In this document: piece after piece, positions 1 through 64,000 of the stretch
Position numbering within the stretch: position 1 is the first letter of the stretch
Layout of the letters: each line of letters opens with the position of its first letter
From: Sulfitobacter sp. HNIBRBA3233
GTDB taxonomy: Bacteria > Pseudomonadota > Alphaproteobacteria > Rhodobacterales > Rhodobacteraceae
Assembly (NCBI RefSeq): GCF_040149665.1
Contig: NZ_JBEFLP010000001.1
Coordinates: 124,001 to 188,000 of the forward strand
Direction: 5' to 3'
Length of the DNA: 64,000 nucleotides
Program-made: the position numbers and the translations under genes
Notes under the pieces: generated by a model
The model's input: only the letters and a program-made list of their open reading frames with translations
What the model was told of the DNA's origin: nothing
Database searches by the model: none

Positions 1-140
1 CGATGATCTACAACCCGCCGGAGCATCTGCACCGGATCACCGTGGGCAAGAGTGAACCCGCGCTGCTGGCCTATGCGTGGATGGGCGAGCGTGAGAACCT
101 GCACGAGCAGAAGATGGTGTTCACCCGCACCCGCAAGTAG
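1..140 (+). CDS. C-terminal end of an unidentified protein (partial)
   Basis: This is the 3' end of a gene whose start lies before the window. In the frame that begins at base 3 it reads open to a TAG at 138-140 and gives about 45 residues ending MVFTRTRK. The codon choice is GC-rich like the neighbours and the peptide reads as a normal protein tail, so I take it as real. The first ATG is at base 3 but is probably internal. I do not recognise the family. It converges on the DMT transporter gene, with 3 bases between the stops. Confidence 0.6.
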   Translation, partial: MIYNPPEHLHRITVGKSEPALLAYAWMGERENLHEQKMVFTRTRK

Positions 141-143
141 GCG

Positions 144-1049
144 TCAGACCGGCGTGGGCGGCGTCAGGGGTTTGCGCCGCCTGACGCTGATCAGCAGGCC
201 CAGCGTCAGGATGCCCAGTGCCGCGATGCCGATGGGGCCGATCCCTTCGCCAAGGATCAGTGCGCCCAGCACCGCCCCCATTCCCGGCACGGCCGCAAGG
301 ATGGACGAGGTATTGGCATTCCCGATCCGCCGCGACGCATGCGCGATCAGCAACAGCCCCGCAAGGTTGGGCACGAACCCCTGATAGATGGCCTGCAACA
401 GCAACGGCCCCGTCGGCGCATCGGCCAGCCCAGACGGCAGGAACAGCGCCCAGACCGGCAGATAGATCACCGCGTTGATGATCGTCCCGCAAAAGATGAT
501 CTGCATCGCGCCCAGTTGCCAGCGCTCCGACAGGATCACGTAGACGGAAAAGAACAGCGCCCCCACCATGAACAGCGCATCACCCACCCATACTGCATCG
601 CCGCTGATCTGGGCCGCGTCCCACACCAGCACGACTGCGGAGGCGAGGATCATCACCGCGCCCACCGCCTGCCGCAGGCCGGGCCGGTTCCCGAAGACGG
701 CAATCCCGATCGCGATGCCGAAGATCGGCAGCATTCCGTTCATGAAAATGCCTCCGTGCGCGGCAGGGGCAAAAAGGAACCCGCCGAAAACGCACAGGAT
801 ATACAAGGGCCCGAGGATGAAGGACAAAACCGCCATCTGCCCGAGGCCCATCCCCCGCCACGGTTTGTAATAGAGGCACAAGGGCAGCGCCACGACCGCC
901 GCCAGCCCGTAGCGCAGCGCGGCAAGGTCATAGATGGTCAGCCCCGAATTCTCCGCGATCCGGCTCACCACCAGCCAGAACGACCAGACGAAGACGATGA
1001 TCCAGGCGGCGGCGTAGCCCGTGAACTGCGATGTGGGGGTGCTGGTCAT
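144..1049 (-). CDS. DMT/EamA family transporter
   Basis: This predicted inner-membrane exporter has 301 residues and about ten hydrophobic segments, in two EamA repeats at roughly residues 12-145 and 155-285. That is the usual length and design of drug/metabolite transporters. The N-terminus (FTGYAAAWIIVFVWSFWLV) starts the first helix, which fits the ATG at 1049. The substrate cannot be read from sequence; amino acids or metabolites are typical. It lies downstream of the epoxide-hydrolase-like gene on the same strand, about 80 bases apart, so the two may be co-transcribed. A second, only distantly similar DMT gene lies at 58.1-59.0 kb. Confidence 0.85.
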   Translation of the reverse strand: MTSTPTSQFTGYAAAWIIVFVWSFWLVVSRIAENSGLTIYDLAALRYGLAAVVALPLCLYYKPWRGMGLGQMAVLSFILGPLYILCVFGGFLFAPAAHGGIFMNGMLPIFGIAIGIAVFGNRPGLRQAVGAVMILASAVVLVWDAAQISGDAVWVGDALFMVGALFFSVYVILSERWQLGAMQIIFCGTIINAVIYLPVWALFLPSGLADAPTGPLLLQAIYQGFVPNLAGLLLIAHASRRIGNANTSSILAAVPGMGAVLGALILGEGIGPIGIAALGILTLGLLISVRRRKPLTPPTPV

Positions 1050-1127
1050 CTGGACGGGTGCTCGCTTTTGCTTCGTGCTCAGCTTTAGGGGGCTGGCAGG
1101 CGAAGGACAAGCACCACCGCCCGCAGG

Positions 1128-1997
1128 CTAGAGCCAGTCGAGGATCGCGCGCGCCACCTCCCGTGGCTTCTGGTGGTGCAGCCAGTGGTCGGTGCCGGGG
1201 ATCTCCACCCGCGTCAGATCGGGCGCGTAGTCTTCCAGCCCCTCGGTGGTCTGGGGCAGCAGCGCGGTGTCGTCGGAGCCCCAGACCAGCAGGTGCGGGC
1301 ACCGGATCTGCAAGCGCTGCGGGTCGAAGTTCAGCCCCTCGATCGCCTCTCCCGGGCCACCGATCTTCAGCGGGGAGGCGCGGTACCAGTTGACCATCCC
1401 GCGCAGGCCCGCCGCATCGCGCCACGCGGCCTTGTAGCCCGCAAGCGTTTCACCCTTCAGCCAGGTCATGTCCATATGCGCCGAAAACAGGCCCATCAGC
1501 TTGGCAAAATCATCCGCCGCCAGAATATCCTCCGATCCCTCGCGGCGCAGGAAGTGGATATACTGCGATGCATCCGTCTGCGCGCCGCCCTTGGCCAGCT
1601 CGCGCTGGAAGGGGGCAGGGTGGACGCCGTTCAGGATGATCAGCTTTTCCACCAGATCGGGCCGCCCTATGGTCAGCGCATAGGCAACCGATGCGCCCCA
1701 GTCATGCCCCAACACGATAAGCGGCTCGTCCCCGATCAGCGCCACCAGATCCGAGACCAGCAGCGCGGTCTTGTACTGGTCCACTTCTGCGGGCCGCCAG
1801 CTTTGCCCGTATCCGCGCTGGTCCGGTGCAATGCAGTGGAACCGTTCGGCCAGCAGGGGCGCGAGATCGTTCCACGCGCCCGAATATTCGGGAAAGCCGT
1901 GCAGCATCAGCAGCCGTGGCGCGTCCTTGTTTCCCCAGTGGCGGACAAGGAACGCCTCTCCGTTCAGCTCGACCGTTTCTGTCCAATGTGCCGCCAT
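1128..1997 (-). CDS. alpha/beta hydrolase, epoxide-hydrolase-like
   Basis: This 289-residue alpha/beta hydrolase carries the oxyanion motif HGFP at 33-36. Its nucleophile elbow is GHDWGAS at 97-103, where Asp99 is the nucleophile; Asp rather than Ser is the mark of epoxide hydrolases and haloalkane dehalogenases. The likely catalytic His271 is in GTDHWLH. I chose the ATG at 1997 (MAAHWTETVEL) because the open frame upstream of it reads as out-of-frame translation of the next gene. The gene begins 47 bases after the neighbouring hydrolase gene stops, so the two probably share a transcript. Fluoroacetate dehalogenase or another C-X/C-O hydrolase is the main alternative. Confidence 0.82.
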   Translation of the reverse strand: MAAHWTETVELNGEAFLVRHWGNKDAPRLLMLHGFPEYSGAWNDLAPLLAERFHCIAPDQRGYGQSWRPAEVDQYKTALLVSDLVALIGDEPLIVLGHDWGASVAYALTIGRPDLVEKLIILNGVHPAPFQRELAKGGAQTDASQYIHFLRREGSEDILAADDFAKLMGLFSAHMDMTWLKGETLAGYKAAWRDAAGLRGMVNWYRASPLKIGGPGEAIEGLNFDPQRLQIRCPHLLVWGSDDTALLPQTTEGLEDYAPDLTRVEIPGTDHWLHHQKPREVARAILDWL

Positions 1998-2044
1998 CGC
2001 TTGCGTCCCTCCCGCTGTGTGTTGTCCGCCGTGCTGGCCCCTTG

Positions 2045-3250
2045 TCAGGGCCCAAGGGTCTCGAATGTCAGCCCCGCGGCGGTGCCCTCGGCAAAGCCCG
2101 CCATCGCGGGCGTCAGATACCGCTCCATGTCCGCGTCCTCCTGCAGGTGCCGCCCCATGAAGGCAGCGGCGAAATGCTGCGCGATATTGTTCATCACCAC
2201 GCTGTCCCAGACCGGATCGGCGTAGTGCTGGAAGGGCGGCCATCCCAGCGTATCCGACATGTCCCAACTCTCCGCCGGTGCCGGATAGGGGGCAGCGGCG
2301 TTGTGGCCCGCGCGGTGAAAGCTCAGCAGATGCCGCGCGACGCCTGTGGCCCCTTCGTAGAGCCCGCGCATCGCGGCATAGCCCGACACGTCATCCTGCG
2401 TGCCCGCCATGACCAGCGTGGGCACGCGGATCCCCGCCAGCCCCTGCGCGTCCCACATATCATAGAGCCCGCCCCAGGGGCCGATGGCGATTACCGCGCG
2501 CAACCGGCTGTCGGCAAGGGCCGCGTGCGTGTCCGAGCCTGCCAGATGCCGCGCCAGCATCCCGCCCCGCGGCGCGCGTGGATAATCCAGCGCGGTGCGC
2601 GCCAGCCCCGCGCCCGCGGCGATCAACGCCCCGTAGCCGCCCATCGAATAGCCGATGATGCCGGCGCGGGTCTCGTCGATGCCCAACTTTCCGGCCTGGG
2701 CACAGAGCGCATCGATCAGCCCCATCTGGTCCAGAGGGCGGTGCAGCAGCGTGATGCCGAAATCATCCGGCGCGTCATAGGTGCTGCCCGCATGGTCGGC
2801 GGCAGCCACGACAAAGCCGCGCGCGGCAAGGCTCTCGGCCAGATGCACCATAAGGTAGCGGTTGCCGGGATAGCCGTGGCTGATCAGAACCAGCGGGAAC
2901 CGCCCTCCGGCTGCGTCGGCATCGCGCACCGCGCGCCCGTGCAGCGTGGCGCGGCGCACACCGTCACGCAGCAGCGTGTCATATGTGCCGCCGGCCTGCG
3001 TACCCTCGGCAGCCGGGTACCAGCGCTCCACGGTCAGGGGGCGGTCCAGTCCCGCCTGCTGGCCGCTGCCCATATCGGGCTGATCGTGCAGCACGATCCG
3101 CTGCGTGCGCACGCCCACGGGGTAAGGGCCGCGCCGCGCGGCGAGCGCGGGCGCGTAGGGCGTGACCAGATCTATGCGATTTTCACGGCTCACGGTGCGG
3201 TCCGCGCGGTCAGAGGGGGGCTCATCTTCATGCCGCCAGCCTAGGCGCAT
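2045..3250 (-). CDS. dienelactone-hydrolase-like alpha/beta hydrolase
   Basis: This is an alpha/beta hydrolase of about 400 residues. It has an oxyanion-side motif VLISHGYPGNRY and a serine nucleophile elbow GYSMGGYG. The N-terminal part (NRIDLVTPYAPAL, then VGVRT) resembles a conserved Rhodobacterales family often labelled dienelactone hydrolase or platelet-activating-factor acetylhydrolase-like. The start is uncertain: ATG at 3250 gives MRLGWRHEDEP, while GTG at 3193 gives a protein beginning just before NRID; neither has a clear Shine-Dalgarno sequence. It diverges from the MATE gene with about 135 bases between them, so a two-way promoter region lies there. Confidence 0.72.
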   Translation of the reverse strand: MRLGWRHEDEPPSDRADRTVSRENRIDLVTPYAPALAARRGPYPVGVRTQRIVLHDQPDMGSGQQAGLDRPLTVERWYPAAEGTQAGGTYDTLLRDGVRRATLHGRAVRDADAAGGRFPLVLISHGYPGNRYLMVHLAESLAARGFVVAAADHAGSTYDAPDDFGITLLHRPLDQMGLIDALCAQAGKLGIDETRAGIIGYSMGGYGALIAAGAGLARTALDYPRAPRGGMLARHLAGSDTHAALADSRLRAVIAIGPWGGLYDMWDAQGLAGIRVPTLVMAGTQDDVSGYAAMRGLYEGATGVARHLLSFHRAGHNAAAPYPAPAESWDMSDTLGWPPFQHYADPVWDSVVMNNIAQHFAAAFMGRHLQEDADMERYLTPAMAGFAEGTAAGLTFETLGP

Positions 3251-3384
3251 CGCGGCGCGCGCATCAACTGGACAATCCGCTTGACGTAACGGCACACACG
3301 CGCCGGGGCGCCGGCCCCCGGCCGCGATTGTTCCGGTACAATTCCTGTCTGGTGACGGCGCACGATTGCGACTAAGGGAAGGGC

Positions 3385-4752
3385 ATGCATCCCACCATGA
3401 CCCTTCCTGCCCACGCGCGCGCGATCGCGGTGCTGGGCCTTCCGCTGATCGGCGGCCACCTCGCGCAGATGGCAATCGGCGTGACCGATACGGTCATGCT
3501 CGGCTGGTACGGCGTCGAGGCGCTGGCCGCCGTCACCCTCGCCGCCACCTATTTCTTCGTGCTCTTCATCTTCGGGTCCGGCTTTGCCTGGGCGGTGATG
3601 CCCATGGTCGCCACCTTCCAGGCCGAGCGGGACGAAGTCTCGATCCGCCGTGCCACCCGCATGGGGCTGTGGATCAGCCTCGGCTTCGGGCTCTGCGTGC
3701 TGCCCCTGCTGATCTTCTCGGCGCCGATCCTGCGCCTGATGGGGCAGGAGGAAGAGGTCGCAGCGGATGCCGCGCTGTATCTGACGGTCGCGGGCTGGGG
3801 GATCATCCCTGCGTTGTTCGTGATGGTGCTCAAAAGCTACCTCGCCGCGCTGGAGCGCACGCAGGTCGTGCTGTGGATCACCGTGCTGGCCGCGGTGGTG
3901 AACGCACTGGTCAACTACGCGCTCATCTTCGGCAACTGGGGCGCGCCGGAACTGGGGCTGCGCGGCGCGGCCCTTGCCTCGCTGTCCACCCAGATCGTGT
4001 CACTGGTGGGCGTTGTCGTCTACGCGGTGGTGGCCTTGCCGCAGCACGATCTCTTCCGCCGCCTCTGGCGCCCCGATTGGGAGATGTTCGCCCGCGTCTT
4101 CCGCCTCGGCTGGCCGATCTCGATCACCTCGCTCAGCGAGGTCGGCCTCTTCGCGGCCTCGGCGGTAATGATGGGCTGGCTCGGCACCGTGCCGCTCGCG
4201 GCCCACGGCATCGCGGTGCAGCTCGCGTCGATCACCTTCATGGTGCACCTCGGCCTCAGCAACGCGGCCACCGTGCGCGCGGGCAACGCCCTCGGGCGGC
4301 GCGACAGCGCCCATCTGGCGCGCGGGGCAGGGGTGGTCACGGCGATGTCGCTGGTCTTCTCGGTCGTCACGGTGACCTTCTTCTTTCTCTACCCCGAATT
4401 CTTCATCGGCATCTTCATTCTCGATACCGATCCGGCGCGCGCGCAGATCCTCGGCATCGGCGTCGGCATCCTGTTCATGGCAGGCCTGTTCCAGCTGGTG
4501 GACGGGGCGCAGGCCATCGGCCTAGGCGTGCTGCGCGGGGTTCAGGACACCACCGTGCCCATGGTATATGCCGCCGTCAGCTACTGGGTGATCGGCGTGC
4601 CGTGCTCCTACGTGCTCGGCTTCGTCTTGGGGTATGAGGGGATCGGAGTCTGGGCGGGGCTGGGCATCGGTCTGGGCGTCGCCGCGGTCCTGCTCAACGC
4701 GCGGTTCTGGCGCACGGTCCTGCCCGGTCTGCACCACGCGCAAGCCGCCTGA
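3385..4752 (+). CDS. MATE family efflux transporter (NorM-like)
   Basis: The 455-residue protein has about twelve membrane segments in two MatE halves (about residues 15-175 and 240-400). Its opening, VLGLPLIGGHLAQMAIGVTD, is typical of NorM-type multidrug and toxin exporters, which swap organic cations for Na+ or H+. ATG at 3385 follows GGGAAGGG. A second in-frame ATG four codons later is possible. The gene stands alone between divergent and convergent neighbours, so it is probably monocistronic. The substrate is not predictable. Confidence 0.88.
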   Translation: MHPTMTLPAHARAIAVLGLPLIGGHLAQMAIGVTDTVMLGWYGVEALAAVTLAATYFFVLFIFGSGFAWAVMPMVATFQAERDEVSIRRATRMGLWISLGFGLCVLPLLIFSAPILRLMGQEEEVAADAALYLTVAGWGIIPALFVMVLKSYLAALERTQVVLWITVLAAVVNALVNYALIFGNWGAPELGLRGAALASLSTQIVSLVGVVVYAVVALPQHDLFRRLWRPDWEMFARVFRLGWPISITSLSEVGLFAASAVMMGWLGTVPLAAHGIAVQLASITFMVHLGLSNAATVRAGNALGRRDSAHLARGAGVVTAMSLVFSVVTVTFFFLYPEFFIGIFILDTDPARAQILGIGVGILFMAGLFQLVDGAQAIGLGVLRGVQDTTVPMVYAAVSYWVIGVPCSYVLGFVLGYEGIGVWAGLGIGLGVAAVLLNARFWRTVLPGLHHAQAA

Positions 4753-4842
4753 AAGGGGCGTCCCCGCGCGTCTCCATTTTGCCCTTAAACTCATTCCCGC
4801 AGCCTGCAACGACCGCCCCGGGACGCGGTTGCACGCCAGCGC

Positions 4843-5244
4843 TCACTCCCGCGTCAGCCGGTCCGCCTTCTTGCGCACCAGCACGCTGCGCAGATCGTGC
4901 ATGGCCAGCAGCAACCGGTCGGTCACCGCTTCCAGCTGTTCGTCCGTCGCGCGCGATTGCGCCCATTGCGCGGTCAGGTTCAGATGGTCGATGGCGCGGT
5001 GGATGTCGTCGATGTCGCGCCGCGCAAGCGTCGCGGCACGGTCTTCCATCCACAGCTTGATCTCCGCCACATCCGCTTCCGACAGCACACGGTCGCCGTG
5101 CGGCTTGATCTCGCCGTTGCGCATGTTGACCACGGCGATCTGGTCCATCTCGATCCGCCGCTGACGGTTCTCGGTATCGATCCGGAACACGAAAGCGCCA
5201 TTTTCACGCACGCGGAAGAAATATTCTGGAAGCGTGCCTGCCAT
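4843..5244 (-). CDS. conserved hypothetical protein (133 aa)
   Basis: This is a soluble, charged protein with no signal peptide or membrane segment. The first 60 residues (EYFFRVRENGAFVFRID, then RRIEMDQIAVVNMRNGEIKPHGDR) look like a small beta-rich domain; the rest is helical with heptad-like spacing. I know this N-terminal pattern from Rhodobacterales proteins without assigned function. It sits 93 bases downstream of the aspC stop on the same strand and may be expressed with it. No function is proposed. Confidence 0.7.
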   Translation of the reverse strand: MAGTLPEYFFRVRENGAFVFRIDTENRQRRIEMDQIAVVNMRNGEIKPHGDRVLSEADVAEIKLWMEDRAATLARRDIDDIHRAIDHLNLTAQWAQSRATDEQLEAVTDRLLLAMHDLRSVLVRKKADRLTRE

Positions 5245-5337
5245 GATCGGTCGAAGTGCCCCTGTCTCGCCTGCCCACCGGTGTAGGCCAGAGGCCCTTC
5301 GCGGAAAAGGAAAAAATTCCCCTCCCGCGCCCGGCGC

Positions 5338-6555
<1,218 letters not shown>

Positions 6556-6635
6556 CTATATCTGTTCGTACGCCCTCAATACGGGGACAATCCCCACCCA
6601 TACAAGCGCGATTCCGCGACCGGAGGAGACGACCC

Positions 6636-7043
6636 ATGACCCAGACCGAACAGCAGACAGACTGGTACAGCCCCGAAGTAGCCACTTTCGGCGACCGTGT
6701 GGCCGCCGCGCGCGAGGCTGCTCAGATGGACCAAAGCGCACTGGCGCGCCGGTTGGGTGTGCGCACGGCGACCCTGCAGGGCTGGGAAAACGACACCTCC
6801 GAGCCGCGCGCCAATCGTCTTGCAACCCTCGCGGGGGTGCTGAATGTCTCGATGATGTGGCTGATCAACGGCGAGGGCGAGGGCCTCGATGCGCCTGCGG
6901 ACCAGACGGTTCTGCCCGATGGCGCCGAAGACCTGCTTGCCGAACTGAACAAGATCCGCCTCGAAATGACAGCCTCCTCCAAACGCCTCGGCCAGTTGGA
7001 AAAACGGCTGCGCCAGATGATGAAAGCCCCCTTCGATGCTTGA
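6636..7043 (+). CDS. XRE-family helix-turn-helix regulator
   Basis: This is a 135-residue DNA-binding protein. Residues about 19-72 form a Cro/C1-type helix-turn-helix (QSALARRLGVRTATLQGWEND, then PRANRLATLAGVLNVS). The C-terminal 40 residues (LAELNKIRLEMTAS, then LEKRLRQMM) look like a short coiled coil that could drive dimerisation. A good Shine-Dalgarno sequence (GGAGGAG) precedes the ATG. Its last 8 bases overlap the sdhE-like gene, so the two are translated together. Its target is unknown. Confidence 0.85.
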   Translation: MTQTEQQTDWYSPEVATFGDRVAAAREAAQMDQSALARRLGVRTATLQGWENDTSEPRANRLATLAGVLNVSMMWLINGEGEGLDAPADQTVLPDGAEDLLAELNKIRLEMTASSKRLGQLEKRLRQMMKAPFDA

Positions 7044-7332
7044 GATGCCACAGCCGAAGCCCCCCGCAAACGAGCCGCGCGAGACCCGCGAGAAACGGCT
7101 GCGGATGCGCTCCATGCGCCGCGGGATCAAGGAGATGGACCTGATCCTGCAGGCCTACGCCGAAGACCGCGTGTCCGCCATGTCCGAGGCCGATCTCGAC
7201 CTCTACGACGATCTGCTGAACGAGAACGATCACGATCTCTACCAGTGGGTCACCGGCCAGACCGCACCGGACGACCGCTACGGGGCGATGATCGGCGATA
7301 TCCGCGCCCATATCGCTGCCGCGCGCACCTGA
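7036..7332 (+). CDS. sdhE: SdhE-family FAD assembly factor (succinate dehydrogenase assembly)
   Basis: This small protein of 98 residues carries the hallmark RGxxE motif of SdhE/Sdh5 (RRGIKEMD, about residues 28-35), followed by the conserved acidic DLDLYDDLLNENDHDLYQW segment. SdhE helps attach FAD covalently to the flavoprotein subunit of succinate dehydrogenase. The length matches the family (about 90 residues). ATG at 7036 overlaps the regulator gene by 8 bases; a second in-frame ATG at 7045 is possible. No sdh gene is in the window, so the partner is encoded elsewhere. Confidence 0.85.
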   Translation: MLEMPQPKPPANEPRETREKRLRMRSMRRGIKEMDLILQAYAEDRVSAMSEADLDLYDDLLNENDHDLYQWVTGQTAPDDRYGAMIGDIRAHIAAART

Positions 7333-7390
7333 CAGGCACCTCTCTCAAACCCCTTGGCATTTAACCAAATGTTCTGATTTTACAGGCAAT

Positions 7391-7420
7391 CTCCGGCTCG
7401 CAAACAAATAAGAGTCGGAG
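7391..7420 (+). promoter_or_regulatory. leader hairpin covering the ldtR Shine-Dalgarno
   Basis: CTCCGGCTC at 7391-7399 pairs with GAGTCGGAG at 7412-7420 over nine base pairs with one G-U wobble and a 12-nt A-rich loop. The 3' arm contains the GGAG that serves as ribosome-binding site for the ATG at 7427. Folding would hide the site. This is seen in the sequence; a regulatory role is inferred. Confidence 0.45.
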
Positions 7421-7426
7421 AGTAGT

Positions 7427-7948
7427 ATGAGCATACAGAACAGCATTGATGTGCTGGGGTCCGTGGAGCCGGGCCTGACCAGCGATCGCGGCTTCATGGT
7501 TGGCTATCTTGAGGCGCTGTCGCTGGTAGAGCGGTTGCACAGGCTGCTTCTGGACGTGATCAAGGACGAATTCGAACGCGTCGGCGTGCTGGAAATCAAC
7601 GCGGTGCAGGCCCTGCTTCTGTTCAACATTGGCGATAACGAAGTCACCGCCGGTGAATTGAAAACCCGCGGCTACTATCAGGGCAGCAACGTCAGCTACA
7701 ACCTCAAGAAGCTGGTCGAAATGGGCTACATGCACCACCAGCGCTGCGAGATCGATCGCCGGTCCGTGCGGGTGCGCCTGACCGAAAAGGGCCGCCAGAT
7801 CCGCACCGTGGTCCAGCAGCTTTTCTCCCGTCACGCCGAAGGATTGCAGGACCGCGGCGTTCTGGGCGTGGACGGTATGGTGGACATCACCGCATCGCTC
7901 AAACGGGTCGAACGGTACTGGACCGACCAGATCCGCTATATCTACTGA
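7427..7948 (+). CDS. ldtR: MarR-family winged-helix regulator, LdtR-like
   Basis: This is a 173-residue winged-helix protein. The recognition region (TAGELKTRGYYQGSNVSYNL, then KKLVEMGYMHHQR) and wing (DRRSVRVRLTEKGRQI) match the LdtR group of MarR regulators, which in Rhizobiales control L,D-transpeptidase and envelope-stress genes. ATG at 7427 has GGAG seven bases upstream, inside a potential hairpin. It stands alone; no transpeptidase gene is next to it. Its targets here are inferred only from the family. Confidence 0.78.
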   Translation: MSIQNSIDVLGSVEPGLTSDRGFMVGYLEALSLVERLHRLLLDVIKDEFERVGVLEINAVQALLLFNIGDNEVTAGELKTRGYYQGSNVSYNLKKLVEMGYMHHQRCEIDRRSVRVRLTEKGRQIRTVVQQLFSRHAEGLQDRGVLGVDGMVDITASLKRVERYWTDQIRYIY

Positions 7949-7972
7949 TCGCGGATCAGCCGCAGCGCGCGG

Positions 7973-8443
7973 TCAGACGCGGCCCAGCGTCTCCCATTCC
8001 GCACGCGCCAGCGCGATCATCGGCTCGGGGTCTTTGTCGAACACCCGCCCGCCCTTCGGTGCCGCGAACAGGTACAGCGCGCCGTCGTGGATGCGCCAGA
8101 CCTGCGGGTCGCCGTCTGTCAAGCGGCCCATGGACATTGCGCGGGTGCAGAACCCGCCGAACCGTGGCGCGAAGCGGTCGGGTGTGGCGGCGAATGCCGC
8201 CGCGTCCTCGGGCGTCGCAAACCGCCAGATCGCGCCATTCCAATCCACCTGATGCGCGTCCGTCCCGTCGCGCGCGGCCTCCACGGTCCAGTAGGCGCGG
8301 GTGTCGTACCCGTCGATCGCCTGACCGGCGCGGTTGACGGAGACGCGGGTGGCCTCGTCCGCACGCGCGCTCAAGCCCGAGGCGCAGACACCGGCGGCAG
8401 CGGTGGCAAGGATCACGAACTGGCGGCGGGGCAGGCGGGTCAT
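7973..8443 (-). CDS. exported YHS-domain protein (Tat signal)
   Basis: The 156-residue protein starts with MTRLPRRQFVILATAAAG, a twin-arginine-like signal (RRQF then a hydrophobic stretch) ending near ALSARA. The mature part is a YHS-type domain (AIDGYDTRAYW, WNGAIWRFATPEDAAAF, FGGFC), a small metal-linked fold found with copper and heavy-metal handling proteins. I placed the start at ATG 8443 because the longer frame adds residues that do not resemble a signal. It lies downstream of the DUF1194 genes on the same strand, about 80 bases away. Confidence 0.75.
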   Translation of the reverse strand: MTRLPRRQFVILATAAAGVCASGLSARADEATRVSVNRAGQAIDGYDTRAYWTVEAARDGTDAHQVDWNGAIWRFATPEDAAAFAATPDRFAPRFGGFCTRAMSMGRLTDGDPQVWRIHDGALYLFAAPKGGRVFDKDPEPMIALARAEWETLGRV

Positions 8444-8526
8444 CTCAAGGCTCCGGTAGAAAGGGTGTACTGCGCCATCTCCTATCACCCTGCGCGCCCG
8501 GGCGACAGACACGCCTGAGTGACCGC

Positions 8527-9243
8527 TCAGCGGGCGGACAGAACCAGCACGTCCAGCTCGCGCAGAAGCTTCGCTTCCATCGCCTCCGCATAGCCGTCGT
8601 ACCCCAGCGCCGTCTTGACGAAGGCCTCCGGCCCCAGAATCACCTCGGCGCTGAAATATTGCACCAGCTCGGCGATCTCCGCCTGCCGTGCGTCACCGAT
8701 GGCGGCGTCGTCCGCGCCGATCACCAGCGCGTTCACGGTGATGCCCTGCGGCTCCAGCAGGGGTTTGACATGGCGCGGACGGGGGCCAAGGTTGCTCTTG
8801 CCGTCACCGGAAATATCGAGCGTGCGTTTCACGCATTGCGCGCGTTGCGCCAGATGCTGCGCACCGACGCTCATCGCCACGCCAAGGCCCGTTCCGGGCG
8901 TCGCGTCGGCCCGCCGTTCCACGGTGCCGAGTGTCTCGATCACCCGCTCCAGCGCGGCGGCGCTGTCGATGCGTGTCCACGGGACCAGCGTCAGCTGGTC
9001 CTGCGGGCCGCTCCATTCAAAGACCAGCAACTCAACCGGCGCCTCGGGCTGCTCCAGCAGGCGCGCACGGACTGCCACGCTGCCCAGAGCGCGCGCCACC
9101 CCGTCCAGCTGCAGCCGGTATTCCCGCGCATCCACGGACCCCGAGACATCCAGCGCCAGCGCCAGCGCCTGCCGGCAGTCCTGTGCCGTGGCCGCCACCG
9201 GCGCCAGCAGCAGGCAGGCCGCCATGGCCGCTGCGCGGATCAC
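8527..9243 (-). CDS. DUF1194 protein, secreted VWA-like (copy 1)
   Basis: This is a 238-residue exported protein. A signal peptide runs to about residue 20 (LLLAPVAATA-QD). A MIDAS-like motif DVSGS at 32-36 and a later ISGDGKSN segment indicate a von Willebrand factor A-like fold that may bind a divalent metal. DUF1194 is the recognised family; its function is unknown. The start is a GTG at 9243 whose bases overlap the TGA stop of copy 2 (GTGA), so the two are translationally coupled. Both begin with the same pattern, MIR then a hydrophobic stretch. Confidence 0.82.
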   Translation of the reverse strand: MIRAAAMAACLLLAPVAATAQDCRQALALALDVSGSVDAREYRLQLDGVARALGSVAVRARLLEQPEAPVELLVFEWSGPQDQLTLVPWTRIDSAAALERVIETLGTVERRADATPGTGLGVAMSVGAQHLAQRAQCVKRTLDISGDGKSNLGPRPRHVKPLLEPQGITVNALVIGADDAAIGDARQAEIAELVQYFSAEVILGPEAFVKTALGYDGYAEAMEAKLLRELDVLVLSAR

Positions 9244-9953
9244 CCGGCAGTCTCCGCGTCGGTTCCCAGTGATCCGATGGCGGGTGGGGCCAGTTCGCGC
9301 TCTAGCTTGCGGCGCATCGCGCGCTCGTAATCCTCGAACCCGTCCGCCACGATCACGAAAGCGCCCGGACCAAACATCACCTCGCGGCGGTAGAACGCGA
9401 TCAGGCCGACTTCGCCCTCGAAATCCGCCGCATTCACCACCAGCCCGTTCACCGTCACCCCGTCGAAGGGAAACTCGCGATAGGCATTGGCGGGCGGGAA
9501 GCCCTCGTTGCTCTGGCCGTCACCGGCCATGTCGAGCGTCTTGCGCAGGCAATCGGGCGCGCGCTCCAGCAGCTTGGCGCCGAACCCCAGCGCATAGCCC
9601 ATCGCGGTGGGAAAATCGTTGTGGCTGCGCTTCGACTGCGCCACGGTTTCGGCGGCTGACAACAGCGCCGCGCGGCTGTCGATGATCCGCCAGTCGAGGA
9701 TGATTTCCTGATTGTAGCGCCCCGACCACTCGTAAACAGCCAGCGCCACCGGCAGGTCCGAGGCAAAGAAGGCCTCGGTCACCTCGGGCGAGGTCAGGGC
9801 CGCCACCGTGCCCGAACGTTGCAGCGCATCCTCGCGCGCGTCGACCGAACTCGACACATCTATGGCCAGCGCCAGCGCCAGCCGGCACTCCTGTGCCGCA
9901 GCGGGCAGGGCTGCCAGTGACAGCCCCGCCCAAAGGATCGCAGAGCGGATCAC
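9240..9953 (-). CDS. DUF1194 protein, secreted VWA-like (copy 2)
   Basis: This is the 237-residue paralogue of the downstream gene. It has a signal peptide to about residue 20 (LAALPAAA-QE), the MIDAS-like DVSSS at 32-36, exactly in register with copy 1, and MAGDGQSN later. I chose GTG at 9953, which overlaps the gloA stop as GTGA and gives MIRSAILWAG, parallel to copy 1's start; an ATG at 9983 would add ten residues inside gloA. The three genes gloA, copy 2 and copy 1 form one coupled operon. Confidence 0.82.
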   Translation of the reverse strand: MIRSAILWAGLSLAALPAAAQECRLALALAIDVSSSVDAREDALQRSGTVAALTSPEVTEAFFASDLPVALAVYEWSGRYNQEIILDWRIIDSRAALLSAAETVAQSKRSHNDFPTAMGYALGFGAKLLERAPDCLRKTLDMAGDGQSNEGFPPANAYREFPFDGVTVNGLVVNAADFEGEVGLIAFYRREVMFGPGAFVIVADGFEDYERAMRRKLERELAPPAIGSLGTDAETAG

Positions 9954-10384
9954 CAGTGCCCCGTGTTCTCCATCGACGCCCATGGCTCCTGCGGCTCGAG
10001 GCTGTCACCGGCCTGCAACAGCTCGACCGAGACATTGTCGGGCGAGCGCACGAAGGCCATATGCCCGTCGCGCGGTGGACGGTTGATGGTCACGCCCGCA
10101 TCCTGCAGCTTCTGGCACATCTCGTAGATGTTATCGACGCGGTAGGCGAGGTGCCCGAAATGGCGGCTGTCGTCGGGCAGGGCATCGTCGCCGTCCCAGT
10201 TATAGGTCAGCTCCACGTCCGCGCGCCCATCGTCCTGTCCGGGGGGGCACATGAACACCAGCGTGAACCGCCCGCCCTCGTTCTCCAGCCGGCGACGTTC
10301 CACCAGTCCCAGCATTTCGTAGAACGCTTTCGACTTTTCCAGGTCTTTGACGCGCACCATCGTGTGCAGATATTCGATTGGCAT
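9950..10384 (-). CDS. gloA: lactoylglutathione lyase (glyoxalase I)
   Basis: This VOC-fold enzyme of 144 residues converts the hemithioacetal of methylglyoxal and glutathione to S-lactoylglutathione. The four expected metal ligands are visible: His7 (YLHTM), Glu58 (VELTYN), His78 (FGHLAY) and Glu121 (VELLQ). The length is normal for the short bacterial type. It is first in an operon with the two DUF1194 genes; nothing known links these families, so the co-transcription is of interest mainly as context. ATG at 10384 follows AAAGGAG. Confidence 0.9.
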   Translation of the reverse strand: MPIEYLHTMVRVKDLEKSKAFYEMLGLVERRRLENEGGRFTLVFMCPPGQDDGRADVELTYNWDGDDALPDDSRHFGHLAYRVDNIYEMCQKLQDAGVTINRPPRDGHMAFVRSPDNVSVELLQAGDSLEPQEPWASMENTGHW

Positions 10385-10469
10385 CTTGGGCTCCTTTGAT
10401 CGTAATTGAACTGATCGCTACCCTAGCGCGCCGCGCGCCCCTGTCGAGCCGCCGCCGGGCCTCGCGACT

Positions 10470-11873
10470 TCAAAAAGCCGAGACAATCCCGATGTTCAGG
10501 CCCAGACGGTTGCTGTCGTAGACGCCGATGTTCGAATTGGTCTTGGCTCCCGTCAGGCTGACCTGCGGGGTGAAGCCGTAGTAGTCGATATCGCGGAAAG
10601 TCGCGGTCACATCGAAAGAGATCTCCACGTCGCGGCGCCCGTCCACGCTCAGCAGATGCACATCGTAATCGCGCAGGGCCGCCCCGAGGCCGATCTGCAC
10701 CTGTGCGCCCATCACCTCGCGGCCCAGAAGATACCCGCCGCGCAGGCGCACAAGACTGTATTCATGCAGCGCGTTGGGCGATTTCTGGTCCGCCACGGTC
10801 AGACCCAGATGCACCCCGCTGCCGCCGCTCAGGGCCCTGTCGACGCCGAAGCTCACGCTCACGCTCTCGCTGTCCGACACCCGCTGGCCGTTCTCGACCT
10901 CTGCCACCAGACCGAAGCGCAGCTTGGTGCGCTGATCGACGAAATAGCTTTGATCCGCATGCCCGCGCAGGAAGCTGGCATAGCGCGCGCCGCCGTAGAA
11001 TGTCTGCCCCAGATCGACCCCCAGCGACAGCTCGCCGCGCCGGTCCGCGCGCAGATGCTTGAACCCGTAGCCGATGCTGGCGCTGCCAAAGGCATAGTCG
11101 CGCCCGCGGGCGTCGGGCACCTGATCCTTGCTGTCCTGCGACAGCGCGTAGGTGCGATAGCTCAGGCCAAGGCGCAGGTCATGCGCGCGCCGCTCGCTTT
11201 GGGCGAACCGGTAGCGCGACTGGACCTGACCGCCGATCTCGATGCCCGACAGCGCCTGCGCTTCCGGGTTGATCTCGCGCACCGTGGGGCCGCCCCCCAC
11301 CAGCCTGTCCAGCACGGAATCCGACAGAAAGCTATCGCGCGACGAGCCGTTGTTGATGTTGGAATTGGGGGCCAGCGTGAAGGACAGATGCGTCTGCCAC
11401 GGGTTGCGCTGGCGGACGTATTTGAAATCGCGCGTGGCGCGGCGCGCGTGCCCGGGGGAGGGTGCGTGCTCGACCGCGCGGCGCAGCCAGAACTGCGCCC
11501 GCGTGCGCTTGCCGTCCGACGACAGCGCCTGCGCCATCACCAGTGCCGCGTTGTATTTCTGTTCTGCGCTCCCGGCCAGCCGCCACGCACTGCGCGCCGC
11601 CTCCTGTGCGGGGGCATAGCGGCCCTGCGCGCGCAGCGCGTAGGCGCGGATCAGATGGGCGTTCACATCCTGCGGGTCGCGCGTCAGCAGCGCGTCGGCA
11701 AAGGCGACGGCCCGCGCCATATCCCCGCTCTGGGCGGCCAGCTTGGCCGCCTCCTGCATCTGCGCGGGGCTCAGTTGAAGAGGGCCGGCATCTTGCGCAT
11801 AGGCAAAGGGCGCCGCGACCCATGCCGCAACGCCCAAAGCAAACCCGACACGCCGGATCGTGTGATGGATCAT
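10470..11873 (-). CDS. Slam/DUF560 outer-membrane lipoprotein exporter (type XI secretion)
   Basis: The 467-residue protein has a signal peptide (cleavage near AYA-QD, residue 26). A helical TPR-like region follows at about 30-130 (AKLAAQSGDMARAVAFADALL, then DVNAHLIRAYALRAQGRY), and then a long beta-barrel (about 165-467) with alternating strands that ends in Phe467, the usual BAM signal. This N-terminal TPR plus 14-strand-like barrel plan is that of surface lipoprotein assembly modulators (DUF560), which move lipoproteins or related cargo across the outer membrane. Its ATG overlaps the stop of the upstream lipoprotein gene by 4 bases (ATGA), so cargo and exporter are made together. Confidence 0.82.
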   Translation of the reverse strand: MIHHTIRRVGFALGVAAWVAAPFAYAQDAGPLQLSPAQMQEAAKLAAQSGDMARAVAFADALLTRDPQDVNAHLIRAYALRAQGRYAPAQEAARSAWRLAGSAEQKYNAALVMAQALSSDGKRTRAQFWLRRAVEHAPSPGHARRATRDFKYVRQRNPWQTHLSFTLAPNSNINNGSSRDSFLSDSVLDRLVGGGPTVREINPEAQALSGIEIGGQVQSRYRFAQSERRAHDLRLGLSYRTYALSQDSKDQVPDARGRDYAFGSASIGYGFKHLRADRRGELSLGVDLGQTFYGGARYASFLRGHADQSYFVDQRTKLRFGLVAEVENGQRVSDSESVSVSFGVDRALSGGSGVHLGLTVADQKSPNALHEYSLVRLRGGYLLGREVMGAQVQIGLGAALRDYDVHLLSVDGRRDVEISFDVTATFRDIDYYGFTPQVSLTGAKTNSNIGVYDSNRLGLNIGIVSAF

Positions 11874-12964
11874 GGCCGTACAGCAGGGTCCCGGTACACG
11901 ATAAAGCCGCCGGTGTCGCGTGTCCGCTGTGTCCCTTGTGTCTCCAGCACGAAAACGCCCACGATCTCGTCCGGTGCGTCGCCCGACACGATGGCGTAGA
12001 ACTTGCCTTCCTCGTAGACGTCACCGCCCGACTGGCTCTGGATATCGACGATCAGATCGCCGTTGTTGTCCAGCGCATCAGGCCCGACCTCGAAAATCGC
12101 GTCCGGGATCGAGGTTTCGTCCTCGCTGATCGTCGAGGCAATCGCGGCGGTGATGTCATTGCCGTTCAGGTCGATGACACGGCGGTTGAACACGCGCCCT
12201 TTCACACCGTCCCCACGGATGGACTCGCCATCGTTGAAATCCTCGAAATCGACATCGACCGTGACATCGGCGGTCGAATACTCCAGACCCGCGCGTCCGG
12301 CGTAATCCCGCAGACCCGCCGATTTGCCGCTGAAACGCGCCTGAAGGCTGTTGGGCAGCGACACATCGGTGTCACGCTGGTAGATGAAACCGCCAAACCC
12401 GTAGTCGATGTACGAACCGGTCCGGACGATCGCGAATTGCGTGGTCGGCACGTCGGTGACCGTGCCGTCGGCGGCGCGCACACGGTTGCGGCTGACGCCA
12501 TAGATCGCGCGGTAAACGAACTGGTCCACTTCTTCGCCGGTCACCGGATCGGTCGCGGTACGGGGGCCTTCGTAGACCGCGAACTCGCCGCGGTTCAGGC
12601 TGCTGACGCGCGTGCCACGATCGTAAGGCCGGTCGCCGTCGAAGGCGATGTTGTCGACGGTAAAGGTATCGTTACGGCTGTTGTAGGTGATGCCGGTGGC
12701 ATAGCCGTTACCGGCATCGATGCCGGTTTCGCTCTCCGAACGGGCCTCGGCGCGAAACAGCGACGAATCCGGCGAGGGCGAAACGGTTCCGGGGGGGATG
12801 CCGTCGCGGTTGATCCCGGTGCCTTCACCGTCACCGATGGTCTCTCCGTCCGTGGGTGTCCCCGGTGTTTCCTCTTCGGCCGTCGTGCCTTCGTCAAACG
12901 GGTTGCCGCCGCTGCACGCGGCCAATCCCGCCACCAGCACGAGGCTGAGTATCTTTGTTTTCAT
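11870..12964 (-). CDS. TbpB-like surface lipoprotein, probable Slam cargo
   Basis: The 364-residue protein begins with a lipoprotein signal whose lipobox is L14-A15-A16-C17. The start of the mature protein ([10 protein letters not shown]) has no Asp at +2, so sorting to the outer membrane is expected. A Thr/Glu/Gly-rich tether follows to about residue 65. The rest is beta-rich, and its last 130 residues ([17 protein letters not shown], the DFEDFN strands, [23 protein letters not shown]) follow the order of the small C-terminal barrel of transferrin-binding protein B-like proteins, the domain that Slam exporters recognise. The ligand is unknown; iron or haem-related binding is common in the family but not shown here. 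Confidence 0.72.
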
Positions 12965-13095
12965 GGGGTCTGCCCTCGATGCCTGTCATTCGTTTTGCAC
13001 GACAATCACTGCCACCGCGTCGCTTTGTCAACGCAGCAAACCCGGCCGCGCCAGAAAACGCACGCACCATGGCGAAAAAACAATACCCTATATCG

Positions 13096-13135
13096 CGGTT
13101 CATCTGGCACCATCCGCCAGATATAGTCAGAACCG
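13096..13135. promoter_or_regulatory. nested inverted repeat upstream of thyX
   Basis: ATCTGGC at 13102-13108 is repeated inverted as GCCAGAT at 13116-13122 around a 7-nt spacer. Just outside lie CGGTTC (13096-13101) and its complement GAACCG (13130-13135). The element is 31 bases before the thyX ATG, in the 200-base gap shared with the divergent lipoprotein gene. It may be an operator or a leader hairpin; there is no T-tract, so a terminator is less likely. Confidence 0.4.
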
Positions 13136-13166
13136 AATCCTCGCCCCCGCTCAAAGGACACCCGCC

Positions 13167-14072
13167 ATGCCCATCTCGCCCGAGCAACAAGCCGAAATCG
13201 ACGCCCTGCGCAGCCAGACCCGCCCGACCCTGCGGGCCGTATCCGACGGGATGGAGGCGCATCTCTACACCGCGCACGAAGTGCTCAACCACGGGTTCAT
13301 CCGCGTCATCGACTACATGGGCGACGACGCCGCGATCTGTCAGGCGGCGCGCGTCTCCTACGGCAAGGGCACGAAATCGGTGCAGAACGACGAGGGGCTG
13401 ATCCGCTACCTGATGCGCCACTGGCACTCGACCCCCTTCGAGATGTGCGAGATCAAGCTGCACGTCAAACTGCCCGTCTTCGTGGCGCGCCAGTGGATCC
13501 GCCACCGCACCGCCAACGTCAACGAATACTCCGCCCGCTATTCGATCCTCGACCGCGAATTCTATATCCCCGCGCCCGAACACGTGAACGCGCAATCGGT
13601 CGTCAACAATCAGGGCCGTGGCGGCGTGCTGGAGGGGGAGGAGGCCGCCCGCGTCCTCGAAATCCTCAAATCCGACAGCACCCGCGCCTATGACCACTAC
13701 GAGCAGATGATCTCCCAGGACGGGCAGGACGGTCTGGCGCGCGAGCTTGCCCGCATGAACCTGCCCGCCAACATCTACACGCAATGGTACTGGAAGGTGG
13801 ACCTGCACAACCTCTTCCACTTCCTGCGCCTGCGCGCGGACGAACACGCCCAATACGAGATCCGCGTCTACGCCGACGCCATCTGCAAGGTCGTCGCCGA
13901 CTGGGTCCCCGCCGCCTACCGCGCCTTCGAGGACTACCGTCTGGGCGGCGCGACCCTCTCGGGCAAGGCGCTGGAATGCATCCGCCGGATGCTGGCGGGC
14001 GAAGAGGTCACGCAGGAGAATAGCGGGATGAGCAAGGGGGAATGGCGGGAATTTGAGGGGGTTTTGGGGTGA
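13167..14072 (+). CDS. thyX: FAD-dependent thymidylate synthase
   Basis: This 301-residue flavin-dependent enzyme methylates dUMP to dTMP using methylene-tetrahydrofolate and NADPH. The signature RHRX7S is exact (R112-H113-R114 through Ser122). The conserved HWHSTPFE and the C-terminal [12 protein letters not shown] are also present. The ATG at 13167 has AAAGGA eight bases upstream. Flavin-type synthase replaces ThyA in many Rhodobacterales. Its TGA stop overlaps the GTG start of the next gene, which has very different base composition. Confidence 0.94.
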
Positions 14073-15358
14073 GTATATATCGTAATTGGGGTTTCAAAGA
14101 CAATTTGTTTGAAACCAAGGCGCTTCCAGCAAATCGGCAGGGTGCAGCCCTGATGGTAGGGAGGGATAAAGCGACGCAAAAAATAATTAAAGGTCTTAGC
14201 AGTAGTTCAAAATATGTCACTGTTGAGGGTTTGAACGGCGTCGGTAAGACGAGTGTGATTAACGTAGCGGTCTACAAATCAGCCGAAAAGCAAATCAAAG
14301 AAAATGATGGCCCCCTGTTTATTCCTTGTAGGAAGATTTTTCAGCTTGAAGCACACTCATCCGCAGATGAATTTAAGACGCGTGTATTGCTAGAGGTTGC
14401 TCAGACCTTAATTCAGGCACGAGATATTCTCCCAATTCCAAAGGGTTATACAAGGGCACCTAACAATAGAAGGCTTAATCGTTGGTTGAATTCGATTAGG
14501 GATGACGCCGGCGGTTTTTCAACTCCCATTGGCGGTTTGAGCTATCAGGGCATTCCGAATAACACCGAGGGTTTTGCGAAAAGCGGGCTTGAGAAAGCAA
14601 TAGTCGATTGGGTCCAGCTGATTTTTCCAAGCGAAGCTGAGGGTGGTGTAGTATGTATAATTGATAATTTGGAGTTACTGCAAACCTCAAAGGCAGTGCG
14701 TGAAGCTCTTGAGTCAATGAGGGATGATGTTCTCGCGATACCCGGTCTCAAATGGGTTCTCTGCGGAGCCATGGGGATTGTCGAAGGAGTTGCATCGTCA
14801 CCAAGAATGGCAGGATATCTTCAAAGCTCTATAAAAATTGATGATTTGGATCGAAAAGCAGCTGCTGAAATATTCAATAAAAGGGTTTCTTTTTATAAGG
14901 AAAAAAAGGAAACACGGATACCAATAACTGCTGATAATTTCGAAGAGTTATTCGCTATGCTCAGAGGGAACCTTCGTGCGGTACTTAGCGAAGCCGATAA
15001 CTTCTGCATGCACGCATCCGACGTTGAAGATGATGGGCAAGAATGGAGCCCGGAGTTATTCAATGATTGGTTGAAGTCCAAGATGGAAGATGTTTACGAA
15101 GCGAGTAAAGACTTCCTTGGAAAGCGCGCCATCGAAGTTTTCCATGTTGCTTGCAGTAAAGAGTCATTTTCCCCAAGCGACTTTGAGGACTTTGGTTTTA
15201 CAAGCAAAGAGGCTTTGCGATCCCATGTTAAGGAACTGGAAACAGCCGGACTTTTAGTAAGTACTCAAGACGATGGCGATAAACGAAGACGAACAGTGGA
15301 AGTGTTGCCAAAGGGTTGGCTGGTTAAGGGGTGGATCGACAGAATTCCAGCGGAATGA
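14069..15358 (+). CDS. AT-rich P-loop (AAA/STAND-like) ATPase of unknown role
   Basis: This is a 429-residue soluble protein. The conserved-looking start ([16 protein letters not shown], then [10 protein letters not shown]) leads to a Walker A GLNGVGKT at 54-61 and a Walker B VVCIIDN at 194-200, followed by a sensor-like WVLCGAMG. The last 80 residues ([20 protein letters not shown], then LETAGLLVS) look like a winged helix. This is the plan of ORC/Cdc6- or STAND-type ATPases, found in mobile and defence genes. GTG at 14069 overlaps the thyX stop (GTGA); the next ATG (14153) would lose the conserved start. Base composition is far lower in GC than the flanks, which points to transfer. Function is not assigned. 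Confidence 0.8.
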
Positions 15359-15748
15359 ACTAGGTGAAGTTGGCATAGCGTAGGAGAATTCCACGCGCAG
15401 GATGGGTTTTACCCATCCTCCTGAAAACCCATCCGACCCATGCCCAATCTCCGATTGGGCAGCGCCCGAACCGCCCCCACGGGGCGGGCGCTTGACGCCC
15501 ACCCCTCGGTTCGGGCGCGGTGCTCTAATATGATGTCACACTTTCTATGCCCGGCGAAGTTCTTTCGAAATCCGCGTTCGGCATTTCAAAAGGTCCGCCG
15601 GACCTTTTGATCCGGCTTTGCCGGACCATACCTCACCCCCACACGGGGCGGGCGCGGCGATCCAGATCAGGGCATCTCCCATTTCCTCGCCGGGGGGGAG
15701 GCGCTACACCGGACGCACCCCGAAGCCCACAACCCGAAAGCCCCCGCC
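15359..15748. repeat. 390-base non-coding stretch with an array of perfect 3-nt-loop hairpins
   Basis: No credible gene is present. Five perfect hairpins, each with a loop of exactly three bases, occur in about 230 bases: AGGATGGGT arms at 15399-15419 (loop TTT); GCCCAATC arms at 15442-15460 (loop TCC); CCGCCCC arms at 15471-15487 (loop CAC); TCAAAAGGTCC arms at 15586-15610 (loop GCC); TCCGGC arms at 15611-15625 (loop TTT). A larger inverted pair, GCGCCCGAACC at 15462-15472 and its complement at 15508-15518, encloses the third. The first hairpin competes with another pairing, 15401-15410 with 15424-15433. None has a T-tract. Confidence 0.65.
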
Positions 15749-16078
15749 ATGATCCTCTACGGACTGCCCACCTGTTCCGCCTGCAAGACCGCCCTCAAGG
15801 CGCTCACCGACGCGGGCCACACCGTCACCTTCCGCGACGTGCGCGCCGACCGGCTGAGCGAGGCCGAATGGGCCACGCTGCTCGCCGAATTCGGCGACAC
15901 CCTCGTCGACCGCTCCTCTCAGACCTACCGCAACCTCAACGCGTGGATGCGCGAATCCGAGGCCGAGGCGCAGCTGCTGGACCAGCCCGCCCTCATGGCG
16001 CGGCCCGTCCTCACCGACGGCACCACCTACACGCTGGGCTGGGACGATGCCGCGCAGGAGGTCTGGCTGGCGCGCTAA
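15749..16078 (+). CDS. ArsC/Spx-family reductase-like protein (copy 1)
   Basis: This is a 109-residue thioredoxin-fold protein of the ArsC/YffB/Spx group. The N-terminal CxxC is Cys9-Ser-Ala-Cys12, and the conserved ALMARPVL near residue 84 corresponds to the family's RPLV loop. True arsenate reductases usually have a single N-terminal Cys with distant partners; the CxxC form is the YffB/Spx-like type, thought to act on thiols. No ars genes are nearby. A second member at 18.6 kb has the same layout. Confidence 0.8.
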   Translation: MILYGLPTCSACKTALKALTDAGHTVTFRDVRADRLSEAEWATLLAEFGDTLVDRSSQTYRNLNAWMRESEAEAQLLDQPALMARPVLTDGTTYTLGWDDAAQEVWLAR

Positions 16079-16140
16079 CCGCCATTGCCACGCGGCATCC
16101 GCATCGACTACGCTCGGCCTCTTACAGGGGAGGGACCGCG

Positions 16141-16503
16141 ATGAGCGACGTGATCGAATGGGTGCTGGAGCTTGAGGTTTCCGCAGGGCAGGCCGACGGC
16201 ATGGCCGATCTGCTGGAGGAAATGGTCGCGGCCACCAAGGCGAACGAGCCCGGCGCGCTGCACTACGAATATTACATCAGCGACGATGGCACCCGCGTCA
16301 CCTCTCTGGAACGCTACGCCGACAACGCCGCCGCGATGACCCACCTCGCCAATTTCGGCGCGCAGTTCGCCGAGCGTTTCCTTGCCACCTTCGCCCCCTT
16401 GCGGTTCAGCGTCTTCGGCCCGGCCGGGGCGGACCTGCGCGCGGGGGTGGCCGCCTTCGGGGCCGAGCATATGGCGTTCCACAAAGGCTTCGCGCGGGGC
16501 TGA
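16141..16503 (+). CDS. antibiotic biosynthesis monooxygenase (ABM) domain protein
   Basis: This is a 120-residue protein with a ferredoxin-like ABM fold. Visible features are the first strand WVLELEVSAG, a helix MADLLEEMVAATKANEPGAL, and the paired strands HYEYYISDDGTRVTSLERYAD. ABM proteins range from quinol monooxygenases to haem-degrading enzymes; which applies here cannot be told. ATG at 16141 has a good GGGGAGGG Shine-Dalgarno sequence. It lies 62 bases after the ArsC-like gene on the same strand. Confidence 0.78.
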   Translation: MSDVIEWVLELEVSAGQADGMADLLEEMVAATKANEPGALHYEYYISDDGTRVTSLERYADNAAAMTHLANFGAQFAERFLATFAPLRFSVFGPAGADLRAGVAAFGAEHMAFHKGFARG

Positions 16504-16568
16504 GCGGCGCCATTGCCCGCGACCGTGCGGGGCGTTCAGCAAAAATAAGTGAATATTAACAAATAGTT

Positions 16569-16590
16569 GCGGTTACCCACGGGTAACCGC
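16569..16590. promoter_or_regulatory. 22-bp palindrome, probable operator of the P450 gene
   Basis: GCGGTTACCC (16569-16578) and its exact complement GGGTAACCGC (16581-16590) flank a 2-base centre. A TTGACA hexamer that could be a -35 element begins 11 bases further on (16602-16607), and the P450 ATG is at 16637. The size and symmetry suit a dimeric repressor such as a TetR-type protein; no regulator gene is adjacent. Confidence 0.5.
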
Positions 16591-16636
16591 GCAGCCCGCG
16601 ATTGACACGCGCCGCAAAGCGCCCAAACTCGGCCAC

Positions 16637-17821
16637 ATGTTTGATCTCGCACATCCCCCCGCAGGCTTCATCGAAAACCCCTTTCCCCATTACGACCGGC
16701 TGCTGCGCGAGGCCCCCGTCTGCCCGCAGCCCGACGGATCCTTCGTGATCTCGCGCCATGCGGACCTCAACGCGATATACCGCGACACCGATACCTTCAT
16801 CTCGGACAAGCGTCAGGCCTTCGCGCCGAAATTCGGCCCCGGCAGCCCGCTTTACGAACATCACACCACCAGCCTCGTGTTCAACGACCCGCCGCTGCAC
16901 ACGCGCGTGCGCCGGATCATGACCTCGGCACTGACCCCCAAGGCCCTCGCGCGGATGGAGCCGGGCCTGATCGCGACCGTGGACAAGCTGCTCGACGACA
17001 TGCCGGAGCGGCCCGACCTGATCGATGATTTCGCCTCGACCATCCCGATCCAGATCATCGGCAACTTGCTGGATGTGCCGATGTCCGAGCGTGCGCCGCT
17101 GCGCGACTGGTCGCTCGCCATCCTCGGCGCGCTCGAACCCACGCTGAGCGATGCGCAGCTGCAAACCGGCCACGCCGCCGTGCGCGACTTTTCGGCCTAT
17201 CTGACCGATCTGATCGCGCGGCGCCGCGCCTCCCCGGGCGATCCCGAAACCGATGTCCTGACCCGTCTGATCCAGGGGGACGACAGCGGCCAGCTTACGG
17301 AGATCGAGCTGATCCAGAACTGCATCTTCATCCTGAACGCGGGCCATGAGACGACGACGAACCTGATCGGCAACGGCCTCGCTCTCCTGCACGACAACCC
17401 GTCCCAGCGCGCCCGCCTGCTGGCGAATCCCGATCTGGTCGCCCCCGCGGTCGAAGAGGTGCTGCGCGTGGCCTCGCCCAACCAGTTCGGCAACCGCGAG
17501 ACCGCAAAAGCCGTGACGATCGGCGGGCACGAGATCCCGAAAGGGACAAATCTGCATCTGTGCATCGGTGCCGCCAACCGCGATCCGGAGGTGTTTGAGA
17601 CGCCCGAGGCATTCGACATCACCCGCCGCCCCAACCGGCACCTCGCCTTTGCCGGCGGCCCGCATGTTTGCGTCGGCCTGACCCTCGCGCGGATGGAAGG
17701 GCGCGTCGCGCTCTCACGGTTTCTGGCGCGCTATCCGGCATACACGCTGTCCGATGACCGCGCGCAGGGCGGGCGCATCCGCTTTCGCGGGTACGCACGG
17801 CTCCCCGCAACGCTGGGGTGA
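16637..17821 (+). CDS. cytochrome P450
   Basis: This soluble 394-residue class I bacterial P450 has the I-helix oxygen-activation motif AGHETTTN, the K-helix ExxR (EEVLR) and the haem-binding loop FAGGPHVCVG, with Cys345 as axial thiolate. The usual first Gly-x-Gly pattern is slightly varied (A-G-G-P-H). It resembles CYP families that hydroxylate small terpenoid or fatty substrates. No ferredoxin or reductase gene is adjacent, so redox partners must come from elsewhere. A palindrome upstream suggests its own regulation. Confidence 0.9.
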   Translation: MFDLAHPPAGFIENPFPHYDRLLREAPVCPQPDGSFVISRHADLNAIYRDTDTFISDKRQAFAPKFGPGSPLYEHHTTSLVFNDPPLHTRVRRIMTSALTPKALARMEPGLIATVDKLLDDMPERPDLIDDFASTIPIQIIGNLLDVPMSERAPLRDWSLAILGALEPTLSDAQLQTGHAAVRDFSAYLTDLIARRRASPGDPETDVLTRLIQGDDSGQLTEIELIQNCIFILNAGHETTTNLIGNGLALLHDNPSQRARLLANPDLVAPAVEEVLRVASPNQFGNRETAKAVTIGGHEIPKGTNLHLCIGAANRDPEVFETPEAFDITRRPNRHLAFAGGPHVCVGLTLARMEGRVALSRFLARYPAYTLSDDRAQGGRIRFRGYARLPATLG

Positions 17822-17886
17822 AAAAGCTGGACAGGAAAATACCGCTCGGCAAAACTGAACAGGCTACAGCCACGAGGACATTCAAA

Positions 17887-18189
17887 ATGTTTGCACGAAA
17901 CGGAATTTTCGCATTGGCCTCTGCGGCCGCACTGTTGCTGCCTGTCGCGGCATCGGCCGAGGCCAAGGTATTCGCCTACGGTCACGCGGCGAATTATTGC
18001 CCCGCCGGTCTTCAGCCGGTGACAATCGACGGAACGATCTGCTGCGGCACGCCGAACCAGAGCATGACCTACCAGCAGGCAATGGCCCATCCCGCCCCGC
18101 GCAAAAGCCACGCGCAGACCATACACCGCAGGGCGCATGTCTCACAGTCGCATTGTCCTGTCGGGACGAAAGGATGTGGGTTCGACTGA
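17887..18189 (+). CDS. small secreted cysteine-containing protein (unknown)
   Basis: This is a 100-residue protein with a signal peptide to about residue 24 (LLLPVAASA-EA). The mature part has five cysteines (38, 52, 53, 90, 97), including a CC pair and a C-terminal CPVGTKGCGFD motif, and a His/Lys-rich middle. I chose ATG 17887 over an upstream in-frame ATG at 17818 because the signal then begins at residue 1. The Cys/His content suggests disulfides or metal binding in the periplasm; I do not recognise a family. Confidence 0.65.
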   Translation: MFARNGIFALASAAALLLPVAASAEAKVFAYGHAANYCPAGLQPVTIDGTICCGTPNQSMTYQQAMAHPAPRKSHAQTIHRRAHVSQSHCPVGTKGCGFD

Positions 18190-18195
18190 GGCAGA

Positions 18196-18216
18196 GCCCC
18201 GGCGCGGGTCCGGGGC
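18196..18216. terminator. GC-rich hairpin between convergent genes
   Basis: GCCCCGG (18196-18202) and CCGGGGC (18210-18216) form a perfect 7-bp stem with a 7-nt loop between the secreted-protein gene and the cold-shock gene, which converge here. There is no T-run on either side, so termination is only likely, not certain. Confidence 0.4.
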
Positions 18217-18228
18217 ACGCCGCTCGGC

Positions 18229-18435
18229 TTACAGCAGGCTCAGATCGCTAGCCATCTGGCGCCCGTCGCGCCCCTCGGTCAGTTCATAGCTGACCTTCTG
18301 ATCGTCAGCCAGGCCGGTCAGCCCCGACCTTTCGACCGCAGAGATGTGCACAAACACATCGTTTCCCCCGCCGTCGGGCGCAATAAATCCGTAGCCCTTG
18401 GTGGTATTAAACCATTTAACGGTTCCCGTTGGCAT
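18229..18435 (-). CDS. cold-shock domain protein (CspA family)
   Basis: This is a 68-residue single cold-shock domain with both RNA-binding motifs, KGYGFI (RNP1) and VFVHI (RNP2). Such proteins bind single-stranded RNA and melt structure. A strong AAAGGAGG sits at good distance before the ATG at 18435. About 180 bases separate it from the divergent ArsC-like gene, enough for the long structured 5' leader common in this family, though I cannot prove one. Confidence 0.92.
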   Translation of the reverse strand: MPTGTVKWFNTTKGYGFIAPDGGGNDVFVHISAVERSGLTGLADDQKVSYELTEGRDGRQMASDLSLL

Positions 18436-18615
18436 CGTTTCCGAGCCTCCTTTTCCAGTCTAGTTCCCGCCGCGAGGCAGGGTGATTGTGCGGCCGGAAT
18501 GCGGACACACCGTCACGTATAAAAGCATTGTCCGGTTGGCCGAAAAATCAAGAATATCATTGAAAATTTCCGCTCAATTCCCAGAATGTGATCGATTTTT
18601 GAGGGATTTGCACAA

Positions 18616-18939
18616 ATGATCGAAGTTTTCGGGCTGAAGAATTGCGATACCTGCCGCAAGGCGATGAAGGCGTTGCCGGAGGCGACGCTGGTCGACGTGC
18701 GCAAGGATGGCGTGCCGCAGGCGCTGCTGAAAGACGCGCTTGAGCAGTTCGGCGATCAGCTGATCAACACGCGCTCGACCACATGGCGCGGGCTCGACAG
18801 CGCGGAGCGCGAGGCACCGCCGCTGGAGTTGCTCGCGGCCCATCCCGCGTTGATGAAGCGCCCGTTGATCCGGGCAGGGGGCCGGCTGTCGCTGGGCTGG
18901 TCGCCCGAGATCGAGGCGCAGGTCAGATTTGCGGTCTAA
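18616..18939 (+). CDS. ArsC/Spx-family reductase-like protein (copy 2)
   Basis: This 107-residue thioredoxin-fold protein has Cys10-Asp-Thr-Cys13 and the conserved ALMKRPLI loop near residue 80. It belongs to the same YffB/Spx-like group as the gene at 15.7 kb but is clearly diverged. Its TAA stop overlaps the stop of the convergent bufD (DoxX) gene by a few bases. It is transcribed toward the bufferin operon; a thiol-related role would suit that neighbourhood, but this is only inference. Confidence 0.82.
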   Translation: MIEVFGLKNCDTCRKAMKALPEATLVDVRKDGVPQALLKDALEQFGDQLINTRSTTWRGLDSAEREAPPLELLAAHPALMKRPLIRAGGRLSLGWSPEIEAQVRFAV

Positions 18940-19484
18940 AGTCCGCGCGCCACGGCACGGTCCAGTGACAGAGGGCCCGCGCCCTTGAACACCAGCACCA
19001 GCAGCAGAAAGATCCAGAGCGCGCGCTGGTCCAGAATCACTCCGTCGGGCAGGCGGTCGAACCACGCGCCTGTGACGGCGGGATCGGTCCAGCCACCGTG
19101 CCCGTAGAGGTCGGTCAGCGATTGCACGATGACAAAGCCGATCATGCCCAGTGCCGCGAGCCGCGTGAAAAGACCGGCAACGATCAGAGCGGGCAGGATG
19201 AATTCGGCCCAGGTTCCCGCGAGGACGACGAGCGTCTGCCACCACGCAAATTGCGAGGTGTCGTAGCTCGCGGCCTCCATCAAGCGGGGGAAAATCTGGA
19301 CGTAGGCACCCGCCGATGGAGAGAAGAGGCCGGCAAACCCGTCGCCGATTTTCGTCAGCCCTGAGACCCAGAAGTAAAGCAGAAGGATCGCGGCGAACAG
19401 AAACCGCGCCAATGTGGGCAAAAGCCAATCCGCCCGATCAAGAGAGGCAGAAAGGCTGCGGTATCTGGAGAGAAGGCCGGTCAT
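18936..19484 (-). CDS. bufD: DoxX-family membrane protein, bufferin operon BufD
   Basis: This 182-residue protein has four to five membrane segments (LARFLFAAILLLYFWVSGLT, LVVLAGTWAEFILPALIVAG, ALGMIGFVIVQSLTD, ALWIFLLLVLVFKGAG), typical of DoxX. In bufferin operons the DoxX gene is the fourth member and is thought to help the system at the membrane, but its exact task is not known. It starts about 9 bases after bufC stops. Its 3' end overlaps the convergent ArsC-like gene. Confidence 0.8.
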   Translation of the reverse strand: MTGLLSRYRSLSASLDRADWLLPTLARFLFAAILLLYFWVSGLTKIGDGFAGLFSPSAGAYVQIFPRLMEAASYDTSQFAWWQTLVVLAGTWAEFILPALIVAGLFTRLAALGMIGFVIVQSLTDLYGHGGWTDPAVTGAWFDRLPDGVILDQRALWIFLLLVLVFKGAGPLSLDRAVARGL

Positions 19485-19493
19485 ATGGATTGC

Positions 19494-20231
19494 CTATTCT
19501 GATGTAAAAGCATGGCTTTGCAGGGCGAGGCTAAGCGACTGCGTGAAGTCGAAATCGGGGTGCTGTTTTTCTGCACGCTCGACCGCTTCGCCAAGCGGAA
19601 GATCGTGCAGCGAGCTAAGCCAGACCGCTGATGATTCTTGCAGCAGGTGGACTTCGGGATCGTATTCGGGCCGTGTCACGAGCACGCTCTGACCTTGCGG
19701 CCGGGGCTTGGGGGCGTCGGTCGATCGGGCGCGGCGCCACAGATCAAAGAGCGGCCAGCGCGACCGGATGATCCGCGTTGCGGGCGCGAGCGTCAGCCGC
19801 ACGTGGGCCAGCTGTTCCGGCGGGCGCTGGAGCACGGAGGCATCGAAGGGCCGTGCATCCGCCGCATGATACGCCTCGCGCAACGCCAGATCGAGACGGG
19901 CCACATCGCCCAGATAGCCCAGATGCCGCAGCTGCGCGACCCCGTCGAGGAACTCCGGAAACTCGGCGCCGTAGTGCATCATGAGCGGCGAGCGGGGCGG
20001 GTGCGCCCGCACATAGAGGGGCACCAGCGTATCGAAATTCTGCGCCCCCAGAAGGCCACGGACGAGGGGGAATGCCGTCTTCATCGCCTCGATCAGAGAG
20101 ACGGTGACGTTGTTGCGATAGACGTCGTAGCGCCGCCCCGCCTGCGCCCCGTCGGGGCCGGACAGGCCCCGTGGTGCCGGGCGGCCGGCGTCCAGCAGCG
20201 CTGCGCGGAATTCGGATTGGGACACTGTCAT
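19494..20231 (-). CDS. bufC: DUF2063 protein, bufferin maturation partner BufC
   Basis: This is a 245-residue DUF2063 protein. Family marks are the start QSEFRAALLDAG, the segment RRYDVYRNNVTVSLIEAM and AAFPLVRGLLG-like AFPLVRGLLG. DUF2063 proteins act as partner or peptide-recognition subunits for DUF692 enzymes in copper-binding RiPP pathways (MbnC, BufC). ATG at 20231 lies 4 bases downstream of the bufB stop, so the two are translated together. The longer open frame upstream is bufB read out of frame. Confidence 0.86.
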   Translation of the reverse strand: MTVSQSEFRAALLDAGRPAPRGLSGPDGAQAGRRYDVYRNNVTVSLIEAMKTAFPLVRGLLGAQNFDTLVPLYVRAHPPRSPLMMHYGAEFPEFLDGVAQLRHLGYLGDVARLDLALREAYHAADARPFDASVLQRPPEQLAHVRLTLAPATRIIRSRWPLFDLWRRARSTDAPKPRPQGQSVLVTRPEYDPEVHLLQESSAVWLSSLHDLPLGEAVERAEKQHPDFDFTQSLSLALQSHAFTSE

Positions 20232-20235
20232 GGCA

Positions 20236-21093
20236 TCAGCGGTCCACGCCTGCCAGAGCCGCCTGCGCGCGCTCGGCCTCGGCGCGCAGAACGGGCCAGT
20301 CGGGCACATCGGTGTCCCATTCCACGAGGATTGGGCGCGGCCCGGTAAGCGCAAGCGTCTGTTCGAGCAGAGACCAGACCGGATCGACCACTGGCGCGCC
20401 GTGGCTGTCGATCAGAAGCGGCGCGCCGTGCTCGTCCGTGTCCTCGTCGTGGCCGCCCACGTGGATCTCGCCGACAGCCTCCAGCGGGAAGGCGGCGATA
20501 TAGTCCTGCGGGCTGAGCCCGAGGTTTGTGGATGAAATGAAAACATTGTTCACATCCAGCAGCATACCGCAGGATGTTCTGTGGATAACCGCGGCAAGAA
20601 AGTCGGTTTCCGACAGGGTGCTTTCGTCGAAGGCGAGATAGCTGGACGGATTTTCGAGCAGCATCTGCCGACCCAGCGTATCCTGCACCTCGTTGATATG
20701 GTCGCAGACGGTCGCCAGCGTTGCATCCGTGTAGGGCAGCGGAAGCAGGTCGTTGAGGAATTCCGCACCGTGGGTAGACCACGCGAGATGTTCCGAAAAG
20801 CTCGCCGGTTTGGCCCAGTCGACCAGTTTTTTCAACCGCTTGAGGTGGTCGCGGTCCAGCGGAGCGTCGCCTCCGATGCTGAGGCCGACACCGTGAACGG
20901 AGATCGCGAATTCTGAGGAAAGCGCGCGCAGTTGAGCATGCGGTCGCCCGCCATCACCCATGTAGTTTTCCGCGTGCACCTCGATCCACGCCACCGGGCC
21001 GGGGGCCGCCAGCAGATCGGCGAAATGCCGCGGCTTGTAGCCGATACCCACAGCCTGTGGAAGATTTGACCGTTCGGACGTTTCGTCAAACAT
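20236..21093 (-). CDS. bufB: DUF692 (MNIO) multinuclear iron oxidase BufB
   Basis: This TIM-barrel enzyme of about 285 residues belongs to the MNIO/DUF692 family, which uses a two- or three-iron centre to turn peptide cysteines into heterocycles. Likely metal-ligand segments are visible: [44 protein letters not shown] and VEWDTD. It modifies the BufA precursor in bufferin systems. Start: ATG 21093 with GGGA 11 bases upstream; an in-frame GTG at 21102 is possible. Order and spacing with bufA, bufC and doxX match a bufferin operon. Confidence 0.88.
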
Positions 21094-21160
21094 ATCAATC
21101 ACATTCCCGCGTAAGTTGAGGTGTGCCGGACCCGGTTATCCACAGGGTCCGGCACGAAGA

Positions 21161-21463
21161 TCACGCGGGCAGGTCGCGGTCCAGCGCTTCCAGCGAACCG
21201 CTGCGTTCGGAACCGTCGGCCATCTGGGGCAGTTCGATCTCCTCGCAGGTGCCTGCATCAACGAGTGTCCATGCGTTGCCCTGATAATCGACGGTCGACG
21301 TGCCCGCGCAGGTCGTGCCGGGGCCGGCGGCGCAGTCGTTTTCGCCCGCCAGCGACACGCCGTAGCATTTTTCCTTGGCGGCGGCCTCTGCGTTGGTGGC
21401 GATACCGCCGAAGGATGCGGCGACAGCGCCTGCGATCGCGAGGGTTTTCATGGTTGTAGACAT
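21161..21463 (-). CDS. bufA: DUF2282 bufferin precursor peptide (BufA1-like)
   Basis: This 100-residue precursor has an N-terminal Sec-type signal (about residues 5-27, [19 protein letters not shown]) instead of a short RiPP leader. Four cysteines lie at 33, 44, 52 and 73 in the order [20 protein letters not shown], and DAGTCEEI, the DUF2282 pattern. In the characterised Caulobacter relative the central cysteines become thiooxazole rings and the peptide binds copper outside the cytoplasm; here Cys44 and Cys52 are the equivalents (inference). The 3' tail after Cys73 is acidic. ATG 21463 follows GGGAGAGAG. First gene of the operon. Confidence 0.86.
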
Positions 21464-21600
21464 CGTCTCTCTCTCCCTTTGGTGTGACAATTGGTCTGTT
21501 TGTACACGCAGTTGAGCAATTGGGTCGCGCAATTTCGACTCACGGATGCGTGTTTCACGCCACTGTCAGCGCAAACGGCAACTTTCTGCGGGTTTGAAAC

Positions 21601-21626
21601 AAAAAAGGGGGCCGAAGCCCCCTTTT
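21601..21626 (-). terminator. intrinsic terminator of thrS with UUCG loop
   Basis: AAAAGGGGGC (21603-21612) pairs perfectly with GCCCCCTTTT (21617-21626). Read on the minus strand, 12 bases after the thrS stop, it is a 10-bp stem with a TTCG tetraloop followed by six T's, a textbook Rho-independent terminator. It separates thrS from the bufferin operon promoter region. Confidence 0.85.
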
Positions 21627-21637
21627 CGCCGGTAATG

Positions 21638-23584
21638 TTACAGAAGATCGGGCGGCGTCGCCTCGACCCGCAGTGCGGCGATCACATCGTCGAGCGCCTG
21701 AACGGAGGTCTGTTTCTCGCCCAGCCTGCGGACGGAGACAGTGCGTTCCTCGACCTCGCGGTTGCCCACGGCAAGGATGACCGGCACCTTGCCGACGGAG
21801 TGTTCGCGGACCTTGTAGTTGATCTTCTCGTTGCGGGTGTCGGCCTCGGCGCGCACGCCGGCGGCGCGCAGTGCCGCGACCACATCGCGCACGTAATCGT
21901 CGGCGTCGGAGGTGATCGAGGCGACGACAACCTGACGCGGCGCGATCCAGAAGGGCAGGCGGCCTGCGTGTTCCTCGATCAGGATGCCGATGAACCGCTC
22001 GAAGCTGCCCAGCGTCGCGCGGTGCAGCATGACGGGACGGTGTTTCGCCCCATCAGCGCCGATGTAGGTACTGTCGAGCCGTTCGGGCAGCACGAAGTCG
22101 ACCTGATGGGTCCCGCACTGCCAGTCCCGTCCGATGGCATCGGTCAGCACGAACTCCAGCTTGGGGCCGTAGAACGCCCCTTCGCCGGGGTTGAGCGTGG
22201 GTTCGATCCCCGCCGCGCGGGTGGCCGACAGGAGGGCGGCTTCGGCCTTGTCCCAGACCTCGTCCGATCCGGCGCGGGTTTCGGGGCGGTCGGAGAACTT
22301 CACGCTGAATTTCTCGAACCCCAGATCGCGGTATACGGCAGAGAGGAAGGCGATGAACTCGGCGGTTTCCGCCTCGATCTGGTCCTCTCGGCAGAAGATG
22401 TGGCCATCGTCCTGGGTAAATCCGCGCACGCGCATGATCCCGTGCAGCGCGCCCGAAGGCTCGTACCGGTTGCACGAGCCGAATTCGGCCATGCGCAGGG
22501 GCAGGTCGCGGTAGGATTTCAGCCCCTGGTTGAAGATCTGCACGTGACAGGGGCAGTTCATCGGCTTGAGCGCATTGACCGCCTTTTCGCGGGCGTGCTC
22601 CTCGTCGACTTCGACGATGAACATGTGCTCCTGATATTTTTCCCAGTGGCCGGAGGCTTCCCAGAGCTTGCGATCCACGACTTGCGGTGTGTTCACCTCG
22701 ACGTAGCCGCCCGCGCGCTGCTTGCGGCGCATGTAGTCCTGCAGCTGGGTGTAGATCATCCAGCCGTTGGGATGCCAGAAGACCTGACCGGGGGCTTCTT
22801 CCTGCATGTGGAACAGGTCCATCTCGCGGCCGAGCTTGCGGTGGTCACGCTTGGCCGCTTCCTCCAGCATATTGAGATGCGCGCGCAGCTTTTCCTTGCC
22901 GGTGAAAGCCACGCCATAGATGCGTTGCAGCATCGCGCGGCTGCTGTCGCCGCGCCAGTAGGCACCGGCGATGGACATCAGCTTGAACGCGTCGCCGGGG
23001 ACCTGACCGGTGTGTTGCAGGTGCGGGCCGCGACACAGGTCCTGCCAGTCGCCGTGCCAGTACATCCGCAGCGGCTCGTCGCCCGGGATCGCTTCGATCA
23101 GCTCGACCTTGTAGGGCTCGCCCAGATCCTCGTAGTGCTTGATGGCGCGGGAGCGGTCCCAGACCTCGGTGCGCACCGGGTCGCGTTTGTTGATGATGTC
23201 CTTCATCCGCTTTTCGATCAGCCCGAGGTCTTCGGGCGTGAAGGGTTCGGCGCGGTCGAAATCGTAGTACCAGCCGTCCTTGATGACCGGCCCGATCGTT
23301 ACCTTGGTGTCGGGCCAGATTTCCTGCACGGCGCGGGCCATGATATGCGCCAGATCGTGGCGCACCAGCTCGTTGGCCTGCTCTTCGTCGGCCATGGTGT
23401 GGATCGCGATGTCGGCGTCGGCCTCGATCGGCCATGCCAGATCGTAATGCGCGCCGTCTACGGTGGCGGAAATGGCCTTCTTGGCCAGCGATTTGGAAAT
23501 GTCGGCAGCGACCTCGCCCGCAGTGATGCCTGCGTCGTAGCTGCGTGAATTGCCATCGGGAAGGGTAAGGGTGATCTGGGCCAT
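21638..23584 (-). CDS. thrS: threonine--tRNA ligase
   Basis: This 648-residue class II synthetase charges tRNA-Thr. Domains in order are: TGS (about 1-62), the editing domain with [10 protein letters not shown] (about 70-220), the catalytic core with [31 protein letters not shown] and the motif 3 [11 protein letters not shown], and an anticodon-binding domain (about 545-640, [15 protein letters not shown] onward). The zinc ligands Cys and His of the core are present. Length is normal. No T-box or clear attenuator is visible in the short upstream gap. Confidence 0.96.
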
Positions 23585-23667
23585 GGGGCCTCCTCGTCGG
23601 TTTGGCGCCTACGAGACGCCCGGTTGCGGGTTATGTGGCGCGTGTCTGACCGCAGCGGCGGCCTGCG

Positions 23668-24858
23668 TCAAGAGGGCTGGGGCCGCAAAGGTGTCAGCCG
23701 GGCCGAAATCAGGATGTGCAGAAGGGCGGCAAAGGCGCAGATCCCGCCCCCGATGCCGGTGGCGGCAAGGCCGAAGCCGCTGACGATCAGCCCGCCGAGC
23801 GCGGAGCCGAGGGCCGCGCCGACGTAGATGGCCGCAGCGTTGAGCGCCAGCACCACCGGTGCCAGCGGCCCGGCCAAGCCGATCAGGCGCAACTGCTGGC
23901 CCGCCATGAAGGACCACCCGCAGACCGCCCAGACGAAGGACAAAAGGAACAACAGGGGGGCCGCCACCGGCAGCAGCGTGAACATCGGCATCAGGATCAC
24001 CTGTGACACGCACAGCGCGGTCAGGGTCTTGTACCACCCCAGCCTGTCGGCCAGCACACCGCCCAGGATGTTGCCCGCCACCGCGCCAAGTCCGAAAACC
24101 ACCAGCGTCAGCGTGATGCCATCGCGGCCAAAGCCCATGGTCTCGCTCAGCAGGGGGGCGATGAAAGTGTAGAGCACGTACATCGCACCCAGAAAGGTGC
24201 CGGTAAACAGGATCGCCAGCATCATGCGCCCCTCGCGCAGCACCTCGCCCAGATCGCGCATGCTGACGGGGTCGAACCGCAGGCCCGCGGGCACCCGCGT
24301 CCAGATCAGCACGATGCAGGGCAGCGACAGTGCGACCACGCCCCAGAGCGCCCACCGCCAGCCGAAGGTGTAGGCGATCCAGCTCCCGGCGGGCACACCC
24401 AGAACCTGCGCCAGCGTCAGACCGAAGAAGACCGCCGCCAGAACCCGCGCACGCTGCGCTTGCGGAAAGAGGCCCGCCGCCACCGCCGCGGCGACGGGTG
24501 TGAAAATGCCCGCGCCCGCCGCGGCGAGCACCCGCGCCAGCGCTAGCGTCGCGTATCCCGGTGCCAGCGCCGACACCGCCGCGGCAACGGCAAAGATTGC
24601 CATGCCACCCGCCATCACGCGGCGCCGGCCCACAGATCCGGTGAGCGACACCAGCACCGGCGACAGCAGCGCGTAGGCCACGGCATAGACGGTAATCAGC
24701 TGGCCCGCCTGCGCCGTCGAGCGGCCCAGATCTTCGCCCAGGGGCTCCAGAAGTCCGATGATGACAAAGGCCCCGATCCCGATCACAAAGTTGCAGGCGG
24801 AAAGAACGGGGATCAAAAGGCGGTCTTGTGCGTTGGCATCCATGGTTTTCAATAGCAT
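23668..24858 (-). CDS. MFS transporter (DHA1-type, drug-efflux-like)
   Basis: The 396-residue protein has twelve membrane helices. The loop 2-3 signature is visible (LLSPVLVSLTGSVGRRRV), as is the antiporter-like motif C region (LGVPAGSWIAYTFGWRW). This points to a proton-driven exporter of the arabinose/chloramphenicol-like DHA1 type. Start ATG 24858 (MLLKTMDANAQ); an in-frame ATG at 24843 is equally possible, with no clear Shine-Dalgarno sequence for either. It diverges from another MFS gene with 67 bases between starts, so they share a compact two-way promoter. Confidence 0.85.
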   Translation of the reverse strand: MLLKTMDANAQDRLLIPVLSACNFVIGIGAFVIIGLLEPLGEDLGRSTAQAGQLITVYAVAYALLSPVLVSLTGSVGRRRVMAGGMAIFAVAAAVSALAPGYATLALARVLAAAGAGIFTPVAAAVAAGLFPQAQRARVLAAVFFGLTLAQVLGVPAGSWIAYTFGWRWALWGVVALSLPCIVLIWTRVPAGLRFDPVSMRDLGEVLREGRMMLAILFTGTFLGAMYVLYTFIAPLLSETMGFGRDGITLTLVVFGLGAVAGNILGGVLADRLGWYKTLTALCVSQVILMPMFTLLPVAAPLLFLLSFVWAVCGWSFMAGQQLRLIGLAGPLAPVVLALNAAAIYVGAALGSALGGLIVSGFGLAATGIGGGICAFAALLHILISARLTPLRPQPS

Positions 24859-24925
24859 GAAACATTAACAGCACAAGATAACGCGACTGCGGGCCCGGCA
24901 TTGTCCGGCGCGGACCGGGGGACAT

Positions 24926-26206
24926 ATGGCGCAGACAAACACGACACGAAAAGCATTCCGCAAGATTTCGGGCGCGGAGGCGCCGGCCGAGGATCTTCCC
25001 GAAGGCGCGCAGGAGGCCGAGGCCGCCAACGGTCTGCGCCACGCCGCGTCGCTGAGCATGACCAAGATCGCGGACGGGCTGATCGACCCCAAGCTGGTGC
25101 TGAGCTGGCTTCTGACGACGCTGGGCGCGCCTGCGGTCTATGCCGGTGCGCTGGTGCCCATCCGCGAGGCAGGGGCGCTGCTGCCGCAGATCCTCTATGC
25201 GGGGTGGGTGCAGTCGCTGGCGCAGCGGCGCTGGGCGTGGGTCATCGGCTCGGCCGGGCAGGGCGTTGCGGCGGCGGCCATCGTGCTGGCGGCGCTGACG
25301 CTTGAGGGGGCGGCGGCAGGCATCGCGGTCTGCGCCGCGCTGGCGGTGCTGGCGCTGTTCCGGGCGCTGTGTTCGGTGTCCTACAAGGACATTCTGGGCA
25401 AGACGGTGGGCGAGGCGCGGCGCGGGTCGATCACCGGTCTGGCGGGCTCTGCCTCTTCGGTGGGGGTGTTGGTCTTTGCGCTGCTGCTGATGTCGGGTGT
25501 CTTGCAGACCAAGGGGGCGGTGATCGCGGCCATCGGTCTGGCGGCGGCCCTGTGGATGCTGGCGGCGCTGCTGTTCTCGACGCTCAGCGAGGTGGACAGC
25601 GAGGGCGAGAGCGATCTGCGCGCGTCCTTCGGTGTGCTCAAGGACAACCCGGTGCTCTGGCGGTTCATCATCGTGCGCGGATTGCTGGTCTCCACCGCGC
25701 TTGCACCCCCCTATTTCGTGATCCTCGGGGGCGGCGAGGGCGAAGGCGCGCTGGGCCAGCTCGGCGCGCTGGTGCTGGCCTCGGCGGCGGCGTCCTTTCT
25801 CAGCTCCTATGTCTGGGGACGGTTTTCCGACCAGTCGAGCCGACGGGTGCTGATGATCACGGGCGTGATCGGCGCGGCGGCGATGCTGCTGGCCGTGGGG
25901 CTGGCGCAGATCGGGCTGGCACAGGCGGTCTGGGCGATGCCTTCGGCGCTGTTCGTGCTGATGATCGCCTACCACGGCGTGCGTCAGGGCCGGTCGACCT
26001 ATCTGGTCGACATCTCGCCCGAGGACAAGCGGTCGGCCTATGCGGCGGTGTGCAACACGGTGATCGGCGGATTGCTCCTGCTGGCGGGTCTGGCGGGTGG
26101 CGGTGCCGCGCTGATCGGGCCGCAGGCGGTGCTGATCCTTTATGCGGCGCTGGCGGTGGCGGCGGCAGCAGTGGCCAAAGGTCTGCCCGAAGCGCAGGAC
26201 GCTTGA
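24926..26206 (+). CDS. MFS transporter
   Basis: The 426-residue membrane protein starts with a hydrophilic tail of about 40 residues (ISGAEAPAEDLPEGAQEAEA), then twelve helices. The MFS loop YVWGRFSDQSSRRVLM is in the middle, and a second motif, DILGKTVGEARRGSITGL, lies in the N-half. It does not resemble the neighbouring exporter closely. The substrate is unknown. ATG at 24926 is preceded by GGGGGACAT. The acidic N-terminal extension is unusual for MFS proteins. Confidence 0.83.
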   Translation: MAQTNTTRKAFRKISGAEAPAEDLPEGAQEAEAANGLRHAASLSMTKIADGLIDPKLVLSWLLTTLGAPAVYAGALVPIREAGALLPQILYAGWVQSLAQRRWAWVIGSAGQGVAAAAIVLAALTLEGAAAGIAVCAALAVLALFRALCSVSYKDILGKTVGEARRGSITGLAGSASSVGVLVFALLLMSGVLQTKGAVIAAIGLAAALWMLAALLFSTLSEVDSEGESDLRASFGVLKDNPVLWRFIIVRGLLVSTALAPPYFVILGGGEGEGALGQLGALVLASAAASFLSSYVWGRFSDQSSRRVLMITGVIGAAAMLLAVGLAQIGLAQAVWAMPSALFVLMIAYHGVRQGRSTYLVDISPEDKRSAYAAVCNTVIGGLLLLAGLAGGGAALIGPQAVLILYAALAVAAAAVAKGLPEAQDA

Positions 26207-26249
26207 ATGACGGCGCGTCCCATGTAACGTGGGAGGGCATAGGAAAGGT

Positions 26250-26486
26250 ATGGCCATGCCCAAGTACAACCGGAATTTTGACCTGACCCTCGGTGATATC
26301 GACTTGATCGAGGCCGCTTTGCAGGTGGTAAAACGCGACCTGTCGCTGGGCCGGGAGGGATCGCGCGCCCTGCTGCCGAAGGTAGAGGGCTCCGACCACA
26401 TGCGCGAGATCGACGATCTGCTGGGGCGGCTCCACAATCAGAAGATCTTCTACCGCCCCAGCGATGCGCCCTATATCGGCGGCTAG
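26250..26486 (+). CDS. small conserved hypothetical protein (78 aa)
   Basis: This 78-residue soluble protein (MAMPKYNRNFDLTLGDIDL, then EIDDLLGRLHNQKIFYRPSD) is mostly helical, with no membrane segment. AGGAAAGG precedes the ATG at 26250. I recall similar short proteins in Rhodobacterales genomes without assigned function. It follows the MFS gene by 43 bases and may be read through from it. Confidence 0.65.
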   Translation: MAMPKYNRNFDLTLGDIDLIEAALQVVKRDLSLGREGSRALLPKVEGSDHMREIDDLLGRLHNQKIFYRPSDAPYIGG

Positions 26487-26868
26487 CTGCCACAGACGGG
26501 CGGCGAAGATCGCGTAGCCCGTCAGCAGGCGGCACAACCGGCCCCGCGGAATGATGACCGGACCCGCAGCCAGAAGAAGGCGATCGCGGTCCAAAAGGTC
26601 AGCGCCGTGAAGGCGTCGCGGCGGCCCCCAGCAGCACGAGGATCGCAAAGCGCACCCCGCGTTCGAGCAGCTTCGGCCAGGCGCGTCACGGGCGCTGGAG
26701 CCAAGAGCGACTGACTGCCTGATCCGCGATTCGCTCGAAGCAGTCCGGCGCATCCGGCGGAAGAGACCCCGCAGGGGCCCTATTGACCCCGACCACATGG
26801 GGGATCCACAGGCAGGCGGCGAGGGTCTTCAGGCTGGTCAGGACGACCAGTTCGGTTGGATAGCCCAT
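26479..26868 (-). pseudogene. decayed MAPEG-like membrane protein gene
   Basis: Three fragments in different minus-strand frames together look like one small MAPEG-family (eicosanoid/glutathione membrane) protein. They are the N-terminal part ELVVLTSLKTLAACLWIPHVV (frame from 26868), a middle helix FTALTFWTAIAFFWLRV (frame ending at 26522), and the C-terminal PRGRLCRLLTGYAIFAARLW (third frame, running to about 26480). No single frame spans them, so at least two frameshifts are needed. The 3' end touches the small + strand gene. Sequencing error is the main alternative. Confidence 0.5.
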
Positions 26869-27057
26869 CCCGTCAGCCTGCCGCGGTCATCCTGAGGGGG
26901 CTTGCGGTCGCGAGCCACGATCTGAACGACGCGGCGGGCCGCGCCCGGCCTTCGCGGACCCCATCCGGCCCGGCGGGTATCTCGTAATTATTTTGTCTCT
27001 CCTCCGTTGAATGACGCCCCGTGCCCGCGCATGATCGCGGCAACACAGGAGGGCAGC
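26869..27057. other. intergenic stretch without a recognisable gene
   Basis: This is GC-rich sequence between the decayed MAPEG gene and the next hydrolase. It contains no open frame with a plausible product. The last 40 bases hold an AT-rich patch (TCGTAATTATTTTGTCTC, about 26982-26999) that could be part of the hydrolase promoter. Confidence 0.5.
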
Positions 27058-27798
27058 ATGGCCGATACGATTGACACGCCACAGGGTCGCAGGCTGGCCT
27101 ATCACCGGACCGAGGGGCAGGGGCCCTGCGTGGTCTTTCTGGGCGGGCTGAAATCCGACATGGAAGGCACCAAGGCCGTGCATCTCGAGGCATGGGCCCG
27201 CGCGACGGGGCGGGCCTTTTTGCGGTTCGACTATTCGGGCCACGGCGAATCGTCGGGGCGGTTCGAAGATGGCTGTATCGGCGACTGGCACGAGGACACG
27301 CTGGCGGCCATCGACAGCCTGACCGACGGGCAGATCGTGCCGGTGGGATCCTCCATGGGCGGCTGGCAGGCGCTGCTTCTGGCGCGCGCGCGCCCCGAGC
27401 GGATCGCGGGCATGGTCACCATCGCAGCTGCCCCCGATTTTACCGAAAACGGGTGGTGGGCAGGCTTTGACGCGGACCAACGCGCGCGGCTGGAAAGGGA
27501 AGGCCGGGTCGAGCTGCCCTCGGACTATATGGAGCCCTACATCGTGACCAAGCGGATGATCGAGGACGGGCGCGAGCGGCTGGTGCTGCGCGCGCCGCTG
27601 GAGTTGCCGTTTCCGGTGCGCTGCCTGCAAGGCACGGCCGACACCGCCGTCAGCGTCGATGTGGCGACCGCGCTGCTGGCTCACGCACAGAGCCCCGACA
27701 TGCAGCTGCTTCTGGTCAAGGACGCGGACCACCGGTTTTCGGATGGCCCCTGTCTGTCGCTGATCGAGCGGGCGGTCGAAGAGGTTCTGGACGCGTGA
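27058..27798 (+). CDS. alpha/beta hydrolase (ABHD10-like serine hydrolase)
   Basis: This is a 246-residue hydrolase with a serine nucleophile elbow GSSMGG (Ser99) and a catalytic His225 in DADHRF; the acid is probably in the CLQGTADTAV loop. The motif VVFLGGLKSDMEGTKA near the start and FDYSGHGESSG are typical of the ABHD10/palmitoyl-thioesterase-like group. ATG 27058 follows AGGAGGGC. The stop overlaps the GTG start of the next hydrolase gene (GTGA), so two different esterase-like proteins are coupled. Confidence 0.83.
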   Translation: MADTIDTPQGRRLAYHRTEGQGPCVVFLGGLKSDMEGTKAVHLEAWARATGRAFLRFDYSGHGESSGRFEDGCIGDWHEDTLAAIDSLTDGQIVPVGSSMGGWQALLLARARPERIAGMVTIAAAPDFTENGWWAGFDADQRARLEREGRVELPSDYMEPYIVTKRMIEDGRERLVLRAPLELPFPVRCLQGTADTAVSVDVATALLAHAQSPDMQLLLVKDADHRFSDGPCLSLIERAVEEVLDA

Positions 27799-28775
27799 GC
27801 CGTGCGCGCAGATGGCCGGTGCGGATCATCCTCGCGCTGGTGCTGCTCGCAGGGGGGCTCTGGGCGTTTGGCCCCTACGAGCCTGCAGACCTGCGCACCG
27901 ATTTCGACGACAGCGTGCTGGACGGCGGCGTGTCCGCCTACCTCAGCTGGCGCGAGGCGCGGGTGCCGGATATCACGCCGGGCGTCGAAAAGCGGGTGGT
28001 CTGGGCCGACGGGCCCGAAACGGCGACCGAATGGGCGGTGGTCTACCTGCACGGCTTTTCGGCCAGCTCCGAAGAAATCCGCCCTGTCCCCGACCGCGTG
28101 GCCGAGGCGCTGGGCGCGAACCTGATCTATACGCGCCTGCGCGGCCACGGGCGCGGCGGCGATGCCATGGCCGAGGGCAGCGTTGCGGCGTGGATGGACG
28201 ACACCGCCGAAGCGCTGGCCATCGCGCGCCATATCTCGAACCGCACGCTGGTGATCTCGACCTCGACGGGCGGCACGCTGGCGGCGGCTGCGGCGCTTGA
28301 CGGGGCGCTGGCGGAGGACGTGGCGGGCATCGTGATGGTGTCGCCCAATTTCGCGATCAACAACCCGCTGGCCCCGCTGCTGACCTGGCCCGCGGCGCGG
28401 TACTGGTTGCCCGCGCTTGCCGGAGACCGGCGCAACTTCGAGCCGCTGAACGAGGCGCAGGCGCAGTACTGGACCACCGAATACCCCGCCGCTGCGGTAT
28501 TTCCGTTGGCCGCGCTGGTCCGCGCGGTGCGCCGGCTGGACCTGTCGCGCACGGATGTGCCGGTACTGTTCGTCTTTTCGGACGCGGACCGCGTGGTGGA
28601 TGCGCGCGCCACGCGGGCGGTCATGGATGACTGGGGCGGCGCGGTGGCGCGCTGGACGCCGCAGTTGACCGATGCGGACGATCCGTCGCGCCATGTGATC
28701 GCGGGCAACATCGTCTCGCCCGGGCAGACGGCGGCAACGGTGACCCGCATTCTGGACTGGGCGGGGGGCCTCTGA
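27795..28775 (+). CDS. membrane-anchored alpha/beta hydrolase
   Basis: This is a 326-residue protein with an N-terminal membrane helix (residues about 9-26, VRIILALVLLAGGLWAF), probably an uncleaved anchor with the enzyme outside. The hydrolase domain has HGFSASSEE and a nucleophile motif STSTGG (Ser157), a variant of GxSxG, and a downstream His in SRHVIAG. GTG start at 27795, overlapping the previous stop. Function could be an esterase or lipase; the substrate is unknown. Confidence 0.8.
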   Translation: MSRARRWPVRIILALVLLAGGLWAFGPYEPADLRTDFDDSVLDGGVSAYLSWREARVPDITPGVEKRVVWADGPETATEWAVVYLHGFSASSEEIRPVPDRVAEALGANLIYTRLRGHGRGGDAMAEGSVAAWMDDTAEALAIARHISNRTLVISTSTGGTLAAAAALDGALAEDVAGIVMVSPNFAINNPLAPLLTWPAARYWLPALAGDRRNFEPLNEAQAQYWTTEYPAAAVFPLAALVRAVRRLDLSRTDVPVLFVFSDADRVVDARATRAVMDDWGGAVARWTPQLTDADDPSRHVIAGNIVSPGQTAATVTRILDWAGGL

Positions 28776-28779
28776 GCTG

Positions 28780-29409
28780 ATGCGCAGCCCCCGCAGCATG
28801 TGGAGCCTCGAGACCTTCGGCCGCGTGCGCCTGTCGCGCCATTTCTACATGCGCGACTTCTTGATGAGCGAGATCAGCGCCTTCCACGCGGTGCCCAATG
28901 TGCCCGACCGACCCGCGCTGGCCATCGAACGGGGCCGCGCGTTCTGCGAGGCGCTGCTGGATCCGCTGGAAGAAACCTTTGGCCGCGTGGCCGTGCGGTC
29001 GGGATACCGCTCGGAAGCGCTGAACAGCTATGGCAACCGGAACGGGCTGAACTGCGCGCGCAGCGACAACCCGATCGAGTGTCACATCTGGGACATCCCG
29101 CAAAAGCCTGTCGCCGGTGCCTCGGTCGTGATCCCATGGTTCGCCGACCGCTACGCCGAAGGGCGCGACTGGCGCGATCTGGCGTGGTGGATCCATGACC
29201 ACCTGCCATATTCCGAGATGTGGTTTTTCCCCAGGCTCGCGGCGTTCAATCTGGTCTGGCGGCCGGACCCGCTGCGCACGATCTCGAGCTATATCGCGCC
29301 GCGCGGGATGTTGCTGCGCGCCGGCGATGATCCGGGGGAGAGTGCGCAGGCACGGGCGGCGCGCTACAGCGATTTTCCACCGTTTCGGGGCATCGCGTAC
29401 CCCTCCTGA
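28780..29409 (+). CDS. peptidase M15-like conserved protein
   Basis: This is a 209-residue protein conserved in Rhodobacterales as I remember it. The opening FGRVRLSRHFYMRDFLMSEI, the segment VRSGYRSEALNSYGN and the CHIWDIP box have the arrangement of Zn-dependent D,D-peptidases of the M15A fold. The later WWIHDHLPYSEMWFFP supplies another His pair. There is no signal peptide, so a cytoplasmic role or leaderless export is likely. It starts 4 bases after the previous gene stops and is probably in the same operon. Confidence 0.68.
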   Translation: MRSPRSMWSLETFGRVRLSRHFYMRDFLMSEISAFHAVPNVPDRPALAIERGRAFCEALLDPLEETFGRVAVRSGYRSEALNSYGNRNGLNCARSDNPIECHIWDIPQKPVAGASVVIPWFADRYAEGRDWRDLAWWIHDHLPYSEMWFFPRLAAFNLVWRPDPLRTISSYIAPRGMLLRAGDDPGESAQARAARYSDFPPFRGIAYPS

Positions 29410-29486
29410 GGCTGGCCCCTTGCGCCGCCGGGAGCGAGCGGGCATTGCTAGGCCAGTTTGGTGACAGTGCAAGAAGGGGCGACGCA

Positions 29487-30203
29487 ATGCGCGAGGCGTT
29501 GGTTATGCTTCCGGGAATGATGTGCGACGCGCGCCTCTTTGGTCCGCAGATCGCCGAGTTGTCGGCGGATACTGCCGTGATGGTCGCCCCCGTGACGCAG
29601 GGCGAGCGGATCGAGGAGATCGCCTCGTCGCTTCTGGACGTGCTGCCGAAGCGGTTTGCGCTGGCCGGTCTGTCGCTGGGCGGGATCGTCGCGATGGAGA
29701 TCCTGCGCCGCGCGCCCGACCGCGTCAGCCGCATCGCGCTGATCAACACCGGACCGCTGCCCGAGACACCGGCCATTGCCGCCGACCGCGAACCGCGGAT
29801 CGTCCGGGCGCGGGCGGGGCGGATGGACGAGGTGATGCAGGCGGAGTTTCCCGCGCAGTCGCTGGCCCCCGGTCCTTACCGGGGCGAGGTGCAGGAGCTG
29901 ATGATGGACATGGGCCGGACGCTGGGCGCAGAGGTTTTCATCCGCCAGTCGCGCGCCATGCAACGCCGCAAGGACCAGCAGGCGACCCTGCGCAAATGCA
30001 AGGTGCCCGCATTGGTGCTATGCGGTGCCTATGACACGATCTATCCGGTAAAGCGGCACGAGTTCATGGCCGAACTGATCCCCTACGCGCGGCTGGAGGT
30101 TCTGCAGGGCTCGGGCCATTTGCCGACGCTCGAGCAGCCCGGCGAGGTGACCGATGCGCTGCGCGCGTGGATGCGCCAGCCGATGATGCTGCAACAGGTC
30201 TGA
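29487..30203 (+). CDS. alpha/beta hydrolase
   Basis: This is a 238-residue soluble hydrolase with GLSLGG (Ser63) as nucleophile elbow and His211 in GSGHLPTLEQP; the start MREALVMLPGMMCDARLFG is typical of this compact family. ATG 29487 follows AAGAAGGGG at good distance. It is the third alpha/beta hydrolase in this 3-kb stretch. It converges with the DUF6151 gene, 5 bases between stops. The substrate is unknown. Confidence 0.82.
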   Translation: MREALVMLPGMMCDARLFGPQIAELSADTAVMVAPVTQGERIEEIASSLLDVLPKRFALAGLSLGGIVAMEILRRAPDRVSRIALINTGPLPETPAIAADREPRIVRARAGRMDEVMQAEFPAQSLAPGPYRGEVQELMMDMGRTLGAEVFIRQSRAMQRRKDQQATLRKCKVPALVLCGAYDTIYPVKRHEFMAELIPYARLEVLQGSGHLPTLEQPGEVTDALRAWMRQPMMLQQV

Positions 30204-30208
30204 GCTGT

Positions 30209-30778
30209 TCAGAGCGGCAGCGCTTCGCGTTCTTTGTAGGTCGGGACATAGACGTCCGAGACGGGCTTGCCGGTCTTGACGTCGAAGAAAGGCGTTTGTT
30301 TCCAGCGCCCTGATGCAAGCGCTTTGAGCGCGCGCCAGGATGTGCCGCCGTAGAGGCGCAGGCGCGAGGAGTGCTGCGAGCGCCCGTCGGGCAAACGGGT
30401 AAAGGCCTCCATCGCGACGGGGCCGATCGCATCGGTATTTTCCAGAATGTTCGTCATCACGCCGACGAGCGGAAACCTTGGTGTCGGCAGCATGGTGAAC
30501 ATCTGCACGCCGCAACACGATGCGCGCCAGCGCAACAGCGATGTCGGATTGAACGAGAAGGCCCGCAGCTTGTCCTGGCCCTGAAGGAAGCTGAGCTTGT
30601 CCGGTGTGGTCTGGTAGAGCTCGACCCCGGCATCGCCGGGATCGGTTCCAGTGGTATAAAGGACGGCAGACTGGCAGTAGCGGCAGTAGCACCGCACATG
30701 GTTGCCCGAGCGCGGCGTCGCACCGTGCAGCGTGCCCCTGATCTCTCCGCAGGCGCAGGAGAAAGGGACGTCCGCCAC
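30209..30778 (-). CDS. DUF6151 (GFA-like zinc-motif) protein
   Basis: This is a 189-residue cysteine-rich protein. The N-terminal CACG and the CYCRYC box are zinc-knot motifs like those of glutathione-dependent formaldehyde-activating (GFA) proteins, and ASCCGVQMF adds a further Cys pair. The order matches DUF6151. I chose GTG 30778 (MADVPFSCACGEIRG) because it gives the normal N-terminus; it lies 5 bases past the phaZ stop, so it is co-translated with phaZ. A role in PHA metabolism is not established. Confidence 0.78.
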   Translation of the reverse strand: MADVPFSCACGEIRGTLHGATPRSGNHVRCYCRYCQSAVLYTTGTDPGDAGVELYQTTPDKLSFLQGQDKLRAFSFNPTSLLRWRASCCGVQMFTMLPTPRFPLVGVMTNILENTDAIGPVAMEAFTRLPDGRSQHSSRLRLYGGTSWRALKALASGRWKQTPFFDVKTGKPVSDVYVPTYKEREALPL

Positions 30779-30783
30779 CGTAA

Positions 30784-32070
30784 TCAGGCCGCCGTGTTTT
30801 TGTTCGCCGGCTTTTTCTGGCGATAGCCGGGAGGTGTGGCGCTTTCGTTGTCGTCGATGAAATCGAGCACCAGAGGCCGGATATTGTTGCGCCAGCTCTT
30901 GCCGGCGAAGATGCCGTAATGTCCGGCGCCTTCCTCGACGTGGCTCGCCTTCTTGCTGTCGGGCAGGCCGGTGCACAGATCCAGTGCCGCGATGCACTGG
31001 CCGGGGGCGGTGATGTCGTCCTTGGTGCCCTCGACCGTCTTGACGGCGACTGTGGTGATCTTGCCGATATCGACCTTCTTGCCCGCGACGACGAATTCGT
31101 TGGCGGCGATTTCCGCCTTCTTGAAAATCCGGTCCACGGTGGTGAGGTAGAATTCGGCGGGCATGTCCATCACGGCGAGGTATTCGTCGTAGAACTTGTT
31201 GTGCTTGTCGTGCTCGTGCGCCTCGCCGGACATCACGCGCTGGATCTGGCCCATGAACGCGTCCCGGTGGGTGTCGATGTTCATCGAGATGAACGAGGAC
31301 AGCTGCAGCAGGCCCGGATAGACCTTGCGGCCGACGCCGTTGTATTTGAAGCCGACACGCTGGATCATCATCCGCTCAAGCTGGCCCATGGTGACGCGGT
31401 GGCCAAAATCGGTCACTTCGGTCGCGGCGGCGTTCGGGTCGATCGGCCCGCCGATCAGGGTCAGCGAACTTGGCTGCGCTTCGGGGTCTTCCTCGGCCAG
31501 GTATGCGGTAGCGGCCAGCGCCAGCGGTGCGGGCTGGCAAACGGCGATCACATGGGTGTTCGGCCCCAGATGGCGCATGTAGTCGACGAGGTAGAGGGTA
31601 TAATCCTCGACGTCGAATTTACCCGCGCTGACGGGGATGTCGCGCGCATTGTGCCAGTCGGTGATATAGAGATCGCAATCGGGCAAGAGGCTGATGACGG
31701 TCGAGCGCAGAAGCGTCGCGTAGTGGCCCGACATGGGCGCCACCAGCAGCACCTTGCGCTTGGGCGTCTCGCGGCCCTGCACGGTGAAATGGAGCAGGTC
31801 GCCGAAGGGACCGGCAAGTTCGACTTCTTCAACGACCGTGTGATCCAGACCGTCCTTGCCCGGCAGGGCGGGGATGTTCCACGCGGGCTTGACCACCATC
31901 CGGCTGAACGTGCGTTCGGTTACTTCGCCCCAAGCGCCCATCCACTGAAGCGCGGGGTTTGGAAACATGGAAAAAGCAGGGTAGGATGCCATGGCGAGCG
32001 CGGAAGCGCCGAGCCACTGATTAGTGTTTCGGACCGTTTCCATCATATCGTAGGATGCCATGTAACGCAT
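30784..32070 (-). CDS. phaZ: intracellular poly(3-hydroxybutyrate) depolymerase
   Basis: This 428-residue enzyme mobilises stored polyhydroxyalkanoate. It matches the long intracellular PhaZ family: MASYDMMETVRNTNQWLG start, APMSGHYATLLR, TDWHNARDIP and the active-site motif AVCQPAPLA with Cys178, the cysteine nucleophile of this family, then VEEGAGHYGIFAG. ATG 32070 has AGGAG nine bases upstream. It is divergent from phaC, so synthesis and breakdown genes share one 116-base control region. Confidence 0.92.
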   Translation of the reverse strand: MRYMASYDMMETVRNTNQWLGASALAMASYPAFSMFPNPALQWMGAWGEVTERTFSRMVVKPAWNIPALPGKDGLDHTVVEEVELAGPFGDLLHFTVQGRETPKRKVLLVAPMSGHYATLLRSTVISLLPDCDLYITDWHNARDIPVSAGKFDVEDYTLYLVDYMRHLGPNTHVIAVCQPAPLALAATAYLAEEDPEAQPSSLTLIGGPIDPNAAATEVTDFGHRVTMGQLERMMIQRVGFKYNGVGRKVYPGLLQLSSFISMNIDTHRDAFMGQIQRVMSGEAHEHDKHNKFYDEYLAVMDMPAEFYLTTVDRIFKKAEIAANEFVVAGKKVDIGKITTVAVKTVEGTKDDITAPGQCIAALDLCTGLPDSKKASHVEEGAGHYGIFAGKSWRNNIRPLVLDFIDDNESATPPGYRQKKPANKNTAA

Positions 32071-32149
32071 AGGGGAACTCCTGTAACCAAATTGCCCAGA
32101 ATAGCCGGGGCTTTCCGTCGCTGAACCCGAAAAAAGGCGACGAACAACA

Positions 32150-32166
32150 AATGCTGCAACTGCAAA
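32150..32166. promoter_or_regulatory. degenerate PhaR-type box between phaZ and phaC
   Basis: ATGCTGCAACTGCAAAC contains CTGC-N3-TGCA, close to but not matching the CTGC-N3-GCAG boxes found before phaP and phaR. It lies about 20 bases upstream of phaC. It may be a weaker PhaR site; the sequence alone does not settle this. Confidence 0.35.
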
Positions 32167-32186
32167 CATAGGACGGAAGACTTGAG

Positions 32187-33992
32187 ATGACAACTGAAAC
32201 CACGTCGAGCGATCAACCATCCGCAGAGTCCATGGCGAAATTGACGCAGAATTTGCAGAAGGTGGATGAGCTGCGTGAACGGTTGACCAAGGTGCTGACC
32301 AACCGCACGACGCACCAGCCGACACTGGACGCGCCGGGGCATGAATTGTTCACCCGCGCGGCGCAGGCCTACATGCACGAGGCCGTGCAGAACCCGGCCA
32401 AGTTGATCGAACATCAGTTGGAATACTGGACGAAATCCGTCACCCACTTTGTCGAGGCGCAGCAAGCGCTTGCGCGCGGCCCGCTGGCCGCCCCCGAGGA
32501 CCGGACGCCGACGGACCGGCGGTTTTCCAACCCGATGTGGGAACAGCACCCCTATTTCAACTTTGTAAAACAGCAGTATCTGATCAACGCCGAGGCGCTG
32601 CATCAGGCGGTCGAGGACGTCGAGGATATGGAGCCGCGCGAGAAGCAGCGGCTCAAGTACTTCTCGCGCCAGATCATCGACATGATGAGCCCGACAAATT
32701 TCCTGCCCACCAACCCCGACGCCTTGCAGCGGGCGATCGAGACGGACGGCGAAAGCCTTGTGAAGGGGCTGGAGAACCTGATTCGAGATCTCGAAGCCAA
32801 CGACGGCGAGATGGTCGTGCGGCTGGCCGACGAGGACGCCTTCGAGCTCGGGGGCAATATCGCCACCACACCCGGAAAGGTTGTGTTCCGCAACCGGATG
32901 CTGGAGCTGATCCAGTACAGCCCGACCACCGAAGAGGTGCACAAGACGCCGCTGCTGATCTTCCCGCCGTGGATCAACAAGTTCTACATTCTCGACCTGA
33001 AGGAGCAGAACTCGCTGGTGAAATGGATCACCGATCAGGGCTACACCCTGTTCATGGTGTCCTGGGTCAATCCCGACAGCACCTACCGCGACGTGGGCAT
33101 GGGCGACTATGTCGAGGACGGGTATCTGGCCGCGATCCGCGAGGTCAAGGAAATCACCGGGGAGAAACAGATCAACGCGGTCGGTTACTGCATTGCGGGC
33201 ACCACGCTGGCGATGACCCTGTCCTTGCTGAAAAAGCGCGGCGACAAGTCGGTCAAATCGGCGACCTTCTTTACCGCGCTGACCGATTTTTCGGATCAGG
33301 GCGAATTCCAGCCCTTCCTGACCGATGATTTCATCGACGGGATCGAGGCGGAGACGAAGGACAAGGGGATCTTGCCCTCGGTCATCATGGCGCGCACCTT
33401 CTCGTTCCTGCGCTCGAACGATCTGGTCTACGGGCCGGCGGTGAAATCCTACATGCTGGGCGAAACGCCGCCCGCGTTCGATCTGCTTTACTGGAACGGT
33501 GACGGATCGAACCTGCCGGCGAAGATGGCGATGGAGTACCTGCGCGGCCTGTGTCAGGGCAACAAGCTGGCCGATGGCGGTTACGACATTCTCGACCACC
33601 ACGCGACGCTGGACGATGTCGACATCCCGCTCTGTGCCATCGCCTGCGAGACCGACCATATCGCGCCGTGGAAGGACAGCTATCGCGGCATCCAGCAGAT
33701 GGGCAGCAAGGACAAGACCTTCATCATGACCGAATCCGGCCATATCGCGGGCATCGTGAACCCGCCCAGCAAGGGCAAATATGGCCATTACACCAACGAC
33801 GATCTGGACCTCGACCATGAGGCATGGCTTAAAGACGCCGAATTCACCAAGGGATCGTGGTGGCCGCGCTGGGAAACATGGCTGAAGAAGCGGTCGGGCA
33901 AGATGGTTCCCGCCCGGACCCCCGGCGATGACGGTCGCGAAATCCTGTGCGATTCACCGGGAACCTACGTGTCGGTGAAGGCAAGGGGCTGA
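32187..33992 (+). CDS. phaC: class I poly(3-hydroxyalkanoate) synthase
   Basis: This 601-residue enzyme polymerises (R)-3-hydroxyacyl-CoA, mainly 3-hydroxybutyryl-CoA, at the granule surface. The catalytic triad is visible: Cys335 in the lipase-like box GYCIAG, Asp490 in CETDHIAPW and His519 in SGHIAG. The long N-terminal region with NPMWEQHPYFNFVKQQYL is that of class I synthases, which need no PhaE/PhaR partner. ATG 32187 begins MTTETTSS. The phasin and regulator genes follow on the same strand. Confidence 0.95.
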   Translation: MTTETTSSDQPSAESMAKLTQNLQKVDELRERLTKVLTNRTTHQPTLDAPGHELFTRAAQAYMHEAVQNPAKLIEHQLEYWTKSVTHFVEAQQALARGPLAAPEDRTPTDRRFSNPMWEQHPYFNFVKQQYLINAEALHQAVEDVEDMEPREKQRLKYFSRQIIDMMSPTNFLPTNPDALQRAIETDGESLVKGLENLIRDLEANDGEMVVRLADEDAFELGGNIATTPGKVVFRNRMLELIQYSPTTEEVHKTPLLIFPPWINKFYILDLKEQNSLVKWITDQGYTLFMVSWVNPDSTYRDVGMGDYVEDGYLAAIREVKEITGEKQINAVGYCIAGTTLAMTLSLLKKRGDKSVKSATFFTALTDFSDQGEFQPFLTDDFIDGIEAETKDKGILPSVIMARTFSFLRSNDLVYGPAVKSYMLGETPPAFDLLYWNGDGSNLPAKMAMEYLRGLCQGNKLADGGYDILDHHATLDDVDIPLCAIACETDHIAPWKDSYRGIQQMGSKDKTFIMTESGHIAGIVNPPSKGKYGHYTNDDLDLDHEAWLKDAEFTKGSWWPRWETWLKKRSGKMVPARTPGDDGREILCDSPGTYVSVKARG

Positions 33993-34028
33993 TTCAGCGG
34001 CGCTTTCCGCTAGGTCACTTTTTCTGTG

Positions 34029-34039
34029 CTGCAGTGCAG
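34029..34039. promoter_or_regulatory. PhaR operator upstream of phaP
   Basis: CTGCAGTGCAG is an exact CTGC-N3-GCAG palindrome, flanked by TTCTG and CAGAA that extend the symmetry. It lies about 130 bases before the phasin ATG. In Paracoccus and Rhodobacter, PhaR represses phaP through TGC-rich sites of this form. Site seen; binding inferred. Confidence 0.7.
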
Positions 34040-34167
34040 AAAATACTTGAAATGCCGCGACGCAGCATCTATGTTGTTTGCAGACGCAGAAATGTGGATG
34101 AGCCACAGGGATGCGAACGAAATTCAACCGCTGTCAGAAGACGGCGGGCAATCGAAAGGATGTTACA

Positions 34168-34614
34168 ATGGCTACCAACACACCAGATATCACCGCGATG
34201 ATGAAAGACATGATGGGTGCATTCCCAGTCGACACATCCGCGATGCAGGCGTCGTTCAAGACAACCGCGACCCTGAACGAGAAACTGTCCGGCGTTGCAC
34301 TGAACGCAGTCGAGAAATCCACCGAGATCTCCTCGACATGGACAAAAGACACTGTCGCGAAGCTGCAGGAAATGTCGAAAGCCAAAGCCGAGCCAGCAGA
34401 TTACGCCAAGGCGATGACCGATTTCGCAACCGCCTATAGCGAATCCGCAGCCGAGCACATGGCCCAGTTCGCCGAAGTCGCGAAGAAGGTCCAGACCGAC
34501 ACCATCGAACTGATGATGGCAGCGGGCAAGGACATGACCGACGAAGCGACCGCCGCCATGAGCAAAGCGGGCGAAGACGTCAAAGCCGCCACCAAGAAAG
34601 CGGCTGCGAAGTAA
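34168..34614 (+). CDS. phaP: phasin (PHA granule coat protein)
   Basis: This 148-residue helical protein coats PHA granules and controls their size. It is rich in Ala, Lys, Glu and Met, with amphipathic helices (ITAMMKDMMGAFPVDTSAMQ, then LNEKLSGVALNAVEKSTEISS) typical of phasin_2 proteins, and ends in a Lys/Ala-rich tail. I chose ATG 34168, preceded by GAAAGGA. It lies between phaC and phaR, with a PhaR box upstream and a terminator downstream. Confidence 0.9.
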   Translation: MATNTPDITAMMKDMMGAFPVDTSAMQASFKTTATLNEKLSGVALNAVEKSTEISSTWTKDTVAKLQEMSKAKAEPADYAKAMTDFATAYSESAAEHMAQFAEVAKKVQTDTIELMMAAGKDMTDEATAAMSKAGEDVKAATKKAAAK

Positions 34615-34661
34615 GAGGATCGGCGAGACCATCGTGCCTTCCGTAAAGTAACGATTTTTCG

Positions 34662-34696
34662 AGGGCGGGCTGGAAACAGCTCGCCCTTTCTTTTTG
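34662..34696 (+). terminator. terminator after phaP
   Basis: AGGGCGGGCT (34662-34671) pairs with AGCTCGCCCT (34678-34687) with one G-U pair and a 6-nt loop, followed by TTCTTTTT. This Rho-independent form ends the phasin transcript before phaR's own promoter region. Confidence 0.75.
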
Positions 34697-34713
34697 GGAA
34701 AGGGGGGTCTAGG

Positions 34714-34724
34714 CTGCAATGCAG
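34714..34724. promoter_or_regulatory. PhaR operator upstream of phaR
   Basis: CTGCAATGCAG is an exact CTGC-N3-GCAG palindrome, and the next base pair on each side (G and C) keeps the symmetry. It ends 25 bases before the phaR TTG start, so it lies on the promoter or leader. Autorepression of phaR is known in relatives. Confidence 0.7.
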
Positions 34725-34749
34725 CACAAAGCTCCGGGGAGGACGACAG

Positions 34750-35322
34750 TTGGCTGAAACAGGCAAACCTCTGCTCATCAAACGGTATGCGAGCCGCAGG
34801 CTTTATAACACCGAGACCAGCGATTACGTGACGCTGGAGGATATCGCGGGTTTCATCCGCGATGGCCGCGAGGTGAAGATCGTCGATCTGAAATCAGGCG
34901 ACGACCTGACGCGTCAGTATCTGCTTCAGATCATTGCCGAACACGAAAGCCGTGGCGAAAGCGTGCTGCCGGTCGATGTGCTGAACGATCTGGTGCGCAG
35001 CTACATGACCGGAGGCGTCAGCGTTGTGCCCGAGTTCCTGCAACAAAGCTTTGCGATGCTGCGCGACGGACAGGTGAAAATGGTCGAGAACATGAACTCG
35101 ATGAACCCGCTGGCCAAGATGCCGGGGTTCGACGCGATGCAGGCGCAGCAACGGGCGTTCATGGACGCGATGACCGGCAAATGGGCCGCCGGTGCTGCCG
35201 CGGGCAAGCGCAGCGCCGCCGCGTCCTCAGATCCCGAACCGGAGGCCGACAGCGGCGAGGATCTGGATGCCATCAAGAAACAGCTCGCCGAACTTCAGGA
35301 CAAGCTGTCGAAGCTGAAGTAA
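34750..35322 (+). CDS. phaR: polyhydroxyalkanoate synthesis repressor PhaR
   Basis: This 190-residue repressor senses PHA: it binds DNA at TGC-rich sites, and is released by the polymer. The conserved N-terminal DNA-binding domain (LLIKRYASRRLYNTETSDYV, then LEDIAGFIRDGREVKI) is followed by the PHB-accumulation regulatory domain. The C-terminus is a short Lys/Glu helix (KKQLAELQDKLSKLK). The start is an unusual TTG (34750) after GGGGAGGA; it gives the expected N-terminus and no ATG is available before RYASRR. Confidence 0.92.
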   Translation: MAETGKPLLIKRYASRRLYNTETSDYVTLEDIAGFIRDGREVKIVDLKSGDDLTRQYLLQIIAEHESRGESVLPVDVLNDLVRSYMTGGVSVVPEFLQQSFAMLRDGQVKMVENMNSMNPLAKMPGFDAMQAQQRAFMDAMTGKWAAGAAAGKRSAAASSDPEPEADSGEDLDAIKKQLAELQDKLSKLK

Positions 35323-35330
35323 TCCCCCGG

Positions 35331-36506
35331 TCAGGCGGCGGCGCGTTGCGTCGCCTCCATCGCGGACAGGATCGCGTCCGCGACGCGGGTGCAGTCCTCG
35401 GGGGTCAGGTGCACCGGCAGGCGCACGTCGCAGGCGCGTGTCAGCATCCGGCGGGTCTGCGGCAGATCCGGCAGGTCTTCGATGAATTGCCAGTTCCAGA
35501 ATGCCCGCGCGTTATCCGCGCTCTGGCCGAATACCTGCACCTTGATGCCGCGCTGTGCGGACTGCGCCACGAAGGCGTCCACATCGGCGTCCGACAGACC
35601 CACCAGATTGAACTGGATGGAATCCGGCGCGCGCACTTCCGGCGGCAGGGGGGAGGGCACGTCGATCTGCGGTGAAGCGCTAATGATCCCCGCGACCAGA
35701 TCGTGGTTGCGCAGCCCGTCGCGCACGCGGCGGGGCAGCTCGGGCAACTGCGCGCGCACCAGCGCCGCAGACAGGTTGCCGAGCCGCAGGTTATAGAGCG
35801 GCAGCTTGTTCTGATGGCGCGCGAAAGCGTCGTGCAGGACGGGGTGTTTTTTCCAGTTATGCTCATACGCGCCCGACATGATGATCGCGCGGGCCACCAG
35901 ATCGGCGTCGTCGGTGATCAGGATCCCCCCTTCGCCGGCATTGACCATCTTGTAGCTCTGGAAGGAAAAGCAGCCGATGCGGCCCAGCGTGCCGATCTTG
36001 CGCCCGTGCCATGTGGTCCCGAGGCTGTGCGCCGCGTCCTCGATCACCGGCACAGCCGCCGCATCGCAAAGCTCCATGATCCGGTCCATATCGGAGGTAT
36101 GGCCGCGCATGTGGCTGATGATCACCGCGCGGACCGAGCCGAGCTTGGCCTCGAAATCCTCAAGGTCGATCCGGTAGTTCGCGCCGACTTCGCACAGCAC
36201 CGGCTGACAGCCCGCATGGACGACCGCCGAGGGGACGGCGGCAAAGGTGAAACCGGGGATCAGCACGGGTGCGCCGTCGGGCAGATCCAGCGCCTTCAGC
36301 GACAGGAAAAGCGCGGCGGAACATGACGACACGGCCAGCGCATAGGCGCTTCCCATCATCGCCGCGAATTCCTGCTCGAGCAGCGAAACGGGTGCACCTT
36401 CGTCAGCGGTGTAGCGAAACAGGTCCCCGGTGGCGAGAAGGCGCTCGACCTCGTCGCGCAGGCTGTCGGGAAGCGGTTCGGCGGCGTGCATGTCCGGCAT
36501 GGTCAT
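35331..36506 (-). CDS. DegT/DnrJ/EryC1-type aminotransferase
   Basis: This is a 391-residue PLP enzyme of the sugar-aminotransferase group. It has the strand PGFTFAAVPSAVVHAGCQPV, the acid in VIEDAAHSLG and the PLP-binding lysine in SFQSYKMVNAGEGG. Such enzymes usually aminate keto-sugars for surface glycans or antibiotics, but no glycan genes are near. ATG 36506 (MTMPDMHA) is chosen; ATG 36500 is possible. A perfect 9-bp inverted repeat begins right at the start region. It converges with phaR, 8 bases apart. Confidence 0.83.
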   Translation of the reverse strand: MTMPDMHAAEPLPDSLRDEVERLLATGDLFRYTADEGAPVSLLEQEFAAMMGSAYALAVSSCSAALFLSLKALDLPDGAPVLIPGFTFAAVPSAVVHAGCQPVLCEVGANYRIDLEDFEAKLGSVRAVIISHMRGHTSDMDRIMELCDAAAVPVIEDAAHSLGTTWHGRKIGTLGRIGCFSFQSYKMVNAGEGGILITDDADLVARAIIMSGAYEHNWKKHPVLHDAFARHQNKLPLYNLRLGNLSAALVRAQLPELPRRVRDGLRNHDLVAGIISASPQIDVPSPLPPEVRAPDSIQFNLVGLSDADVDAFVAQSAQRGIKVQVFGQSADNARAFWNWQFIEDLPDLPQTRRMLTRACDVRLPVHLTPEDCTRVADAILSAMEATQRAAA

Positions 36507-36538
36507 ATTTTGAAATCCCAAATAGAGGTTTTCAAAAT
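36507..36538. promoter_or_regulatory. inverted repeat directly upstream of the DegT-type gene
   Basis: ATTTTGAAA (36507-36515) and TTTCAAAAT (36530-36538) are perfect complements with a 14-base spacer. On the minus strand the element abuts the ATG at 36506 and replaces any clear Shine-Dalgarno sequence. A repressor site or RNA stem controlling translation is possible. It is AT-rich, unlike its surroundings. Confidence 0.45.
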
Positions 36539-36602
36539 GGTAAATCGAATGGCCGCAGAAACCAAGAGCGATTGCATTACGGTTTTGTGACGGGCGCAGC
36601 GT

Positions 36603-37907
36603 TCAGAAGCCCAGACGGTCGCGCAGGCTGTACCATGTCATCGCCAGCACCAGAAGCGGGCTGCGCATGGCGGGGCCACCGGGGAAGGGGGTGGAGGGCA
36701 GCGCGGCCAGCGTATCGAACCCGTCGCTGTCGCCCGCGATGGCCTGTGCCATCAACTGGCCCGCGTGGGTTGCAGTGCCCACCCCGTGGCCGGAATAGCC
36801 CGAGGCCGACAGCACGTTCGGCGCCACCCGCGCCAGATAGGGCAGGCGTTTCATGGTGATGCCCAGGGTGCCGCCCCAGGCATAGTCGATCTTCACGTCG
36901 CGCAACTGCGGAAAGATGACCGACATCGGCCCACGCACCTTGGCCGCGATGTCGCTCGGGAACCGGTAGCCATAGCTTTCGCCGCCGCCGAACAGAAGCC
37001 GCCCGTCGTGGCTGCGGCGGAAGTAGTTGACGACAAAGCGGCTGTCGGCCACCGCAACGTCGCGCGGCAGCACATCGGCCATCCGCTCGCCGAGCGGTTC
37101 GGTTGCCGCGATGAAATTGTTGATCGGCATGACCCGTCCCGCCACGCGCCGGTCGAGCCCGCCGAGATAGCCGTTACAGGCCAGCACCACATGATCCGCC
37201 ACGATGTGCCCGCCATCGGTGCGCACCGTAGCGCGCGCGCCGTGGTCGATCCCGTGGACTTCGCTGCGCTCGTGGATCCGCACGCCCGCCGCTGCCGCCG
37301 CGCGTGCCAGCCCCAACGCGTAGCGCAGCGGATGCAGGTGCGCCGCACCGTGGTCCAGCACACCGCCACGGTAGTCGGGCGAGGGGCAGACCGATTGCAG
37401 GGCGGCATGATCGAGCACTTCAAGCTGGTCGTAGCCATAGCGCGTGGACAGGTGATCGGCGTAGGCGTGCAGGTCGCGCACCTCTTTCTGCGTCGATCCG
37501 GTCCAGGCGATGCCGGGTTTGAGATAGCAGTCGATCCCGTGGCGCGCGATCAGCCCCTTGACCAGCGCCTTGGCGTCTTCGGCCAGCGCCCAGAGCTTGG
37601 CGGCCTCGGGCTCTCCCACCAGATTTTCGAGTGCGTCCTGATCCATGCGCTGGCCCGATCCCAGCTGTCCGCCGTTGCGCCCCGATGCGCCGAACCCCAC
37701 GCGCTGCGCGTCCAGCAGCACCACGTCGCGCCCGGCCTCGGCCAGATGCAGGGCCGCCGACAGGCCGGTATAGCCCGCTCCGATGACACAGACATCCGCC
37801 CGCTGCGCCCCCTTCAGCGGCGCGAAGGGGGGCAGTGCGTCGGCGGTGGCGGCGTACCAGCTGTCGGGGTAGGCCCCGCGACGGTCGTTCGCGTGAAGCA
37901 GGTTCAT
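36603..37907 (-). CDS. FAD-dependent amine oxidase, PuuB/OrdL-like
   Basis: This 434-residue DAO-fold flavoprotein has the FAD-binding VIGAGYTGLSAALHLAEAG near residue 40, the family motif GFGASGRNGGQLGSGQ, and the C-terminal SGHGVGTATHAGQLMA. These mark the PuuB/OrdL group, which oxidises gamma-glutamyl-putrescine or similar amines with H2O2 release. It is the last gene of the transporter/GS operon, about 36 bases after the glutamine-synthetase-like gene, which supports action on a gamma-glutamylated amine. Confidence 0.86.
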   Translation of the reverse strand: MNLLHANDRRGAYPDSWYAATADALPPFAPLKGAQRADVCVIGAGYTGLSAALHLAEAGRDVVLLDAQRVGFGASGRNGGQLGSGQRMDQDALENLVGEPEAAKLWALAEDAKALVKGLIARHGIDCYLKPGIAWTGSTQKEVRDLHAYADHLSTRYGYDQLEVLDHAALQSVCPSPDYRGGVLDHGAAHLHPLRYALGLARAAAAAGVRIHERSEVHGIDHGARATVRTDGGHIVADHVVLACNGYLGGLDRRVAGRVMPINNFIAATEPLGERMADVLPRDVAVADSRFVVNYFRRSHDGRLLFGGGESYGYRFPSDIAAKVRGPMSVIFPQLRDVKIDYAWGGTLGITMKRLPYLARVAPNVLSASGYSGHGVGTATHAGQLMAQAIAGDSDGFDTLAALPSTPFPGGPAMRSPLLVLAMTWYSLRDRLGF

Positions 37908-37943
37908 AGGGGCTTCCTTTCTGCTGCGCGGCGGCGGCGGCGA

Positions 37944-39302
37944 TCAGACGTTGAGAAGCAGATGCTCGCGCTCCCACGGGCTGATGACCTGCAGGAACTC
38001 GTCGTATTCCGCATCCTTGACGATGCCGTAGACCCGCGCGAATTCGGTGCCCAGCACCTTGTGCAGCGCATCGGCCTGGGAAAACAGGTTCAGCGCCTCG
38101 CCCATGGTGCGCGGGATATCCCCGTCGCCGTCGTAGGCGTCGCCCTTGAATTCGGGTTGGGGTTTGCGCTGTTCCATCAGGCCCAGATACCCGCAGGCGA
38201 GCGATGCGGCGATCCCCAGATAGGGATTGCAGTCCATCCCGGCGAGCCGGTTTTCCACCCGGCGCGAGGCGGGACCGGACAGCGGCACGCGAATGCCCGT
38301 GGTGCGGTTGTCGCGCCCCCAGGCAAGGTTGATCGGGGCCGCGTGGTCCTTCACATAGCGCCGGTAGCTGTTCACATAGGGCGCGATCACCGCGAGTGCG
38401 GCTGGCATGTGGTTCTGAAGACCGGCGATAAAATGCATGAAGGCATCCGTTTCGCCCCCCTGCGGACCCGAGAAGATGTTCTTGCCCGTTTCCATATCGA
38501 GAACCGAGTGATGGATGTGCATGGCCGAACCGGGTTCGTCCGCGATCGGTTTGGCCATGAAGGTGGCGTAACAGTCGTGGCGCATCGCCGCTTCGCGGAT
38601 CAGGCGCTTGAAATAGAACACCTCGTCGGCGAGGCGCACGGGATCGCCGTGCAGCAGGTTGATCTCGAGCTGGCCCGCGCCGCCCTCCTGCGTGATGCCG
38701 TCGATCTCGAAGCCCTGCGCTTCGGCGAAATCGTAGATGTCGTCGATCACCGGGCCGAATTCGTCGACCGCGGTCATCGAATAGGCCTGCCGCGCGGCGG
38801 CGGGGCGGCCCGAGCGGCCCATCATCGGCTCGATCTCCTTGGCGGGATCGAGATTGCGCGCGACGATGAAAAATTCCATTTCCGGTGCGACGACCGGTTC
38901 CCACCCCTGATCGCGGTAGAGTTCGACCACGCGTTTCAGCACGTTGCGCGGGCTGAACGGCACCGGGTTGCCGTTGCGGTCATAGGCATCGTGGATGACC
39001 TGCAGCGTCCAGTCGCCGGTCCAGGGCGCTGCGGTCGCCGTGGACATATCGGGCCGCAGGATCATGTCCTTCTCGATGAAGCCTTCATCCCCCGCCGCTT
39101 CGCCCCATTCGCCGGTGATGGTCTGGTAGAAGATGCTGTCGGGCAGGTGGAAATATTCCTGCCGGGCGAATTTTGTCGCCGGCACGGCCTTGCCGCGCGC
39201 AATGCCGGGCAGATCGGGAATGATGCACTCGACCTCGTCCAGACGCCTGTCCGTCAGGTACTCCTGTGCGGCAGGGGGCAGGTTTTCCGTCCAGTCGGCC
39301 AT
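37944..39302 (-). CDS. glutamine-synthetase-like ligase, PuuA-like (copy 2)
   Basis: This 452-residue GS-fold enzyme has the beta-grasp N-terminal part and the catalytic domain with EMEFF, GAGQLEINL, HIHHS and NRTTGIRVP, the metal- and substrate-binding segments. It belongs to the GlnA3/PuuA type that joins glutamate to amines rather than ammonia. Its ATG overlaps the stop of the amidotransferase gene by one base (TGATG). Together with the oxidase it fits the first two steps of the Puu pathway. The exact amine is not known. Confidence 0.85.
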   Translation of the reverse strand: MADWTENLPPAAQEYLTDRRLDEVECIIPDLPGIARGKAVPATKFARQEYFHLPDSIFYQTITGEWGEAAGDEGFIEKDMILRPDMSTATAAPWTGDWTLQVIHDAYDRNGNPVPFSPRNVLKRVVELYRDQGWEPVVAPEMEFFIVARNLDPAKEIEPMMGRSGRPAAARQAYSMTAVDEFGPVIDDIYDFAEAQGFEIDGITQEGGAGQLEINLLHGDPVRLADEVFYFKRLIREAAMRHDCYATFMAKPIADEPGSAMHIHHSVLDMETGKNIFSGPQGGETDAFMHFIAGLQNHMPAALAVIAPYVNSYRRYVKDHAAPINLAWGRDNRTTGIRVPLSGPASRRVENRLAGMDCNPYLGIAASLACGYLGLMEQRKPQPEFKGDAYDGDGDIPRTMGEALNLFSQADALHKVLGTEFARVYGIVKDAEYDEFLQVISPWEREHLLLNV

Positions 39303-39985
39303 CAGGTCCTCGCTTTGGTTTTGAAGAAATCCGCCATGAAGTCGGCGATCTTGTCATTGTCGGTTGCCAGCGGCAGTGCCTTTGTCGCGGCATCAAGCTG
39401 GTCGTCGGGCACGACGCCCTTGCCACGTGTGCGGATCAGCCCGTCGATGAAATCGGCACCGAATTCGGGATGCGGCTGGATCGTCCAGATGGTGTCGCCA
39501 ACGGTCATCATCGCGTTGGCGCAAAAATCCGAACTGCCGATCACGGTGGCCCCTTCGGGCAGTTCCACGACCTGATCCTGATGCCATGCGTTCAGCGCCA
39601 GACGTTCGTCCCCGAGCGTGTACTCGGTACGGCCCACGGACCATCCGCCGGGGAATTTCACGACCTTGCCGCCAAGCGCCTGCGCGATGATCTGGTGGCC
39701 GAAACACACCCCGACAAGCGGCTTGCCGCTGTCGCGAATGTCGCGGATCAGCGCTTCGAGGGGCGCGATCCAGTCGTGATCCTCGTAGGCGCCGTGTTTG
39801 GAGCCGGTGATCAGCCAGCCGTCTGCGGCCTCGGGGCCGCTGGGGAATTCGCCGTCGACGACCGAGAATGTCTCGTATTCGAAGTCATGCCCGTCGAGCA
39901 GACGTTTGAACATGTCGTCGTAGTTGCCGAGTGTGTCGATCATGCCTTCGGGGGAATGGCCCGTGCGAAGAAGTCCGATTTTCAT
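39302..39985 (-). CDS. class I glutamine amidotransferase (gamma-glutamyl hydrolase-like)
   Basis: This is a 227-residue GATase1-fold protein with nucleophile Cys94 in GVCFGHQ and His172/Glu174 in QPHPEF, a full triad. It stands between two GS-like ligases. In the Puu pathway, PuuD of the same general superfamily cleaves the gamma-glutamyl group from the end product; this protein is closer to GMP-synthase-like GATases, so such a role is only suggested by position. It starts 3 bases after the first GS-like gene ends. Confidence 0.84.
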   Translation of the reverse strand: MKIGLLRTGHSPEGMIDTLGNYDDMFKRLLDGHDFEYETFSVVDGEFPSGPEAADGWLITGSKHGAYEDHDWIAPLEALIRDIRDSGKPLVGVCFGHQIIAQALGGKVVKFPGGWSVGRTEYTLGDERLALNAWHQDQVVELPEGATVIGSSDFCANAMMTVGDTIWTIQPHPEFGADFIDGLIRTRGKGVVPDDQLDAATKALPLATDNDKIADFMADFFKTKART

Positions 39986-39988
39986 GGG

Positions 39989-41323
39989 TTATACCGTGTC
40001 CAGATAGATTTCGACCTGTTCGGCCGGTGTCAGTTCTTCCATGTAGTGCAGTTCCTGCCGCTTGGTCAGCACCATGTTGCGGATCAGCTCGTCAGGGAAG
40101 ATCCGGGCGATGGCAGGGTCCTTTTCGAACACGTCGATGGCGGTTTTCCAGTCGGTGGGGATCTGCGGCAGGTCTGCCTCGTAGGCGTTGCCGGTGATCG
40201 GGGGCGGGGGGGCCTTGCCGTCCTCGATCCCGTTGATCGCGGCCCCCAGCACGGCGGCCAGCATCAGGTAGGGATTGACGTCGCCTCCCGACACGCGGTG
40301 TTCGATCCGCCGTGCCTTGGGGCTGCCCGAGGGGATGCGGATCGCGGAGGTGCGGTTTTCGTAGGCCCAGGACACGCCGGTGGGGGCATGGCTGCCCGGT
40401 ACGATCCTGTCGAAACTATTGGCATGCGGGGCAAACAGAAGCGCCGATCCCGGCATCGCCTCAAGACATCCGGCGATGGCGTGCAGCATCGTGTCCGTGC
40501 CTTCGGGGCCGCCGTTGTCGAAAACATTGCGCCCTTCGGCATCCAGCACCGAGAAATGCGTATGCAGGCCCGATCCGGGATAATCGGCATAGGGTTTGGC
40601 CATGAAGCTGGCGGCAAAGCCGTGCCGCCGCGCCAGCCCGCGCACCAGCATCTTGAACAGCCACGCATCGTCCGCCGCGCGCAGAAGGTCGTCGCCGTGC
40701 ATCAGGTTGATCTCGAACTGGCCCAGACCCGCCTCGGAAATCGCGGTATCGGCGGGAATGTCCATTTCCTCGCAGGCATCATAGAGATCGGTGAAGAATT
40801 CGTCGAACTGGTCCAGCGCACGGATCGACAGCGTTTCGGCGCCCTTGCGGCGCTTGCCCGAACGCGGCGACAGAGGCATCTGCAGCTTGCGCCCCGAATC
40901 GTCGATCAGGAAGAATTCCAACTCGACCGCGCAGACCGGCGTCAGGCCACGGGCCTTGAACCGTTGCAGCACCCCGTTGAGCGCGTGACGCGGATCGCCC
41001 GCGAAGGGGCGGCCATCGTCGTGGAACATCCAGATCGGCAGCAGCGCCGAGGGCGCTTCGAGCCAGGGCATCGGCAGGAAGCCGCGTTCGGTGGGTTTGA
41101 GGACACCGTCGCGGTCGCCCATCTCGAAGACCAGCGGGCTATCGTCGATATCCTCGCCCCAGATGTCGAGGTTCAGCACTGAGAAGGGAAATCGCGTGCC
41201 CTCCTCGAAGGCCTTGTCCGCGAAGCGTGTCGGGATGCGCTTGCCGCGCGGCACGCCATTGAGGTCGGCCGCCGCGACCCTGATGGTGCGGACGGATGGA
41301 TTTTTTCTAAGCCAGTTGTGCAT
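39989..41323 (-). CDS. glutamine-synthetase-like ligase (copy 1)
   Basis: This 444-residue GS-fold enzyme is related to copy 2 but is far from identical. Conserved segments are AVELEFF, AGLGQFEINL, GLHTHFS and NRTSAIRIPSG. The N-terminus MHNWLRKNPSVRTIRVA lacks the longer start of copy 2. Two different gamma-glutamyl ligases in one operon suggest two amine substrates, or a heteromer. It starts about 90 bases after the second permease gene stops, in the same direction. Confidence 0.85.
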   Translation of the reverse strand: MHNWLRKNPSVRTIRVAAADLNGVPRGKRIPTRFADKAFEEGTRFPFSVLNLDIWGEDIDDSPLVFEMGDRDGVLKPTERGFLPMPWLEAPSALLPIWMFHDDGRPFAGDPRHALNGVLQRFKARGLTPVCAVELEFFLIDDSGRKLQMPLSPRSGKRRKGAETLSIRALDQFDEFFTDLYDACEEMDIPADTAISEAGLGQFEINLMHGDDLLRAADDAWLFKMLVRGLARRHGFAASFMAKPYADYPGSGLHTHFSVLDAEGRNVFDNGGPEGTDTMLHAIAGCLEAMPGSALLFAPHANSFDRIVPGSHAPTGVSWAYENRTSAIRIPSGSPKARRIEHRVSGGDVNPYLMLAAVLGAAINGIEDGKAPPPPITGNAYEADLPQIPTDWKTAIDVFEKDPAIARIFPDELIRNMVLTKRQELHYMEELTPAEQVEIYLDTV

Positions 41324-41412
41324 AATTCACCGTTTGGGCGATGCATCCGGCACAGGATGCCGGACATGTCAGAGCCCTTGTGGGCCCACACCGCGAAATT
41401 TGATCAAATTTA

Positions 41413-42219
41413 CTACCTGATCAGATTGGGACGCAAGCGCATTTTTTGCCGTCTTTCGGCGGGCAGGTGGCGGTTGAGACGTTTGTTGATGGCCCCGAAG
41501 ATCGCGATCACCGCCAAAGTCAGCAGAATGAAATAGCCGGCGAGGATCGGGTAGGGGATGAAGGGGTTGAAGGTCTTGTCCGCGAAATAGCTGGCGTAGT
41601 ACAGCGCGTCCCCGCGTTGCTGCCACGCCGGAAAGCTGGAAACGAAGACCAGCGTTGTCGAGTGGAAGAGAAAGATCGCCTCGTTCGTGTAGGCGGGCCA
41701 GCCGAGGCGCAGCATCGTGGGCCAGACGATCCGCCGGAAGCGCGGTGTGCCCGAGAGGCCGTAGGCATCCGCCGCCTCGGTGTCACCCTTGGGGATGGAT
41801 TGCAACGCGCCGAAGAAGATCTCGGCCGAGTAGGCGGAGGTGTTGAAAAACAGCACCACCAGCGCGCCCAGCCAGGCGGCGCTGAACGGGTCGAAGACCG
41901 GCGAGACGGACTTGAGGCTGAGAAACAGGAAGTAGCCGAAGAAGAACTGGATGAAGAGCGGCGAGCCGCGGAAGACGAAGATGAACCATTCGCTGGGCTT
42001 GCGCAGCCAGCGCCGTGGCGAGGCCTTGCCCAGTGCAAGCACCGTGGCAAGGACAAACCCCAGCGCCAGCGCGAAGACCCCGAAATAGATGTTCCAGATC
42101 ATGCCCGAGCCGATCAGGGTGAACTGCTCGCAGAGGGTGAAATCCTCCCGCGGGAGCAGGCGTTCGCCGATGCCGATGGCGCGCAGCCCGTAGTCCTGGA
42201 TGGTTTGCAGGCAGCTCAT
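41413..42219 (-). CDS. ABC transporter permease (polar amino acid type), 2
   Basis: This is a 268-residue inner-membrane permease of the HisM/QM family: about five helices and the EAA loop (EAADAYGLSGTPRFRRIVWP). The ATG at 42219 overlaps the stop of permease 1 (ATGA). The longer upstream open frame is permease 1 read out of frame. It pairs with permease 1 to make the channel of the importer whose ATPase and binding protein are upstream. Confidence 0.87.
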   Translation of the reverse strand: MSCLQTIQDYGLRAIGIGERLLPREDFTLCEQFTLIGSGMIWNIYFGVFALALGFVLATVLALGKASPRRWLRKPSEWFIFVFRGSPLFIQFFFGYFLFLSLKSVSPVFDPFSAAWLGALVVLFFNTSAYSAEIFFGALQSIPKGDTEAADAYGLSGTPRFRRIVWPTMLRLGWPAYTNEAIFLFHSTTLVFVSSFPAWQQRGDALYYASYFADKTFNPFIPYPILAGYFILLTLAVIAIFGAINKRLNRHLPAERRQKMRLRPNLIR

Positions 42220-43019
42220 GCCGCTTTCCTCTGCGCTTCGCCGCCCGAGGTGGCCTGACCGAGGGTTAGACGCTGCATCAGCCGGTCGAGCACGATTTCC
42301 GACACGCGGGTAAAGGCGAGGTAGAAGACCAGCAGCGCGAGGAAATACCACATCCGCCAGTCGGGGTGCGGATAGTCGGTAAAGCGCGGTGTCTTGTTCG
42401 CGCCGAGTTCGCGTGCCCAATAGACGATATCCTCGACACCGAGCAGGAACAGCAGCGGCGTGGCCTTGATCAGCACCATCCACAGGTTGCCGAGACCAGG
42501 CAGCGCGTAGACCCACATCTGCGGCACCAGTACCCGCCAGAAGGTCTGGCGCGGGGACATGCCGTAGGCTTCGGCGGTTTCGAGCTGGGCGCGCGGCACG
42601 GCGCGCATGGCCCCGAAAAGCACGTTCGCCGCGAAGGCACCGAAGACGATGGCGAAGGTCAGCACCGCAAGGAAGAAGCCGTAGGTTTCGTGGACCCATT
42701 GCGGCGAGGAGCCCAGCGGCATCTTCGCGGCCTGACAGACGATGAAATCATTGCCCTGCCGGATCGCCTGATCCCAGTCCGGGCAGAGCGCCTTGTGGCG
42801 CAGGTATTCGATGCCCTGATCCAGCGCGATGACGAAGAACAGGAAGAACGCGATGTCGGGCACGCCGCGCACCAGCGCGATGTAGGTCTTGCCGAACCAG
42901 CGCAGCGGCGCAAGGCGCGAGCGCGCGGCGGAGGCCCCGCCAAAGCCGAAGGCCAGCGCCGTCGGTGCCGTGATCGCAAGCAGCACCAGCACGGTCAGCA
43001 CGGACCAGTAGAGGTTCAT
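42216..43019 (-). CDS. ABC transporter permease (polar amino acid type), 1
   Basis: This is a 267-residue permease of the HisQ type with an EAA loop (ETAEAYGMSPRQTFWRVLVP). A long loop between the first helices (ALCPDWDQAIRQGNDFIVCQ, then PQWVHETYG) is bigger than usual and contains two cysteines; I do not know its role. It lies 160 bases downstream of the binding-protein gene, across a hairpin. Confidence 0.87.
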   Translation of the reverse strand: MNLYWSVLTVLVLLAITAPTALAFGFGGASAARSRLAPLRWFGKTYIALVRGVPDIAFFLFFVIALDQGIEYLRHKALCPDWDQAIRQGNDFIVCQAAKMPLGSSPQWVHETYGFFLAVLTFAIVFGAFAANVLFGAMRAVPRAQLETAEAYGMSPRQTFWRVLVPQMWVYALPGLGNLWMVLIKATPLLFLLGVEDIVYWARELGANKTPRFTDYPHPDWRMWYFLALLVFYLAFTRVSEIVLDRLMQRLTLGQATSGGEAQRKAA

Positions 43020-43143
43020 GTGCTTGCCCGTGGTCAGATAGCACGACAGCCACCTGAGGCCGTCGAGTTGGCCGGGATCTGTGCAAAATTCGAAAATGAC
43101 GGCGCTCGCGGATGGGGCGGGATTGAGTTTATGGGCAAAATGG

Positions 43144-43168
43144 AGGGAGGGCGCAGCGCACCCTCCCT
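43144..43168 (-). terminator. hairpin between binding-protein and permease genes
   Basis: AGGGAGGG (43144-43151) pairs with CCCTCCCT (43161-43168), 8 bp with a 9-nt loop, 10 bases after the binding-protein stop on the minus strand. Such hairpins usually let only part of transcription continue, so that the binding protein is made in excess over the permeases. Confidence 0.55.
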
Positions 43169-43178
43169 GACGTCAGGC

Positions 43179-43910
43179 TTATTCGAAGACTGTCGCTTCG
43201 TCGCCGAACCACTTCTTGATCGCGGTGTTCAGCGAGCCGTCTTCCTTCATGGAGGTGATGGCTGCGTTGAACTTGTCCTTGAGCTCGGTGTCGGATTCAC
43301 GCAGGCCCATGCCGACGCCGCCGCCGAGGGCCACGGGTTCACCGACGAACATCAGTTCGGGATCGTTCGCCACGATCGGCTCGAGGAAGGAGCCCTGGAA
43401 GAAGACGGCGTCCGCCTCGCCGTTCTTGACGGCGGCGATGAGTTCATCGGCGGTGGCGAATTCGAGCAGCGTCGCGTCGCTCTCGGCGATGTACCCGGCC
43501 TGGATCGTGCTGGTCTGGGACGCGATCACGCCACCCAGATCCGCGTCTTCGGACAGCGCGACATAGCGCGATTCCTCTGGCGGGATGTAGTTTTGCGTGA
43601 AGTCGATGACTTCGTCGCGTTCGTCGGTGATCGACATGCCCGCGATGATCGTGTCGTAGTTGCCCGATGTCAGGTTGGGGATGATGCTGTCCCATTCGTT
43701 GGTGACCCATTCGCAGGTCAGCTCGGCGCGCGCGCAGAGCTCGTCGCCCACTTCACGCTCGAACCCGTCGACTTCGCCGGAATCGTTGAGGAAGTTGTAG
43801 GGGGGGTAGGCGCCTTCGGTGCCCATGCGGATGGTTTTCGCGTGGCCGTCTGCGAAGGCCGCGCCGGCGCCGAGTGCCAGTGCCGCGGTGGCAAGGATAA
43901 TGGTTTTCAT
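43179..43910 (-). CDS. periplasmic substrate-binding protein (polar amino acid/amine type)
   Basis: This is a 243-residue exported binding protein with signal peptide 1-20 (ATAALALGAGAAFA-DG). It has the HisJ/ArgT fold: TEGAYPPYNFLNDSGEVDGFE at the start of the mature part, then NYDTIIAGMSITDERDEVIDF. It brings the substrate to the two permeases. The fold binds lysine, arginine, ornithine, histidine or octopine-like compounds; the operon's ligases and oxidase favour a basic amine-type substrate. No homology search was possible. Confidence 0.88.
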   Translation of the reverse strand: MKTIILATAALALGAGAAFADGHAKTIRMGTEGAYPPYNFLNDSGEVDGFEREVGDELCARAELTCEWVTNEWDSIIPNLTSGNYDTIIAGMSITDERDEVIDFTQNYIPPEESRYVALSEDADLGGVIASQTSTIQAGYIAESDATLLEFATADELIAAVKNGEADAVFFQGSFLEPIVANDPELMFVGEPVALGGGVGMGLRESDTELKDKFNAAITSMKEDGSLNTAIKKWFGDEATVFE

Positions 43911-43939
43911 AATGGTAACTCCCGTTTCTTTGTTTTGGG

Positions 43940-44716
43940 TTACGCAGCTTGGGTTGCCGAAAGGAACCCGCGCAGTCGCTCTGATTTGGGGCTGCCGAAC
44001 AGCGTGTCGGGCGCCCCTTGTTCTTCGATCAGGCCCTGGTGCAGGAACACGACCGTGTCCGATACATCCGCGGCCAGTTTCATGTCGTGGGTCACGATCA
44101 TCATCGTACGCCCCTCGGTGGCGAGATCCTTGATCACGCGCACCACTTCCTGTTCCAGTTCGGGATCGAGCGCCGAGGTCGGTTCGTCGAACAGGAGGGC
44201 TTCGGGTTCCATGCAGAGCGCGCGCGCGATGGCGGCGCGCTGTTGCTGGCCCCCCGACAGCTGGGCCGGGTAGACATCGCATTTGTCACCGATGCCCACC
44301 TTGTCGAGATAGCCGCGCGCGGCGCGCTCGACCTCGGCGCGGTCGCGGCCCAGCACGGTGACCGGCGCTTCCATGACGTTTTGCAGGATCGTCATGTGGG
44401 ACCACAGATTGAACTGCTGGAACACCATGGACAGGTTGGTGCGGATGCGCAGCACCTGCTTGGGGTCGGCGGGCCGGCGCGCGTGTCCGTCACCGCGCCA
44501 TTTCACCGGTTCGCCCTTGAACAGGACATCGCCCTGCTGGCTGTCTTCGAGCAGGTTGCAGCAGCGCAGCAGCGTGGATTTGCCGGACCCCGACGACCCG
44601 ATCAGCGAGATCACATGCCCCTTGGGCGCCGCGATCGACACGCCCTTGATAACCTCCAGCTGCCCGTAGGCCTTGTGCAGGTCGCGGATTTCAATCACCG
44701 GGTCTTGAGTGGTCAC
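43940..44716 (-). CDS. ABC transporter ATP-binding protein (polar amino acid type)
   Basis: This 258-residue ATPase has Walker A GSSGSGKST, the Q-loop VFQQFNLW, the signature LSGGQQQRAAIARAL, Walker B ALLFDEPTSALD and the H-loop VTHD. It is of the HisP/GlnQ type. GTG 44716 (MTTQDPVIEIRDLHKAYG) is chosen with AGGAGAAG upstream; an earlier in-frame start would add non-homologous residues. It is the first gene of the operon, 29 bases before the binding protein. Confidence 0.9.
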   Translation of the reverse strand: MTTQDPVIEIRDLHKAYGQLEVIKGVSIAAPKGHVISLIGSSGSGKSTLLRCCNLLEDSQQGDVLFKGEPVKWRGDGHARRPADPKQVLRIRTNLSMVFQQFNLWSHMTILQNVMEAPVTVLGRDRAEVERAARGYLDKVGIGDKCDVYPAQLSGGQQQRAAIARALCMEPEALLFDEPTSALDPELEQEVVRVIKDLATEGRTMMIVTHDMKLAADVSDTVVFLHQGLIEEQGAPDTLFGSPKSERLRGFLSATQAA

Positions 44717-44812
44717 GGTTGGCCAACTTCTCCTGTTGCAGCGGGGATTTGAGAGCAAAAAGCCGCGAGGTGCAACGAGGAATGGTCAAAAAGGGGGCAA
44801 ACTATCCCTGCG

Positions 44813-45250
44813 TCAACCGGTTTCGGCGCGTTTGCGGGCATTGGCGCTGTCCACATCGGTCACACCCAGAAGGTTGGCCACCAGCCTGAGCAGCGCATCC
44901 TCTTCCTTGGCGCGCTTGCCATCGGCGAGGGCGACCTTCCACAGCGCCTCGACCACCGCGCGGCGTTCGTCGTAGGCGACCGCATCCTTGATCGCGCGGG
45001 TGAAGCGCACCGTATCGGGGGCCTCGGCCTCGAGTATCTCGGCGTCGGCCAGTAGCGCGTCGCGGTCGGCGTCTTCCAGCGCGTAGCGCGCAGCGAGAAT
45101 GTCGCGGATGCGGGCGCGTTCACCGGCGCTGTAGTCGTTGTCGGATCGCGCGACGCGCACCAGAAGCGCTGCAAGCGCGCGGCGCGCGTCGGTGTCGGGC
45201 AGGGGAGCGGGGGCCGGATCGGTCAGCCGTTTGAGAAGATCTGCGAACAT
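44813..45250 (-). CDS. TerB-family protein (copy 1)
   Basis: This is a 145-residue all-helical protein of the tellurite-resistance TerB/DjlA-N fold: ARRALAALLVRVARSDNDYS, then RAVVEALWKVALADGKRAKEE. The acidic residues at the helix ends are the family's probable metal sites. ATG 45250 (MFADLLKRL) is chosen; a TTG two codons upstream is less likely. It follows the other TerB-like gene by 28 bases and shares its layout, so the pair is a tandem duplication. No other ter gene is near. Confidence 0.82.
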   Translation of the reverse strand: MFADLLKRLTDPAPAPLPDTDARRALAALLVRVARSDNDYSAGERARIRDILAARYALEDADRDALLADAEILEAEAPDTVRFTRAIKDAVAYDERRAVVEALWKVALADGKRAKEEDALLRLVANLLGVTDVDSANARKRAETG

Positions 45251-45278
45251 GGACAAGACTTAGGTGGCCAGAGCCGGA

Positions 45279-45716
45279 TTACAAAGAACCGAGCGCATTT
45301 TTTCGGGCGGCCTCGATATCGTCGTCGGACAGGCCGAGCGCTTCCTCGATCGCGATCAGCTGCGATTCTTCCATGTCGTCGCGGATGCCGTCGGCCAGCG
45401 CCACCTTCCACATCGCGTCACCGAGGGCGCGGCGGTGTTCGTAATCGACCTCCTCGCGCAGGATCGCGGTGAATTCGGGTGTGCCGGGGGCGTGGCGTTC
45501 GAGCCTCTCGCACTCCGCCCGCAGCTTGGCCGCGTCGAGCGGTTTGAGGCCGAAGGTCGCGGCGAGGATACGGTCGATCTGCGCCACTTCGGACACGACA
45601 TATTGCCGGTTGGCGAGTGCTACCCGCACCAGAAGCGCACCGAGTGCGAGCTGTGCGTTGGGCTGGGGCAGCGGTTTGGGCGCGGGCGCGCGGCGGGGGA
45701 AGAGACGTTCAAGCAT
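45279..45716 (-). CDS. TerB-family protein (copy 2)
   Basis: This is a 145-residue paralogue of the next gene, with the same order of motifs: LALGALLVRVALANRQYVVS, then RALGDAMWKVALADGIRDD. The N-terminal basic stretch (MLERLFPRRAPAPKP) differs from copy 1. ATG 45716 is chosen because the upstream residues are not homologous. The two copies are the same length and about a third identical by eye, so they may form a heteromer. Confidence 0.8.
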   Translation of the reverse strand: MLERLFPRRAPAPKPLPQPNAQLALGALLVRVALANRQYVVSEVAQIDRILAATFGLKPLDAAKLRAECERLERHAPGTPEFTAILREEVDYEHRRALGDAMWKVALADGIRDDMEESQLIAIEEALGLSDDDIEAARKNALGSL

Positions 45717-45726
45717 GGTGCGATGA

Positions 45727-46377
45727 TTAGCTGAGGTCCAGCGGCTTGCCAAACCTTATTGTATCGAGAGCAATACCTTGCGGGTCGGTGTTGGTGATGA
45801 CGACACCGGCGATGTCGTCCACGCCGCCCTGCCGCACGAACCCGATCGCGTCCTCGCCCAGCGGGCTGAGGACAAGGCTGGCAAGCAGGGCGCCGTCGCG
45901 GCGCAGGAAGGTGACTTCGGCGGCGCCCTCTTCACCGCCGCGCAGGTGCAGCACAAGGGCGTATTGGTCGTCGTCGAACAGCATCGCGATGGCGCCTTCG
46001 CCCTGTGCCTCACGCTTGGGAAAGCCGGCGGGGCCGTAGCCGTTCAGAACGCTGACCCCCATGAACCCCACGACCGACAGGTTCTGGCCCGTCTCGCCCG
46101 GGATCAGGGTCAGCGGGCCGAAGGCGCTGCCGGTGATCGCGTCATGGGTGCCGTTCGGCGCGATGCGGTGGCCCGCGAACCGTTCGGCGAATTGCGCCCC
46201 GTCGAGGCGCAGCACCTCGTCCACAGGATGTCCGGGCCCGTAGGCCTTCCGGGTTTCGTCGAAGGTGATGATGCGCGGCAGTGACAGATCACTGGCGGAG
46301 ACGATGCAGACGGCTGTGTCACAGGCCGACACGACCTGCGGCAGGATCCAGAAGAAGGCCGCGCAGAGGAATCTCAT
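45727..46377 (-). CDS. exported protein of unknown function
   Basis: This is a 216-residue protein with a signal peptide (FLCAAFFWILPQVVSA, cleavage near residue 18), two early cysteines (CDTAVC), and a beta-rich mature part. The ending, VDDIAGVVITNTDPQGIALDTIRFG, is a pattern seen in secreted roseobacter proteins and resembles a beta-sandwich domain. It starts 22 bases after the DUF1330 gene ends and stops 10 bases before the TerB pair, so all may be co-transcribed. No function is proposed. Confidence 0.7.
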   Translation of the reverse strand: MRFLCAAFFWILPQVVSACDTAVCIVSASDLSLPRIITFDETRKAYGPGHPVDEVLRLDGAQFAERFAGHRIAPNGTHDAITGSAFGPLTLIPGETGQNLSVVGFMGVSVLNGYGPAGFPKREAQGEGAIAMLFDDDQYALVLHLRGGEEGAAEVTFLRRDGALLASLVLSPLGEDAIGFVRQGGVDDIAGVVITNTDPQGIALDTIRFGKPLDLS

Positions 46378-46398
46378 CGCGCGATCATATCACGAAAA

Positions 46399-46695
46399 TC
46401 AGTTTTCGTAGCCCTCGATTATCATCAGGCTGCCGTCCGCGGCGTTCAGGCGGATTTCCTTGGCGGACTGGTAGGCGGAGCTTTCGTAGCAGGCGACCGC
46501 CTCGGCGTAGCTGGGGAATTCGATCACCACGGTGCGCGGGTGGACGCTGCCTTCGCGGGTCTGCTGGGTGCCGCCGCGCACCAGAAACTTTGCGCCGTAA
46601 TCGGCAAAGGGCTTGGCGTTGGCGGCGCGGTACTTGTCGTAGACCTCCGCGTCGCGGACATCCATATTTGCGATCCAGTATCCTTTGGGGGCCAT
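46399..46695 (-). CDS. DUF1330 family protein
   Basis: This is a 98-residue protein with the DUF1330 pattern: KGYWIANMDVRDAEVYDKYRAA, then FLVRGG, RTVVIEFPSYAEAVACYES, and the end MIIEGYEN. The fold is a ferredoxin-like dimer of the ABM type; the function is not known. ATG 46695 begins MAPKGYW. It lies 30 bases after rlmJ. Confidence 0.86.
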   Translation of the reverse strand: MAPKGYWIANMDVRDAEVYDKYRAANAKPFADYGAKFLVRGGTQQTREGSVHPRTVVIEFPSYAEAVACYESSAYQSAKEIRLNAADGSLMIIEGYEN

Positions 46696-46724
46696 GTCTT
46701 CCTCCGAATTGTCGCCCTGCCGGT

Positions 46725-47504
46725 CTAGGCCAGCGCGGCGAATTTACGAGCGATACGGGCGGCTTCCTTATCCAGCCCGTAGGGCGGGTTTAGCACGAAA
46801 AGACCCGATCCCACCATACCGTGGCCGGGCCGGGCGGGGGCAAAGCGCACCTCGTGGCGCAGGGCCTGCGGATGCGCACCGCTGAGCGCGTTCAGCATCG
46901 GCTTGTGCGCCCCGCTCGTCAGGATCGGATACCACAGCGCGATGATGCCCACGTTCCACGCGCGCGCCAGCTTGGCCACGGTGCGCGGGATGGTGTCGTA
47001 GTCGGTCTTGATCTCGTAGCTGGGATCTATCAGCAAAAGCCCGCGACGCGGCGTCGGCGGGCAGAGCGCGAAGGCCAGTTCCAACCCGTCGCGCAGATGG
47101 CAGGTGGCGGGGTAGGGCGACATCGCCAGATCGAGGGCCGCATGCTCGCGCGGGTGCAGCTCGGCCAGATGCAGGTGATCGGTGTCGCGCAGAAGCTCTG
47201 CCGCGATCAGCGGGGATCCGGGGTAGGCCTCCGGCCCGTGGGCTGCGCGCACCGCCGCCAATGTGCGGGCATAGGGATGATCGGGGGTGAACCAGTCGCT
47301 GACGCGGGCGATGCCCTGCGCGGCCTCCTGCGTCTTGCGCGCGGCGGCGTCGTCCAGATCATAGAGCGCGCGGCCGCTGTGCGTCTCGATATAGCTGAGC
47401 GGCTTGTCCTTGCGGGTCAGATAATCGAGCGTCCACGCCAGCAGGCTGTGCTTGTGCACATCGGCGAGGTTTCCCGCGTGATAGATATGTTGGTAGCTGA
47501 GCAT
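46725..47504 (-). CDS. rlmJ: 23S rRNA (adenine-2030-N6)-methyltransferase
   Basis: This 259-residue enzyme methylates A2030 of 23S rRNA (E. coli numbering). The N-terminal signature LSYQHIYHAGNLADVHKH is diagnostic, and the catalytic DPSYE segment (family D-P-P/S-Y) follows GLLLIDPSYE. A normal SAM-binding fold with ETHSGRALYDL is visible. ATG 47504 begins that signature. The longer open frame upstream runs inside the neighbouring membrane-protein gene out of frame. Confidence 0.92.
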   Translation of the reverse strand: MLSYQHIYHAGNLADVHKHSLLAWTLDYLTRKDKPLSYIETHSGRALYDLDDAAARKTQEAAQGIARVSDWFTPDHPYARTLAAVRAAHGPEAYPGSPLIAAELLRDTDHLHLAELHPREHAALDLAMSPYPATCHLRDGLELAFALCPPTPRRGLLLIDPSYEIKTDYDTIPRTVAKLARAWNVGIIALWYPILTSGAHKPMLNALSGAHPQALRHEVRFAPARPGHGMVGSGLFVLNPPYGLDKEAARIARKFAALA

Positions 47505-47557
47505 GGCGCAGGTGTAGACGATCGCGGCGGGCGCGCAATGGGCAATGCGGGCGCGGG

Positions 47558-48409
47558 CTAGGCCGCCCGTTCGACCGGATCGTTGAAGATCACCCCGCCG
47601 AAGCGGCCCTTGACCATCCAGCTGAGGCCGAAGGCCCAGAGCGCCACCGCCTCGCACCAGAAGGTCATGTGGTTGGCGTTCCACCAGCCGACGTCGAGCG
47701 TGGTCAGATGGGCGACAACCGCATAGGCGCCCATGGCGAGAATGCACAGGATCATCACGCTACCGCACAGGATGTAGAACGAATTGCGGATCTGCTTGTT
47801 TCGGGTATAGCTCTTGTCGGGATTGATCTGGTGCGGCTCGGCGGCGGTGAAGATGACCAGCGCGAACCACGCAAGGAAGGAAAACAGCAGCATCGCCGAG
47901 GTATAGTGGACCGTGGCCGACCACGGCGTCAGCTCGAAATAGGCGACGAGGTCGGGCAGGCCGTCGCGCGGTGGCACCTTGATCAGGTCCAGCGCCTCCG
48001 GCGCGGGGCCGAAGGTCACGATGGCACGGGCCACGAAGGCGGTCTCGTCACAGCCGTAGCCGGAGGTGGGAAACAGCGCGACACCGAAAGCGAAAAATCC
48101 CGCCAGCGAAGACAGCTTGGCCTCTGCCGCGGTCTCGCCGCGGTAGACCAGCATGTAGGTGCCGATAAAGATCAGCGCGCCGATGAACGGCGCGCCCCAG
48201 AACGGCGCGTAATAGTAGTGGCTGATGGAGTGGCGAAAGCAGGTTTCGAGGAAAGGGTTGAAGGCACCCACGATCAGGATCGTCGGCAGGCCAAGCGCCA
48301 CGAGACCCACGAAGAACGTCAGCTGGCGCTGGTTGATGGTGGCATAGCGGTCGGCTGCGGGCGGTGTCGCCCCGTGGTAGCGATCCGGGCCGGTCTGGAA
48401 CAGCTTCAT
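47558..48409 (-). CDS. predicted membrane protein (unknown)
   Basis: This is a 283-residue protein with about six membrane helices (FFVGLVALGLPTILIVGAF, APFIGALIFIGTYMLVY, LSSLAGFFAFGVALF, MLLFSFLAWFALVIF, YILCGSVMILCILAMGAYA, WCEAVALWAFGLSWMV). A conserved-looking ISHYYYAPFWG near residue 62 and the YGCDE box resemble small diacylglycerol- or DUF998-like membrane families, but I am not sure. It starts 111 bases upstream of pyrG's end. No function is proposed. Confidence 0.7.
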   Translation of the reverse strand: MKLFQTGPDRYHGATPPAADRYATINQRQLTFFVGLVALGLPTILIVGAFNPFLETCFRHSISHYYYAPFWGAPFIGALIFIGTYMLVYRGETAAEAKLSSLAGFFAFGVALFPTSGYGCDETAFVARAIVTFGPAPEALDLIKVPPRDGLPDLVAYFELTPWSATVHYTSAMLLFSFLAWFALVIFTAAEPHQINPDKSYTRNKQIRNSFYILCGSVMILCILAMGAYAVVAHLTTLDVGWWNANHMTFWCEAVALWAFGLSWMVKGRFGGVIFNDPVERAA

Positions 48410-48520
48410 GGCGGTCGGGCCTCGCGCGTCGGTGACGTTACGTCAACGCTAGCGATCGACGCCCCTGCGCGCAACCTTCCTGCACGCTGGATGGGGCGGC
48501 GGCCTGCGGGCCGCGCGGGA

Positions 48521-50164
48521 TCAGACCAGCCGCGACATTTCCTTGGCCGCGCGCACGAAATCCTTGAACAGCGGATGCGGATCGAAGGGTTTCGATTTCA
48601 ATTCGGGGTGGAACTGCACACCGATGAACCACGGGTGATCCGACCATTCGACGATTTCGGGCAGCTTGCCGTCCGGTGACATGCCCGAGAAACACAGCCC
48701 CGCTTCCTCAAGCTGCTTGCGGTAGGCGATGTCGACCTCGTAGCGGTGGCGGTGGCGTTCGTCGATGGCGGTCGTGCCGTAGACTTCGGCCACCCGCGAC
48801 CCTTCCTTGAGCGAGGCGTCATAGGCGCCCAGACGCATGGTGCCGCCCTTGTCGTCGCCGACCTTGCGTTCGACCTTGTGATTTCCCTGCACCCATTCCT
48901 TTAGGTGGTAGACCACGGGTTCGAAGCGTTTCTTGCCGGCCTCGTGGTCGAACTCCTCGGATCCCGCCGCCGTCAGGCCCGCGACGTTGCGCGCCGCCTC
49001 GATCACCGCCATCTGCATGCCCAGACAGATGCCCAGATAGGGCACCTTGTGCTCGCGGGCATATTGGGCGGCCTTGATCTTGCCCTCGGTGCCGCGCTCG
49101 CCGAACCCGCCGGGCACGAGGATCGCGTGGAACCCTTCGAGGTGCGGTGCCGCAGCCTCGGTATCGAAAATCTCGGCGTCGACCCATTCCACCTTGACCT
49201 TGACGCGGTTCGCCATGCCGCCGTGGGTCAGCGCCTCGGCGATGGATTTATAGGCATCCTCGAGCTGGGTGTACTTGCCGACGATGGCCACGCGCACTTC
49301 GCCTTCTGGGTTGTGGATGCGGTCGGACACATCGTTCCAGACCGTCAGGTCGGGGCGCGGGGCGGGGGAGATATCGAAGGCGTCGAGCACGGCCTGATCA
49401 AGCCCCTGCGCGTGGTAGGCCAGCGGCGCGTCATAGATCGTCGACAGGTCGTAGGCGGCGACCACCGCTTCCTTGCGAACGTTACAAAAGAGCGCGATCT
49501 TCTCGCGTTCCTTTTCGGGGATCGGCTGTTCCGAGCGGCACACGAGGATGTCGGGCGCGATGCCGATGCTTTGCAGTTCCTTGACCGAGTGTTGCGTCGG
49601 CTTGGTCTTGAGCTCGCCTGAGGCGGCCAGATAGGGCAGCAGGGTCAGGTGCATGAAGATGCACTGGCCGCGCGGCTTGTCGTGGGAGAACTGGCGGATC
49701 GCCTCGAAGAACGGCAGGCCCTCGATGTCCCCGACGGTGCCGCCGATCTCGCAGAGCATGAAATCGACCTCGTCATCGCCGATGTGCAGGAAGTCCTTGA
49801 TTTCGTTGGTGACGTGCGGGACGACCTGTATGGTCTTGCCCAGATAGTCGCCGCGCCGTTCCTTTTCGAGAACGTTCGAATAGATCCGGCCGGATGAGAC
49901 GGAATCGGTCTTGCGCGCGGGCACACCGGTAAAGCGTTCGTAGTGACCCAGATCGAGATCGGTTTCCGCACCGTCATCGGTGACAAAGACCTCGCCGTGC
50001 TCGAACGGGCTCATCGTGCCGGGATCGACATTGAGGTAGGGATCGAGTTTGCGCAGGCGCACGCTGAACCCGCGGGCTTGCAGCAAGGCCCCGAGCGCCG
50101 CGGAGGCGAGCCCCTTGCCCAATGAGGAAACCACACCGCCGGTGATGAAAATATAGCGTGCCAT
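48521..50164 (-). CDS. pyrG: CTP synthase
   Basis: This 547-residue enzyme turns UTP and glutamine into CTP. The N-terminal amidoligase domain (to about 270) begins [18 protein letters not shown]; the C-terminal class I GATase has its nucleophile in GICLGMQM and His/Glu in [15 protein letters not shown]. The C-terminal residues are normal. The upstream gap of about 195 bases to secG contains a hairpin, but no clear leader attenuator. The ATG at 50164 is well placed. Confidence 0.96.
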
Positions 50165-50298
50165 CAGTCAGGAACTCCCGTGCGCATCATGCGTCTGCTC
50201 GTTGTTTTTCCGGGGCCTGATCGACCGCCCGGAGGGGTGCTGCAAACGCACCATCACGGGACTTAAGCCTATCAGGATTCGCAAGGCCAAGGCAAGGC

Positions 50299-50336
50299 GG
50301 CGGACGCAACATGATGTTGCGCGCGGGCCATCCGCC
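50299..50336 (-). terminator. hairpin downstream of secG
   Basis: GGCGGA (50299-50304) pairs with TCCGCC (50331-50336), and an inner GCAACA/TGTTGC stem with a TGA loop lies between (about 50306-50320). It is 24 bases downstream of the secG stop on the minus strand. No T-tract; a Rho-aided stop or processing site is equally possible. Confidence 0.4.
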
Positions 50337-50359
50337 TCAATCAGTTGAGTTTATTGTTG

Positions 50360-50728
50360 TCAGTCGACCGTGGGAACCAACGGTGCATCGTCGCCCTGGG
50401 CCGGAGGCAGCAGGTTATCGAGATCCGGCGCCGCGGGGCCGTCGTCGTCGATCTGGTTCAACGCGGGGGGCGATTGTGTCAGCCGGTCGATGACCGATAC
50501 GCCCGCCGAGCGCTGCGCCGATACGATGGTCAGCGTGATCGAGGTGACCACGAAGGCCGCTCCCAAAAGCCACGTCAGCTTGCTCATCGGGGTGGCAGGC
50601 GCGCGGCCCGACGTGCCGCCGCCACCGCCGCCGATGCCCAGGCCACCACCCTCGGAGCGTTGCAGAAGCACGACCCCGATAAGGCCAAGCGCGAGGAGGA
50701 GGTGGATGATCAGGACGACGTTTTCCAT
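50360..50728 (-). CDS. secG: preprotein translocase subunit SecG
   Basis: This 122-residue partner of SecYE has two membrane helices (VVLIIHLLLALGLIGVVLLQ and LTWLLGAAFVVTSITLTIV) joined by the typical SEGGGLGIGGGGGG loop. The C-terminal 45 residues are Pro/Asp-rich (PPALNQIDDDGPAAPDLDN), an extension common in Rhodobacterales. ATG 50728 begins MENVVLIIHLL; longer starts would run into a hydrophilic region that does not fit. Confidence 0.9.
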   Translation of the reverse strand: MENVVLIIHLLLALGLIGVVLLQRSEGGGLGIGGGGGGTSGRAPATPMSKLTWLLGAAFVVTSITLTIVSAQRSAGVSVIDRLTQSPPALNQIDDDGPAAPDLDNLLPPAQGDDAPLVPTVD

Positions 50729-50871
50729 GGCGGTACGGCTGCTCTTGTCTTTCGGGGTGTCTATTCGGCTTTGGGGGTATCTAGGCAAGTTTGCCCGCAG
50801 GAGCAAGGGAGGAACACGAGACGGTGTCGGAAGCAGTGGACAGCGCCCGGAATTCGCGGCAGGTTGGCGCC

Positions 50872-51507
50872 ATGCCCCATGACAGCCATGACCACGATCA
50901 CGACCATGATCACCCGCATTCGTTGCTCCCGTCCGATCCCGCCTTGCGGGTCAAGGCGCTGGAGACTGTCCTGACGGCCAAGGGTCTGATCGACCCCGCC
51001 GCCCTCGACGAGATCATCGACACCTACGAGAACCGCATCGGCCCGCGCAACGGCGCGCGCGTGGTGGCCAAGGCGTGGAGCGATCCCGGTTTCGCGCAGG
51101 CCCTGCGTGACGATGCCACGCAGGCGGTTGCCGATCTGGGCTACTACGGTCGGCAGGGGGAGCATCTAGTGGTGGTCGAAAACACGCCTGAGCGTCACAA
51201 CATGGTCGTCTGCACGCTGTGCAGCTGCTATCCGTGGCCGCTGCTGGGGATCCCGCCGGGGTGGTACAAATCTGATGCCTACCGTGCCCGCGCCGTGCGC
51301 GAGCCGCGCGCGGTGCTGGCGGATTTCGGCGTGCACCTGCCCGAGGACACATCCGTAAGGGTGTGGGATTCGACGGCAGAGGTGCGGTATCTTGTGCTGC
51401 CGATGCGCCCTGCGGGGACGGAAGATCTGGACGAAGAGGCGCTGGCCGGGCTGGTCAGCCGCGACAGCATGATCGGCACGGCGCTGGCCGGGGCGGCGCC
51501 CGCGTGA
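50872..51507 (+). CDS. nthA: nitrile hydratase alpha subunit, cobalt type
   Basis: This 211-residue subunit hydrates nitriles to amides with the beta subunit. The metal site Cys114-Thr-Leu-Cys117-Ser118-Cys119 has Thr after the first Cys (CTLCSC), the form usual for cobalt enzymes; two of the cysteines are normally oxidised. The first 16 residues contain seven histidines in a regular His-Asp pattern, which is unusual and may hold metal for loading. ATG 50872 is chosen because the upstream frame is not homologous. It overlaps the beta gene by 4 bases. Confidence 0.92.
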
Positions 51508-52184
51508 GCCGTGTGCACGATATGGGCGGGCGTTTCGGTGACGGCGCGGTGCGGCCCGAAGGCGAAGGGGACCCGGTCTTTCACGAGGACTGGCACGCAC
51601 GGGCGCTGGCGCTGACCCTGGCGGCGGGCAGTCTGGGAAAATGGAACATCGATGTATCGCGCCACGCGCGCGAATGTCTGGCCCCGAAGGATTATACCGC
51701 CTTCGGCTATTACGAGAAATGGCTTGGCGGGCTTGCCGACCTGCTGGTCAATACCGGTGTGCTGACCCGTGAAGAGCTTGCCGGTGCGGATGCCGGTGCG
51801 ATCAGCGATCTGGCCGAACGCAAGCTCACTTCCGATCAGGTGGCGGGCGTGCTGGCCAAAGGGGGCCCTGCCGACCGCGACAGCGCGGTGGCACCTGCCT
51901 TTGCCGCGGGCGACGCGGTGCAGACGCGCGCGCGGGCCGGCAATGTGATGGTCGCGGGCGGGCACACGCGGCTGCCCGCCTACGCCGCGGCCGCGCGGGG
52001 GCGCATCCTGCGCTACCACGGCACCCATGTGCTGCCCGACAGCAGCGCCCACGGTCTGGGCGACGCGCCCGAGCCGCTATACGCCGTGGTCTTTGCGGCC
52101 TCCGAGCTCTGGCTGCATCCCGAGCATCCCGGCGACGAGGTGGTGCTGGACCTGTGGCAGAGCTATCTGGAGCCTGCGCGATGA
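51504..52184 (+). CDS. nthB: nitrile hydratase beta subunit
   Basis: This 226-residue partner of NthA supplies residues around the active site. The start [16 protein letters not shown] and the C-terminal SH3-like barrel ([20 protein letters not shown], then [20 protein letters not shown]) are diagnostic. GTG 51504 overlaps the nthA stop (GTGA), so the two are made together. Length is normal. It also overlaps the activator gene by 4 bases (ATGA). Confidence 0.92.
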
Positions 52185-52510
52185 GCGACCGGCCGGAGCC
52201 CGTCTTCGAAGCGCCCTGGCACGCGCAGCTGTTCGCGCTGACCGTTCATCTGAACGAAGCGGGGCACTTCGGCTGGCCGGACTGGGCCGCGCGGTTCGGC
52301 GCGACGCTGAAGCGCCACGGGCTGGAACGGGATCTGAACGGCGGGGACGACTATTTCACGGCGTGGCTGGAGGCGCTGGAGCACATGATGGCCGAGCGCG
52401 GCATGGCCGAAGCGCAAGCGCTGGCCGAGATGCGCGCCGCCTGGGAGCGCGCCTATCTGACGACGCCCCATGGCGCACCGGTGACGCTGGACGACGCTGT
52501 CGGCCCCTGA
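52181..52510 (+). CDS. nitrile hydratase accessory/activator protein
   Basis: This is a 109-residue protein with the P14K-like/NHase accessory fold: EAPWHAQLFALTVHLNEAGHF and DWAARFGATLKRH. Such proteins deliver cobalt to the alpha subunit and resemble the N-terminal part of the beta subunit. The start ATG overlaps the nthB stop. No amidase gene follows, so the acid-producing second step is not encoded here. Confidence 0.86.
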   Translation: MSDRPEPVFEAPWHAQLFALTVHLNEAGHFGWPDWAARFGATLKRHGLERDLNGGDDYFTAWLEALEHMMAERGMAEAQALAEMRAAWERAYLTTPHGAPVTLDDAVGP

Positions 52511-52518
52511 GGGGCCGA
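52500..52518. terminator. hairpin with the nthE-type gene's stop codon in its loop
   Basis: TCGGCCCC (52500-52507) and GGGGCCGA (52511-52518) form an 8-bp perfect stem, and the 3-nt loop is the TGA stop codon of the accessory-protein gene. It lies between convergent genes. No T-tract is present, so its action as terminator is only likely. Confidence 0.45.
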
Positions 52519-52540
52519 GGCGCCCCGCCCACCGTCCCGG

Positions 52541-52936
52541 TCAGGTGTCGACATCATCCACATCCGCCTGACCCGACAGCGTGCGCCGCACGATCGACCA
52601 GCTGAGCCCGATGGCGAGTACGAGGCTGAGCACCACAAGGCCGAGCCACAGATTGAAGCTGGGATTGTCGAGATTGATCAGGCCCAGATCCGCCGCCACC
52701 CAGATCAGCGCGGCGACGAGCGCCGCCACCAGCATCATCCCGAGGATGCCGATGCTGCGCAGCGAGGCGCGCAGGTAGATGATGTAGCCGACCAGCAGAA
52801 TCAGCCCGATCAGCACCGCGATGGACAGGTTCATGTGTCCGTAGCTGCGCACCCACTGCACATAATTGTACTCGGTCGGGTTGAACGTCGCCGCCAGCAG
52901 CAAAAACGCCCCCAGCCAGCGCAGTAGAAAGCCCAT
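52541..52936 (-). CDS. small membrane protein (DUF6524-like)
   Basis: This 131-residue protein has four membrane segments ([77 protein letters not shown]). A conserved-looking [10 protein letters not shown] follows the first helix. The ending is acidic ([10 protein letters not shown]). I believe it belongs to DUF6524; the function is unknown. It converges with the nitrile hydratase genes and diverges from purA. Confidence 0.72.
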
Positions 52937-53090
52937 CGATCCCCTCCGTTCCCGTACCTCGGCGGGGACTATCCGCGCCCCATCGCCGAAAGTCTACCTT
53001 TTGCGGTTTTCCCGGCGGCGCCGGGCCGCTATGAGGGGCGCGGGTTTGAAAACGCGCGCGGGCGCTCCCCGTCTTTTTGAGAGGATCATC

Positions 53091-54383
53091 ATGGCCAATG
53101 TTGTTGTCGTAGGCGCACAGTGGGGCGACGAGGGAAAAGGCAAGATCGTCGACTGGCTGTCCGAGCGGGCCGATGTGATCGCCCGCTTTCAGGGCGGCCA
53201 TAACGCGGGCCACACTCTCGTCATCGACGGCGAGGTGTTCAAGCTGAGCCTGCTGCCCAGCGGCATCGTGCGCGGCGGCAAGCTGTCGGTGATCGGCAAC
53301 GGCGTTGTGCTGGATCCGTGGCACCTGGAAAAGGAAATCGCGCAGCTGCGCGGGCAGGGTGTGACCATCACGCCCGAAACGCTGATGATCGCCGAGAACA
53401 CGCCGCTGATTCTGCCGATCCACGGCGAGCTCGACCGCGCGCGCGAAGCACAAAACAGCGTTGCCAAGATCGGGACCACGGGCCGTGGCATCGGCCCCGC
53501 CTATGAGGACAAGGTCGGGCGCCGGTCCGTGCGGGTGGCCGATCTGGCCGACGATGCCACGCTCGAGATGCGCGTGGACCGCGCGCTGGTACATCACGAC
53601 GCGCTGCGCCGGGGTCTGGGCCTCGATCCCGTGGACCGCGACAGGCTGCTGGCCGATCTGCGCGCCATCGCGCCCGTGGTTCTGGAATATGCCGCACCGG
53701 TGTGGAAAGTGCTCAACGAAAAACGCCGCGCGGGCAAACGCATCCTGTTCGAGGGGGCGCAGGGTGCGCTTCTGGACATCGATTTCGGCACCTATCCCTT
53801 CGTCACCTCGTCGAACGTGATCGCGGGGCAGGCGGCAACCGGCACCGGAATCGGACCGGGCTCCATCGATTTCGTGCTGGGCATCGTGAAAGCCTATACC
53901 ACCCGCGTGGGCGAAGGCCCGTTCCCCGCAGAGCTGCACGATGCCGACGGCCAGCGGCTGGGCGAACGCGGGCACGAGTTCGGCACCGTCACCGGACGCA
54001 AGCGCCGCTGCGGCTGGTTTGATGCGGTCCTCGTGCGCCAGACCTGCGCGACATCGGGGGTGAACGGCATCTCGCTGACCAAGCTTGACGTGCTCGACGG
54101 GTTCGAGACGCTGAAAATCTGCGTGGGCTACGAGCTCGACGGCAAGCGGCTGGACTATCTGCCGACGGCAGCGGACCAGCAGGCGCGCTGCACGCCGGTC
54201 TACGAGGAAATGCCGGGCTGGTCGGAATCGACCGAAGGCGCGCGCAGCTGGGCCGATCTGCCCGCCGAGGCGATCAAATACGTGCGCCGTGTCGAGGAGT
54301 TGATCGAATGTCCGGTGGCATTGCTGTCGACCTCGCCCGAGCGCGAAGACACGATCCTTGTCACCGACCCCTTCGCGGACTGA
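53091..54383 (+). CDS. purA: adenylosuccinate synthetase
   Basis: This 430-residue enzyme joins IMP and aspartate with GTP on the way to AMP. It has the N-terminal P-loop GDEGKGK, the IMP-binding GGHNAGHT, and the GTP-binding region [10 protein letters not shown]. The ATG 53091 begins [12 protein letters not shown] after GAGGATCATC. Length is normal. It is monocistronic or followed by the DUF2842 gene about 100 bases away. Confidence 0.96.
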
Positions 54384-54481
54384 GCCCGTCCGACGGACGG
54401 CAGCGCGGGCGACGCGGTGTCGCAATTGATCGCGCTGCGATCTGCGACATCTCTGACGCAGAGGCACCGAAAGGAAATATC

Positions 54482-54718
54482 ATGGCTCTGAGTTACAAGG
54501 CCCGCCGCCGCTGGTCGCTGTTCGTTCTGCTGGTCGGCCTGCCGGTCTACATCGTGGCGGTCATCTGGATCATTGCGCAGTTCGACAGGCCGCCCTTCGC
54601 GCTCGAAGTCGCGATCTACGTGGCGTCGGGGGTGATCTGGGCCTTCCCGATGAAGGCGATCTTCAAGGGGGTCGGGCAGGCCGATCCCGACGCGCCGCAA
54701 ACCCCGGACGACCGCTGA
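54482..54718 (+). CDS. DUF2842 small membrane protein
   Basis: This 78-residue protein has two membrane helices (WSLFVLLVGLPVYIVAVIWI and LEVAIYVASGVIWAFPM) after a basic start (MALSYKARRR). It ends in a short PDAPQTPDDR tail. It matches DUF2842, an alphaproteobacterial family without known function. The Shine-Dalgarno sequence (GAAAGGAAA) is clear. A bidirectional terminator follows. Confidence 0.85.
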   Translation: MALSYKARRRWSLFVLLVGLPVYIVAVIWIIAQFDRPPFALEVAIYVASGVIWAFPMKAIFKGVGQADPDAPQTPDDR

Positions 54719-54782
54719 CACCGCGAGAGCGGACGCGCGGGTCTTGCGGCCTGCCTGTCCGGCGCGGTGTTCTGAAAACGCA

Positions 54783-54810
54783 AAAGGGCGCACCCATCGG
54801 TGCGCCCTTT
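54783..54810. terminator. bidirectional terminator
   Basis: AAAGGGCGCACC (54783-54794) pairs perfectly with GGTGCGCCCTTT (54799-54810) around a 4-nt loop. The A-run on one side and T-run on the other make it work for both the DUF2842 gene (+) and the acidic-protein gene (-) whose ends meet here. Confidence 0.85.
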
Positions 54811-54832
54811 GTGCCGGTTCCGGCGAGACCGC

Positions 54833-57325
54833 TCAGCCCGCCACGCGGTTGTCCGGCTTGAACCCGATCTGTTCGGAGGCCTGGAAACGGCCGCCCTTGA
54901 TCTTCTCGATCTTGCCCTCGCGCAGCAGTTTTCCGAACGACCGCAGGCCGTCCTCGCGGGTAAATTCCTCTTGCTCCACCAGACGCACCTTGGACATCAG
55001 CTGCGGGCGCGAGAACTGCTGGTGACCTTCGACGAACGACAGGTAGGCGGCTGCCGCTTCGAGCAGTTCGGAAAGACCCTGCGCGCCCATTTCCTCGGCA
55101 AAGCTTTCGAAGCTTTCCGCGTCGGTGCCTGTGTCCGTCGGTGTGTTGTCGACCACCGCTGCGACGCGGCGCGGACGCACCGGGCCGCTCAGGCGCGGCT
55201 TGTCGACGTCGATGCGCTGTTCTGCAACCAGCTTCAGCGGCGCCGGGCGCGGCTCTGGCGGGCGCTCGGAGCGCTGGGCCCCGGCAACGGGACGCCGCGG
55301 GCGCACCACATTGGCCAGATCGTCGCGGTAGGGCTCGTCGCTCTTGTCTTCCGACGGCGCGGCGCCCACGGCCTCGTCCGCCTTTTTGGCGGCAACCGCG
55401 GCGCGCAGGTGGGCAAAGGCATCGCGGCGCGTGGCGCTTTCGGGCTCGCTCATCTGGCTCTTGGCTTCGTCCATCAGGCGGCTGAGGTCATCTTCGGCCG
55501 GTTCGGCTGTGCCGCCGAATGCGTCCTCTTCGTCGGCCGCTTCCTCGCGGCTGTCCGCAAAATCGTCCGCATCGTCGAATTGCGCATCGTGATCCCCGGC
55601 ATCCTGTGACGCGAGATGCTGCGCCTGCGCGGGACCGCCGATTTCGGCTTCAAGCTCGGCCAGTTCGCGGGCGAGTTCGGCTTCGGCTTCGTCGCTCAGC
55701 GTCGAGCGGTCGGCAAGCGGTGCCTTGCGCAGCACTTCACGCGACGGGGCGGCGGAGGGTGCAGCCGCCTCGGCAACCTCTTCGGCGGTGTCGTCCTCGT
55801 CGTCGTATTCCTCCAGTTGGCCGGCCTCGATGGCGGCCTCCAGCGTGGCGCGCTTGACCTTGAGCACACGGGTGCGCGGCGCGCGGGGCGCTTGCGCCGC
55901 AGGTTCCGCGGGCGCCTCGGGGGCGGTGTCGTCTTCGAAGACATTCTCGCCCGTGGTCCGGTTTTCGGCCTCGTCGGAGGCGGTGTCATCGGTGTCGTGT
56001 TCCATCAGCGCCGACAGGATATTGTCCGTGTCGTCGTCGTCCCCGTCTTGGGGCGCGTCGGCCTGCGCGACGTCGGCATCGGCGATGTACTCGTCGTCCA
56101 GCGCGTCGTCGTCCTCGGCCTCTGCGCGCGCGTCGAAGTCGTCGTCCTCTTCCTCGTCGTCTTCTTCGTCGTCGAGGCTGGCGAGGATGCTGTCGGAAAA
56201 GTCGACTTCGTAGGCGCTGTCGACGGCATCATCGGCGGCTGCCGCAAGGCCGGCATCGTCTTCTTCCTCGTCACCGGCATCCGCATCCAGACGTCCCAGC
56301 AGCGCGGCCAGATCGTCCTCTTCGCTGTCGGAGTCCCCCTCGTCGGTGGCGTATTCCATGTCGTCCGCGTCAAAGGCATCCTCGATGTCGCGCACGGTGG
56401 CGGAAACGATGTCGGCGCGCGATTGCGCTGTTGTCTCTTCAACCGGTGTCGGTTCGACACGGGCGGTCGCAGACTGGGCGCCGGGTGTCTCGGCGTGCTC
56501 GTCCTCGGTGTAGCCGTCGGCTTCCTCGTCGCTTTCCTGACGGGAGACCACGGCACGGATGCGCTTGAGCTTTTCTGCAATGCTGCCCATCGTGGCGGCG
56601 CTGCGGGCGTCTTCCTCGGCGTCCTGATCTTCGGGTGCCGCATCCGCGATATCGTCTGCTGCCTCTTCTGCGAGGTCCGCGTCGGCGAAGAAAGCCTCGA
56701 CCTTGTCGTCGGGCAGGTCAGGCACGATGTCGGCGTCCGCATCGGCGTCCGGTGCGGGGGCGGCTTGATCTGCCTCGGTGTTGTCGGTTGCGGCCTCTTG
56801 CGCATCCGCCACGTCGATTTCGGGCGCGGAAGCGGGGTGTTCCGCTGCGGCTTCGGGGGCGGCATCGGCTGGCACATCCTGGACCGCTTCCGGAGCTGGC
56901 GCAGGAGCCGGCTGCACCTCTTCGTACTGGTCCCCGGCATCGTCAGGCTCCGACGTGGCCAGCGCCGTGGCGTTCTGCTCCACCCGGTCCTGAACGGCTG
57001 CGGGCGCATCGTGCTGAAGGGCCGGCGCGGCGGCTGGCGCGCGGGCGCTCTCGCTCCGCGCATCGTCATCACGCTGCGCGGACAGGACGATCCGGCCTTC
57101 GTCATTGCGCGCCTCGACGTGGCGCGATATTTCGCGCTGGGCGATACGGGCCAGCATCTGAGCATCGGGTTGTGGCGGTTCCGCGCCGAAGTAGCGGTCA
57201 TCCGCTGCCAGATCACGGAAATATTCGGCAATTGCTTTCATCGTCCCGAAAGAATCATCGAAACCTTCGAGGGTGCACGAAAATGTGCCGTAAGAAACGG
57301 TAAGAATCTTGTTGTTATTGATCAT
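54833..57325 (-). CDS. 830-residue highly acidic, largely disordered protein of unknown function
   Basis: The N-terminal 80 residues look folded (NNNKILTVSYGTFSCTLEGF, FGTMKAIAEYFRDLAADDRY, then AQREISRHV). About 620 residues of Ala/Asp/Glu/Pro-rich, low-complexity sequence follow, with acidic runs such as DDEEDDEEEDDDFD. A last folded part (about 735-830: LLEAAAAYLSFVEGHQQFSR, FTREDGLRSFGKLLREGKI, GGRFQASEQIGFKPDNR) has the look of a winged-helix or SH3-like end. A short basic island (RVLKVKRATLEAAIEAGQLEE) lies in the middle. There is no signal peptide or membrane segment. ATG 57325. The ends suggest a conserved regulator or scaffold; I do not recognise the family. Confidence 0.75.
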   Translation of the reverse strand: MINNNKILTVSYGTFSCTLEGFDDSFGTMKAIAEYFRDLAADDRYFGAEPPQPDAQMLARIAQREISRHVEARNDEGRIVLSAQRDDDARSESARAPAAAPALQHDAPAAVQDRVEQNATALATSEPDDAGDQYEEVQPAPAPAPEAVQDVPADAAPEAAAEHPASAPEIDVADAQEAATDNTEADQAAPAPDADADADIVPDLPDDKVEAFFADADLAEEAADDIADAAPEDQDAEEDARSAATMGSIAEKLKRIRAVVSRQESDEEADGYTEDEHAETPGAQSATARVEPTPVEETTAQSRADIVSATVRDIEDAFDADDMEYATDEGDSDSEEDDLAALLGRLDADAGDEEEDDAGLAAAADDAVDSAYEVDFSDSILASLDDEEDDEEEDDDFDARAEAEDDDALDDEYIADADVAQADAPQDGDDDDTDNILSALMEHDTDDTASDEAENRTTGENVFEDDTAPEAPAEPAAQAPRAPRTRVLKVKRATLEAAIEAGQLEEYDDEDDTAEEVAEAAAPSAAPSREVLRKAPLADRSTLSDEAEAELARELAELEAEIGGPAQAQHLASQDAGDHDAQFDDADDFADSREEAADEEDAFGGTAEPAEDDLSRLMDEAKSQMSEPESATRRDAFAHLRAAVAAKKADEAVGAAPSEDKSDEPYRDDLANVVRPRRPVAGAQRSERPPEPRPAPLKLVAEQRIDVDKPRLSGPVRPRRVAAVVDNTPTDTGTDAESFESFAEEMGAQGLSELLEAAAAYLSFVEGHQQFSRPQLMSKVRLVEQEEFTREDGLRSFGKLLREGKIEKIKGGRFQASEQIGFKPDNRVAG

Positions 57326-57463
57326 CGGATGCTCGTCCTCTGCGTCTTTGCACTGAGCGGTTTACCATGATGGTCAAGTCTTTAGCGGCTCGAAACAAAG
57401 CCGCCTACGGTGTGTTTTTGTGTCCATATTGTGGTCTGTCCCCAAAAACGGCAAAGAGAGCTC

Positions 57464-58156
57464 ATGTCCCACGCTATTGTTCACAGTTCCGATCCAATCA
57501 CGCTTGTAGGTGGGGGGGAAGGTACATCCGAAGACATTGCCGAGGCGTTAACCCTGGCGCCGACCATCGTGGCGGTTGACGGCGGGCTGTCGCGGGCGCT
57601 GGCCGCAGGCATGATGCCGGACGCGGTGATCGGCGATATGGACAGCGTCCCCCCGGAGGCGCTTGCCCGGATGCCGCAGGACCGGCAACATCTATTCAGT
57701 GAACAACAAACCACGGATTTCGACAAGGCCCTGCGCCATATCGAGACCCCGCTGGCAATCGGTGTCGGGTTTTGTGGCGGTCGCATCGACCACCAGCTTG
57801 CGGCCTATCACACGCTGCTGGCCCATCCCGACCGTCCCTGTATCCTGATCGCCGGAACGCAGATCGCCGTGCTGGCGCCGCCTGCGGTGACATTGTCCTT
57901 GCCCGAAGGGGCGGCGGTATCGCTGTTCCCGCTGGTGCACTGCACGGGGCGCTCGACGGGGCTCGACTGGCCCATCGACGGTCTGGCGTTCGCCCCCGGT
58001 GAGTTTATCGGAACCTCGAACCGCGCCACGGGCGGGGCTGTGACGGTGACGATGGACGGGCCGGGGATGGTGCTGATCCTCGGGCGCGCGTATCTCAGAC
58101 AGGTGGTGGCGTGCTTCTTGCAAGGCGGCGCGCGATGGCCTGCTCGCGCGCGATGA
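57464..58156 (+). CDS. thiN: thiamine diphosphokinase
   Basis: This 230-residue enzyme makes thiamine diphosphate from thiamine and ATP. Motifs in order are: VAVDGGLSRAL, GDMDSVPPEA, TTDFDKALRH, and CGGRIDHQLAAYH, all of the TPK catalytic domain; the C-terminal beta-rich B1-binding part has GLDWPIDGLAFAPGE. ATG 57464 follows AAAGAGAG. Its last 62 bases overlap the 3' end of the convergent DMT gene, which is more than usual. Confidence 0.9.
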   Translation: MSHAIVHSSDPITLVGGGEGTSEDIAEALTLAPTIVAVDGGLSRALAAGMMPDAVIGDMDSVPPEALARMPQDRQHLFSEQQTTDFDKALRHIETPLAIGVGFCGGRIDHQLAAYHTLLAHPDRPCILIAGTQIAVLAPPAVTLSLPEGAAVSLFPLVHCTGRSTGLDWPIDGLAFAPGEFIGTSNRATGGAVTVTMDGPGMVLILGRAYLRQVVACFLQGGARWPARAR

Positions 58157-59012
58157 CGTAGACGCCCGCGCCCACGGTGATCGCGATGCCGATGGCGGCG
58201 ATCCGGTCGGGCAGTTCGGCAAACAGCCACCAGCCGATCAGCGTGGCAAACGGGATTTCCAGATACTGCATCGGCGCCAGCGTGGCACTGGGCGCAAAGC
58301 GCAGCGACCATGTCATCATGAGGTGGGCGAAAGTGCCGAGAGCCCCCAGCGCGAAAAGCAGCGGCCAGTCGCCCAGCACCGGCGCGAGCCGCAGGGCGGG
58401 CATGTCAAACAGGCTGCCGACAATCAGGATCGGCACCAGCAGTCCGCAGGCCATCAACCCGCTGAGCGCTTGCAGGGCGATGGGGTCGGTTTCGCGGGCG
58501 ATCTGGCGGGTGGTCAGCATGAAGAGCGCAAAGTTCACCGCAACGGCCATCGGCAGAAAGGCGATCCAGCCCACGTCGATGAAGCTGGGCTGCACCACCA
58601 TCAACGTCCCTGCGAAGCCGACAGCGCAGGCGATGGCGCGGCGCAGGCCGACCTCTTCGCCCAGAACGTAATGGCCAAGCAGCAGCATCACGAAAGGCAT
58701 GACGAAAACGATGGCGATGGCGTCGGCGAGGGGCAGATATTGCAGGGCTGTGAACATACCGCCGATGCCGAGGATGTGCAGCACCGTGCGCTGCCACGCC
58801 AGCCGCAACACGCGCCCCCGCAGGCGTATCGGCCGTGCGCTCGCCCAGACCAGCGGCAGCAGCAGCGCCGATTGCACGGCAAAGCGCAGCAGGACAAGCT
58901 GCCCCAGCGGGACGGTATCGCCCAGAAGCTTCGCGATCGCGTCGCCGAGCGGCGCGAGGATGCAAAATCCGAGCATCAGCGCGATGCCGAGGGTGGGTCT
59001 GTCCGCTATCAT
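58095..59012 (-). CDS. DMT/EamA family transporter (2)
   Basis: This 305-residue membrane protein has ten helices in two EamA halves (about 8-145 and 155-290). It begins MIADRPTLGIALMLGFCILAPLGDAI and ends RRLARSTPPPV. It is a predicted metabolite exporter or importer. Its 3' end overlaps thiN, in opposite sense, by 62 bases, so one of the two may have an extended end. The terminator of the upstream DJ-1-like gene lies before its start. Confidence 0.86.
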   Translation of the reverse strand: MIADRPTLGIALMLGFCILAPLGDAIAKLLGDTVPLGQLVLLRFAVQSALLLPLVWASARPIRLRGRVLRLAWQRTVLHILGIGGMFTALQYLPLADAIAIVFVMPFVMLLLGHYVLGEEVGLRRAIACAVGFAGTLMVVQPSFIDVGWIAFLPMAVAVNFALFMLTTRQIARETDPIALQALSGLMACGLLVPILIVGSLFDMPALRLAPVLGDWPLLFALGALGTFAHLMMTWSLRFAPSATLAPMQYLEIPFATLIGWWLFAELPDRIAAIGIAITVGAGVYVIAREQAIARRLARSTPPPV

Positions 59013-59065
59013 CGGACGACACTAGGAGCGCGCCATCTGAGCCACAAGAGGGGGGCGGAAAATGA

Positions 59066-59093
59066 GAAAGCCGGGCGCGCGGGCCCGGCTTTC
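59066..59093 (-). terminator. terminator after the DJ-1-like gene
   Basis: GAAAGCCGGG (59066-59075) pairs with CCCGGCTTTC (59084-59093), a perfect 10-bp stem with an 8-nt loop, followed on the minus strand by TCATTTTCC. It lies 23 bases past the DJ-1-like stop. Confidence 0.7.
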
Positions 59094-59115
59094 GTAGGTG
59101 ATCTCTGGCAAGTGC

Positions 59116-59790
59116 TCAGAGAAGTTTCAGCAATGCCTCGGCGGCTTCCTCGGAAGAGGCGGGGTTCTGGCCTGTCACCAGCTTGCCGTCGGTCAGCACG
59201 AAGCTCGCCCAGTCGTCGCCCTTCTGATAGTTGCCACCGTTCGCCTTCAGCATGTCCTCGACGAGGAAAGGCACCACCTCGGTGAGGCCCACGCCTTCTT
59301 CTTCGGTGTTGGTAAAGCCGGTGACGCGCTTGCCGCTGACCAGCGGCTTGCCGTCCGTGCCCTTGGGGTGCTTGAACACCGCCGGTGCGTGACAGACCGC
59401 GCCGATGGGACGGTCGGAGGCTGCGAAAGTCTCGATCAGTCGGATGCTGTCGGCGTCCTCGGCCAGATCCCACAGCGGACCGTGACCGCCGGGGAAGAAC
59501 ACCGCGTCGAAACCTGCGGCGTCGATCTCGGACAGCTTTTGCGTGTTGGCCAGCGCCGCGTTCGCGGCGGCATCGTCCTTGAAGCGGCGTGTCGCGTCCG
59601 TCTGCGCATCCTCGCTGTCCGAGTTGGGGTCCAGCGGGGGCTGGCCGCCCTTGGGAGAGGCCAGTGTAATCTGCGCGCCCGCGTCTTTCAGCTTGTAGTA
59701 GGGGGCCGCGAATTCTTCGAGCCAGAAGCCGGTCTTCTTGCCGGTGTTGCCAAGATCTTCGTGGGACGTGAGGATCATAAGAATGTTCAT
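59116..59790 (-). CDS. DJ-1/PfpI-family protein (Hsp31/glyoxalase III-like)
   Basis: This is a 224-residue class I glutamine-amidotransferase-like protein with the nucleophile elbow [10 protein letters not shown] (Cys) and a preceding [12 protein letters not shown]; the order is that of the Hsp31/HchA and YhbO-like group. These act as chaperones, glyoxalases or deglycases. Start ATG 59790 ([12 protein letters not shown]). A methylglyoxal link would fit gloA elsewhere in the window, but this is not shown. Confidence 0.82.
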
Positions 59791-59893
59791 GGTGTCTCCG
59801 ATTCCGGTAGGTCGTGAAAATTGGGCCGCGCGGTGCGCAGCCTTCACGAGACCCAACGGCAAAGCGGCCGCGGGCGTTCCGCCTGACGGGGCG

Positions 59894-61264
59894 TCAACAG
59901 TTCGGAACGTTGACCGCAAGCCCCCCGAGCGAGGTTTCCTTGTACTTCTCGCTCATGTCGGCGCCGGTCTGGCGCATGGTTTCGATACAGGCATCGAGCG
60001 GCACCAGATGCGTGCCGTCGCCGCGCAGGGCCAGTGACGCCGCCGAGACCGCCTTGATCGCGCCCAGCCCGTTACGCTCGATGCAGGGCACCTGCACCAG
60101 ACCCCTGACCGGATCGCAGGTCATGCCGAGGTGATGCTCCAGCGCGATTTCGGCAGCGTTCTCGACCTGCTCGGGGGTGCCGCCGAGGACTGCACAAAGC
60201 CCCGCCGCCGACATCGCCGCAGCCGAGCCGACCTCGGCCTGGCAGCCCGCCTCGGCCCCCGAGATCGAGGCGTTGAATTTCACCAGCCCGCCGATGGCGG
60301 CGGCGGTGAGCAGGAAATCCTCGATCCGGTTCTCGGACGCGCCCGGCACATGGTCGAGGTAGTAGCGCAGGACCGCCGGCATGACACCCGCCGCCCCGTT
60401 GGTGGGCGCGGTCACCACCTGCCCGCCGGCGGCGTTTTCCTCGTTCACGGCCATGGCGTAGACACTCATCCAGTCGTTGATGGTGTGCGGGGCCTGCTGG
60501 TTCATCCCGCGTTCGGCCTGCAGCGCGTCGTGGATTTTCTTGGCGCGGCGTTTGACGCCAAGCCCGCCGGGCAGGATGCCATCGGTTTCCAGCCCGCGCT
60601 GGATGCAGTCGTTCATCACCTGCCAGAGCCGTTTCGATCCCGCACGCAGGTTCTCCGCACCGCCGCGCGATTCCTCGTTGGCGCGTTTCATCTCGGCGAT
60701 GGTCTTGCCGGATGCGCGGGACATCTCGAGCATCTCGGCGGCGGATTTGAACGGGTAGGGAACCGGCGCGCCTTCGTCGGTGTCCTTGCCGGCGGCCAGT
60801 TCCGCCTCGGTCATCACGAAACCGCCCCCGATGGAATAGTAGACCTCGCGCAGGGTCACGTCACCCTGCGCATCGGTCGCCATGAGCATCATGCCATTCG
60901 CATGACCGGGCAGTTTCGTGTCGTAGTCGAATATGATGTCGGTGGACGGGTCGAAACGCAGCGGCGTGCCGTCGACGTCGATCACTCGGGCCTCCTCGAT
61001 CCTTTTCAGGATCTCCTCGGCGCGGTCGGCGTCATAGGTGTCGGGGGTGAACCCCGCCAGCCCGAGGATAGTGGCGCGGTCGGTCGCGTGGCCGACGCCG
61101 GTGAAGGCGAGGCTGCCGTGCAGCGACGCGCGCAGGCCCGAAAACCTGAACGGCGACGCGCGCATCGCGTCGAGAAACCGCGCCGCCGCGACCATCGGGC
61201 CCATGGTATGGGACGACGAGGGGCCGATGCCGACCTTGAACATCTCGAAAACGGATAGAAACAT
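59894..61264 (-). CDS. sdaA: L-serine ammonia-lyase (iron-sulfur)
   Basis: This 456-residue single-chain L-serine dehydratase converts L-serine to pyruvate and ammonia. The beta part starts [24 protein letters not shown]; the alpha part ends with the Fe-S cysteine set ([12 protein letters not shown], then [12 protein letters not shown]). Length is normal for the fused type. ATG 61264 overlaps the stop of the GST gene by one base (TGATG), so the two are linked. Confidence 0.94.
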
Positions 61265-61962
61265 CAGAGCGCACTGCCTTCGGGTGGATCGGGATAACGG
61301 GGAGAGGTGAAAGGTGTCGGGCCCAGGCCTTCGGCGGCCTGCACGGCGGCGGTTATCTCGCGCGCCTCGAGTGCCGCGCAGATGGCGCGAAGGGCAGGGG
61401 TCTGCGACAGGTCGAACCAGTCGCGCGACACCCCGGCGGGGTAGAGCGCGCACCAGCGCAGGCAGCAGGCCACGTAGAAATCAAGCGCGCCGTGGACGTG
61501 CCCGAACCAGTCCGGCGCGGAGGCTGCCAACCGGTCGAGATGTCCCAGCGCCGTTTGCACCTGTTCCTGCACGCCGCTGCGCAGGCGGGCGTGACAGGCG
61601 CTGTCGGGGCCGACGAAATTCTGTGGATAGAACATCATGCGCAGCAGGGGATGCAGGGTGTTGGAGACGTAGAACAGCCATTTCAGATAGGCCGCGCGCG
61701 CGGGCGATTGCGGGCCGGGGCCGAGACCGCCGTGCGTATCGCCCAGCCACAGAAGGATCGCGCCCGTCTCGAACAGCGGCCCCTGCGGGGTCTCCAGCGT
61801 CGGGATCAGCCCCACGGGGTTGAGCGCAAGGTACGCCGTGCCGCGCTGGGCGGCGCTGCGGCGGTCGACGAGCGATGTGTGGTAGGGGCAGCCCAGATGC
61901 TCCAGCGCGAGCCGGACGATCAGGGAGGCATTGTCCGGCGCGTAGTGGAGCAGGTACGTCAT
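61264..61962 (-). CDS. glutathione S-transferase
   Basis: This is a 232-residue GST: thioredoxin-like N-terminal domain (YLLHYAPDNASLIVRLALEHLG, the cis-Pro in LNPVGLIPTLETP, then ETGAILLWL) and an all-helical C-terminal domain. The class is not clear. ATG 61962 is chosen; a GTG three codons upstream is possible. It is co-transcribed with sdaA. The substrate is unknown. Confidence 0.85.
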   Translation of the reverse strand: MTYLLHYAPDNASLIVRLALEHLGCPYHTSLVDRRSAAQRGTAYLALNPVGLIPTLETPQGPLFETGAILLWLGDTHGGLGPGPQSPARAAYLKWLFYVSNTLHPLLRMMFYPQNFVGPDSACHARLRSGVQEQVQTALGHLDRLAASAPDWFGHVHGALDFYVACCLRWCALYPAGVSRDWFDLSQTPALRAICAALEAREITAAVQAAEGLGPTPFTSPRYPDPPEGSAL

Positions 61963-62153
61963 GCCCTGCACCTACGGCATTTGCGGGCGTAGCCCTTGCC
62001 GGAATACGACCATGCGCCACGCAAATCGGTCATCCCCCCGCCCGCGCCTGCGCCCCGCGTCAGAAGGCTGCGGTAAAAACCGCGTCGCCCCCCTCGCACA
62101 CCGGGGCGATTGGCCCTATACCTGCGCGCAATAAGCACCTTTGGAGTAGCTCA

Positions 62154-62942
62154 ATGTCCGGAGAACTGTCGCCCATCGACAAGGCGAAATTCGTGGCCGC
62201 CAAGCGCGCGGCGCAATTTGTGGAGGACGGCATGCGCGTCGGCCTTGGCACCGGATCGACCGCCGCGTGGCTGGTGCGCTGTCTGGGCGAGATGGTGCGC
62301 GACGACGGTCTGAAAATCCGCGGCGTCCCGACATCGAGCCGCACGGCGCAATTGGCGCGCGAGGTGGGGATCGAGGTGATCTCGCTCGACGAGGCGAAAT
62401 GGCTGGACCTGACCATCGACGGGGCGGATGAATTCGACGGGGATCTGAACCTGATCAAGGGCGGCGGTGGTGCGCTGTTGCAGGAAAAGATCGTCGCGAC
62501 CGCTTCGGACCAGATGGTCGTGATCGCCGATGTCGGCAAGGAGGTCGAGCATCTGGGCGCCTTCCCGCTGCCGGTCGAGGTGATCCCCTTCGGCTGGCAG
62601 ACCACGCAGGCGCTGGCCGAGGAGACGCTGATCTCGATGGATGTGCTGGGCCGGTCGAGCACGCTGCGGATGAACGGCGACCGCCCCTTCGTCACCGACG
62701 AGGGGAACCATATCCTCGATCTGCACCTCAAGCGGATCGGCAACCCCCGACAGCTGGCCCTGGTGCTCAACCAGATGCCCGGCATCGTGGAAAACGGGCT
62801 CTTCATCGACATCTGTGACACGGTGGTGATCGGCTACGGGGATGGAAAGGTCGAGGTGCGGGACATAAATGAAGGCACTGTCGCGACAGAGCGGCTGGAT
62901 TTCGTTGAAAGCGACAATCTGTTTTCCGATTTAAGTGACTGA
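62154..62942 (+). CDS. rpiA: ribose-5-phosphate isomerase A
   Basis: This 262-residue enzyme interconverts ribose-5-phosphate and ribulose-5-phosphate. Motifs are GLGTGSTAAWLV, TSSRTAQLA, DGADEFDGDLNLIKGGGGALLQEK with the catalytic acid, and the C-terminal IVENGLFIDICD. ATG 62154 after TTGGAGTAG. It lies 11 bases before the glutathione reductase gene and is probably in the same operon. Confidence 0.95.
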   Translation: MSGELSPIDKAKFVAAKRAAQFVEDGMRVGLGTGSTAAWLVRCLGEMVRDDGLKIRGVPTSSRTAQLAREVGIEVISLDEAKWLDLTIDGADEFDGDLNLIKGGGGALLQEKIVATASDQMVVIADVGKEVEHLGAFPLPVEVIPFGWQTTQALAEETLISMDVLGRSSTLRMNGDRPFVTDEGNHILDLHLKRIGNPRQLALVLNQMPGIVENGLFIDICDTVVIGYGDGKVEVRDINEGTVATERLDFVESDNLFSDLSD

Positions 62943-62953
62943 AAGGGCCCTTG

Positions 62954-64000
62954 ATGAGTGATGATTTCGACTACGACCTCTTTGTGATCGGCGGCGGGTC
63001 CGGCGGCGTGCGCGCGGCGCGCGTAGCCGCCAGCGAGTACGGTGCGAAAGTGGCCCTTGCCGAGGAAAGCCGCTATGGCGGGACCTGTGTCATCCGGGGC
63101 TGTGTGCCCAAGAAGCTGATGGTCTTCGCGTCGGAATACCGCGATACCTTCAGGGATGCGGCCAGCTATGGCTGGGATGTGCAGGACGGCCCGTTCGACT
63201 GGACGAAGTTCTCCAAGAAGATGCGTGGCGAGCTGGACCGGCTGGAAGGCATCTATCGCAATCTCCTGAAAAACGCCGGCGTCGAGACCTTCGATTGCCG
63301 CGCCACGGTCAAAGACGCGCATACTGTCGCGCTGTCCTCGGGCGAAGAGAAGACGGCCAAGCACATTCTTGTGGCCACAGGCGGGCATCCGGTGCGGCCA
63401 CCGGACCTTGAAAACGCCGAGCTGGGGATCGTGTCGGACGATATCTTCAATCTCGAACGGTTGCCCAAGTCGATGCTGATCGTCGGCGGCGGATACATCG
63501 CCTGCGAATTTGCCTGCATCCTGCACGGTCTGGGTGTCGAGGTGACGATGTATTTCCGCAAGGCGCAGATCCTGCAGGGCTTTGACGACGAGGCCCGCGG
63601 GCTGATCGCCGAACAGATGCGCGCACGCGGCATCGCGATGCACGCGGGCGCCATCATCGCCGAGATGGATCAGGCCGACGGCGGCATCCGCGTGAAATCA
63701 ACGCAGGGGCAGGAGACCGTCTTTGACCAGGTGTTCTTTGCCACCGGACGCAAGCCGAATACCGACGGTCTGGGACTTGAGGAGCTAGGCGTGAAGCTGG
63801 GGCGCGGCGGTGCCGTGGAAGTGGACGAATACAGCCAGACCGCCGTGCCGTCGATCTACGCCATTGGCGACGTCACCGACCGGGTGAACCTGACGCCCGT
63901 GGCGATCCGCGAAGGCATGGCTTTCACCAGCACGGTTTTCGGCTCTGATCCGACGCCGGTGGACCACGAATTGGTCCCCTCGGCCGTGTTCACCCAGCCC
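62954..64000 (+). CDS. gor: glutathione-disulfide reductase (3' end beyond the window)
   Basis: The first 349 codons of a flavoprotein that reduces glutathione disulfide with NADPH are present. The FAD-binding VIGGGSGGVRAAR comes first, then the redox-active Cys45-Val-Ile-Arg-Gly-Cys50 in GGTCVIRGCVPKK, and the NADPH motif IVGGGYIACEFACILHGLGV with an Arg later. SIYAIGDVTDRVNLTPVAIR closes the FAD part. The frame is open to the window's end, about 100 residues short of the family length. ATG 62954 lies 11 bases after rpiA. Confidence 0.93.
   Translation, partial: MSDDFDYDLFVIGGGSGGVRAARVAASEYGAKVALAEESRYGGTCVIRGCVPKKLMVFASEYRDTFRDAASYGWDVQDGPFDWTKFSKKMRGELDRLEGIYRNLLKNAGVETFDCRATVKDAHTVALSSGEEKTAKHILVATGGHPVRPPDLENAELGIVSDDIFNLERLPKSMLIVGGGYIACEFACILHGLGVEVTMYFRKAQILQGFDDEARGLIAEQMRARGIAMHAGAIIAEMDQADGGIRVKSTQGQETVFDQVFFATGRKPNTDGLGLEELGVKLGRGGAVEVDEYSQTAVPSIYAIGDVTDRVNLTPVAIREGMAFTSTVFGSDPTPVDHELVPSAVFTQP

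Follow-up and report, generated by a model that had tools for sequence, protein, structure and literature searches.

The window, a stretch of 64,000 nt from Sulfitobacter sp. HNIBRBA3233 (Rhodobacteraceae), contains a locus with the gene order MarR regulator, two DUF1194 genes, glyoxalase, an exporter gene, the gene for its putative lipoprotein cargo, and thyX. Its features, in window coordinates, are as follows:

8527-9243 and 9240-9983, minus strand: two DUF1194 genes; constant flank.
9950..10384, minus strand: glyoxalase (GloA-like); constant flank, outside the exchanged unit.
11873-10470, minus strand: exporter gene, encoding a 467-aa Slam/T11SS outer-membrane protein of class A (Pfam SlipAM, TPR), with signal peptide, TPR domain (approximately residues 33-149), putative SlipAM barrel, and terminal Phe.
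11870-11873, minus strand: ATGA, overlap of the cargo stop and exporter start codons.
12964-11870, minus strand: cargo gene, encoding a 364-aa lipoprotein of class A.
10470..12850, minus strand: approximate exchanged unit (mature cargo plus exporter), extrapolated to the window by analogy with the break points of the G011/G066 genome pair discussed below.
13167..14072, plus strand: thyX, the flank on the other side; some relatives have thyA-DHFR instead.

A gene of low GC (44-46%) lies next to thyX at 14069-15358 on the plus strand, its first bases overlapping the thyX end; it encodes a STAND/AAA-like ATPase (nSTAND1, sub-threshold). In genome G013, a DUF4062 gene (L108:1181-2281, minus strand) occupies the position of the ATPase gene. 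The site beside thyX is possibly a hotspot for defence-like genes.

The exporter matches the Pfam SlipAM model (PF04575, formerly DUF560) at 7.2e-7, scoring 29.5 bits where 22 is the cut-off, over model positions 1-275 of 288; TPR_19 and TPR_14 are also above cut-off. Its signal peptide was judged by eye from the sequence, and searches of PDB sequences gave no significant match. AlphaFold2 models were made for both proteins from two-row alignments (the window sequences and those of L024). For the exporter, a helical TPR domain was modeled with confidence at approximately residues 33-149 (block means 70-96), followed by long strands in series ending in the terminal Phe. A preliminary description of this DNA, made from the sequence alone, had proposed a TPR-plus-barrel protein of Slam type joined by ATGA to a lipoprotein gene. 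Both minus-strand ORFs and the four-nucleotide overlap are present, and the TPR domain and the SlipAM assignment hold; the barrel itself is represented in the model only by strands at pLDDT <50. Identification as a Slam/type XI outer-membrane protein paired with a lipoprotein cargo is well supported.

The same genome has a second Slam gene (L001, contig 2, 332232-335984), far from the window locus, which fits the SlipAM model better (4e-16) than the window exporter does; a small Gly/Ser-rich predicted lipoprotein precedes it.

The cargo begins with a signal peptide, an LAAC lipobox (Cys-17) with S at +2, and a CSGGNPF tether, in agreement with the lipobox and GGNPF start read earlier; an acidic linker and a mature domain with a presumptive fHbp/TbpB-like C-terminus would follow. 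Evidence for the fold of that C-terminus comes from relatives. The window protein itself had no match above threshold in Pfam or NCBIfam, and its AlphaFold2 model has a pLDDT of 32. TbpB proper would have two lobes and a TbpB_B_D match above cut-off; no such match was found in the 364-aa cargo. Profile searches of its genome with PF01298 and PF08794 likewise gave no match, a result whose sensitivity the control genomes did not establish (for PF01298, none of them matched either), and neither single proteins nor class profiles found anything relevant among PDB sequences. Relatives do give matches, all below the gathering cut-offs: in class A the commonest is FHBP_C (10 of 30 relatives, best 5.5e-4), and in class B one cargo is covered by TbpB_B_D over model positions 1-125 of 126 (class best 1.4e-4). 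These sub-threshold matches agree with published AlphaFold models of syntenic cargos (PMC12282271). The TbpB-like C-terminal barrel proposed in the preliminary description thus draws its support from related sequences rather than from the window protein, and a TbpB/fHbp-like barrel is likely on that basis.

An iron-related role is not suggested by position. As noted earlier from the sequence, no haem or transferrin genes surround the pair: no iron or haem gene adjoins it, and the only TonB-dependent receptor match in the genome is on another contig.

The locus itself is already described. Grossman et al. (2025, PMC12282271) reported it as the marine cluster 3 T11SS locus of Roseobacteraceae/Rhodobacteraceae, in which thyX, glyoxalase, and DUF1194 genes surround those for a T11SS outer-membrane protein and a lipoprotein (282-375 aa) whose C-terminus is predicted to form an 8-stranded barrel. 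The window has these genes in the same order, and the genus Sulfitobacter is named there. The exporter and cargo are a pair, as first proposed, but not an isolated two-gene unit: they sit in a published syntenic slot. In a comparison of 11 strains, those authors found cargos with different N-terminal domains and one locus lacking a cargo, and they read the co-occurrence of the genes as functional. The terms “allele” and “allelic” are absent from their paper, which, unlike the present analysis, describes no joint replacement. In the literature searched, which left most subscription journals outside its coverage, no report of allelic-slot behavior at this locus was found. The new part is that the pair behaves as a co-replaced allele, common to several genera; this joint replacement is its most notable property, and is invisible from one genome.

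The slot was surveyed in 62 Sulfitobacter genomes. Exporter scores split into three clean groups, designated A, B, and C. Class A is found in 32 genomes (G080 among them, its exporter interrupted), B in 13 plus one remnant, and C in 8 plus one remnant; six slots are empty, and one (G020, at a contig end) could not be assessed. In all 48 loci from which a cargo could be extracted, it directly precedes the exporter, and in all 48 a Pro-Phe pair lies within nine residues of the lipidated Cys, against a background of 2%. The pairing is thus far beyond chance, and the conservation in related genomes that the preliminary description had proposed as a check is evident. The PF tether motif (cargo residues 17-23) is conserved in all three classes despite mature domains only ~32% identical. 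No Sulfitobacter genome examined has two classes together in the slot. In G080 (L117), the cargo is intact but its exporter is broken into two reading frames, and short exporter remnants remain in two otherwise empty slots, of class C in G068 (L110) and class B in G075 (L114).

Exporter and cargo agree in class in every Sulfitobacter pair of which both genes were read. Exporters of the same class have a median identity of 53.1% (minimum 43.7), against 31.9% (maximum 37.3) between classes; for mature cargos the corresponding values are 54.0% (minimum 44.8) and 31.9% (maximum 37.4). Flanking genes show little of this division, with same-class and different-class medians of 85.4 and 84.7% for glyoxalase, 87.7 and 87.0% for MarR, and 70.4 and 68.4% for DUF1194. 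Judging from sequence comparison, the three cargo families are remote homologues; for A-B and A-C the relationship holds without signal peptides, while the B-C comparison includes them.

The classes are scattered over a tree of flank proteins, which requires 12 changes among A, B, and C; 5-6 per class are forced by well supported branches, in a tree made by a quick method and with several open forks. On an exporter tree that includes other genera, by comparison, cargo class changes four times. The clearest single case is that of G011 and G066, whose flanking DNA is 96.3% identical on the thyX side (1.2 kb) and 95.2% on the glyoxalase side (4.6 kb), with no homology detected from base 114 of the cargo gene to 32 bases past the exporter stop. 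The replacement takes in the mature cargo (~30% identical) and the whole exporter (29%), but spares the signal peptide, lipobox, and tether. Joint replacement inside near-identical flanks is most simply explained by homologous recombination. A second case is G065 compared with G015 and G034. In the pairs G074/G061 and G003/G082 the signal peptide differs too; since it is kept in some swaps and different in others, break points must vary. A general rule that signal peptides track the flanks was considered and rejected: it is true for the closest swaps, with no correlation over all cross-class pairs.

In some same-class pairs, exporter and cargo are more diverged at synonymous sites than the flanks are; for G066/G077 the values are ~0.3 in the flanks, 1.4 in the exporter, and 0.85 in the cargo. 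Gene-wide dN/dS is 0.05-0.31 for both genes, which does not support positive selection as the source of divergence. High synonymous divergence together with low dN/dS makes the diversity of the pair look imported, rather than mutated in place.

The reading favored here, with a probability of about 0.78, is that a T11SS (Slam) exporter and its cognate surface lipoprotein form an overlapping two-gene unit, which occupies a fixed chromosomal slot as an exchangeable allele; at least three versions of it exist, deeply diverged from one another. By analogy with characterized Slam systems (PMC9090332, PMC5449769), the cargo would leave through Sec, be lipidated at Cys-17, and be carried by Lol to the outer membrane, where the Slam protein would recognize its C-terminal beta domain and pass it to the outer surface; once displayed, it would be tethered by its lipid and the acidic linker. 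The lipoprotein is most likely a surface protein displayed by the exporter. The odds are about even that the pair is a lock-and-key allele, with a surface protein and its dedicated exporter swapped as one unit between strains and genera, like capsule types, since both must match. In that case their joint movement would reflect a preference of each exporter for its own version of the cargo, and the versions may be kept by selection favoring rare surface types, by way of phage, grazer, or partner recognition.

Physical linkage alone could cause joint replacement as well, with the two genes moving together by adjacency and no mutual specificity. The unit is short (2.4 kb), and other genera of the family provide natural mismatches. 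In these genera the same versions are found at a glyoxalase-adjacent site (glyoxalase is present in 38 of 40 loci), and cargo class equals exporter class in 29 of 32 pairs; the other three are G216 and G173, with an A cargo and a C-like exporter, and G229, with a B cargo and an A-like exporter. Within Sulfitobacter, by contrast, none of the pairs read is mismatched in class, even though break points can fall elsewhere inside the cargo gene. Adjacency without specificity is considered rather unlikely, at perhaps one chance in several. In G216 (L159) and G173 (L168), the exporter barrel is C-like while the TPR domain scores slightly better as A, by weak margins.

A functional connection with the conserved neighbors has also been discussed: the pair might work with thymidylate synthase, glyoxalase, or DUF1194 in one-carbon metabolism or nickel/aldehyde handling, or DUF1194 might be a cargo or partner. 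Strong co-occurrence in the published comparison (PMC12282271) and the conserved order in Sulfitobacter are consistent with this. Glyoxalase, DUF1194, and MarR are however kept in all eight empty or decayed slots, and DUF1194 divergence does not track exporter class. Next to the slot, 46 genomes have ThyX as thymidylate synthase and 12 have ThyA-DHFR; intact pairs accompany both kinds. Since these neighbors persist whether the pair is missing or of another version, their nearness is poor evidence for a common function. The co-occurrence is positional at this locus, and lends little support to one-carbon, nickel-uptake, or DUF1194-export roles; the neighbor-function explanation is improbable. 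The exchange of one thymidylate synthase for the unrelated other at a single position can itself be seen at loci L109, L110-L115, and L063-L067; ThyA, where present, is followed by DHFR.

If the classes were instead ancient paralogues sorted by differential loss, their age and trans-generic distribution would be accounted for. Two classes together in one slot are however absent from the Sulfitobacter genomes examined, and the G011/G066 change begins within the cargo coding sequence and leaves the signal peptide and tether in place, which is not easily obtained by losing one of two tandem copies; this explanation is very improbable. Least likely of all is delivery of the pair by site-specific insertion of a mobile island at an integration hotspot: presence, absence, and replacement at one site and the low-GC STAND-like ATPase gene beyond thyX are in its favor, but the exchanged unit starts inside a coding sequence and ends just past a stop codon, its G+C is about equal to that of the flanks, and no integrase is found among the neighboring proteins examined.

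Interpreted as an exchangeable exporter-cargo allele, the pair can be compared with better-known systems. Like Neisseria Slam1 and Slam2 with their clients TbpB, fHbp, and HpuA, it combines a TPR plus SlipAM exporter with a lipoprotein cargo bearing a putative C-terminal barrel, and client specificity may be shared as well; it differs in that the exporter is remote (with no significant match among PDB sequences), the cargo is single-copy and adjacent, and no TonB receptor is nearby. Another parallel is PmSLP of Pasteurella multocida (PMC10075479). There, four discrete surface-lipoprotein variants lie beside slam, PmSLP-1 and PmSLP-3 are 37.9% identical, and presence varies by strain; like the Sulfitobacter cargo, these are discrete versions present or absent from strain to strain. 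PmSLP diversity is within one species and tied to host and disease, unlike that of the window pair, and the available text yielded no statement on co-variation of Slam.

These results weaken a published inference: folate, glyoxalase, and DUF1194 genes that stay constant beside an exchangeable module may have functions unrelated to it. Natural swaps of exporter and cargo in near-identical backgrounds provide ready matched and mismatched pairs for the question of how Slam proteins choose their clients, and the mismatches in G216, G173, and G229 are leads for mapping which exporter domain reads the cargo. If selection does maintain the versions, the cargo would be a good candidate for what a phage, a grazer, or an algal partner recognizes on marine bacteria.
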